Translations under genes and position numbers: made by a program
IMG/VR virus record: IMGVR_UViG_3300036931_000014
Coordinates: 1 to 33,402 of that record
DNA: 33,402 nucleotides
From: a virus
Reading direction: 5' to 3' (one strand)
The notes under the pieces: generated by a model
Told to the model about the DNA's origin: nothing
Databases searched by the model: none
The model's input: the letters and a program-made list of their open reading frames with translations, nothing else
Part shown: one piece after another, positions 1-33,402 of the stretch
How positions within the stretch are numbered: the stretch's first letter is position 1
How the letters are laid out: the number at the start of each line of letters is the position of its first letter

Positions 1-141
1 GTGGCGGAGCACGACATCGAGCAGGCCCAGCAGATCGCCGACATCGTGGCTGATCTTCCGCTCGACCTGACGAGCGCCATGCCGTTCAGCGGTGAATTCA
101 CGACGGGACTTGGTGCCGGCGACGAAGCGACGGGAGACTGA
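1..141 (+). CDS. C-terminal end of a truncated phage gene
   Basis: Frame 1 is open from the first base to a TGA at 139-141 and gives 46 residues ending in GAGDEATGD. The window starts with GTG, but no upstream sequence is available, so this is most simply the 3' end of a longer gene cut by the window edge. The piece is acidic and has no recognisable domain. Its place ahead of a small-gene block and then scaffold and capsid would suit the C-terminus of a portal or other head protein, but nothing in these residues proves that. The next gene starts one base after the stop, so the two are probably translationally coupled. Confidence 0.6.
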   Translation: MAEHDIEQAQQIADIVADLPLDLTSAMPFSGEFTTGLGAGDEATGD

Positions 142-142
142 C

Positions 143-460
143 ATGCGCCTTGATACCCCAATGGACAAGCTCGAACGCGCTCTGGTGTTTGTCACCGGCA
201 GCGATTGGGAGGGCATCTACGTCGAAGGTCTTCTCGTCAAGGAAGGTCATTCGATCAGCATCCTCGACGCGCTCATGATCGGCGCGGAGAACCCGACACT
301 GGAGCGCGTGAAGATGGAAGCGCACGAAGTGTGGCTCGACGACCGGGGCAGCCTCCCGACCGAGATTCGCAACATGCGCTGGCATGACGAGCACTGGCAG
401 AGCCCGGACGAGGACTACGATCCGGAATTCGAACTCCGCGCCGCCTACGGAGCACGCTGA
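143..460 (+). CDS. hypothetical protein, 105 aa
   Basis: I do not recognise this protein. It begins MRLDTPMDKLERALVF and is acidic, with a Trp/Asp/Glu-rich C-terminal third (MRWHDEHWQSPDEDYDPEF). There is no signal peptide or membrane segment. The frame is open upstream to position 92, but the ATG at 143 is preferred: it follows a GGGAG sequence at about 133-137 and lies one base past the previous stop, the spacing used throughout this operon. Its stop overlaps the next ATG (TGATG). It is probably a small cytoplasmic phage protein co-expressed with its neighbours. Confidence 0.7.
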   Translation: MRLDTPMDKLERALVFVTGSDWEGIYVEGLLVKEGHSISILDALMIGAENPTLERVKMEAHEVWLDDRGSLPTEIRNMRWHDEHWQSPDEDYDPEFELRAAYGAR

Positions 461-717
461 TGGCTCACTTCTGGCTCGCGCACAGCTACCGCGACGACAG
501 CGGCAGCACGGTGTCCGCACCGCGCGGGCACGAAGAGAACAAGACTTTCAAGGGCACGGTGCATGTCAGCTTTCGCGGCACGCACTGGCTCGAATGGACT
601 TTCGACCTGCCACAAGACCTGCTCGCCTACGAGCGGTTCATGAGCGCGTTGGATAAGGCGCACGAACACGGGCGCAACCACAAGGCAGAGCAAATCCGCT
701 CCTGCCTCAATCTGTAG
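460..717 (+). CDS. hypothetical protein, 85 aa
   Basis: Unrecognised small protein starting MAHFWLAHSYRDDSG. It has an aromatic, beta-like middle (VHVSFRGTHWLEWTFDL) followed by a probable amphipathic helix to the C-terminus. No membrane segment, metal site or catalytic motif is visible. The ATG shares a base with the previous stop, which indicates translational coupling. It ends eight bases before the next start. Confidence 0.7.
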   Translation: MAHFWLAHSYRDDSGSTVSAPRGHEENKTFKGTVHVSFRGTHWLEWTFDLPQDLLAYERFMSALDKAHEHGRNHKAEQIRSCLNL

Positions 718-725
718 AGGGCCAA

Positions 726-1214
726 ATGAGCAACGCCGACACCAACACCTGCGAAGCCGCCGACGCGCGCGAGCCGATCACGATCCACGACCTGCTGAAG
801 CTGTTCCGTGAAGCCTCCGGAGGCAACTACGAGACCGACGACGTGGTGATCACCTTCGACGGCCCGCTGCTCGCCGAGGGCGTGCTGCCGACCGTCTATT
901 TCCAGCGCCGCGTCATCGACGGCTTCGGCGAGAACGTGCTGATCATCGAGCCGGTGATCGACAACACCGCCGTGCTGGAGATCGCCGCCGAGAAGGACGA
1001 AGCCATCGCCCGCCTCGAAGACGTGATCGCCGAACTCACGGTCAGCAACGGCCTGATCACGGACGACATCGAAACCGCCGAGCAGGAAAATGCGGAGCAG
1101 CGCGACGAGATCGCGGCCCTGAAGCTGCTCGTCCCGAAGAAGCGCGGCCCGAAGCCCGGCACCAAGTACGCCGCCCGCGCGCCGAAGAAGCCGGCGAAGC
1201 GCGCCAAGCGCTAA
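726..1214 (+). CDS. coiled-coil protein with basic AT-hook-like tail, 162 aa
   Basis: Three zones can be seen. Residues about 1-85 are mixed and acidic. Residues about 86-135 form a long heptad-like stretch rich in Glu, Ala, Leu and Ile, typical of a coiled coil. The last 25 residues are strongly basic (KKRGPKPGTK, then a KKPAKRAKR end). The RGPKPG core resembles an AT-hook or other minor-groove-binding tail, so a DNA- or RNA-binding oligomer is plausible, but no known family is recognised. The ATG at 726 follows a GAGGG sequence at about 717-721. A 25-base hairpin (1222-1246) lies just after its stop. Confidence 0.7.
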   Translation: MSNADTNTCEAADAREPITIHDLLKLFREASGGNYETDDVVITFDGPLLAEGVLPTVYFQRRVIDGFGENVLIIEPVIDNTAVLEIAAEKDEAIARLEDVIAELTVSNGLITDDIETAEQENAEQRDEIAALKLLVPKKRGPKPGTKYAARAPKKPAKRAKR

Positions 1215-1221
1215 CACGATT

Positions 1222-1246
1222 GGGGCGCGCGGTCCTCGCGCGTCCC
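1222..1246 (+). other. GC-rich hairpin between two genes
   Basis: GGGGCGCGCG (1222-1231) pairs with CGCGCGTCCC (1237-1246) over ten base pairs, one of them G-T, around the loop GTCCT. No run of T follows, so it is not a standard intrinsic terminator. It could stall polymerase, stabilise the upstream mRNA end or be an RNA processing site. Confidence 0.55.
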
Positions 1247-1260
1247 ACCTCCCTGAAAGA

Positions 1261-1536
1261 ATGAACATGCATCCGAACGATCCCCGCCGGCAGCAGCAAG
1301 AAGCCCACCAGCACGACTTCGCCGTATGGGCGGAGAAGGTTGGTAAGCCGCTCCCAGCGCCGCCGCGCGCCATGGGGCCGGTGAATGTCGATCAGCGCCC
1401 GGTCGCCCTCGGACGGCAGGTAATCCTCGATGCCTTGGATGACTGCAAGGAATTTCACATCGTCAACGTGGAAGAGAACGCCGATAAGTTCGCCCGCGCG
1501 CTGCTGAAGCGCCTCAACATCCCGGTGCAGGAGTGA
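1261..1536 (+). CDS. hypothetical protein, 91 aa
   Basis: Unrecognised protein. The N-terminus is rich in Gln, His and Arg (NDPRRQQQEAHQHDF), a proline-rich stretch follows, and the C-terminal half looks like a small alpha/beta unit (KEFHIVNVEENADKFARALL). There is no membrane segment. Two in-frame ATGs (1261 and 1267) compete and neither has a strong Shine-Dalgarno sequence; the first is listed. Its stop overlaps the GTG start of the next gene (GTGA). Confidence 0.65.
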   Translation: MNMHPNDPRRQQQEAHQHDFAVWAEKVGKPLPAPPRAMGPVNVDQRPVALGRQVILDALDDCKEFHIVNVEENADKFARALLKRLNIPVQE

Positions 1537-1823
1537 CCGGCGCGCCGTCGCTCGACGACCTGATCGAACAGGTGAAGAAGCGCCCGCCGATGACCGACGC
1601 CGAATATCGCGAGCAGGCCAAGAGCTTCGCCTACGGGAACTGCGCCATCGGCAACCCGAACGTCACGCGCCAGATGGTGGAAGACGCACTGCCGCCGATC
1701 TACGAAGAGGACGTGATGTATCCGACCACGCCTCCACTCGACATGGTGTCGGCAGTGTTCCTCGCCATCGCCAGCGTAGTCAGCGTGGCGACTCTCCTCT
1801 CCGTTTTGTATTGGTGCCGCTGA
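1533..1823 (+). CDS. small protein with C-terminal membrane anchor, 96 aa
   Basis: The start is a GTG that shares GTGA with the previous stop. The soluble N-terminal two thirds contain a DAEYREQAKSFAYGN segment that resembles a short motif common in small phage proteins. Residues about 70-93 (MVSAVFLAIASVVSVATLL region) form one transmembrane helix at the extreme C-terminus, giving a tail-anchored topology. No enzymatic motif is visible. The next gene starts on its stop codon (TGATG). A role at the inner membrane is inferred from topology only. Confidence 0.7.
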   Translation: MTGAPSLDDLIEQVKKRPPMTDAEYREQAKSFAYGNCAIGNPNVTRQMVEDALPPIYEEDVMYPTTPPLDMVSAVFLAIASVVSVATLLSVLYWCR

Positions 1824-2119
1824 TGAAGATCATCTCCCCTCCCTATGAAGGCCGACGCTTCTTGCGTGGCCCGGTGATGATCATCTCGATGCGCTGGCGC
1901 ACCGACGACGAGACTCGCGTGCTCGACCTTGAAGCCCACATCGACATCCACCTCTGGGATCACATGTCGGCGGAGGAGCGCAAGTTCGCCTTCTTGGGCT
2001 CGATGATGACGCACCTCGACGGCGACCGTTATCCGGACATGGACCAGATGATCGACGACGTGAACGATTTCGCCAACGCCTATGAGTGGGACCGGGACCG
2101 TAAGTTGGCGCTGGTCTAA
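1823..2119 (+). CDS. hypothetical protein, 98 aa
   Basis: Unrecognised protein beginning MKIISPPYEGRRF, with an acidic second half full of Asp, Met and Trp and no membrane helix. The frame is open slightly upstream, but the ATG at 1823 overlaps the preceding stop and fits the coupling pattern. This gene closes the first small-gene block: the promoter element of the next operon begins on the last base of its stop codon. Confidence 0.7.
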   Translation: MKIISPPYEGRRFLRGPVMIISMRWRTDDETRVLDLEAHIDIHLWDHMSAEERKFAFLGSMMTHLDGDRYPDMDQMIDDVNDFANAYEWDRDRKLALV

Positions 2120-2172
2120 TTCTGGGACCATGCGCTAATTTTCTTGTCCAAATGAGCGATCCGGGATAGAAT
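2119..2172 (+). promoter_or_regulatory. promoter P1 of the phage promoter family
   Basis: Upstream element ATTCTGGGAC (2119-2128, 9 of 10 matches to the family consensus). TTCTTGTC follows at 2141-2148, containing the -35 box TTGTCC (2144-2149), then a 17-base spacer and a -10 box TAGAAT (2167-2172). Transcription should begin near 2179, about 30 bases before the ATG at 2209. Confidence 0.75.
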
Positions 2173-2208
2173 TCCTGACGTTCAAATCGCCCGAAACTGG
2201 AGCCTTTG

Positions 2209-2391
2209 ATGCCGCCGTTTGTGAAGACCTATCCGCACCTGATCACGATCATGCTCGCCGTGATCGTTATCATCCTGTTCGGCGTCAAGGTCCTGCTGTC
2301 CATGCTGGTCGCCGCGTTCCTCGCGTGGCTTCTGTTCCGCCTGTTCATCTACGGCAACGGCGGCGGAACTCCTCCAGTGGCGGGCGCATGA
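2209..2391 (+). CDS. small two-helix membrane protein, 60 aa
   Basis: First gene of the P1 operon. After ten polar residues nearly the whole chain is hydrophobic. Two adjacent membrane helices are likely (about 11-29 and 30-50, joined at a Gly-Val-Lys), with a short Gly-rich tail. The ATG at 2209 has TGGAG six bases upstream; a TTG three bases before it is in frame but less likely. Size and topology resemble holins, antiholins and superinfection-exclusion peptides, but the true lysis cassette lies far downstream, so the role is open. Its stop overlaps the next start (ATGA). Confidence 0.75.
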   Translation: MPPFVKTYPHLITIMLAVIVIILFGVKVLLSMLVAAFLAWLLFRLFIYGNGGGTPPVAGA

Positions 2392-2627
2392 TGGAGCCGG
2401 AGATGGAATACATCCTCGTTCCAATCTGTGTCATCCTCCTCGTCTTCGCGTTCCTGATCGCCGTCTACGGATGGTGGATCGTCCTGATCGGTGTCTCGAC
2501 GTTAGCGGCGCTCGCATTGGCGTTCCACGCCGCCACCGTTCTGCACGACAACTGGTTCGGGTCCGGCTTCGACTCGGATGAGGAAGCAGAAGACCCCGAC
2601 GCCCCGCCGAATTACCGGAGCCACTGA
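2388..2627 (+). CDS. small two-helix membrane protein, 79 aa
   Basis: The ATG at 2388 overlaps the preceding TGA; a second ATG follows directly. Residues about 8-27 and 31-50 form two membrane helices separated by a short GWW turn. The last 25 residues are acidic and polar (SDEEAEDPDAPPNYRSH) and probably cytoplasmic. No family is recognised. It shares operon and layout with the neighbouring membrane proteins. Confidence 0.75.
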   Translation: MMEPEMEYILVPICVILLVFAFLIAVYGWWIVLIGVSTLAALALAFHAATVLHDNWFGSGFDSDEEAEDPDAPPNYRSH

Positions 2628-2628
2628 A

Positions 2629-2817
2629 ATGCCCTTGGGCGATTTCTTCCTGTTCTTCGTCGCCGTGCTGCTCTCCATGATCTCGGTCATGGGGCCGCAC
2701 GCCTTCAACATCGAGTGGCACAAGGCGGCATCGACCGTCAGCCACCGGCAGTGGTTCGCGCTCAACACGATGGAGCGCAAGCTGGGAGTCGTGCGGGGAA
2801 TCTGGCGCAATGTGTGA
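2629..2817 (+). CDS. small single-helix membrane protein, 62 aa
   Basis: Residues about 5-25 are a hydrophobic helix (FFLFFVAVLLSMISVM), followed by a polar, slightly basic tail containing HKAASTVSHRQW. The ATG at 2629 is one base past the previous stop and has CGGAG nine bases upstream. The sequence could be a signal anchor; no cleavage site or lipobox is clear. Function unknown. Confidence 0.7.
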   Translation: MPLGDFFLFFVAVLLSMISVMGPHAFNIEWHKAASTVSHRQWFALNTMERKLGVVRGIWRNV

Positions 2818-3157
2818 GCAGATGACCATCCACAAGATCACGACCGGAGCGCTCCAGCGCCACGGCGAAAATCTTGTGCTCCGCGTCGTCAACATGTGTG
2901 AGTGCCACGACTGTGGTGAAATCTCCCGAATCACCGCCGACGTGTATCTGCCCTGCTCCATCGTGCGTAATCTGGGCGCGGCAGGCGCGAAGGAATACGT
3001 CGGCAAGGGATTCGCCTCGACGCTGGGAGACTCCTTCGGGCCGATCTCCTACCAGATGTTTTGCGAGAAGGTGATGGATGCCTTCTCACAGGCCGATCTC
3101 GTCAACCTCGCCGGGCAGCCGTTCCTGCTCGACATGGTTCCGCTGGGGCATTGCTGA
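2810..3157 (+). CDS. hypothetical protein with a Cys cluster, 115 aa
   Basis: This soluble protein sits within the membrane-protein operon. Its start lies eight bases inside the previous gene and has GGGGA about ten bases upstream; an ATG at 2822 is a weaker alternative. Residues about 28-36 read NMCECHDCG, three closely spaced cysteines that could bind metal, and further cysteines occur later in the chain. No matching family is recognised. Confidence 0.65.
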   Translation: MCEQMTIHKITTGALQRHGENLVLRVVNMCECHDCGEISRITADVYLPCSIVRNLGAAGAKEYVGKGFASTLGDSFGPISYQMFCEKVMDAFSQADLVNLAGQPFLLDMVPLGHC

Positions 3158-3309
3158 TGCGAGTCCTCGTGACCATCCGCGTCATCGCCCTGCTCGTCGT
3201 CCTGATCTTCGGGACCATCGGGGCTGCGCTGCTGTTCCTCTACCTTGTGATCGCGGATGAGATCGATGTCCTGCGTGCCGCGTGGATCAACGAAGACGTG
3301 AAAGAGTAA
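3157..3309 (+). CDS. very small membrane protein, 50 aa
   Basis: The ATG overlaps the preceding stop (TGATG). Residues about 5-33 are continuously hydrophobic (VIALLVVLIFGTIGAALLFL core), enough for one long helix or a tight hairpin. A short acidic tail (EIDVLRAAWINEDVKE) follows. It is the fourth membrane peptide in the P1 operon. Function unknown. Confidence 0.7.
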   Translation: MRVLVTIRVIALLVVLIFGTIGAALLFLYLVIADEIDVLRAAWINEDVKE

Positions 3310-3310
3310 G

Positions 3311-3499
3311 ATGCAAATCGTCAACAACCCCAACCCTCCCTTCGTGGCACGACCCAAGACCCAGCCGCGCATCGCGATCCCGGACATCGACGATTTCGAC
3401 GTGGGTGATGAAGTGAGCGAACCCATCCACGATTTCTTCGAGCTTTCCGGCGTCATTGGCGACGAACGCCTACGCCATGAATACCAGTTCAACGACTGA
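3311..3499 (+). CDS. hypothetical acidic protein, 62 aa
   Basis: Last gene of the P1 operon, starting MQIVNNPNPPFVARPK. The N-terminus is proline-rich and the remainder is acidic (IPDIDDFDVGDEV). There is no membrane helix or known domain. The start is one base after the previous stop, consistent with coupling. The next promoter element begins three bases past its stop. Confidence 0.65.
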   Translation: MQIVNNPNPPFVARPKTQPRIAIPDIDDFDVGDEVSEPIHDFFELSGVIGDERLRHEYQFND

Positions 3500-3501
3500 A
3501 C

Positions 3502-3556
3502 ATTCTGGGCCGGTAGTCGCTAGGATTCTTGACATTTCAGTGATGGCGTGTAAGGA
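3502..3556 (+). promoter_or_regulatory. promoter P2 of the phage promoter family
   Basis: Exact ATTCTGGGCC (3502-3511), then TTCTTGAC (3526-3533) containing -35 TTGACA (3529-3534), a 16-base spacer, and -10 TAAGGA (3551-3556) preceded by TG. The start-to-start distance of the two conserved blocks is 24. The predicted start near 3563 leaves a leader of about 49 bases before the GTG at 3612. Confidence 0.78.
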
Positions 3557-3611
3557 TTACGCTTGCCTTTAAGTCTGCACTTCCTGTGCCGACCTGCTCT
3601 CGGAGTTCACC

Positions 3612-3962
3612 GTGACCAAGCACTTCCACCACAAGCCCGTCTATGGCGGCAATCTCACCGGCGCTCTGTTGAACAACGCCGCGTCCGTCTCGGGCGTTGC
3701 GACCGTCAAGGTCCGCAACAACCCGCACGACAGCCACTTCCACGTCGAGAACCCCGGTCAGATCGCCACCTACGTCGGCGCGCATGGCACGCTCGTCATC
3801 GATCACGACGGAAATTGGGTCTACAGCCTGAACCTCGCGGACGGGGTGGTCGCCGGCCTCGCCACGGGCGCGACCCTGACGGACGCCATTCCGGTCGCCG
3901 CCGAGTATGTGTATCGCGACAATAAGGGTCCGACGATCACCATCACGATCACGGGTCACTGA
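3612..3962 (+). CDS. probable capsid/tail decoration protein with VCBS-like domain, 116 aa
   Basis: The GTG start has TCGGAG six bases upstream. Residues about 55-115 match the pattern of a VCBS/RTX-associated immunoglobulin-like repeat: a GTLVIDHDGNWVYSLN strand pair, a Leu-Ala-Thr-Gly loop ending LTDAIPV, and a terminal TITITITGH strand. Such domains occur in surface adhesins. A small phage protein consisting mostly of one such domain is most likely a particle decoration or fibre-like component. It is the first gene of the P2 operon, next to other small structural-looking proteins. The domain call rests on motif resemblance only. Confidence 0.6.
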   Translation: MTKHFHHKPVYGGNLTGALLNNAASVSGVATVKVRNNPHDSHFHVENPGQIATYVGAHGTLVIDHDGNWVYSLNLADGVVAGLATGATLTDAIPVAAEYVYRDNKGPTITITITGH

Positions 3963-3964
3963 TC

Positions 3965-4294
3965 ATGTCGAAAGTCCTTCTCGGAACGACCTCGCACGCC
4001 GTCACCGGCGTGGCGTACACCTTCCAGCCAGACGCTGCGGTCTCCGTTGACCCCAACGTCGTGGCTCTCGGGCCGACGAAACAGGCGTGGATCATGCGCG
4101 TGTGGGGAGACGTGAACTTCCACATCGCCGTCAATGACTCGGCTGTCGATGCGGTTCCCGCAAATGACATGCCGGTCGCCGATCACTGGAACGGCCTCTG
4201 TGTCGTCGTCCCTCCGGGCGGCTACGTCTCGGTCATCAAGAAGGTTGGCGAGACAGATGGTACGGTGTGGTTCACGCGCATCAAGCATCACTGA
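3965..4294 (+). CDS. probable small structural protein, 109 aa
   Basis: This beta-rich protein starts MSKVLLGTTSHAVTG, has no long helix, and contains alternating Val/Thr/Asp strands and a PPGGYVSVIKK loop. It looks like a small beta-sandwich exposed on a particle, but no family is recognised. It lies two bases after the VCBS-like gene. The Shine-Dalgarno sequence is weak, so it probably relies on coupling. Confidence 0.55.
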   Translation: MSKVLLGTTSHAVTGVAYTFQPDAAVSVDPNVVALGPTKQAWIMRVWGDVNFHIAVNDSAVDAVPANDMPVADHWNGLCVVVPPGGYVSVIKKVGETDGTVWFTRIKHH

Positions 4295-4295
4295 C

Positions 4296-4691
4296 ATGGC
4301 AGCCTTCTCGAAGCGGATGCATCAGGCCATCGCCGCCTACATCACCGGCACGCAGATGCCGACGCCGCCGGTTTCACTGCTCGTCGCGCTCTGTGCTGGC
4401 GATCCGGGAGAAGACGCTTCCACACTGGTCGAACCAACCGGCGGCTACGCGCGCCAACCTGCGACGTTCAGCGCCGCGCCGGCTGATGCTGGCGGCACCA
4501 AGCTCACCAGCACGGTCGATCTCGTCTTCGGTGCAGTCACCGGAGCTAACTGGCCCACCGTGACGCACGGTGCGCTGTTCGATCAGGCCGGCAACATGAT
4601 CTCCAAGGGTCCGCTGGGCATCAACCGCGCCGCGCCGGTCGGCGACACAATTTCCTTCGGCGCTGGGGTCATCCAGTTCGTCGTGAAGTGA
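4296..4691 (+). CDS. phage tail-fibre-like structural protein, 131 aa
   Basis: The sequence follows a small phage structural family often annotated as tail fibre protein: an N-terminal helix, a VSLLVALCAGDPGEDAS strand-turn, GGYARQPATFSAA, and the signature PTVTHGALFDQAGN before a GPLG strand. The frame is open back to 4134, but the ATG at 4296 is one base after the previous stop and is the expected family start. The fold is probably all-beta and exposed on the particle. Its position upstream of scaffold, rather than beside the tail fibre, is slightly unusual. Confidence 0.6.
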   Translation: MAAFSKRMHQAIAAYITGTQMPTPPVSLLVALCAGDPGEDASTLVEPTGGYARQPATFSAAPADAGGTKLTSTVDLVFGAVTGANWPTVTHGALFDQAGNMISKGPLGINRAAPVGDTISFGAGVIQFVVK

Positions 4692-4692
4692 C

Positions 4693-4947
4693 ATGAAGTG
4701 CCGGATCGGCTTCGAGGCTGACTCTTATTTCACCGCGAGGCCGACCTTCATCCTCGGTGCGATCCTCACGATGTCCAGCGATAGCTCCATGGCGCTCGAC
4801 GCGCGCAACGGACATCCATCTGGACTCGACCTCTCCGCAGACTCCTCCTTCTCCCTTATGCCGACAGGCGAAACCCTGTCGATGACAGCCGGACTCGAAC
4901 CCGGACGCCTATGCCTCGCGCGAGACTATGATCGCGGCGGCTGGTAG
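4693..4947 (+). CDS. small repeat-type structural protein, 84 aa
   Basis: This Ser/Leu/Ala-rich chain has a degenerate internal repeat of about 12-14 residues (LTMSSDSSMALDA, LDLSADSSFSLMP, LSMTAGLEPG). Similar ladders occur in phage tail and decoration proteins. It starts one base after the previous stop and is the last gene of the P2 operon. The partner and exact location in the virion are unknown. Confidence 0.5.
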   Translation: MKCRIGFEADSYFTARPTFILGAILTMSSDSSMALDARNGHPSGLDLSADSSFSLMPTGETLSMTAGLEPGRLCLARDYDRGGW

Positions 4948-4961
4948 TTGACAGGTTGAGA

Positions 4962-5015
4962 ATTCTGGGCCACTGTGATAGGTTTCTTGACATTTTTCCC
5001 CGAAACCGTCAATAT
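4962..5015 (+). promoter_or_regulatory. promoter P3 of the phage promoter family (scaffold)
   Basis: Exact ATTCTGGGCC (4962-4971), TTCTTGAC (4984-4991) with -35 TTGACA (4987-4992), a 17-base T-rich spacer and a weak -10 CAATAT (5010-5015). Predicted start is near 5022, giving a leader of about 79 bases to the scaffold ATG. Bases 4948-5100 hold no gene. Confidence 0.75.
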
Positions 5016-5100
5016 TTCAATCCAAGTCGGCGCTCCTTCCGAACTGAACCCGGTGGGTCCTTTGGCGTCCGATACATCCAGCACGGGGTGCTAAACCAAC

Positions 5101-5904
5101 ATGCCTGACATCGTTTTCCCGAAACTCGAAGACCTGCCGGAGGAACTCCGCAGCTTCGCCAAAGCCGCCGATGCTGGTGGATTCGTCATCAATCTGGTCG
5201 CCAACGACAAGCTCAAAGAGTTCCGCGAGAACAACATCGCGGTCAGCAAAGAGCGCGACGACCTGAAGGCCGTGGTCTCGCAGGTCCATGCCCTGTTCCC
5301 GGAATTCAACGCCGAGAAGGTGACCGCCGAACTGACGGAACTTCGCGGCACGCACAAGCGCGTCAAGGACGGCACGCTGAAGGAGAGCACGGCCATCGAA
5401 GCGGCGCTCGCCGAACGCACGCAGAACATGAAGGCCGACTACGAAGGTCAGATCAACGCCCGCGCCGCCGAGGCGAAGGCCGCGAAGGACCGCAACACGA
5501 TCCTCGAAAGCCGCATCAAGACGCAGGCGATCCGCCAGACCATCCTCGGCGCGGTGATGGACGAGAAGGCCGGCGTGCAGTCGTCCGCCATCGAAGACAT
5601 CGTGCAGCGCGCCCTCGGCGTGTTTTCGGTCGAAGGCGATGGCGAGCGCGTCATTCCGAAGTCCGGCGACGCGATCATCTACGGCAGCGACGGCACATCG
5701 CCGATGTCGCCCGCCGAATGGGTCGAGTCCCTCAAGGGCAAGAGCCCGCATCTGTTCAAGCAGAGCACGGGCGGCGGCGGCAATCTCAATGGCGGTGGCG
5801 ACAAGCGCTTCGGCGGATTCTCGACGGAAGAGATCGCCAAGATGTCGCCGGAGGAAAAAATCCGCATCGCCAACGAGGCAGTGCGCCCGCGCGGCTTCGC
5901 GTAA
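5101..5904 (+). CDS. head scaffolding protein, 267 aa
   Basis: The protein is largely helical. A charged coiled-coil region spans about residues 35-150 and is rich in Lys, Glu, Ala and Asp with regular hydrophobic positions. A compact acidic C-terminal part follows, with PLEASE-free SPMSPAEWVESLKGKSPHLF, a Gly/Asn linker (TGGGGNLNGGG) and a terminal helical segment. Coiled coil plus helical C-terminus placed just before the capsid gene matches Gp20-type scaffolds, which guide capsid assembly and then leave the procapsid. The C-terminal helix is the likely capsid-binding end. An intrinsic terminator follows at 5944. The only related alternative would be a scaffold with protease activity, and no protease motif is seen. 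Confidence 0.8.
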   Translation: MPDIVFPKLEDLPEELRSFAKAADAGGFVINLVANDKLKEFRENNIAVSKERDDLKAVVSQVHALFPEFNAEKVTAELTELRGTHKRVKDGTLKESTAIEAALAERTQNMKADYEGQINARAAEAKAAKDRNTILESRIKTQAIRQTILGAVMDEKAGVQSSAIEDIVQRALGVFSVEGDGERVIPKSGDAIIYGSDGTSPMSPAEWVESLKGKSPHLFKQSTGGGGNLNGGGDKRFGGFSTEEIAKMSPEEKIRIANEAVRPRGFA

Positions 5905-5943
5905 TTTCAGCGGACGATTCGCCCTCGGTCCGATGAAACAGAG

Positions 5944-5977
5944 AACGGCGGTTCACCGTATGGGGGCCGCCGTTTTT
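5944..5977 (+). terminator. intrinsic terminator after scaffold
   Basis: AACGGCGG (5944-5951) pairs with CCGCCGTT (5967-5974) around a 15-base loop and runs into TTTTT (5973-5977). It should reduce transcription of the 45-residue gene and of the capsid gene from P3. Confidence 0.75.
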
Positions 5978-5993
5978 CTTTGGAGTAGAGCAC

Positions 5994-6131
5994 ATGGCAC
6001 TGACATCCATCGAAGCCGCCAAGCGCGGAACCGGCAAAGGAACCGGCAAGAAATCTAAGCCGGGAGCGGCGAAGCCCAGCAAATCCGGGGCACCGAAGCC
6101 GGCATCGAAACCGACAAAGAAGTCAAGATGA
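5994..6131 (+). CDS. small basic protein with capsid-like N-terminus, 45 aa
   Basis: The ATG at 5994 has TTGGAG at 5980-5985 and the gene ends at TGA 6129-6131. The first eleven residues, MALTSIEAAKR, closely match the start of the major capsid protein (MPMTLIEAAKR, positions 1-11), and the two genes share the 17 bases ATCGAAGCCGCCAAGCG. The rest is a low-complexity Lys/Pro/Ala/Ser/Gly tail with about 13 lysines and no hydrophobic core, so it is probably disordered and nucleic-acid binding. It lies between the scaffold terminator and the capsid promoter. A role as DNA-condensing or capsid-lumen protein is inference; it could also be a duplicated, degenerating capsid start. Confidence 0.65.
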   Translation: MALTSIEAAKRGTGKGTGKKSKPGAAKPSKSGAPKPASKPTKKSR

Positions 6132-6184
6132 TTCTGGGCCACTGTGTCAAGTTTCTTGACTTTTTTGGCTATCAATCTTAACAT
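6131..6184 (+). promoter_or_regulatory. promoter P4 of the phage promoter family (major capsid)
   Basis: Exact ATTCTGGGCC (6131-6140), TTCTTGAC (6153-6160) with -35 TTGACT (6156-6161), a 17-base spacer and -10 TAACAT (6179-6184). Predicted start is near 6191, with a leader of about 63 bases. The core is almost identical to P5, which drives the tail tube gene. Confidence 0.82.
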
Positions 6185-6253
6185 TCCAACAATAGAAGGT
6201 AAGCGGCGGGGTCGCTCCTTGAACCAAATCCGGTCAATCAGGAGTAGACCCAA

Positions 6254-7177
6254 ATGCCCATGACCCTCATCGAAGCCGCCAAGCGTAACTCGGCGGATGT
6301 CAAGCGCTCCGGCGTCATCGAGATGTTCGCGATGACGGCGCAGTTCCTCAACGTCCTGCCGTTCGAAGACATTCCGGGCGGCTCGCTCACCTACAACATC
6401 GAAGGCGAGATGCCCGGCGTGTCGTTCCGTGGCTTCAACGAAGGCTATTCGGAAAGCACCGGCGTCATCAACCCGGCGACGGAGCGTCTCTACATCGCTG
6501 GTGGCGATCTGGACGTGGACAAGGCGCTCATCAAGACGCGCGGCTACGCCATCCGTGGTTCGGAAGAGGCCGCGAAGGTCAAGGCCCTCGCGATGCACAT
6601 CTCGGACCGCCTCGTCAACGGCGACTCGGAGAGCAATCCCCGCGAGTTCGACGGCATCCGCAAACGCATCGTCGGCAGCCAACTTTTCACCGCGACCGGC
6701 ACGAACACGAACGGCGCACTGTCGCTGGAAGTTCTCGACGCCGCGATCGATCTCGTGGACTCGCCGACTGCCATCGTCCTGTCCAAGGCGCTCCGCCGCA
6801 AGCTGACGAAGGCCGCGCGCGGCAACGTCGGCGGCGACATCGCCTACCAGACCGACTCGTGGGGCCGTCAGGTCGCCACCTACAATGACCTGCCGCTGGT
6901 CATCGTGGACTACAACGAGAAGGGCCAGCGCGTCATCGACTACAATGAGTCCGGTCCTTCGGGCGACTCCGTGTGCCAGTCGATCTACGTCCTGTCGCTC
7001 GGCACGAACCGCGTGATGGGTCTCCAGAACGGGACCATCGAGGTCTCCGATCTGGGCGAACTTCAGGCTCTCCCCGTGTTCCGCACGCGCGTCGAGTGGC
7101 TGGTCGGCATGGCGGTCATGCATGGTCGCGCCGCCGCCCGCATCTGGGGCATCACGAACGCAGACGTGACGGAGTGA
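6254..7177 (+). CDS. major capsid protein, HK97-fold type, 307 aa
   Basis: It forms the icosahedral shell. The sequence follows a familiar alphaproteobacterial-phage capsid family: N-terminal helix (TLIEAAKRNSADVKRSGVIE), an LPFEDIPGGSLTYNIEGEMPGVSFRG segment split across strands, NEGYSESTGVINP, the GGDLDVDKALI region, and a long helix carrying SEEAAKVKALAMHISDRLVNGD. The C-terminal half has a P-domain-like pattern ending in GMAVMHGRAAARIWGI. The ATG at 6254 has AGGAG nine bases upstream; a second ATG two codons later is less likely. The separate scaffold gene and absence of a delta-domain suggest no HK97-style self-processing. The gene has its own promoter and terminator. Confidence 0.88.
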   Translation: MPMTLIEAAKRNSADVKRSGVIEMFAMTAQFLNVLPFEDIPGGSLTYNIEGEMPGVSFRGFNEGYSESTGVINPATERLYIAGGDLDVDKALIKTRGYAIRGSEEAAKVKALAMHISDRLVNGDSESNPREFDGIRKRIVGSQLFTATGTNTNGALSLEVLDAAIDLVDSPTAIVLSKALRRKLTKAARGNVGGDIAYQTDSWGRQVATYNDLPLVIVDYNEKGQRVIDYNESGPSGDSVCQSIYVLSLGTNRVMGLQNGTIEVSDLGELQALPVFRTRVEWLVGMAVMHGRAAARIWGITNADVTE

Positions 7178-7184
7178 TGAATTA

Positions 7185-7207
7185 GGGCGGCTTCGCGCCG
7201 CCCTTTT
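7185..7207 (+). terminator. intrinsic terminator after major capsid gene
   Basis: GGGCGGC (7185-7191) pairs with GCCGCCC (7197-7203) around the TTCGC loop and is followed by TTTT (7204-7207). It lies seven bases past the capsid stop and should confine most P4 transcripts to the capsid gene. Confidence 0.85.
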
Positions 7208-7252
7208 CGCCTTCGCACACATCCACAACGAATTCGAGGAAGGACCCTCCCA

Positions 7253-7678
7253 ATGGCTCGCATGAACGGCAAATCCCGCTTTCCCATCGACGCTGCGCTG
7301 ATCTTGCGCGACGCCGGTCTCGCCGCTGTCACGGTCGATACCGATCTGGCAGTTCAGAAGCTCGCGCAGGTCGGCGCTGTCTGGCAGAACCCGCCGGATG
7401 TCCGCGACGGCACGATCTATCTCGTCGGTCACGTCGAGTCCCTGTCGGACACGGCCAGCCTCGACTTCTACACCTGCGAAGACGCAGCGAAGTCGAACCC
7501 GAAGCTCCAGAAGTCCGTTCCGCTCGCCGCTGGCGAATGGTTCGCGGAGCCCATCGACCAGTTCTCGTGGCTCGCCAATCACGCGCTCGGCTCGTTCTGG
7601 TTCGCCACGATCAACGTCGCCGGCACGACCCATTCCGCCGCCGTCTTCGCCTATCTGGCTCCCGACTACGACTGCTGA
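7253..7678 (+). CDS. probable capsid cement/decoration protein, 141 aa
   Basis: It starts MARMNGKSRFPIDAALILRD after a GGAAGGA sequence. The sequence suggests a compact beta fold (GTIYLVGHVESLSDTASLDF, then WFATINVAGTTHSAAVF). Position directly after the major capsid gene and size near 140 residues match capsid accessory proteins of the cement type, although no family signature is certain. It lies between two terminators with no promoter element of its own, so it is probably transcribed by read-through from P4, giving less protein than capsid. Confidence 0.55.
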   Translation: MARMNGKSRFPIDAALILRDAGLAAVTVDTDLAVQKLAQVGAVWQNPPDVRDGTIYLVGHVESLSDTASLDFYTCEDAAKSNPKLQKSVPLAAGEWFAEPIDQFSWLANHALGSFWFATINVAGTTHSAAVFAYLAPDYDC

Positions 7679-7705
7679 TCTCGGTCAGCAGCATTCCGAA
7701 ACATC

Positions 7706-7735
7706 AAAGGGCGGCGGCAACGTCCGCCCTTTTTT
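7706..7735 (+). terminator. intrinsic terminator after capsid accessory gene
   Basis: AAAGGGCGG (7706-7714) pairs with CCGCCCTTT (7724-7732) around a nine-base loop, ending in a run of six T (7730-7735). It is a second dosage step after the capsid terminator. Confidence 0.85.
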
Positions 7736-7770
7736 GCTGTCCAATCCCCGAACAAGGACTCTGAAGCACC

Positions 7771-8355
7771 ATGGTCAAGAAAGCTCCCCTCTCCGACAAC
7801 CGCAACGACATCGTTTCCGTCTACGACTGCGCCGGCGTCGAGTTCAAGCACACACTGACGAACGCCCGCGAGATGGTCCGCAACTGCCGCTGGACGATGA
7901 ACAAGGCCGAGGGCGCGGCGCGCCGCGCGGAGCCGGTCGAAGCTCCGGTCCTGATCAACGATGGCTCGCCGAAGCCGGCGGTCGTCGCCGTCGTCGTCGA
8001 GACGCCGGTCTGGGAAGACCTGACGGTCATCGACAAGGTGACCCTGCGCAAGGTCGCGCAATATCTCAAGGCCGGCGATCTCGACGGACGTTCGTCCGAG
8101 AAGCGCATCGTCTCCACGCTCGACTCGCTGCTCGATCAGCGCCTCGCCGCGACCGGCGACTTCGACGGCAGCGACCCGCTTCCGCAGAACGCCGACGACG
8201 ACGTGATCGCCGCACACACGCAGGCAGCCATCGCCCGCCGCCGCCGCGCCTACGCGCTGGCAGCGACCAACGCCGGCCTGAAGGTTGGCGAGAAGACGAC
8301 TCTCGCCGAACTGATCGGCTCATTTGCGGCGCTCGTGCCGGAAGCAACGGAGTGA
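7771..8355 (+). CDS. hypothetical virion-region protein, 194 aa
   Basis: No known family is recognised. Residues about 14-42 (IVSVYDCAGVEFKH, then REMVRNCRW) form a small domain that resembles the start of the next gene product. A Pro/Val/Ala linker follows (about 45-80), then a helical region (about 85-190) ending ELIGSFAALVPEATE. Its position after capsid and accessory proteins suggests head-related function. The gene follows the terminator at 7706 and has no nearby promoter. Confidence 0.6.
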   Translation: MVKKAPLSDNRNDIVSVYDCAGVEFKHTLTNAREMVRNCRWTMNKAEGAARRAEPVEAPVLINDGSPKPAVVAVVVETPVWEDLTVIDKVTLRKVAQYLKAGDLDGRSSEKRIVSTLDSLLDQRLAATGDFDGSDPLPQNADDDVIAAHTQAAIARRRRAYALAATNAGLKVGEKTTLAELIGSFAALVPEATE

Positions 8356-8358
8356 ACC

Positions 8359-8601
8359 ATGGTGGAACTGATCAAGGTCTACGACCCGAAGGGTGAACCC
8401 TTCGAAGTTCAGCACGAGCTTGCTTCCACGCTCGTGCTGAACAAGGGCTGGAGCAAGACGACTTCGCCCGTCGTCGCCCCGCGTGTCTCGCCAGTTTTCG
8501 TACCTGCGCCTATCGCGCCGGTCGAGGTGGTCGAAACCAAACTCGCGGACCGCATCCTCGCTTCGGCACAGGCTCACATCGCGGATGAGCCGAAAAAGTA
8601 A
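8359..8601 (+). CDS. hypothetical protein sharing an N-terminal motif with its neighbour, 80 aa
   Basis: Residues about 4-32 (LIKVYDPKGEPFEV, then LVLNKGW) parallel the first domain of the 7771 gene product: VYD, then G, then F, then an aliphatic pair, Asn and an aromatic. A Pro/Val-rich linker and a short helix (KLADRILASAQAHIAD) complete the chain. It starts three bases after the previous stop. This small head-region fold is seen in many phages beside capsid genes, but I cannot name its function. Confidence 0.6.
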   Translation: MVELIKVYDPKGEPFEVQHELASTLVLNKGWSKTTSPVVAPRVSPVFVPAPIAPVEVVETKLADRILASAQAHIADEPKK

Positions 8602-8617
8602 TGTTTGAAAGAGGGCG

Positions 8618-8968
8618 ATGCTTGAAGACGACACCGCGACGAAGCCCTCTGTGATCCTGACGAGCGATGCCCTGAAAAATTGGGGCATCGCTCTCGGCAT
8701 CGCTGCGACGCTGTTTGGCGTCATCAAATTCGCCGTCACCAAGGTGGACGACTACGACACCTACGCAATCCGCATCGCCAAGCTCGAAGCGCGCGACACG
8801 GGCTTCACCGCCCTGACCGACGCCTCGAAGCAGGCTGTCTTCATGCTCGACATGAACAAGAACGATCTGGCAGCGCTCAAGCTGCGCATCGACAACCTCT
8901 CGGCTGATGTCGTCACTCTGCGCATCAGCTACGAGCGCCTGAAGGCGCTTCAGGAGAACAAGAGATGA
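8618..8968 (+). CDS. membrane-anchored coiled-coil protein, 116 aa
   Basis: Residues about 20-40 (WGIALGIAATLFGVIKFAV) form a single membrane helix after a short polar N-terminus. The rest, about 45-115, is a charged helix with heptad-like Leu, Ile and Val spacing (IRIAKLEA, ALKLRIDNLSADVVTL). The layout resembles an i-spanin, but the clear spanin pair lies at 31758-32376, so this is a separate protein. A GAGGG sequence lies just before the ATG. Its stop overlaps the next start (ATGA). Confidence 0.65.
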   Translation: MLEDDTATKPSVILTSDALKNWGIALGIAATLFGVIKFAVTKVDDYDTYAIRIAKLEARDTGFTALTDASKQAVFMLDMNKNDLAALKLRIDNLSADVVTLRISYERLKALQENKR

Positions 8969-9435
8969 CCCGGTGGTCAATTGGCTTCTTCTTCGCCCTC
9001 ATCGCGTTCCCGTTCGTTGCAGTCTGGACCATCACGCAAGGCCCGCGCGCCATCGATGCCTATTTCCCGGTGTTCGAGGTCCTGCGCATCGAAAAGGTGG
9101 TGACGACCGACACCGGCGTCTCGATGCAGAATGTCACGATCCTGAAGCGGCACGACTGCCGCCCCGATGGCATTCTCTACGTCTCCGGCTCCTACAGCGA
9201 CGGGAAGAAGACCTACGAGGTCCTGATGCCGGCGGAGCGCGGCGCGCTTGATTCTACCTTTCTTGTCGTCCGCCCGATCCTCCGTGCTGGAGAAACCATC
9301 ACGATTCCTGAAGTCCGGATCGTCCTGTCGAAGGAAATGCTGGCGAAACTTAGCGGATTCCGGTTCGTCATAAGCTGCTCCAGCCCGCTCGTCGGTGACC
9401 TGAAAGCCTACACAAATATGGTGCTTTTGAATTAA
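8965..9435 (+). CDS. hypothetical exported or membrane-anchored protein, 156 aa
   Basis: The first 25 residues (MTRWSIGFFFALIAFPFVAV) are a signal peptide or signal anchor. The remainder is beta-rich and probably periplasmic, with two cysteines (about residues 60 and 140) that could form a disulphide. It is coupled to the membrane-anchored coiled-coil protein before it, so the two may form a pair spanning the envelope. No domain is recognised. Bases 9436-9622 after it hold no convincing gene. Confidence 0.6.
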   Translation: MTRWSIGFFFALIAFPFVAVWTITQGPRAIDAYFPVFEVLRIEKVVTTDTGVSMQNVTILKRHDCRPDGILYVSGSYSDGKKTYEVLMPAERGALDSTFLVVRPILRAGETITIPEVRIVLSKEMLAKLSGFRFVISCSSPLVGDLKAYTNMVLLN

Positions 9436-9588
9436 AGCCCCGGAAACTACCTACGATGCTGCACCGCACCATTGATCTTCCTCAACCTTCTCGTGCGTTA
9501 ACGCCGATTGTGGTTGCCATGTGTCCGACGATCTGCGTATAAACCCCTACGACTTGGAGATGCGGTCAGGAACTCTAACACCTTCCGC

Positions 9589-9642
9589 ATTCTGGGCCAT
9601 CAAGTTAAGGAGTTTGACGCAAGTGACAGATCAGGATACGAT
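9589..9642 (+). promoter_or_regulatory. promoter-family element P7, possibly for the PhoH gene
   Basis: Exact ATTCTGGGCC (9589-9598). At the expected distance of 22 lies AGTTTGAC (9611-9618), with -35 TTGACG (9614-9619), 17-base spacing and -10 TACGAT (9637-9642). The predicted start near 9649 falls inside the gene that begins at 9623, so if active it would serve the PhoH gene at 9842 rather than that gene. Confidence 0.5.
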
Positions 9643-9835
9643 TTCAATCAGCCCCTCGGACAGAGCCGAAGAGGCTTTTGCGGGGCTCCTCGGAACCGCA
9701 GCAGATTTGGCGGCGCTGTTCAGCCTCCCGATCCTCGTGATGTCGGATGCGCTCCGCATCAATAAAGCGGTACGGGAATTCATGACCCGAATCGAAACGA
9801 CCCTCCTTCAGGTGGAGGCTCTCGCAGGAGAATAA
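9623..9835 (+). CDS. hypothetical small protein, 70 aa
   Basis: The GTG at 9623 has a strong Shine-Dalgarno AAGGAG (9607-9612) ten bases upstream and is preferred over the GTG at 9521 in the same frame, which has none and would translate the promoter element. The product has a polar start (TDQDTISISPSDRAEEAF) and a helical body with a short hydrophobic stretch (LAALFSLPILVM). No family is recognised. It is followed after six bases by the PhoH gene. The start remains uncertain because the promoter element overlaps it. Confidence 0.5.
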   Translation: MTDQDTISISPSDRAEEAFAGLLGTAADLAALFSLPILVMSDALRINKAVREFMTRIETTLLQVEALAGE

Positions 9836-9841
9836 AGCAGG

Positions 9842-10597
9842 ATGAACGAAGCACCGGGTGTGTTCGAGCCAATCTCCCTCTCTGCAAAGGCAGTACGCCG
9901 CCGGGAGAGAAAAGCAGCCAAGCGAACCGAAAATTCTGCCGCCTCTGCTCTCGTCCCGCGCTCCGAAAACCAAGGCAAATTGCTTCACGCGCTCGCACGA
10001 CATCCGGTCGTGTTCGCCATCGGACCTGCCGGCACGGGAAAGACCTACGTGCCGGCCCGGTTCGCAATGCGCAAGCTGATGACCGCAGGGTCCGGCATCG
10101 ACAGCATCATCATCTCCCGCCCGACTTCCTCGCCCAAGCGCCACCAACTCGGCTTCCTGCCGGGCAACGCCGCCGCGAAGATGAAGCCGTGGCTCGTCCC
10201 GATCATGGACGGCTTCCGCGACGAGAATTCGCAGGCCCAGACCGACAAGATGATGGCAGAGGGCAAGATCGAAGTCGTGCCGTTCGAGCACATGCGCGGA
10301 CGTTCGTTTCATAACGCCGTCGTTTTACTTGACGAAGCCCAGAACTGTTCGCTGTCTGATCTTGAACTCCTCATGACACGCACGGGCGAAGACTCGCTGG
10401 TTGTTGTGTCAGGCGATCACGGTCAGGTGGACATCGAGGACACCGGCCTGCTGCGCTGCGCCCGCATGATCGAAAAGCACGGTCTCGACGCCGCCCTGAT
10501 CGAATTCGACTGGCGCGATGTCGTGCGCTCGAAGGTCGCCGCCGAATGGGTGAAGGCGTTCGCCAAGGAACATGGCACTTTTGTCGAGCATCACTGA
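9842..10597 (+). CDS. phoH: PhoH-like P-loop ATPase, 251 aa
   Basis: A Walker A motif, GPAGTGKT, lies at residues 61-68 and a Walker B, VLLDEAQN, at 161-168. SRPTSSPKRHQLGFLPG (about 92-108) and SGDHGQ (about 195) complete the PhoH-type core. The family comprises ATP-binding proteins related to helicase domain I and linked to RNA metabolism; PhoH is common in phages and its exact role is unsettled. The N-terminal 30 residues are basic. The gene sits between head genes, where it is unlikely to be structural. It is followed by the hairpin-promoter region at 10611. Confidence 0.85.
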   Translation: MNEAPGVFEPISLSAKAVRRRERKAAKRTENSAASALVPRSENQGKLLHALARHPVVFAIGPAGTGKTYVPARFAMRKLMTAGSGIDSIIISRPTSSPKRHQLGFLPGNAAAKMKPWLVPIMDGFRDENSQAQTDKMMAEGKIEVVPFEHMRGRSFHNAVVLLDEAQNCSLSDLELLMTRTGEDSLVVVSGDHGQVDIEDTGLLRCARMIEKHGLDAALIEFDWRDVVRSKVAAEWVKAFAKEHGTFVEHH

Positions 10598-10610
10598 TAG
10601 GATAGCTGGC

Positions 10611-10665
10611 ATCTTGGGCCGGCACCGTCAGATTTCTTGACCTTGAAGAGGAGTCCGTGTAAGGT
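10611..10665 (+). promoter_or_regulatory. promoter P6 of the phage promoter family (head-completion genes)
   Basis: Upstream element ATCTTGGGCC (10611-10620), TTCTTGAC (10634-10641) with -35 TTGACC (10637-10642), a 17-base spacer and -10 TAAGGT (10660-10665) preceded by TG as in P2. The -10 box lies in the loop of the hairpin at 10647-10675, and the start point near 10672 falls in its descending arm. Confidence 0.72.
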
Positions 10666-10680
10666 GGACTCCTCTCTTTT
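10647..10680 (+). terminator. intrinsic terminator after phoH, overlapping promoter P6
   Basis: AGAGGAGTCC (10647-10656) pairs perfectly with GGACTCCTCT (10666-10675) around a nine-base loop GTGTAAGGT and is followed by CTTTT. Ten perfect pairs plus a T run make a good terminator for transcripts from upstream, while the loop holds the -10 box of P6. Confidence 0.7.
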
Positions 10681-10695
10681 CACGCTGGGATTGCC

Positions 10696-11244
10696 ATGTC
10701 GCTCACCCTCATTGTCGAAGATGGCACCGTCGTCACCGGCGCGAACTCCTATCTGACGCTCGACGAAGCCAACACGATCATCGCGCTCGACCTGATGACG
10801 GACTCCGCGCCGTGGACCGCGCTCGCCGACGACGCCAAGTCGATGTGGCTGATGTTCGCCACACGCTGGCTGGACGACCGGGCGATCTGGAGAGGTCATC
10901 GCTTCACCGACCCGCTGTTCCCGCGCGACCCGCATCCGCCGACGCCGCAGCCCCTCGGATGGCCCCGCAAGGATGCCTACGACCGAGAGCGCCATGCGGT
11001 CTCCTCGACCATCGTCCCGGCGGAAGTGAAGCGCGCCGTCGCGCTGCTGGCGAATCACTATCTGAACTCGAACGGCGAGGATGAAGCCCAAGCAGGTCTG
11101 CGCCGCTTCCGCGCGGACACCTTCGAGATCGAATACCAGATGGGATATTTCAAGTCGCCGACGCCGCCGTGGCTGAAGTTCACCCTGAACGGCCTCGGTC
11201 AGCTTGCGTCCGAGATCGGCTTCAAGAAGATCGTGCGAGTCTGA
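10696..11244 (+). CDS. head-tail adaptor protein (DnaT-like fold family), 182 aa
   Basis: The pattern GANSYLTLDEANTIIAL near the start, the FATRWLDDRAIWRG motif (about 55-68), a PLGWPRKDAYDRE segment and VPAEVKRAVALLANHYL match phage proteins annotated as DnaT-like single-strand-DNA-binding domain proteins. In tailed phages these are generally head-tail connector adaptors that bind the portal ring. It is the first gene after P6 and is followed by neck and tail-terminator genes in the usual order. The Shine-Dalgarno is weak. Confidence 0.72.
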   Translation: MSLTLIVEDGTVVTGANSYLTLDEANTIIALDLMTDSAPWTALADDAKSMWLMFATRWLDDRAIWRGHRFTDPLFPRDPHPPTPQPLGWPRKDAYDRERHAVSSTIVPAEVKRAVALLANHYLNSNGEDEAQAGLRRFRADTFEIEYQMGYFKSPTPPWLKFTLNGLGQLASEIGFKKIVRV

Positions 11245-11245
11245 C

Positions 11246-11620
11246 ATGGCGAGCGCAACCGGCTTTCAGGCTCTGGGACGATCCCAACTCCGCAAGATGA
11301 TCAACCTCGCGCCGTCCGGCTCGGAGAAGGTCACCTTCCGTTTCTTCGATTCCGTCACCTACAACCCATCCACGGGCGAGGCGGCGCAGCCCGACACGAC
11401 GCACGACATCACCGTGTTCATCGGCTCCGGCAGCAAGCAGGAAACGAAGGCTGGTGCCGTCGTCAAGACGAGCGTCATCCTGACGTTCGAATATGGTGTC
11501 CTGCCGCGCGATCCCAACACGCAGGATGAAGTGCTGATCGACGGCGATCTCTACAAGGTGACGGGCATCAATGGCGACGCCATGGGCGTCCAGTGCCGTG
11601 TCTACGCGACCGAGGCGTGA
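11246..11620 (+). CDS. probable head closure (stopper) protein, 124 aa
   Basis: A beta-rich protein of the right size (124 residues) for the stopper or closure ring that plugs DNA in the head. After a short helix it shows alternating strands (KVTFRFFDSVTYNP, ITVFIGSG, SVILTFEYGVLPRD, DEVLIDGDLYKVTGI). The DGDLYKVTGI turn is typical of these small barrels. It starts one base after the adaptor stop (ATG 11246, frame open upstream). Assignment leans on gene order. Confidence 0.6.
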   Translation: MASATGFQALGRSQLRKMINLAPSGSEKVTFRFFDSVTYNPSTGEAAQPDTTHDITVFIGSGSKQETKAGAVVKTSVILTFEYGVLPRDPNTQDEVLIDGDLYKVTGINGDAMGVQCRVYATEA

Positions 11621-11647
11621 CGTGATGCATAGCCAGAGGCATCGCCG

Positions 11648-12136
11648 ATGATCACGATGTCCACCAATTCCGCCGAGTTCATCTCTGGACTCGACAAGAT
11701 AGGCGCAGGCATCCGCGCCAAGATCGCCGCGCGCGTCAAGGAGATCGTCTTCTACATCGACATGAAGGCCCACGCCCGCACGCCAGTCTTCACCGGGCAG
11801 GCGGTCCGCAACATGATCTGGGCGACTGGCTCCGCCAACGGAACAACCCACGAGGCCATCGCCAGCCCGCCGGAAACCGGACACACCTCCATGATGGGAC
11901 TTGGCGAGGAGCCGCGCCGCGCCGCCAACACCGAAGCCGCCCGCGCCACCCTTCTGGCGCTGGACTTCAAGGACCCGCTGAAAGCCTATTGCCTCGCCAA
12001 CCAGTCTCCGGACATCGGTCTGATCGAAGATGGCTCGGCGGGCATCCCCGGTAAGTCTCGCGCGCCATCTGGCGTGTTCGCCATCACCATCGCCGAAGTC
12101 ATGGCGAAGCTTTCATCTGGAGCACCGCTGATATGA
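11648..12136 (+). CDS. neck/tail completion protein, HK97 gp10-like, 162 aa
   Basis: The N-terminal half has the amphipathic helices and the motif ARTPVFTGQAVRNMIW (about 40-55), which corresponds to the RTPVDTGxLR signature of HK97 gp10 family proteins at the head-tail interface. The C-terminal half contains an IEDGSAGIPGKSRAPSG loop, also typical (YGxxxxxxAPxG-type). The ATG at 11648 has AGAGGC seven bases upstream; an ATG at 11657 is an alternative. Its stop overlaps the next ATG. Confidence 0.72.
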   Translation: MITMSTNSAEFISGLDKIGAGIRAKIAARVKEIVFYIDMKAHARTPVFTGQAVRNMIWATGSANGTTHEAIASPPETGHTSMMGLGEEPRRAANTEAARATLLALDFKDPLKAYCLANQSPDIGLIEDGSAGIPGKSRAPSGVFAITIAEVMAKLSSGAPLI

Positions 12137-12558
12137 ACGCTCACATCGCCGACTTCCATAAGCTGATGGAGGAGACCTTCTTCGCCAAGGTCGCCGAAAT
12201 CTATCCGGGCACCAAAATCTACACGCCGAACGCGAAGTGGATCGAACCGGCGAACGCCTACTGGTTCGCCTTCTGGATCATCGGCGGCGACACCTTCAAC
12301 GCCAGCCTGAAGCCGCTGGTCGAGCGGACCGCCATCGTCATCCATATCAGCGTCTACGCGCCGCCGGAGACCAACGAACGCGCCGCAATCGAGATGGCGG
12401 AGACCGCCTCGCGCTGGTTCTCGAATCAGGACTTCAAGGTCTCGTTCTTTCAGGACGCCAAGTTCCGCGCGGCGAACACCAAGACGAGCCCAGACCCCAA
12501 GTCCGGCAAGTTCCGCGTGATCTCCACGGTTCCGGGCTGGCGCGACGTGCGCGCCTGA
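12133..12558 (+). CDS. tail terminator protein, 141 aa
   Basis: Size, place and pattern fit a tail terminator that caps tube growth and joins the tail to the head: an N-terminal helix (FHKLMEETFFAKVAEIYPG), a strand with WFAFWII, LVERTAIVIHISVYAP, and a helix (ERAAIEMAETASRWF), followed by FRVISTVPGW. This is the alpha/beta layout of small terminator proteins. The start overlaps the previous stop (ATGA). The gene ends five bases before the P5 element. Confidence 0.65.
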   Translation: MNAHIADFHKLMEETFFAKVAEIYPGTKIYTPNAKWIEPANAYWFAFWIIGGDTFNASLKPLVERTAIVIHISVYAPPETNERAAIEMAETASRWFSNQDFKVSFFQDAKFRAANTKTSPDPKSGKFRVISTVPGWRDVRA

Positions 12559-12563
12559 CACGC

Positions 12564-12618
12564 ATTCTGGGCCGTGAGGGTCAATGTTCTTGACTTTTTC
12601 TGCTATTAATCTTAACAT
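12564..12618 (+). promoter_or_regulatory. promoter P5 of the phage promoter family (tail tube)
   Basis: Exact ATTCTGGGCC (12564-12573), TTCTTGAC (12587-12594) with -35 TTGACT (12590-12595), a 17-base spacer and -10 TAACAT (12613-12618). The stretch from -35 past -10 nearly repeats P4 of the capsid gene. Predicted start is near 12625, leaving a leader of about 59 bases. Confidence 0.82.
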
Positions 12619-12683
12619 TCGAGCAATATCTTAGGTATGACTTCTGCGGGGCAGGGTCGCCGTCACCAGTTAGGAGACCGCCC

Positions 12684-14510
12684 GTGTCCTTCTCAAATTC
12701 GAACCGCGCCAAGCTGGCCTACCTCGCCGAGACCGCGTGGGCTTCCACGCCGTCCAGCGGGTCGCCGCGCGAGATGCGCATCAAGACCTCCAAGCTGACG
12801 ATCAAGAAAGAAACCAAGATGTCCGACGAAATCCGTGCGGATCGCATGGTTTCGTCCATCATCGAGGTTGGTGCGGCTTCCGAAGGCGAGATCGACTTCG
12901 AGTTCTCGGCTGGCGCAATCGACGACTTCCTCGCCTCGTTCGTCTACGGCGCGTGGTCCCGTCCGCAGACCATGGACTTCTGGGAAGGCAACGTCGCCGT
13001 CACCAGCACGTCCAACATCACCATTTCGTCCACCACGGACTACAGCGGCTATCTGGTCGCCGGTCGCCGCATCAAGCTGGAGGGCTTCAATACCCCGGCG
13101 AACAACGGCTACTTCGAGATCAGCGCCGTCGCTTTCGCGGGCGGTCTCACGGCCGTGACCGTCGTCGGCACCGCGCTCGTCGTGGAAGTCGCCTCCGCCT
13201 CCACCAAGCTGTTCGATGCCAACGACGTGATCGTCCTGAACAACACGGCGATCCGCTTCGGCACCGCCGGTGCGTCCGCCATCGACTCGAATGGCACCAA
13301 CGCTTTTGCGTCCGCCATCGCTGCCGGCCAGATCAAGGTCGGTCAGAAGCTCTACGTTGACGGTCTCGGCTTCGATGTCGGAACCGTGACGTACACTGCC
13401 GCCGCCGCTGTCGGAGACACGGTGTCGGTCAACGACGGTGTGAAGCAGGTCACCTTCGAAGCCGGCGGCTCGACGGTTGCTGGTCACATCGAGTTCAACC
13501 CCGGCGCAGACGAGACGGCGACCGCCGCCGCGCTTGTTGTCGCCATCAGCGCCGCCTATGCGGCTGGCAAGATCAACGTCACTGCGAAGTCCGCCCTCGG
13601 CGTGCTGACGGTGGCGAACCTTCAGGCGACCGGCGGTCACCTGTCGAAGGTCGAAGCCGGCGCGCTCGCCACGGTCGTGGACTTCACGGGCGGCGACGAT
13701 ACCCTGCGTGGTGTGTTCACTGTCACCTCTGCGGCGGACGATGTTCTCGGCGTGTCGCCGGCTCCGAACACGAACGCCAATGGCGCGACGAAGAAGGTCA
13801 CCATCAAGGGCTCCATGCTCCGCAATCCGGCGCGTCCGCAGGATTTCGTGGAGCAGTCCTACACCATCGAAACGTCCTACGAGGACGTGAACCAGTATTT
13901 CGTCAACAAGGGCCTCCGCGTCGGTCAGTTCGAGTTGGACGTGCAGTCCCGCGAGATCGTCACCGGCAAGATACACTTCAAGGGCGAGTCGATGGCGCGT
14001 TCGCCGTCGCAGACCTCGAAGTTCGACAACGCGCCGTACACCGCCAAGGTCTCGACTCCCGGTCAGATCATGTCGGCGACTACCAACGTGGGCAACATCG
14101 AGAAGAACGGCGTCCCGCTCGCAACGGCCATCAAGTCGATCACGATCAACGGCGACGCTGCGCTGCGTGAGCAGCAGGCGGTCGGTCACAAGTTCCCGGT
14201 CGGCATCGGCGTGGGCCGCTTCAAGCTGACGGGCAAGTTCGATGCGTACTTCGAGACGGGCGAAATGTTCGACCATTTCCTCGCGCACGATACCGTGTCG
14301 CTGTCGTGGTACTTCAAGGACCTCGACAACCAGCGATACGATGTCACCCTTCCCGCCATAAAATTGACGGAGGACCCGCTGTCTCCCGGCGGAATCGACC
14401 AAGACGTGATGGAGTCCATCTCGTGGGAAGCCCAGCGCGACCCGGCGACCAACTCCATCATCCAGTTCGACCGCTTCTCCTCGGTATTGGCTCCGGCGAA
14501 CGCCGCCTGA
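12684..14510 (+). CDS. major tail tube protein with large internal insertion, 608 aa
   Basis: It polymerises into the tail tube. The GTG start has TAGGAG seven bases upstream. Tube-like sequence is split: residues about 1-105 (RAKLAYLAETAWASTPSSG, IEVGAASEGEIDFEFSAGAI) and about 365-600 (VTIKGSMLRNPARPQDF, then SYTIETSYEDVNQYFVN, then SMARSPSQTSKFDNAPY). Between them are roughly 250 residues of Ala/Val/Thr/Gly-rich beta modules, including SGYLVAGRRIKLEGF and GDTVSVNDGVKQVTFEAGG, which are likely displayed on the tube outside. Tube proteins are usually a third to half this size. Own promoter P5 fits the high copy number needed. Confidence 0.78.
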   Translation: MSFSNSNRAKLAYLAETAWASTPSSGSPREMRIKTSKLTIKKETKMSDEIRADRMVSSIIEVGAASEGEIDFEFSAGAIDDFLASFVYGAWSRPQTMDFWEGNVAVTSTSNITISSTTDYSGYLVAGRRIKLEGFNTPANNGYFEISAVAFAGGLTAVTVVGTALVVEVASASTKLFDANDVIVLNNTAIRFGTAGASAIDSNGTNAFASAIAAGQIKVGQKLYVDGLGFDVGTVTYTAAAAVGDTVSVNDGVKQVTFEAGGSTVAGHIEFNPGADETATAAALVVAISAAYAAGKINVTAKSALGVLTVANLQATGGHLSKVEAGALATVVDFTGGDDTLRGVFTVTSAADDVLGVSPAPNTNANGATKKVTIKGSMLRNPARPQDFVEQSYTIETSYEDVNQYFVNKGLRVGQFELDVQSREIVTGKIHFKGESMARSPSQTSKFDNAPYTAKVSTPGQIMSATTNVGNIEKNGVPLATAIKSITINGDAALREQQAVGHKFPVGIGVGRFKLTGKFDAYFETGEMFDHFLAHDTVSLSWYFKDLDNQRYDVTLPAIKLTEDPLSPGGIDQDVMESISWEAQRDPATNSIIQFDRFSSVLAPANAA

Positions 14511-14515
14511 GTCTG

Positions 14516-15061
14516 ATGGACACATCCCGACCTGAAGTTGTGGCCGCAACAGGCGAGAGACCGGAGTCGGGCCGGGCTCTCGCCACCCTCTTCAAGACCT
14601 GTTCGCGGTGTAAGCAGGAACAAGCCGTCACCGACTTTCATCTGAAAGATGGAGGGCCACGAATCCATTCATGGTGCAAGTCGTGCAAGTTGGAAGCCTC
14701 TCGTGAGCATCGTGGCAAGCGGTATCAGGCGGAGATCACCTACGGAATTCTCGCCAACGCGCGCTCTCGCGCACGGCGTCTAAAACTTCCGTTCGATCTG
14801 ACGGAAGAAGACATCATCGTCCCGGACACCTGTCCTGTCCTTGGTATCCCCATCTTCAGGACTCCCGGAAAGAGGAGTGCAAATTCTCCCTCGCTTGATC
14901 GGCTCAATCCGTCAGCCGGTTATGTGCGCGGGAACGTCGCAGTGATCTCGGACAAGGCAAACCGGATCAAGACTGATGCGACGGCACAAGAGCTTCAGAT
15001 GGTCGCCACATGGGTGGTGGCATTTGAGGAAACCCCGACCACCAGTGCGTCAGAGGTTTGA
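14516..15061 (+). CDS. HNH-type homing endonuclease (recombination endonuclease VII-like), 181 aa
   Basis: A two-CxxC zinc-binding unit (C29-C32 and C54-C57, TCSRCK and WCKSCK) is followed by a helical linker and by CPVLGIPI (106-113) and SLDRLNPSAGYVRGNVAVIS (126-145), a signature of HNH endonucleases found as free-standing mobile genes in phages. It lies between tail tube and chaperone genes and is probably not structural. Base composition is visibly less GC-rich than the neighbours. The ATG at 14516 lacks a good Shine-Dalgarno sequence, so the start is uncertain. Confidence 0.75.
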   Translation: MDTSRPEVVAATGERPESGRALATLFKTCSRCKQEQAVTDFHLKDGGPRIHSWCKSCKLEASREHRGKRYQAEITYGILANARSRARRLKLPFDLTEEDIIVPDTCPVLGIPIFRTPGKRSANSPSLDRLNPSAGYVRGNVAVISDKANRIKTDATAQELQMVATWVVAFEETPTTSASEV

Positions 15062-15108
15062 GCCCGAACGCTACTTTCCCTGACATGCACGCATCCCGAA
15101 GATACAAA
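15055..15108 (+). promoter_or_regulatory. weak promoter-family copy P8 (tail chaperones)
   Basis: GGTTTGAGCC (15055-15064, 7 of 10 to ATTCTGGGCC) lies 22 bases ahead of TCCCTGAC (15077-15084, 6 of 8). The -35 would be CTGACA (15080-15085), spacer 17 and -10 TACAAA (15103-15108). The predicted start near 15115 is inside the first codons of the chaperone gene, so function is doubtful. Confidence 0.35.
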
Positions 15109-15110
15109 TC

Positions 15111-15518
15111 ATGGCAAACCTGAACGACATCTATGCATTCGACAAGGCCGCTTTCGAGGAAGGCGTCGTCGTCGCCCTCGGCAACGGCATCACCGTCAAG
15201 GTCCGCTCTCCGCAGTCGGCACATTCGCGCGCCACACGCAAGCGCCTCGAAGCTCCATACGCTGCGCTGACGCGCGGCGGGCGTGAGCTTCCGGAAGACA
15301 TCGCCGAGAACCTGCTGATTCAGCAGATGTCGCAGTCTCTCATCATGGGATGGGATGGCATCGAAGACGACAACGGAAAGCCGATCCCGGCGACTCCGAC
15401 GAACATCGAAGCGGTCCTCCGCAAGTATCAGTTCTTCCGCGATGACGTGGGTGGCGTGCTGGCAAATCGCGACACCTACAAAGCCCAACTGGCAGAGGCC
15501 GACATCGCAAATTTGTAA
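15111..15518 (+). CDS. tail assembly chaperone, short form (gpG-like), 135 aa
   Basis: Helps the tape measure protein fold and recruit tube subunits. Pattern includes GNGITVKVRSPQSAHSRATRKRLE, RELPEDIAENLLIQQMSQSLIMGWDGI (about 62-88) and NIEAVLRKYQFFRDDVGGVLAN; the LIMGWDGI plus xFRxxV layout is typical of chaperones in this position, just before the tape measure gene. It stops at TAA 15516-15518, directly after a slippery heptamer. The Shine-Dalgarno is weak. A minority of ribosomes should shift to produce the long form described next. Confidence 0.8.
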   Translation: MANLNDIYAFDKAAFEEGVVVALGNGITVKVRSPQSAHSRATRKRLEAPYAALTRGGRELPEDIAENLLIQQMSQSLIMGWDGIEDDNGKPIPATPTNIEAVLRKYQFFRDDVGGVLANRDTYKAQLAEADIANL

Positions 15519-15943
15519 GCTGGCTCGAAGATGCCCTCGCCCGTTCTGAACGTGGTGAGGGCTCCTCCTCCAAGGAGGAGTGGCTGTCGCAGCTTCGAGC
15601 CGAAGGGAAATTGAAAGGCGCTCCGAAGGAGACGCCCAAAGACGAGCAGGCGGAAGTTGCCGTGCCGTCACGGCTGCTTTGGGTGTTGAATTCTTTCAAT
15701 GCACTCTCGCGGACCCGTCATGTGAACGAAGCCGGCCCCATGCCGATCTCGTTCGCCGACGTGAAGGCATTCGCTGACCTCACAGGACTCATCGCCGAAG
15801 AAGACAAGCGCGATCTCGTCTTCTTCATGTCGGAGATGGATACCGTCTACCTCAAGCGCACTCACGCCCGCATCGCAAAGGGCCGCGAGGACGCCGAACG
15901 GAAGGCGAAGGCGGAAGCGGATCGCAAAAGACGGCGAAGGTAA
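15111..15943 (+). CDS. tail assembly chaperone, frameshifted long form (gpG-T-like), 277 aa
   Basis: A -1 shift at A AAT TTG (15509-15515) joins the 135-residue short form to a -1 frame that is open to TAA 15941-15943, adding 142 residues and giving 277. The -1 frame has no ATG near its start (only a TTG at 15611) and no Shine-Dalgarno, which supports expression by shift alone. The added T part includes PSRLLWVLNSFNALSRTR, a helical middle (ISFADVKAFADLTG) and a Lys/Arg/Glu-rich end. In lambda the G-T product bridges tape measure and tube; the same role is inferred here. The tape measure gene starts right after the stop. Confidence 0.78.
15509..15580 (+). promoter_or_regulatory. programmed -1 frameshift signal
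   Basis: Slippery heptamer A AAT TTG (15509-15515) with the zero-frame stop TAA immediately after it. A downstream hairpin starts 17 bases later: GCCCTCGCC (15533-15541) pairs with GGTGAGGGC (15554-15562), with inner CGTT/AACG pairs inside the loop. A second hairpin, CTCCTCCT (15562-15569) with AGGAGGAG (15573-15580), follows at once. The slippery site is of the X XXY YYZ class. Confidence 0.78.
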
Positions 15944-18900
15944 ATGCCAGAGACTCATGACATCCGGATCGTAGTAGACGCCTCGCAGGGCAAGCGCGAG
16001 TTGGCGTCATTCGACACTGCGCTCGGCAAGGTCTCGAAGACGCTTGGCGGATTGAACGTCCGATCCGGCGGCGGCTTCGAGCGTCTCGGTCAGCAGTTGG
16101 GTCAACTCTCCGGCGGCTTCGCCAAGCTCAAAGCTGTCTCCAATCTTGGTTCACTCGGCAAGGAACTCTCGGCGCTCTCCGCCGGGATGAATTCCTTGCG
16201 CGCACCGTCGTCCTCGACGATCTCCAATCTCAATGGATTGTCGAAGGCGCTGGGCAATTTCAAGGGCGTCAGCGTCAACAAGAACATTGGCGCGGAACTT
16301 TCGGCGCTCGGCAACGGTCTCGGCGCGATCAAGGTTCCGAACATCGAAGCGATCCGCCGCATCCCGGCGCTCATCAAGGAACTGAACAAAGCCGGTGGGC
16401 TGAAGGTCGGCACGACGGTCGCCGCCGATCTGAAGCTGCTTGGCGATGCATTCAAATCGTTCCGCGCGCCGTCCGATGCTTCGATCAAGCGCATCCCGGA
16501 ACTGCTGAACGTCCTGAAGGGCGTCAACATCAACAAGAACATCGCTCCCGCTCTCGCCGCCCTCGGCGCGGCGTCGGGCAGCATCCGCGCGCCGTCCGCC
16601 ACGGCGATCACCAATCTCGGCAAGCTCATCGCCACGCTCGGCACCGGCAACGTCGGTCAGGTCACCGCGATGGCGCACGCGCTGTCGCGCCTGAACGGCA
16701 TGAACCTGAACGTCGGTGGTGGTGGGCGGCGTCCGCCGGCAGCGAGCGGTGGAGGCACCACGCAGAAGGCCGGGATGTTCGACTCCGTGTCCAGCGCGCT
16801 GAAGAACATGACGAGCCATTCGCGAAGCGCGTCCGGCGAGATGCGCGGACTGGAGAACGCCTTCTCGGCGTCCTATCAGGCTGCCTCCATGTTCCGTACC
16901 GCCATCGGCGCGATCACGCTCGGCGAGCTTGCCTCAAGCGTTCTCGAAGCGGGCAACAATCTGCTGACCTTCCGCATCGCACTCGACTCGGTTGCGACCT
17001 CGAACACCGAGGTCGGCGAGCACTTTGGCTTCGTGAAGAAGCTCGCGGAAGAGACCGGCGGCAGCCTCGCCGAAATGATCCCGGCGTATAGCCGCCTCGC
17101 GGGCGCGATGCGTTCGCTCGGCAAATCGTCGCAGGATACGCAGGACACCTTTGGTGGCTTCCAGAAAGCCATGAGCGCCATGCACATCAATCCGGGTGAG
17201 CAGGCGAAGACCATGCGCGAACTCATGGAGACCTTCGCCATGGGTGGTGGTCACGCGACCCAGATCATGCGCGGCATGGCCTCGCATATTCCGTCCCTGA
17301 CCGGCGTCATCCAAGACACGCTCCACATCAACGGTGCGCAGCTTCGCAAGAAGTTCGAAGACGGCGGCATCAAGCCAGAAGAGATGGTGCAGATAGGCAA
17401 AGCGCTCGGCGAGAAATATGCAGCGGGCGTCGAAGAAGGTCTGAACCATTCGCAGGCTGCGATCAACAAATTCAAGAACCAACTCACGCTGTTCCAGCAG
17501 AGCGTGTTCGAGAACGGATTCGACTCCGGTCTTCGCTCGATGCTGTCTTCGATCACTGACACGATGAAGGGCCTTGGCGTCGAGGACATCGGCAAGAAAG
17601 TTGGAGAAGGCTTCCGTCAGGCGTTCATCTACGTTGGCGCGTTCGCGAAGCTTCTGATCGAACTCCGTGGACCGCTGCTGAACATCATCACGATGGCTGC
17701 TGGAATCGCTCTCCTCGGCACGGCGTTCAGCATTGCCGGTTCCGGCATCGGCTTTCTTCTGTCTCCGATTGGTAAATTGTCGATTGGCATCATGTTGCTG
17801 ATCTCGCAGTGGGACCTCCTGAAGTCCACGCTGTCCGGTAACAACGAAGGCTTCAACATCGGTGCCGCATATATCAAGGGTGTGGCGGAATCGATCTGGA
17901 ACGGCGACACTTCGCAGTCTCCTCTTGCGGCTGGCGAGAAGGCGGCGCGAGCCTACTATGAGGGCACGAAGAAGTCTGACCCTAAATCGGCTGGTGCTGA
18001 ATATGCAAAGAAGTTCTCGGAGGGCTCGTCCTTCCTCGGAGACCTGTTCAAGACGATCATGCCAGAGGCCGACTTCGGCAAGTTTGGCGTCGCCATGAAA
18101 GAGTTTCAGGACACCGTTAAGAAGCTTCAGGCGGACTCCGATCCGCATGGGTCAACGTCGCTGTCCGACAAATTCAAGAATGCCGCCGACGAGGCGCGCA
18201 AGCTGCACGACACGCTCGTCACGATGACGGGTGATGAAGAGAAGCTGTTCCAGAAAATCTTTCCTGCCGTGAAGGCGACGAAGGAGCTTGGCGACAACCT
18301 GAAGACCATCGACGCCATGCTCGGCAAGCGTCATCCGGGCGAGGACAACGACAAGAACCTGATCAAGCAGTCCGAGATCGACAAGCTGAAAGAGGTCGCC
18401 AAATACAACGCCATGGACACCAGCGCTCCGGCGACGGCGAAGATTCGTGACATGATGGAGACGTTGAAGATCGACGCCCATCTCGGCAGCAAGTCCGGCT
18501 ACAAGAACCATTGGGAAGAAGAGAAGAAGATTCTCGAAATCCGTAATGAGTTGAAGAAGAAGGGACTAGACCTCGACATTCAGGACGAGAGCGCGATCCG
18601 CAAACTCATCAAAGCGCAGCAGGAAGTCGCCAAGGGCGGCTCGAACGGTTTCACGCAGTGGGCGAACAGCGTGAAGTCCGGCACCGAGGTGATGAACAAC
18701 AACATCAAGTCGTCGATGGACGCTCTGTCCACCGGCATGTCGAATCTCGCCGTCAACGGTAAGGGCCAGTTCAAGAATCTCGGCACCGCGATCCGCGCGG
18801 AGTTGAGCGGCATCCTCAAGAGCATGTCGCAGAAATTCATCAAGGCCGGTCTCGACCAGATGATGTCTGGTCTGATCAAGGGCATCGCGGGCGACAAGCC

Positions 18901-20587
18901 GAACGCAAAGGTCACTGATGCGCTCTCCGCCGGGCAGTCGGCGCTCGACCGTCAGAACAAGAAGATCGAAGACAGCCTTGCCGAGTCCTCCAAGGTGGTG
19001 AACACCATGGCGGTTCAGGCGTCGGTCGTGAACATCAGCGGTATGGGCTCGCTTGGCACGCCTGCCGGTGGCACCTCGTTCGGTCTGAATGGCGTCAACG
19101 GTGCAACCGCCCCCACGTTCTCGTCGCGTCCGAACAGCTTCTCGGCTTCGGAGATGTCGCCCTATTACGCCGGGCAGAAGATGAGCATCGGAGAAGGTGG
19201 CATGTCCGCGTTCGGACCGGGCGGCAGCATGGTCAGTGGCGCACCGCGCATGTGGGGTGGTACAGACAATAAAGGTATTGTCGGTGGTGGTCTTGCGGCC
19301 TTCCAGTCGATCCCCGGCTACGGCATCGATCTGCCGAAGGTCGTTACGTCCACGGGCTTCGGCAACATTGGTGGAGGGGGTGCATCCACGTTCTCGTCGG
19401 AGGCGTTCTCCTATAATGCGTCGAGCATGGCTGATTTGATCAAGAAGCACGGTGGTTCCGATCAGGAAGCGCAAACGCTCGCCGCTATTGGTATGGCGGA
19501 ATCGCGCGGACGCCCCGACGCGCACAATACGAACCGTGAGACCGGCGACAACTCATATGGTTTGTGGCAGGTCAACATGCTGGACAAGATGGGTCCGGAG
19601 CGCCACAAGAAGTATGGACTGACAAGCAACGACGACTTGCTTAATCCGGACACGAACGCTCGCGTGGCGTTGAAGATGTCTCGCGACAGCAAAGGCTACG
19701 GCGACTGGGCCACCTACAACGACGGAAAATACAAGAAGTTCCTCCAACCCGGCGCTTCCTCGCCCGGTGTGGACATGACGCCGACCAACTCCATCACCAA
19801 GGCGGACCCGAAGCTCGAAAGCTCGATGGACAAGCTCTCGCAGAGCATGACCACCAAAGGCACCGGGATCAACGGCCTGACGAGCAGCACGAGCGCGATG
19901 ACCGTCAACGCCTCGTCCGTCAACGTGAACGGCGGCGGCGCGGGCGCGGGTGGACTGACTGGCACGACCGGACTGAACAGCACGGGCGCGGGTGGACTGA
20001 CTGGCACGACCGGACTGAACAGCACGGGCACCGGCGATGCTGGGGCAGCCGCTGCGCCGGCTGCTGACGCCGCCGGTGGTGGTGGCATGTTCGGAGGTCT
20101 CTCCAGCATGTTCAGCGGTGGCGCTGGCGGCATGGGCAGCATGATCATGCCGATGCTCGGCATGGGCATGACGCTCGCCGGGCTGCTGCTGAAGCGCAAG
20201 CACAAGCCGGAACTCAACCCGATGTGGCGGCAGCAGGTCGCCGCGATGTCGGAAGGCGGAATCACGGGATCGGCGGTCTCCCACGTCTCCGCTCCGGCTT
20301 CGATGTGGCATGGCGCGCCGCACTATGCCGAGGGCACGCCGAACACGTCCGGCGGCATCCCGACCATGTTGCATGAGAACGAGGCGGTCATCCCGCTCTC
20401 GCGTGGTCGCGCGGTCCCGGTCCAGTTGAACGGTGGCGGGGCCGGCGGCGAGGGTGGCAACACGACCATCAACAAGCTGTCCGTCAACCTTCAGGCGAAG
20501 GACCACGACAGCTTCCGCAAGAACTCGGCGCAGGTCGGGGCGGACATGTCGCGCGCCATGGGCCGCGTGGGAATGCGTAACGGCTGA
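15944..20587 (+). CDS. tape measure protein with lytic transglycosylase domain, 1547 aa
   Basis: Sets tail length and is injected with the DNA. The ATG directly follows the chaperone TAA. Residues about 1-250 carry four degenerate repeats of 41-47 residues (L-LG, RAPS/PN, I-RIP-L, N-NKN). The middle (about 290-560) is TP901-type (MSAMHINPGEQAKTMRELM). Residues about 575-625 are hydrophobic membrane segments. Residues about 1165-1270 form an SLT-type lysozyme-like domain (AAIGMAESRGRPDA, with catalytic Glu near 1186, and NSYGLWQVN). A Gly/Thr-rich linker with a tandem 42-base repeat and a second hydrophobic helix precede the C-terminus. The transglycosylase probably opens peptidoglycan during entry. 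Confidence 0.88.
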   Translation: MPETHDIRIVVDASQGKRELASFDTALGKVSKTLGGLNVRSGGGFERLGQQLGQLSGGFAKLKAVSNLGSLGKELSALSAGMNSLRAPSSSTISNLNGLSKALGNFKGVSVNKNIGAELSALGNGLGAIKVPNIEAIRRIPALIKELNKAGGLKVGTTVAADLKLLGDAFKSFRAPSDASIKRIPELLNVLKGVNINKNIAPALAALGAASGSIRAPSATAITNLGKLIATLGTGNVGQVTAMAHALSRLNGMNLNVGGGGRRPPAASGGGTTQKAGMFDSVSSALKNMTSHSRSASGEMRGLENAFSASYQAASMFRTAIGAITLGELASSVLEAGNNLLTFRIALDSVATSNTEVGEHFGFVKKLAEETGGSLAEMIPAYSRLAGAMRSLGKSSQDTQDTFGGFQKAMSAMHINPGEQAKTMRELMETFAMGGGHATQIMRGMASHIPSLTGVIQDTLHINGAQLRKKFEDGGIKPEEMVQIGKALGEKYAAGVEEGLNHSQAAINKFKNQLTLFQQSVFENGFDSGLRSMLSSITDTMKGLGVEDIGKKVGEGFRQAFIYVGAFAKLLIELRGPLLNIITMAAGIALLGTAFSIAGSGIGFLLSPIGKLSIGIMLLISQWDLLKSTLSGNNEGFNIGAAYIKGVAESIWNGDTSQSPLAAGEKAARAYYEGTKKSDPKSAGAEYAKKFSEGSSFLGDLFKTIMPEADFGKFGVAMKEFQDTVKKLQADSDPHGSTSLSDKFKNAADEARKLHDTLVTMTGDEEKLFQKIFPAVKATKELGDNLKTIDAMLGKRHPGEDNDKNLIKQSEIDKLKEVAKYNAMDTSAPATAKIRDMMETLKIDAHLGSKSGYKNHWEEEKKILEIRNELKKKGLDLDIQDESAIRKLIKAQQEVAKGGSNGFTQWANSVKSGTEVMNNNIKSSMDALSTGMSNLAVNGKGQFKNLGTAIRAELSGILKSMSQKFIKAGLDQMMSGLIKGIAGDKPNAKVTDALSAGQSALDRQNKKIEDSLAESSKVVNTMAVQASVVNISGMGSLGTPAGGTSFGLNGVNGATAPTFSSRPNSFSASEMSPYYAGQKMSIGEGGMSAFGPGGSMVSGAPRMWGGTDNKGIVGGGLAAFQSIPGYGIDLPKVVTSTGFGNIGGGGASTFSSEAFSYNASSMADLIKKHGGSDQEAQTLAAIGMAESRGRPDAHNTNRETGDNSYGLWQVNMLDKMGPERHKKYGLTSNDDLLNPDTNARVALKMSRDSKGYGDWATYNDGKYKKFLQPGASSPGVDMTPTNSITKADPKLESSMDKLSQSMTTKGTGINGLTSSTSAMTVNASSVNVNGGGAGAGGLTGTTGLNSTGAGGLTGTTGLNSTGTGDAGAAAAPAADAAGGGGMFGGLSSMFSGGAGGMGSMIMPMLGMGMTLAGLLLKRKHKPELNPMWRQQVAAMSEGGITGSAVSHVSAPASMWHGAPHYAEGTPNTSGGIPTMLHENEAVIPLSRGRAVPVQLNGGGAGGEGGNTTINKLSVNLQAKDHDSFRKNSAQVGADMSRAMGRVGMRNG
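19942..20025 (+). repeat. two perfect tandem copies of a 42-base unit in the tape measure gene
   Basis: Copies at 19942-19983 and 19984-20025 are identical and begin GGGCGCGGGTGGACTGACTG; a partial third start follows. They encode two 14-residue blocks of the type GAGGLTGTTGLNST in a flexible linker. As 42 is divisible by 3, gain or loss of units keeps the frame and would alter length of this linker. Confidence 0.85.
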
Positions 20588-20604
20588 ACCGGCCCGGAAT
20601 ATGG

Positions 20605-20633
20605 TTGACAGAATTCCTGACATGCACTAGGAT
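20605..20633 (+). promoter_or_regulatory. sigma70-like promoter P9 (tail-tip operon)
   Basis: TTGACA (20605-20610), 17-base spacer, TAGGAT (20628-20633). The ATTCTGGGCC element is absent, so this copy may not depend on the same activator. TTCCTGAC (20614-20621) inside the spacer resembles the family core but lacks a spaced -10. The predicted start is near 20640. Confidence 0.6.
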
Positions 20634-20641
20634 GCGCGTCA

Positions 20642-20659
20642 GGTTCGGTAACACGAACC
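20642..20659 (+). other. hairpin at the 5' end of the tail-tip transcript
   Basis: GGTTCG (20642-20647) pairs with CGAACC (20654-20659) around the loop GTAACA. If P9 starts near 20640, the stem-loop sits at the very 5' end of the mRNA, where such structures can protect against decay. Confidence 0.45.
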
Positions 20660-20677
20660 ACTCCCAGAAAGACCCTG

Positions 20678-21733
20678 ATGTCCCTCATCCGTATCGATGG
20701 CTTTGACACCTTCAGCAATACCACGGGTGATTCTCCGGCGTGCATTGCTACGTCGCAATTTTACACGATCTCCAACCTTCCCACCATCGTAGCTTCTGCG
20801 GATACTCGCTCTGGTGTCGGTCACGCCCTGCAAATTCAGTCAGGCCATGGAATGGGATTCGCGTTCGATCCGGCGGCGGACCTCGTGTTCGGCATCGCCT
20901 TCGTGTCACCCAGCTTTGGCGTAGGCGGTCTGTCCGCCCCGCATATCATCGCGGAGTTTTGCGCCGACAACTATCTTGGCGCGGTCTCCAGCTTGTTCCA
21001 ACTCACCACGAATCCTTCCGGAGCGTTGACGGCTCGCTTTGGCAGCGAGATTGCGATCTCGCCGGTGAACTCGATCTTCGCCTCGACGTGGCACTACATC
21101 GAAGGGCGCATCAAGTTCGCTCCGGACTCAACAGGCGCTGTCGAAATCCGTGTCGATGGTAACACCGTAATCACCTACGCCGGTCCGACCTCCGGCCCGA
21201 CAACCGGCGCAAACATGATGCAGATGTATCATGCTGGCGATCTCGCCGACTGGTTCGAAATCGACGATCTCTACCTGCTCCGCAAGGACGGTCTCGGTCT
21301 GACAGATTTCCTTGGCGATTGCGTCGTGCATTCGCTGATGCCGACCACTGACGCCGGTCCGAACGAGATGACGATGGTCGGTGGTGGTTCGACGCACGCC
21401 TCTTCGGTCAACGAGATCGGCCCGGACGACGACACCACCTACGTCCACTCGAACACCATCGGTCAGCGCGAATTCTACAACGTCAGCGCGATCCCGGCGG
21501 ACATCGTGGAAGTCCTCGCCGTACAGGTGAATGTCCGCGCGCGGAAGGACACTGCTGGCATCGCGAAGTTCAAGATCGGACTGCGCTCTGGTTCCACCGA
21601 GTCCTATGGACCTCTGAAGACTCCGCCGATTGCCTACTTGGGGCAGTTCGCAATCTGGGAGACCGATCCGGCTGGTGGTGTATGGACGAAGATTTCTGCG
21701 CAGGCGGCGCAGATCGGAATTCAGGTCGAGTAA
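20678..21733 (+). CDS. tail protein with concanavalin/LamG-like domain, 351 aa
   Basis: First gene of the tail-tip operon. Residues about 1-210 follow a LamG/concanavalin-like jelly roll seen in phage virion proteins: SLIRIDGFDTFSNTT start, GMGFAFDPAADLVFGIAF, and the marker TWHYIEGRIKFAPDSTGAVE followed by a VDG turn and DWFEIDDLYLLRKDG. The C-terminal 130 residues (LMPTTDAGPNEMTMVGGGST onward) form a second beta domain. The fold suggests carbohydrate or surface binding at the tail tip. Shine-Dalgarno is weak (AGAAAG). The next gene overlaps its stop (TAATG). Confidence 0.65.
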   Translation: MSLIRIDGFDTFSNTTGDSPACIATSQFYTISNLPTIVASADTRSGVGHALQIQSGHGMGFAFDPAADLVFGIAFVSPSFGVGGLSAPHIIAEFCADNYLGAVSSLFQLTTNPSGALTARFGSEIAISPVNSIFASTWHYIEGRIKFAPDSTGAVEIRVDGNTVITYAGPTSGPTTGANMMQMYHAGDLADWFEIDDLYLLRKDGLGLTDFLGDCVVHSLMPTTDAGPNEMTMVGGGSTHASSVNEIGPDDDTTYVHSNTIGQREFYNVSAIPADIVEVLAVQVNVRARKDTAGIAKFKIGLRSGSTESYGPLKTPPIAYLGQFAIWETDPAGGVWTKISAQAAQIGIQVE

Positions 21734-22917
21734 TGGGCCTCCGCTTCACGCAGGATGCGATCCACATCCTTGGCTCATTGCTCGCCGACGAGGGCCGCGT
21801 TGCGGTGACGCAAGCGGACGCCACGCTGCTCGCCGGAGGAAATCAAGCCGACGTGCGCGCGACGCAGGTTGCTCTCCAAGTCATCGGAGGAACCGACCCC
21901 GCCGCGCGGACGGTTCTTCGAAACACCAGCCAAAGCATGTTCGTCCTCTGCACGAGGACGCCCAACTTCAAGTGGACCGAAATGCTCATCTACGAAGTTT
22001 TCCCAACGGACATCGGTCTCAACTCGGTCGGCGCGGTCAAGTTCGCCACCGACGTTGTGATCGTAGATTCCGGCGCAGACAATCGCTCGTCGCGCTGGGA
22101 CCAGCCGTTGATGGAATTCGACGTGACGTATGGCGTCCGCGACAACATCAAGCTCCAGAAGCTCGTTGCGTTCTTTCGCACGGTGCGCGGTCGCCGTGAC
22201 TCGTTCCTGTTCTTCGACTGGCTCGACCACTCGTCACTGGAGCACGCCACCATCGACGCTGCGACTCCGGACCTGCCGTCCGACATCGACCAGTTCATTG
22301 CTGTCGGAGACGACAGCACGCGCACCTTCCAGTTGATCAAGACCTACAAGTCGCCGAACGACATCGCGGAACTGGTCCGTCCGATCACCAAGCCAATCGA
22401 AGGCTCGACGGTCGTGTCCCTCAATGGCGTGCAGGTGTTCAACTTCACCGTTGACAAGCTCACGGGATTGCTGACCTTCACGCCGCGCGTCACGTTCTCC
22501 GGTCTCGCCGGGATGACGATCAACAACATCGTTCCGGGCGCATCCTTCGACATCGTATCGCCCATCGCGATCCCCGGATTTCTTCCCGGCGACCGCATCG
22601 TGATGAACGGCTGGTCGAACGGCATCAACATCATCTCCGAGGCGCAGAACTTGGCGACCGTCGCCAGCGTCTCCGGAGACAATAAAACGATCCACATGAG
22701 CACCGGACTCAACACTTTCCTCGCGGAGGCTGGCACCAACGGCGTCAACATATCGGTGCATTCGGCTCCTGCCGGCGGCGTCGAGATTCGCGCTGGCTTC
22801 GAATTCTACGTCCCGGTCCGCTTCGACACGGACCGTCTCCCTATCACGCTCGAAGAGTATGGCGTCGGCGGTGCCGCTGACGTGAAGCTCATCGAAGTAC
22901 GTCCGCAGGACGTTTGA
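21733..22917 (+). CDS. distal tail protein, DUF2460-like, with N-terminal extension and insertion, 394 aa
   Basis: The core matches the DUF2460 tail family (gene transfer agent gp12-like): YEVFPTDIGLNSVGAVKFAT, NRSSRWDQPLMEFDVTYGVRD, LVAFFRTVRGRRDSFLFFDW and, at the end, RAGFEFYVPVRFDTDRLPI and VKLIEVR. This protein forms a ring between tube and hub. About 80 residues precede the core and carry paired VTQ/ATQ motifs (RVAVTQADATLL, VRATQVALQVIG) normally seen in separate phage structural proteins. A further insertion of about 85 residues breaks the C-terminal part (FLPGDRIVMNGWSNG). The ATG shares its A with the previous TAA. Confidence 0.78.
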   Translation: MGLRFTQDAIHILGSLLADEGRVAVTQADATLLAGGNQADVRATQVALQVIGGTDPAARTVLRNTSQSMFVLCTRTPNFKWTEMLIYEVFPTDIGLNSVGAVKFATDVVIVDSGADNRSSRWDQPLMEFDVTYGVRDNIKLQKLVAFFRTVRGRRDSFLFFDWLDHSSLEHATIDAATPDLPSDIDQFIAVGDDSTRTFQLIKTYKSPNDIAELVRPITKPIEGSTVVSLNGVQVFNFTVDKLTGLLTFTPRVTFSGLAGMTINNIVPGASFDIVSPIAIPGFLPGDRIVMNGWSNGINIISEAQNLATVASVSGDNKTIHMSTGLNTFLAEAGTNGVNISVHSAPAGGVEIRAGFEFYVPVRFDTDRLPITLEEYGVGGAADVKLIEVRPQDV

Positions 22918-22920
22918 TCA

Positions 22921-24231
22921 ATGCGTAACGTCAACGACACACTATTCAACAAGCTTCGCAGCCGGGTGTCGAACTTTGTCACCTGCTGGAAAGTTGTGCG
23001 CGTTGACGGTGTGACGTTCGGCTTCACCTCGCACGACCGCGAGTTCATCTACGACGGAGTGACCTACTCGCCGGAGAACGGAATCGCCACCGACGCGACC
23101 GTCATGAAGGGTGACTTCTCCACCGGAAACACGGCGGCGAAGGTCATCTTCAGCCAAGGCATCACGGAGCACGATGTCAAAGGCGGACTGTTCGACTACG
23201 CCGAGGTCTATTCGTTCTGGATCGATCCCTACGACTTGACGCACGGCATAATCAAAATCTCGCGCGGCAACATGGGCGAGATCACGGCGATAAATGGCAC
23301 GTTCACCTCCGAGATGCGTGCGATGCTGGACCGCCTCCAGCTTCCGTTCGGGACGCAATATAATTTGGAATGCAACGCCAAGCTTGGCGACAACCAGTGC
23401 GGCGTGCCGATTGCACCGCCGGTATGGGCAACGGCGACGACTCACGTTGCTCATGTTGGTGGCGATGCGCGCATCGGCGGCGTCGTGCGCCCGACCGTCT
23501 ACAACGGCTTCTGGTACAAGTGCATCTCCGGCGCACATTCGACGACGCTGAACTTCAACCATGGCGTTTCCTACGGCGGGCTCGGCGCGGACATCTTCTC
23601 CGGCACCGGCATCAATCCGTTCTCCGGCTCCGGCTTCGGCTACCTCGGTCCGGCGTTCGCCGCTTTATTCACGGCGCAGATGGCTGCCTACAATCCGCCG
23701 GGCGTCCTGAACATCACATCGATCCCGGTCACCGGCGGCGCGACCGGCGGCACCGAACCTGTGTGGCCCACCGTCCTCGGTGCCACCATCGTCGATGGCG
23801 AACTGACGTGGCAGGCAATTGACGCCATGATCGTCAACGGGTCGGTCACCGGCGTGTTCGACCGGATGCAGTTTCAGGACTCCAGCCGAACCGAACCGGG
23901 CCAGACCTTCCAGTACGGATGGATCAAATGGCTGACCGGGCACAACGCCAGCCGTGTCGTCGAAATCCGCAGCCACGTCGCCGGTCCGCCGGCTGCTTTC
24001 GTCATGCTCGAAGTCATGCCCTATCCGATCACCAAGGGCGATACCTATCAAATCTCGTGGGGCTGCGGAAAGACGCGCGCCTCGTGCGTGAACAAGTTCG
24101 ACAACATGTTGAACTTCCGTGGCTTCCCCGACATGCCCACCGAAGATCGCGCGCTGGCGACACCGAACTTCTCGACGGCGAATCAGGATTACGCGGATTG
24201 GACCGATCACTCCGGAGGTGGAAAAAAGTAA
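22921..24231 (+). CDS. tail hub protein, DUF2163/BR0599-like, 436 aa
   Basis: N-terminal residues 1-163 match DUF2163 (CWKVVRVDGVTFGFTSHDR, FSTGNTAAKVIF, RGNMGEI, LDRLQLPFGTQYNLECNAKLGDNQCGV), and the C-terminus (about 305-410) matches the BR0599 end (WGCGKTRASCVNKFDNMLN, FRGFPDMP). These regions form the hub of gene-transfer-agent and phage tails. Cysteines 151, 160, 382 and 389 could together bind an iron-sulphur cluster, as in tail proteins such as lambda gpL. Residues about 164-300 are an inserted Gly-rich module (NGFWYKCISGAH, then GGTEPVWPTVLGATIVDGEL). The HNH gene follows. Confidence 0.8.
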   Translation: MRNVNDTLFNKLRSRVSNFVTCWKVVRVDGVTFGFTSHDREFIYDGVTYSPENGIATDATVMKGDFSTGNTAAKVIFSQGITEHDVKGGLFDYAEVYSFWIDPYDLTHGIIKISRGNMGEITAINGTFTSEMRAMLDRLQLPFGTQYNLECNAKLGDNQCGVPIAPPVWATATTHVAHVGGDARIGGVVRPTVYNGFWYKCISGAHSTTLNFNHGVSYGGLGADIFSGTGINPFSGSGFGYLGPAFAALFTAQMAAYNPPGVLNITSIPVTGGATGGTEPVWPTVLGATIVDGELTWQAIDAMIVNGSVTGVFDRMQFQDSSRTEPGQTFQYGWIKWLTGHNASRVVEIRSHVAGPPAAFVMLEVMPYPITKGDTYQISWGCGKTRASCVNKFDNMLNFRGFPDMPTEDRALATPNFSTANQDYADWTDHSGGGKK

Positions 24232-24232
24232 G

Positions 24233-24706
24233 ATGTATTCTCCCTCCCAAATTGCACGGTTCTGGTCGCATGTGGACTCCTCTGGTGGTCCTGATTCTTG
24301 CTGGCCGTGGTTGCTAGGAACCTGCAAGGACGGCTACGGGAAGACAAAGATCGGTGGAAAATCTCTGCGATCAAATCGTGTTGCTCTTGAGATTTATTGT
24401 GACGAACCGCTTGGTGAGTTGGCGGCACTACACTCTTGTGACAACCCAATCTGCTGTAATCCACATCACCTCTTTTCTGGGACGAACGCGGGAAACATGA
24501 CCGACAAGACGATCAAAGGAAGGCAGTCAAAAGGCGAGACACATGGTCGCGCGCTGCTGACACATGAGATCGTGAAATTGGTCCGCGAGCGTTTTGTCCC
24601 GCGTCACAACACCAACGGCATCAGTGCGATGTCGAGAGAGTTTGGCGTATCTCGCACGACGATGAACTATGCGGTCCATGGTGTGAATTGGCGGGAGGCA
24701 GCATGA
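24233..24706 (+). CDS. HNH homing endonuclease, 157 aa
   Basis: The classic HNH core is ALHSCDNPICCNPHHLF (about 65-81) with following GTNAGNMTDKTIKGRQ. The N-terminal part (CWPWLLGTCKDGYGKTK) is also usual. The C-terminal 50 residues carry a helix-turn-helix-like DNA-binding unit (ISAMSREFGVSRTTMNYAV). The gene is markedly less GC-rich than its neighbours and separates two tail-tip genes that are adjacent in related phages and gene transfer agents. It starts one base after the hub stop, with GGAGG upstream, and ends overlapping the next ATG, so it does not break operon translation. Confidence 0.85.
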   Translation: MYSPSQIARFWSHVDSSGGPDSCWPWLLGTCKDGYGKTKIGGKSLRSNRVALEIYCDEPLGELAALHSCDNPICCNPHHLFSGTNAGNMTDKTIKGRQSKGETHGRALLTHEIVKLVRERFVPRHNTNGISAMSREFGVSRTTMNYAVHGVNWREAA

Positions 24707-25143
24707 CGATCCTCCGCAACGACATCATGAAAGCCGCGCGATCCTACGACGGCGTTCCGTTCCTGCATCAGGGCCGCACACGCACAGGCATCGACTGCAT
24801 CGGTCTGATCTGGGCCGTCGCGCACGATGTTGGCTACGACTTCGAGATGACCAATGCCTATTCCGGCTCGCCCAGCGGGCAGAAGGTCATCGAGGACGCC
24901 AACAAAGCGCTCGTGCAGGACGACCGTCAGGGCTGGGACAATCTGAAGGTTGGCGACATCATCATCGTGTGGGGATACCAGCGCAACATCCCGCAGCACT
25001 TCGCGGTCATCGGCACCATGCATGGCAAGCTGACGATGATCCATGCGTTCGCCCGCGCCGGCAAGGTGACGGAGCATTATCTGATCCCGTTCTGGAAAGA
25101 GCGCTACATGGGAACTTGGCAGTTCCCGGAAACGGAGCGCTGA
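24703..25143 (+). CDS. NlpC/P60-family tail peptidoglycan hydrolase, 146 aa
   Basis: Cleaves peptide crosslinks of peptidoglycan, probably during DNA entry. The NlpC/P60 core is visible: GIDCIGLIWAVAHDVGYDF with catalytic Cys32, PQHFAVIGTMHG with His99, and MIHAFARAGKV with His114. The length fits the gene-transfer-agent gp14 class. The ATG at 24703 has GGGAGG upstream and overlaps the HNH stop. It sits between hub and large tip protein, the standard place for this enzyme. Confidence 0.85.
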   Translation: MTILRNDIMKAARSYDGVPFLHQGRTRTGIDCIGLIWAVAHDVGYDFEMTNAYSGSPSGQKVIEDANKALVQDDRQGWDNLKVGDIIIVWGYQRNIPQHFAVIGTMHGKLTMIHAFARAGKVTEHYLIPFWKERYMGTWQFPETER

Positions 25144-25144
25144 C

Positions 25145-27862
25145 GTGGCAACTGTTGCAATCCAGATGGCGGTCGGCGTTGGCATGACTGTCCTGTCGCA
25201 GCTTCTGAAGCCGCGCGCGAAGGACAGCTTCAACTTCGGTCCACGCCTGTCCGACTTGAACGTGCCAACCGTCTCGCCCGGTAACGAGATTCCGCGCGTG
25301 TGGGGCACCATCAAGATTCCGACGCAAAACTTCTGGACCTCGCGCCTAATCGAGACCATGCACATCGGTGCCCAGAAGGCTCCGGGCGGCAAGGGCGGCA
25401 AGCACCAGTCGATCACCTACACCACCAGCTATACGTACTCCGTGAACGCTGCGATGGGCATCTGTCGCGGCCCTATCGCACAGGTGAACCGCATCTGGGC
25501 GCAGTCGAAGCTCCTCTGGACGAATCCAAACATCTCGGCTGCCGATCAGCAGGCTGCCTTCGATGCCGCCTACATGTCCGAGGGCAACCGCCTCTATGAC
25601 CTCGGCGTCGCCGTCGAAGAGGCGTCGGTGTCCGCCTACATCTTCGCCTACAACAACTATGCCAAGGGCGCGACGCTCTCCTATTTCACGACCGTCTCGG
25701 CGCGCTATTACATCATTGCGCATCCTCTTTTCGTTGGCGCGTCGCCGAACATCACGCAGGTCAACTTGATGCTGACGGCGATGTTCGACTCAGTGGGTCT
25801 CGACAAAAACTACGTCCCGAACCTCATCCGCTTCGACTCCATCGTCATCTATAACGGAGACGAGTTTCAGGAGCCCGATCCGACCATGCAGGCGGCGCTC
25901 GGCGTCGCCAACGTGCCCGGCTATCGCGGCCTCGCCTACTTCGTCATCAACAACCTCCAGTTGGCTGACTTCGGCAATTCGGTGCCGACGTTCACCGTCG
26001 AGGTTTGCAAGGATGGCGTCGTCTCGATTGAGAACGTCACGACCACCCAATACGTCCCGTATGGCGGCAGCGGAGATATGATCTCCAGCGCCGTGACGAC
26101 GCCGCAGGTCAACGTGCAGCCGGCATATCCGACGCTCGGCACCATCATCTCCGGAATTCTCTCGGACTGTGGTCTGCCGGCGGACTCCTACGACACGAGC
26201 ACGGCCCTGCCCGGAACGCTCACCGTGAGCGGCTACGCGATCACCGCGAACACGTCCACGCGCCAGCTTCTTCAAGACCTCCAGAAAATCTTCTGCTTCG
26301 ACGGATGTGAGTCCGGCTGGCAGATTAAGTTCAAGGAAGTGAATTCGCGTCCGACTTCGATCCTCCGCCGCGCCGATCTCGGTGCGCATCAGGACAAGGA
26401 CGACCTGCCACCGTCCATCGAGTTCCATCGCCAGTCGGAACTCGACATGCCGCGCCGCCTGAACTTCAAGTATCAGGAGCCGGCCCGTAACTATTCCGCG
26501 AACACAGTCTGGGCAATGCGCCAGATCAACAACTCCCTGTCGGTCGAAGACATCGACATGGCTATAGCTCTCGACCGCGATGTGGCAAAGCAGTACGTCG
26601 AGAAGGCACTGGTACAGCGCTTCCTCTCGCGCAACACCTACAAAGTGCATCTCCCGCGCAAGTATATCGTCTACGAGCCGGGCGACGTTACGCTCATCGA
26701 AGAAAAGGAATATCCGAACCAGTATCAGGCATGGCGCGTCACCTCCATGGCGATTGGTGCGAACGGGATGCTCGAAGTCACGTTCTGTGATTCCAACTTC
26801 CTCGAATCTGCAATCCCGCCGATCATCGGCACAGATATTGACGTGACACAGCCGAATCTTCCTTCCAATTCGCGCACCTACGCTTATATGCTCGACACGC
26901 CGCTTTTGAGCGACGCGATCCCGGACGTTCCGCAGTTCTTTGTGGTCCTGTCCGGCGTCACTCAAGGCTGGAAGGCCGGCGGTCTCTTGGTGGACCTGTC
27001 CGACCCCGGAATGATCTCCGCCTACGGAGACACCGCTGCTGCTCCCACCGCTGGATCGAACTGGTTCTCTGCGGCGACGAGCAACGTGCGCGTCCCGCAC
27101 GGCTACGCGATGGTGACGCTTGATCCGACCGTCAAGGCAGGATCATGGGACTTCAAGTCCGAGGTAATCGTCTATTTGATCGACAATACGTGGGTCCTCT
27201 CGAACGCCGATCCGGTGGACATGATGACCCAGCCACTGAACACCTGCTGGCTCGGCGGCGAGCTTTGCGCCTTCGCCAATGCGACGAGCCTTGGTAACGG
27301 GAAGTGGAAGTTGACGCGCTGGTTGCGCGGACTGCGCGGGACGGACTATGCCATCCCGAATCACACCGGCGTCGAGAAGTTCGTGCGCCTCAACCTCGAC
27401 TCCATCCAGAGCGTCGCCCAGACCGTGGCGGCGCTGAACAAGCCGGCGACGTTCGAAGCCCTCTCCGCAGGTGAGGTCATTGGCGACGAGCCGACGTTCA
27501 CCTTCACCAATACGGGCAACTCCTTGCGCCCTTATGCTCCGGCGATCACCGACATCTACAAGGACGAGTCTGGCAACTTCACCGTCAACTGGCAGCCGCG
27601 CAATCGCATCAATGGCGCATGGCTTTCCGGCGGAGATGTTGTCCTCGATCAGGCGGTCGAAGCCTACGAGATCGATGTCGTCACGGTGGTTTCCGGCAGC
27701 GATGTCGTCCACCACACCTATTCCCTCGGCGCGGTGCGCACATGGGCCTACAGCGCAGCAGCGCAAGTTTCCGACACCGGCGGAACAACCGGCATCTTCC
27801 TGAACATCTACCAGATCGGTGCAATCATCGGTCGAGGTTTCGTTTCCCGCGTCGCGATCTAA
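25145..27862 (+). CDS. large tail tip (megatron-like) protein, 905 aa
   Basis: The GTG start is one base after the hydrolase stop. The N-terminus has a hydrophobic helix (VAIQMAVGVGMTVLSQLL) and the usual entry GNEIPRVWGTIKIPTQNFW. A tail-tip core follows (ITYTTSYTYSVNAAMGICRGPI, about 90-112; GYRGLAYFVINNLQLADFG, about 258-276; FTVEV), then a phage tail-3-like region (RRLNFKYQEPARNYS) and C-terminal fibronectin-like modules (TVNWQPRNRING). Such proteins form the tail tip that docks the fibre. No TIM-barrel glycosidase is evident. The next gene starts eleven bases after its stop. Confidence 0.78.
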   Translation: MATVAIQMAVGVGMTVLSQLLKPRAKDSFNFGPRLSDLNVPTVSPGNEIPRVWGTIKIPTQNFWTSRLIETMHIGAQKAPGGKGGKHQSITYTTSYTYSVNAAMGICRGPIAQVNRIWAQSKLLWTNPNISAADQQAAFDAAYMSEGNRLYDLGVAVEEASVSAYIFAYNNYAKGATLSYFTTVSARYYIIAHPLFVGASPNITQVNLMLTAMFDSVGLDKNYVPNLIRFDSIVIYNGDEFQEPDPTMQAALGVANVPGYRGLAYFVINNLQLADFGNSVPTFTVEVCKDGVVSIENVTTTQYVPYGGSGDMISSAVTTPQVNVQPAYPTLGTIISGILSDCGLPADSYDTSTALPGTLTVSGYAITANTSTRQLLQDLQKIFCFDGCESGWQIKFKEVNSRPTSILRRADLGAHQDKDDLPPSIEFHRQSELDMPRRLNFKYQEPARNYSANTVWAMRQINNSLSVEDIDMAIALDRDVAKQYVEKALVQRFLSRNTYKVHLPRKYIVYEPGDVTLIEEKEYPNQYQAWRVTSMAIGANGMLEVTFCDSNFLESAIPPIIGTDIDVTQPNLPSNSRTYAYMLDTPLLSDAIPDVPQFFVVLSGVTQGWKAGGLLVDLSDPGMISAYGDTAAAPTAGSNWFSAATSNVRVPHGYAMVTLDPTVKAGSWDFKSEVIVYLIDNTWVLSNADPVDMMTQPLNTCWLGGELCAFANATSLGNGKWKLTRWLRGLRGTDYAIPNHTGVEKFVRLNLDSIQSVAQTVAALNKPATFEALSAGEVIGDEPTFTFTNTGNSLRPYAPAITDIYKDESGNFTVNWQPRNRINGAWLSGGDVVLDQAVEAYEIDVVTVVSGSDVVHHTYSLGAVRTWAYSAAAQVSDTGGTTGIFLNIYQIGAIIGRGFVSRVAI

Positions 27863-27872
27863 GGACACTGAC

Positions 27873-30713
27873 ATGGCTGCCAATTCTCCCCGCCTCGGCG
27901 TTCTCCTCATGGCCTCTGCAATGGCCCAGAAGGAGATCGTGTTCAACGAAGCGATCATCGCTTTCGACGCCCTGTTCGCCGGTTCGGTGTTGAGCCTCGC
28001 GGTCACAACTCCTCCAGGCTCACCGGCTGACGGCGACTGCTACGTGGTCCCGCACACCGGCGCGACCGGCGCATGGGCTGCCTATCCCGACAAGCTGACG
28101 TTCTATTACAACGGCTGGCAGTTCCTGACGATCCCGGAGCACTTCAAGGTCTACAACGTCGCGGACTCCGCCTTCCACATGTATACGACCTCCGGCGGCT
28201 GGGTCGCGGTCGCCACCGGCACGCCGACCGTGTTGACCGACCTCACCGACGTGAGCGTGTCTGGCGTCGTCGATGGTCAGGTGCTGAAATACGACCACGC
28301 CACGCTGAAGTGGATTCCCTACACACTGCCGGCAGGCATCTCGACGCTTGCGGCGCTCACCGACATCGATGTGACGACCGCGCCCACCGATGGGCAGCTT
28401 CTCCACTACGTCGCGTCAGAGACCAAGTGGAAGCCCTTCACGCTGCCGGCGGCGATCACCACCTTCAGTGGCCTGTCGGACGTTGACGCTCCGACCGAAC
28501 ACGATGGCTGGATCGCGACGTGGAGCGTCTCCGAGACCAAGGTGAAGTTCGTCGCGCCGACGACCTACACCACCATCCCGGCACTCTCCAGCGTCGGCGA
28601 CGTTTCCTATTCCGGTCTGGCGATCAACTCCGTGCTGGCGTGGAACGGCGCGGTTTGGGCTCCGTCAACCACGGCGATCCACTTCCTGTTCGAGAACATG
28701 ACGGACGGTCCCGGCTCCATGGTTGGCGCGACCGGCAAGATTCTGCGCGTCAACGCGCTGGAAACCGCCCTCGAATATATGGACCCGGCGACGGCGATGG
28801 TCGGAGTCGGTCTCTCGGCCCTCGCCGACGTGAATGTCACGGAAGGTGCTGGCATCGACAACAAGGTACTGGCGTGGAACAACGCCACGAGCAAGTGGAT
28901 CGCGATGGCGCTCCCGGCGTGGTCCTTGAGCGCTCTGTCCGACGTGACGGTGACCGAAGGCTCTGGCATCAACAACTACGCGCTGATCTGGAACAACGCC
29001 GCCTCCAAGTGGGAAGCGACGGCGATGCCCGCCGGCACGCTGGCGACGCAGACCGATGTCAACGTGACCGAAGGGGCTGGCATCGACGGCTTCACGCTGA
29101 ACTGGCAGCAGTCGTCCGGCAAGTGGGTCGCTGTTGCTCCGGTGACGTGGAGCACGCTTCCCGGCGCGCCGACGCTCATCACGACCCTGCACGGCCTGAC
29201 CGATGTCAACGTGACAGAAGGTGCGCCCATCGACGGCTATGTCCTCAAGTGGGACAACGCCACCTCGAAGTGGATCGCGGCTGCCGAGACTGGCGGTGGT
29301 GGTGGCTCCAGCACGCTTGCTGCCGACACCGACGTGGCGATCACCAGCCCGACCAACGGGGAGGTGCTCACCTATCATGCTGCGACCTCGAAGTGGATCA
29401 ACGCTGCGCCGACTGGTGGTGGTGGTGGGTCTGGTCCGATCACGGACGGTCACGCCGGGCACCGTGCATGGCGTGTCCTCATGCTCGACACCCTCGAATA
29501 TCCGACGCTCGACGGCGGCGGAAAATGCACGATGTCCGAGGTTGCGTTCTACGACCGAACCGGGACGCTGATCTCTACCTCCGGCGCAACGCTACTGCCG
29601 AACTACGTCCACGGCAGCTACCCAATCGCCAACGCCTTCGATGGCAACACGGCTACCATTGTTTCCTCGGTAGACAACATCGGCAACACCGTTGGCTATG
29701 GAGCAGGCTCGCTTCCCATGCACATGGGCCTCGGCGTGTTGTGGGGAACTGCGAAGGACGTGGGGTCGGTAAAATTGACCTCGGCGTCGGGTTACGAAAA
29801 CCACGCGCCGCATGACTTCCTGATCCAATATTCCGACGATCTTGGCGAAGAATGGACCACGTTCAAGTCGGTCACTGGAGAGACGACGTGGGGCACGCTG
29901 GAACAGCGCACCTATACGCTCGGCACTACCGGCGAAGCGTTTACGTCCCTGACTGGTGGTGGTGGCGGTGGCTCCAGCACGCTCGCCGCAGATACGGACG
30001 TGTCGATCGGAGCACTCGCCGATGGCGATCTTCTCCGATACAGCGCGTTGGCTGGGAAGTGGCTGAACGTCGGCGACCGTGCTTTCGGTTCGCGCCCGCC
30101 GCTCTCCACGCTCTTTTCGACGAGCTACATCTGTGATCGCAGCGGAGGTACGGCGTCCACGGCGCTCGTTCTCACCGATCTCCCGGCGCGCTTGATGTTG
30201 CACGACGCAACAGCATCCGGCGCGTGTGGAGTTAACGGCATGGTCCGCCCGATCCCGACCGGCTTCCTGCCGGGCAATGCCTTCGAATTCGCGGCGCGGA
30301 TCGCGATCCCCAATGGCGTGCCGGGCTGTAATGTTTATTCAGGCGCGGGACTCATGTTCAAGGACACGGCCTCGGGCAAATTCTTTTGCGCGAGCACGTT
30401 TAACGGAGCCGATAATACGCGCGACCTTCACATCGCCTCCGGCGATGCTTCCGGCGGCTGGAACGATGTGCAGCAGGGACCGGCTATCTTGGCGCTGGAA
30501 TGGCTGAAGGTCACCTACGATGCGTCAGGGAACGTAAAGGTCTGGGCGTCGAACGACGGCTATTCGTGGGTGCAAGTCTACACCTCGACGTTCTCCGGGC
30601 TGGGCGGTTTGTCGCCCACGCACTACGGGCTTCACCTGTTCCGCTACGTCAACGGCGCGCTCGATGCGACCGTGCCGTTCTTCTTCTCATCGGAATTCCC
30701 GGCTCCTTATTGA
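27873..30713 (+). CDS. tail fibre/receptor-binding protein with DUF2793, repeats and lectin-like domains, 946 aa
   Basis: Residues about 1-115 are a DUF2793-like domain (SPRLGVLLMASAMAQKEIVF, DALFAGSVLSLAV, WQFLTIPEHFKVYN), common at the N-terminus of alphaproteobacterial phage fibres. Residues about 120-520 carry about nine degenerate repeats of the form LTDV-x-V-TEG-x-GID-x-VL-WNN-x-SKW. Poly-Gly linkers separate these from a discoidin-like domain (about 527-690; MSEVAFYDRTG, IANAFDGN), a further repeat (about 707-734) and a C-terminal LamG-like jelly roll (about 740-946; LKVTYDASGNVKVWASNDG). It probably makes first contact with the host surface. The upstream frame is open, but the ATG at 27873 is the best start. 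Confidence 0.78.
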   Translation: MAANSPRLGVLLMASAMAQKEIVFNEAIIAFDALFAGSVLSLAVTTPPGSPADGDCYVVPHTGATGAWAAYPDKLTFYYNGWQFLTIPEHFKVYNVADSAFHMYTTSGGWVAVATGTPTVLTDLTDVSVSGVVDGQVLKYDHATLKWIPYTLPAGISTLAALTDIDVTTAPTDGQLLHYVASETKWKPFTLPAAITTFSGLSDVDAPTEHDGWIATWSVSETKVKFVAPTTYTTIPALSSVGDVSYSGLAINSVLAWNGAVWAPSTTAIHFLFENMTDGPGSMVGATGKILRVNALETALEYMDPATAMVGVGLSALADVNVTEGAGIDNKVLAWNNATSKWIAMALPAWSLSALSDVTVTEGSGINNYALIWNNAASKWEATAMPAGTLATQTDVNVTEGAGIDGFTLNWQQSSGKWVAVAPVTWSTLPGAPTLITTLHGLTDVNVTEGAPIDGYVLKWDNATSKWIAAAETGGGGGSSTLAADTDVAITSPTNGEVLTYHAATSKWINAAPTGGGGGSGPITDGHAGHRAWRVLMLDTLEYPTLDGGGKCTMSEVAFYDRTGTLISTSGATLLPNYVHGSYPIANAFDGNTATIVSSVDNIGNTVGYGAGSLPMHMGLGVLWGTAKDVGSVKLTSASGYENHAPHDFLIQYSDDLGEEWTTFKSVTGETTWGTLEQRTYTLGTTGEAFTSLTGGGGGGSSTLAADTDVSIGALADGDLLRYSALAGKWLNVGDRAFGSRPPLSTLFSTSYICDRSGGTASTALVLTDLPARLMLHDATASGACGVNGMVRPIPTGFLPGNAFEFAARIAIPNGVPGCNVYSGAGLMFKDTASGKFFCASTFNGADNTRDLHIASGDASGGWNDVQQGPAILALEWLKVTYDASGNVKVWASNDGYSWVQVYTSTFSGLGGLSPTHYGLHLFRYVNGALDATVPFFFSSEFPAPY
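28237..30075 (+). repeat. degenerate repeat array in the fibre gene
   Basis: About ten copies of a 30-40 residue unit with consensus LTDVNVTEGAGIDGxVLxW-NNATSKWIA. The first nine lie at about 28237-29420 and the last at 29995-30075, after the discoidin-like domain. Four central copies (near 28827, 28940, 29052 and 29200) are closest to each other. GC-rich runs encoding Gly4-6 linkers at about 29290, 29413 and 29955 are also repeated. Confidence 0.75.
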
Positions 30714-30760
30714 GCCGGACTGCTATCTTTCTTGACACTGGAGGACATCATGGCTACGTT
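30707..30760 (+). promoter_or_regulatory. weak promoter-family copy P10 (lysis genes)
   Basis: TTATTGAGCC (30707-30716, 7 of 10) lies 22 bases ahead of an exact TTCTTGAC (30729-30736). -35 TTGACA (30732-30737) would pair at 17 bases with TACGTT (30755-30760), inside the endolysin gene. As the gene's Shine-Dalgarno lies in the spacer, a transcript from here could not express that gene. Confidence 0.4.
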
Positions 30761-31337
30761 TCTTATCACCGGCGAAAACCTGCTCGCCGTCGCTCACGCC
30801 GTCCATGGCGCGGCACCGAAACCGGAGATCACGGAGCCGGTGGCTGCGGCGATGACGAAGCTGCTGCCGGAGGCTGGCATCAGTGCGTTCCTGCCGCTCT
30901 GCCATTTCGTCGGGCAGTCGGCGCACGAGTCCTTCTACTTCCACACGCTGAAGGAGATGGGCGACGCCACCTATTTTGCCCGCTACAACAACCGACACGA
31001 CCTCGGCAACGGACCGCACGACGGCCCGCTGTTCTACGGTCGCGGCATCTTCCAATGCACGGGTCGCGCTAACTACCACGAGTATGGCAAGAAGCTCGGC
31101 ATCGATCTGATCGCACATCCGGAACTGGCTGCCGATCCGGAAGTCAGCGTCAAGATCGCGATCCTGTTCTGGAATGATCGCCATCTGTCGCAGTTCGCCA
31201 ACAACGACGACTGCTTCCACGTCTCGGCGAAGATCAACGGCATCAATCGCAAGACCGGAGAGCCGAACGGACTGGATAGCCGCAAGACCCTGACCGCTTC
31301 CGCGAAGAAGGTCTTCGCGTTCCTGAAGGCCGCGTGA
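30750..31337 (+). CDS. endolysin, GH19 chitinase-like lysozyme, 195 aa
   Basis: Degrades peptidoglycan at lysis. The GH19 pattern is clear: GQSAHESFYFHTLKEMG with catalytic Glu60 and second Glu69, GPLFYGRGIFQCTGRANYHE (about 93-111) and the helical C-terminal part (KINGINRKTGEPNGLDSR). No signal peptide is present, so export depends on the holin. The ATG at 30750 has GGAGG five bases upstream; the in-frame TTG at 30732 is rejected as start. The stop overlaps the holin start. Confidence 0.85.
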   Translation: MATFLITGENLLAVAHAVHGAAPKPEITEPVAAAMTKLLPEAGISAFLPLCHFVGQSAHESFYFHTLKEMGDATYFARYNNRHDLGNGPHDGPLFYGRGIFQCTGRANYHEYGKKLGIDLIAHPELAADPEVSVKIAILFWNDRHLSQFANNDDCFHVSAKINGINRKTGEPNGLDSRKTLTASAKKVFAFLKAA

Positions 31338-31747
31338 TGGCCCGCAAGAAGCGGATACCGGCGTTGCCGGGGCTGGAGAAGTCCGATTGGAGTCGCCGAA
31401 GGCGAGTCCTCTATCTCGGATTGATCTTCTGTGCCGGCTGGATTTCGTGGGTCCTCTACAAGGGCACCGACACGATCCTGTTCCAGAACGCCCTCTACGT
31501 TCTGGGCGGCGGCGGCGTGGCGTTGATCGGGCAGTACGTCTTTGGCGCTGCCTACGACGACAAGAACTACATGTCCACGCTCTCCTCGCTTCACCGCAGC
31601 CGCTACGAAAGCGACAGCAGCGGCGACGATCCGGTGGAAGAGACCACGACAACGACCGTTCGTGACGCAGCGGACGACGCCGCTGGCGACGCAGAAGATG
31701 CCGCCACCACACCAGCCGCAGACCGCCCGATGTCCGGCGGACGATAG
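31337..31747 (+). CDS. holin, two transmembrane helices, 136 aa
   Basis: A basic N-terminus (ARKKRIPALPGLEKSDWSRRRR) precedes two membrane helices, about residues 24-42 (VLYLGLIFCAGWISWVL) and 49-71 (LYVLGGGGVALIGQYVFG), then a long acidic, Ala/Thr-rich tail (about 90-136). The layout fits phage holins that puncture the inner membrane to release endolysin, and the gene is between endolysin and spanins. The ATG at 31337 shares its base with the endolysin stop; a GTG at 31334 is an alternative start. Confidence 0.72.
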   Translation: MARKKRIPALPGLEKSDWSRRRRVLYLGLIFCAGWISWVLYKGTDTILFQNALYVLGGGGVALIGQYVFGAAYDDKNYMSTLSSLHRSRYESDSSGDDPVEETTTTTVRDAADDAAGDAEDAATTPAADRPMSGGR

Positions 31748-31757
31748 GAGAACTGAA

Positions 31758-32117
31758 ATGCTGACCGCACTCGCATGGCTCGTGAAGAATCCGTTCCTCG
31801 TCGTGGCAATCGCCCTGACGATCCTTGCCGGCGGTCTCTACGTGGACCGCGCGGCGCTGAAGGTGGACATCGCCCACCACGAATCCGAGATCGTCGGGCT
31901 CAAGCTGACCAACAAGACTCTGGAGCGCGACAACTCGATGCTCGATCTCCAGATCGCTACGACCAAGAACGCACAGGCTGCCTTGGAGGCTGCGCTTACC
32001 AAACAGGTGGCGCGCGAACAATCCCACGAGACAATCCAGAAGGAGATCGACCATGCCCCGCCGACTGACAACGCTCCTGTTGCTCCTGTCCTGCGCCGCG
32101 CTCTTGAGCGGATGTGA
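31758..32117 (+). CDS. i-spanin (Rz-like), 119 aa
   Basis: Inner-membrane half of the spanin pair. Residues about 10-28 (NPFLVVAIALTILAGGLYV) form the membrane anchor, and residues about 30-95 a long charged periplasmic coiled coil (ESEIVGLKLTNKTLERDNSM). The ATG at 31758 has TAGGAG seven bases upstream. The last 65 bases overlap the o-spanin gene in another frame, the layout of overlapping Rz/Rz1 pairs. Confidence 0.8.
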   Translation: MLTALAWLVKNPFLVVAIALTILAGGLYVDRAALKVDIAHHESEIVGLKLTNKTLERDNSMLDLQIATTKNAQAALEAALTKQVAREQSHETIQKEIDHAPPTDNAPVAPVLRRALERM

Positions 32118-32376
32118 GACAACCGGCGGAGCCCAGCCGACGATCCAACTCGAAGTCCGCGTCCCGGTCGTTCCCAAGGTGCTGCGGTCGTGCGGGGTGA
32201 AACCGCACTGGAAGAAGCTGGAGTCGCCTACGCAGAAGCACGTCGCGACCTTCGTCAACAAGCTCGGCGAGTGGGGCGACGCCTGCGCCGACAATCTCGA
32301 ATCGGTGGATGGCATCCTCACGCAGGCGGAGAAGGATGCCGCTGTCTTCAACGAAAAACAGAAACGAACACCCTAA
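32053..32376 (+). CDS. o-spanin lipoprotein (Rz1-like), 107 aa
   Basis: Outer-membrane half of the spanin pair. A lipoprotein signal (PRRLTTLLLLLSCAALLSGC) ends in lipobox LSGC with Cys21 to be lipidated. The mature 87 residues are longer than the usual short proline-rich Rz1 and contain two more cysteines (about 47 and 77) that could form a disulphide. It overlaps the i-spanin gene by 65 bases in the +1 frame and ends 24 bases before the strong late terminator. Confidence 0.78.
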   Translation: MPRRLTTLLLLLSCAALLSGCETTGGAQPTIQLEVRVPVVPKVLRSCGVKPHWKKLESPTQKHVATFVNKLGEWGDACADNLESVDGILTQAEKDAAVFNEKQKRTP

Positions 32377-32400
32377 AGTCAAGCCAACTGACATCAATCG

Positions 32401-32433
32401 GCCCGCGTGGTTAACTCCACGCGGGCTCTTTTT
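32401..32433 (+). terminator. strong intrinsic terminator after lysis cassette
   Basis: GCCCGCGTGG (32401-32410) pairs perfectly with CCACGCGGGC (32417-32426) around TTAACT, followed by TCTTTTT (32427-32433). It closes the late region and isolates the repressor gene. Confidence 0.92.
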
Positions 32434-32498
32434 ATGATGCAGAGAATGCAGAAAATTCGTTGTATTTAGGGAGTTACAGCCCGAATCTTCGGTGGCCG

Positions 32499-32524
32499 CT
32501 GTCAAGGAAAATTACACCTGTCAA
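32499..32524. promoter_or_regulatory. two CTGTCAA direct repeats in the repressor control region
   Basis: CTGTCAA at 32499-32505 and 32518-32524, 19 bases apart start to start. On the - strand they read TTGACAG, but neither has a matching -10. They could be operator half-sites; nothing else supports this. The rest of the 276-base gap (32377-32652) holds the terminator, the dyad and promoter listed separately, and no gene. Confidence 0.3.
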
Positions 32525-32548
32525 TGACCTAAGCGCGGTTCACCAACA

Positions 32549-32564
32549 TTTTTCGTCAGAAAAA
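32549..32564. promoter_or_regulatory. dyad TTTTTC-GTCA-GAAAAA, candidate operator
   Basis: A perfect inverted repeat, TTTTTC (32549-32554) and GAAAAA (32559-32564) around GTCA. It abuts the candidate -35 box at 32566, where a bound repressor would interfere with polymerase. No second copy was noticed. Confidence 0.4.
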
Positions 32565-32565
32565 C

Positions 32566-32595
32566 TTGCACCGTGTCATGATTTGTGGCAATTAT
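32566..32595 (+). promoter_or_regulatory. candidate promoter of the repressor gene
   Basis: TTGCAC (32566-32571) and AATTAT (32590-32595) at an 18-base spacing. It lacks the ATTCTGGGCC element, as expected for a gene outside the late regulon. The leader to the ATG at 32653 would be about 50 bases. Confidence 0.4.
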
Positions 32596-32652
32596 CTGGA
32601 CATGGAAGCGATGCCGCACCGGGTCGCATAGGAAAGAAAGGTTAAGGACACC

Positions 32653-33294
32653 ATGTCCGCCGCCGGGAAGCCAAAGTCTCCCCACCGCTTCGAGATCGAT
32701 CCGAAAGAAGTGGGTCGTCGCATCCGCGCTCTCCGTGAGCAGAAGACCATGACTCAACTCGACCTCTCCAAGCTGGTCGAGAAGTCCCGTCCTGCAATCG
32801 CGCAGTGGGAGAACGGACAGGCCATGCCTTCGCTCTCCGACTTCAACGCACTCGCCTTCTTTCTGAACTCGACCCCGCAGTATCTTTCCTACGGGGTGGC
32901 GACGACTCACGCAGACTCTGCGCGTGTGCCGGTCATGGACTACACGACACCAGTTGGCGCGCCGGTCGGCGAGATGTCGCTGGACCAGACCTTCGTCAAA
33001 AACCTGCATCGCGGGCCGAAGGCGGCGCTGCGTGCATTCCATCTGCCGCGCGCCGACATGATGAAGGACTGCCCGGCTGGGAGCGTGGCGATCATCGACG
33101 AGAACGACACGCATGTGATCGGTGCCGGCGAGGCATATCTGATCCATCACAAAGTGCCCGCCGTCGCGTTCGTGAACGAGGTGCCCGGCAAGGAACTGAT
33201 GCTCGCGGTGCGCATCGGTGGGGAGCACTTCCAGACCGAAAGCGATCTCCCCGTGATCGGACGAGTGGTCGCGGTCGTCCGCTCGATGTTGTGA
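32653..33294 (+). CDS. XRE-family repressor with degenerate S24-like domain, 213 aa
   Basis: Residues about 20-78 form a lambda-Cro/XRE helix-turn-helix (RRIRALREQKTMTQLDLSKL, RPAIAQWENG). Residues about 90-213 have the outline of the LexA/CI peptidase fold (FHLPRADMMKDCPAGSVAII, then GEAYLIHH and AVRIGGEHF). The catalytic Ser would fall at Asp135 and no lysine follows at the equivalent of the Lys site, so self-cleavage is unlikely. TAAGGA (32643-32648) precedes the ATG. The gene has its own control region and terminator, as for a lysogeny repressor or late regulator. Confidence 0.82.
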   Translation: MSAAGKPKSPHRFEIDPKEVGRRIRALREQKTMTQLDLSKLVEKSRPAIAQWENGQAMPSLSDFNALAFFLNSTPQYLSYGVATTHADSARVPVMDYTTPVGAPVGEMSLDQTFVKNLHRGPKAALRAFHLPRADMMKDCPAGSVAIIDENDTHVIGAGEAYLIHHKVPAVAFVNEVPGKELMLAVRIGGEHFQTESDLPVIGRVVAVVRSML

Positions 33295-33299
33295 AGGAG

Positions 33300-33323
33300 C
33301 GGTGACATCGCAAGATGTCACCG
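33300..33323. promoter_or_regulatory. 24-base palindrome after the repressor gene
   Basis: CGGTGACATC (33300-33309) and GATGTCACCG (33314-33323) pair perfectly around GCAA. There is no T run after it and a standard terminator follows at 33339, so an operator for the adjacent repressor or another regulator is as likely as an RNA hairpin. Confidence 0.55.
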
Positions 33324-33338
33324 AACGACCACAAAAAG

Positions 33339-33366
33339 AAAAGCCCGGATCGCTCCGGGCTTTTTT
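33339..33366 (+). terminator. intrinsic terminator after repressor
   Basis: AAAAGCCCGGA (33339-33349) pairs with TCCGGGCTTTT (33354-33364) around TCGC, ending in six T (33361-33366). The stem also works on the - strand. The last 36 bases of the window hold nothing I can assign. Confidence 0.9.
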
Positions 33367-33402
33367 CTTGTCCACAATTTGCAGTAAAGTTCGGACAGAT
33401 GG

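Follow-up and report, generated by a model that had tools for sequence, protein, structure and literature searches.

The window analysed here, which is the whole of a 33.4-kb virus record, carries between its scaffold and major capsid protein (MCP) genes a small gene that joins a copy of the start of the phage's own MCP to a lysine-rich tail. Comparison with related phages indicates that this mini-gene is a real, conserved gene, and the existence of a wider gene family of this kind is well supported. Our leading reading, to which we give slightly less than even credence, is that the product is a small polycation, probably encapsidated, which gains entry to the procapsid by mimicking the MCP arm, a mechanism that we infer from better-studied phages.

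The first-pass annotation of this DNA had proposed a small gene between scaffold and capsid whose start matches that of the MCP, and the gene was confirmed. Its product of 45 residues is MALTSIEAAKRGTGKGTGKKSKPGAAKPSKSGAPKPASKPTKKSR, and its first eleven residues, MALTSIEAAKR, are identical to the MCP start, MPMTLIEAAKR, at 8 of 11 positions. The tail, described earlier as rich in Lys, Pro and Ala, is indeed so and is rich in Gly as well; the whole protein contains 11 Lys, 2 Arg and one acidic residue, which is the Glu of the arm. A good Shine-Dalgarno sequence had also been claimed and is present as GGAG, 8 bases ahead of the ATG, and the gene lies, as described, behind a strong terminator-like hairpin followed by a U tract (Table 1).

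Table 1. Features of the window in and around the mini-gene.
Feature	Position	Strand	Basis
Head scaffolding protein, 267 aa	5101..5904	+	phrog_206, E 6e-33
Terminator-like hairpin and U tract, gap between scaffold and mini-gene	5944..5981	+	-26.1 kcal/mol, z -5.6
Shine-Dalgarno GGAG of mini-gene	5982..5985	+	sequence; GGAG/GGAGG also in L001, L003
Mini-gene, 45 aa	5994..6131	+	sequence; homologues L001:372 (38 aa), L003:426 (37 aa)
Copy of MCP arm, MALTSIEAAKR, predicted helix at residues 5-12	5994..6026	+	sequence and model
Lys/Pro/Ala/Gly-rich tail, zero acidic residues, predicted to lack regular structure	6027..6128	+	composition and model
Short hairpin, then T6, gap between mini-gene and MCP	6146..6166	+	sequence and folding
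Sigma-70-like promoter of MCP, TTGACT-17-TAACAT	6156..6184	+	same block before MCP in L001, L003, and at window 12.59-12.62 kb
MCP, 307 aa	6254..7177	+	phrog_212, E 7e-80; Pfam GP7, E 6e-13; predicted HK97-type fold
Start of MCP N-arm, MPMTLIEAAKR, predicted helix at residues 5-11	6254..6286	+	sequence and model

The match extends to the DNA. A run of 18 consecutive bases, CATCGAAGCCGCCAAGCG, is common to the starts of the mini-gene and the MCP gene; the run had been noticed before but was counted as 17. The repeat formed by the two starts (family D18) reaches 80% over 35 nt. Among 1,307 ORF starts in the window, that of the mini-gene is the best match to the MCP arm (p 0.015 against 200 shuffled MCP arms), and the same test restricted to basic ORFs gave p 0.010. 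Taken alone, the 18 shared bases argue only weakly for recent copying, because the mini-genes of relatives differ synonymously from their MCP genes at these codons. These synonymous differences led us to reject recent DNA duplication as the only cause.

The arm copy, whose retention in related phages had been posed as a question by the first-pass annotation, persists in the three phages most closely related by MCP (L001, L002 and L003; MCP 82-83% identical by alignment). All three carry the mini-gene directly after the scaffold gene. L001 and L002 encode an identical mini-protein, MPMSSIEASKRGKGAAKPTKAPKVGTPAKPAKKSKKKK, and L003 encodes MPLTSIEASKLGGKSGGKTTKSPKVKPPAKKKPSKKK. Although other genes, some 3.5 kb in all (about), separate mini-gene from MCP in these phages, the mini-gene stays with the scaffold. 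Terminator-like hairpins of unrelated sequence occupy the same place before the mini-gene in L001 (-20.3) and L003 (-19.2). Compared with one another, the three distinct copies of the arm (window, L001/L002 and L003) show 3-4 synonymous and 3-4 non-synonymous differences per ten codons; compared with its own MCP, each shows 2-4 synonymous and 3 non-synonymous differences of ten. Residues S5, I6, E7, A8 and K10 are invariant among the three copies, and the tails keep their make-up but not their sequence. The gene, its conservation, the arm mimicry and the charge can all be read from these sequences.

It had been expected that the ORF would not be missing or broken where scaffold and capsid are kept. 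This held for the nearest relatives but not at about 60% MCP identity, where the scaffold adjoins the MCP and the mini-gene is absent. Because these phages and most members of the MCP family do without it, the mini-gene is, judged by its distribution, accessory and not essential. Genome-wide scans found no mini-gene in Lacusarx, CcrRogue, Mesorhizobium and Microcystis phages, G007, G008 or G009, and eight more distant annotated phages had none within 6 kb of the MCP. Searches by tblastn of phage records with the 45-residue protein and with a protein from another branch (L148) returned zero matches even at E 10, a result that low-complexity filtering deprives of information, and a back-translated motif covering residues 6-16 found no match in viral contigs. 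Looser motifs recovered the three relatives and, among 16 matches, one further contig (L061); the final motif added unrelated ORFs only. A scaffold scan for relatives found none. At E up to 10, PHROG and NCBIfam had no match for the window, L001, L003, L148 or L123 proteins, and Pfam had none for those of the window, L001 and L003. In a literature search of partial coverage, no paper describing a protein of this kind came up.

Proteins of the same design occur in other branches of the MCP family. The first 16 residues of each ORF of 25-150 codons were set against the MCP arm found in its own locus, over 94 non-redundant MCP loci and 3,785 ORFs. Three ORFs scored at least 26, and all three are Lys-rich, against a background of 1% of ORFs. 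L148 has a standalone 34-residue ORF, MAAVTLLQAANCPMPKVKQGKKKSVKIPSTKKSK, 2 kb past the start of its MCP gene; its MCP begins MAAVTLLQASEMA, and nine residues of the mini-protein equal this arm. Over the nine codons after the start, the two L148 genes have 1 codon the same, 7 that differ synonymously and 1 that differs non-synonymously, a pattern that points to constraint at the protein level and that we count in favor of the encapsidated polycation. The L061 contig, found by motif alone, carries a standalone gene, MALTSMEASKTRMGMSQKAKKKNPRKLKLKSKKPKKGLAPQKAPIAMY, near lysis genes; an MCP was searched for on this contig and none was found. Its tetranucleotide profile correlates with that of an MCP contig from the same metagenome, L092, at r 0.94 (other pairs, 0.57-0.87), and profile and GC together suggest that the two contigs, whose ends do not overlap, belong to one phage.

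Overall, the mini-proteins are 34-48 residues long, with a net charge of +9 to +14 and zero Asp. Each has one Glu, that of the arm, except in L148, where the arm has Gln and Glu is absent. Lys is far above Arg, even though the window is 61% GC. When each mini-protein was scored against 61 distinct arms, that of its own MCP came first or shared first place; in L115 and the isolate XM05 the tie is broad, so that the arm there is only generic. Leu5 is invariant in the MCP and is replaced by Ser or Ala in all mini-proteins except that of L148, so the mini-protein arm may differ from the MCP arm in what it binds or how. In CcrColossus, a second MCP-like gene (G025:C1:17501-18280) is 44% identical, with a match that begins at residue 25 and so leaves out the arm. 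In L182 (G013), on the minus strand from reverse-complement base 1569, an 86-residue basic ORF, MTLAEASKLNWQ..., lies in another frame of a long ORF far from the MCP and matches the arm of the phage's MCP, MAITLVEASKLN, with p 0.010. It is possibly a further nested case of the kind described below, but was set aside as a family member since its product is long and less basic.

In several phages the arm-plus-tail ORF is nested within another gene. These ORFs, of 34-42 residues, were found in L114, L115, L123/L124/G018, L125, L127 and XM05 (an Erythrobacter phage; L232:10429-10539), the last of which has no CDS annotated for it. The host gene is in most cases the second gene after the MCP, read in the +1 frame, and in L114 it is one gene further on. 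One example is MPRATLTAHEASKLPTPRSSKPKLKPAPKPSKKPPKKTTR, from a phage whose MCP starts MLTLHEASKL. A separate test was needed for this group because Glu/Ala-rich DNA read in the +1 frame is Lys/Pro-rich. When the host gene was shuffled among synonymous codons, the observed arm score was reached with p 0.003, 0.007, 0.023 and 0.007, values that are non-independent since the cases are related. Between L163 (the L125 phage) and L127, 38 of 57 changes in the flanks fall at the third codon position of the host gene, whereas in the overlap the third position of nested-frame codons takes 9 of 15 (Fisher p 0.0017 versus flanks); the overlap contains 5 changes to the nested protein and 11 to the host protein. 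This comparison rests mainly on one pair, and two closer pairs lean likewise. The substitution pattern fits a translated nested gene under selection on its own frame.

The nested group, and this group only, might instead reflect chance, with a Lys/Pro-rich +1 reading of Glu/Ala-rich DNA in which the EA-S/G-K motif is accidental. The host gene is Glu/Ala-rich at the overlap, the motif is short, and the arm-only shuffled test, applied genome-wide, was non-significant in some cases (L114, p 0.26; G015, p 0.80). We nevertheless consider chance improbable, given the shift in substitution phase, the synonymous-shuffle values, an upstream AAGGAA conserved in 4 of 5 aligned cases, and other homologues of the host gene in which a Lys-rich +1 ORF occurs without the motif. 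Standalone and nested forms may represent a widespread, unnoticed class, in which a copy of the phage's own MCP arm is joined to a Lys tail, tracks the MCP, changes genome position, is sometimes overprinted on another structural gene and supplies packaged counter-ions; we regard this broader claim as more doubtful than the leading reading of the mini-protein itself.

Structural models are consistent with the arm match. The AlphaFold2 model of the MCP, built from 36 sequences, has a mean pLDDT of 81, and its first helix spans residues 5-11, in residue blocks with pLDDT 83-84. That of the mini-protein, of low confidence overall, has a sole helix at residues 5-12, with no regular structure in the rest; its first ten residues have a mean pLDDT of 78. 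Foldseek and VIA comparisons left MCP residues 1-13 unaligned in homologues, so that the place of the arm in the shell is unreadable from them, and the MCP has no sequence match among solved structures. By VIA, the structures nearest to the MCP model are those of family 2 encapsulins (Z about 21, rmsd about 3); phage capsid proteins score Z 18 or less.

Docking of the arm on the scaffold, and carriage of the tail into the head, are suggested by precedents. In SPP1, it is the N-terminal helix alpha1* of the MCP that the scaffold binds, and this helix unfolds into the N-arm on scaffold exit (PMC6813328). The C-terminal helix of the 80alpha scaffold touches the N-arm helix of the MCP (PMC5644958), and in P22 a scaffold hook touches the coat N-arm (PMC12005531). 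T4 gathers its internal proteins into the scaffold core by means of a capsid targeting sequence common to their N-termini, and the basic residues of these proteins that are seen in contact with DNA phosphate are lysines (PMC3012670). By analogy, if the mini-gene is translated, the first 11 or so residues would form the short helix with which the phage's own MCP begins. This helix would bind the assembly partner of the MCP arm, most likely the scaffolding protein, which is a likelier partner than a shell contact because the copied helix touches the procapsid scaffold in better-studied phages. Many copies of a Lys-rich tail of 25-35 residues would thereby enter the procapsid, where the tail would contact DNA, either neutralizing it as it comes in or traveling with it. 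The interpretation offered by the first-pass annotation, a protein that could use the assembly contact of the capsid to bring charge into the shell or else act on DNA, is partly supported. Weighing against the proposed mechanism are the shortness of the arm, the absence of the gene from most family members and the non-significant arm p values among the nested cases.

The same mimicry, and the same docking, would serve an assembly regulator, which is the main rival of the encapsidated polycation. Such a protein would compete with the MCP for the arm's site on scaffold or shell, would tune nucleation, size or scaffold release, and would be absent from the virion. SaPI1 CpmB offers a precedent, as it shares the capsid-binding motif of the scaffold, competes for the site and redirects capsid size (PMC5644958). 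The mini-protein is also probably made in lower amounts, because its gene lies behind the post-scaffold hairpin while the MCP has a promoter of its own. The regulator leaves unexplained why every copy has a Lys-rich, acid-free tail, and we judge it unlikely.

That tail, highly basic and of low complexity, could be at home in a DNA-binding or other cytoplasmic protein (histone-like, antirestriction, or a decoy for a host sensor of the MCP) whose arm serves another purpose, and the patchy, accessory distribution agrees with this. A purely DNA-binding role, however, does not explain arms that follow each phage's own MCP, and a decoy role does not explain the tail, which leaves these possibilities somewhat less probable still. 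A non-functional remnant, left when the start of the MCP gene was partially duplicated, would account for the 18 identical bases and the similar ribosome-binding region. We give this very little weight, as the gene is open and in place, with arm and tail character kept in three lineages despite many synonymous changes, and is present at other positions in other branches.

The encapsidated polycation can be set beside several known systems. The mini-proteins resemble the T4 internal proteins IPI-IPIII in being small, with an N-terminal targeting segment, here putative, into the scaffolding core, and with lysines, which in T4 contact packaged DNA and may do so here (PMC3012670). No sequence relation between the two is visible, and the mini-proteins differ in their length of 34-48 residues and in tails that are nearly all Lys, Pro, Ala, Gly and Ser. 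The mini-protein does have an N-terminal segment in common with another head protein, the MCP, though only in a loose sense of such sharing. In T4, the prohead protease cuts off the targeting sequence, which is not known to be a copy of the MCP arm. CpmB is likewise a small protein that reuses another protein's capsid-assembly motif at the same contact, but that motif is the C-terminal one of the scaffold and is satellite-encoded, whereas the mini-protein uses the N-terminal arm of the MCP and is phage-encoded (PMC5644958). CpmB-like size determinants combine the scaffold motif with a dimerization domain; the arm of the mini-protein matches the MCP, and its tail is not predicted to form a domain. 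Membership in either group is not supported; the working principle resembles both.

SaPIbov5 Ccm is a second, capsid-related protein that alters assembly (PMC8569155); it is described there as a homologue of the whole capsid protein, whereas the mini-proteins share the first 9-11 residues only. A paralogue of the MCP is not indicated for the mini-protein, which has no HK97-fold domain (45 residues, one predicted helix) and no phrog_212 match. Nor did a histone-like or H1-like assignment find a Pfam match at E up to 10, in HMM searches that are insensitive for such tails. Encapsulin cargo-loading peptides, which bind the shell and usually lie at the C-terminus of the cargo, also guide a protein into an HK97-fold shell by a short peptide, and the MCP model is nearest to family 2 of these shells; the peptide of the mini-protein, in contrast, copies the shell protein. 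The use of the MCP's own arm, together with recurrence at different genome positions, once overprinted, appears new.

Outside T4, little is settled about how proteins are chosen for the procapsid, or about whether small tailed phages supply packaged counter-ions for their own DNA. If the proposed mechanism is true, the first 10 or so residues of the MCP would be a transferable entry tag, and the natural mini-protein/MCP pairs make this idea directly testable. Annotation misses such genes because they have fewer than 50 codons, are of low complexity and are sometimes hidden in another frame.

The surrounding DNA has features of its own. The promoter block TTGACTTTTTTTGCTATTAATCTTAACATT precedes both the MCP gene (6146-6194) and a phrog_290 tail protein gene at 12.68 kb (12580-12628), with a looser copy before the scaffold gene (4987-5016), and is kept 5' of the MCP in L001 and L003; these blocks are probably the late promoters of the window phage. 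Two HNH-endonuclease-like ORFs (14306-15061 and 24119-24706; by eye) lie amid the tail genes of the window. In the relatives, the interval from mini-gene to MCP holds cargo (L001:489-4000, L003:540-4000), including a similar glycosyltransferase-like gene in both and an HNH-like gene in L003 (each by eye), and in PaMx28 (L260), too, additional genes separate the scaffold gene from that of the MCP.
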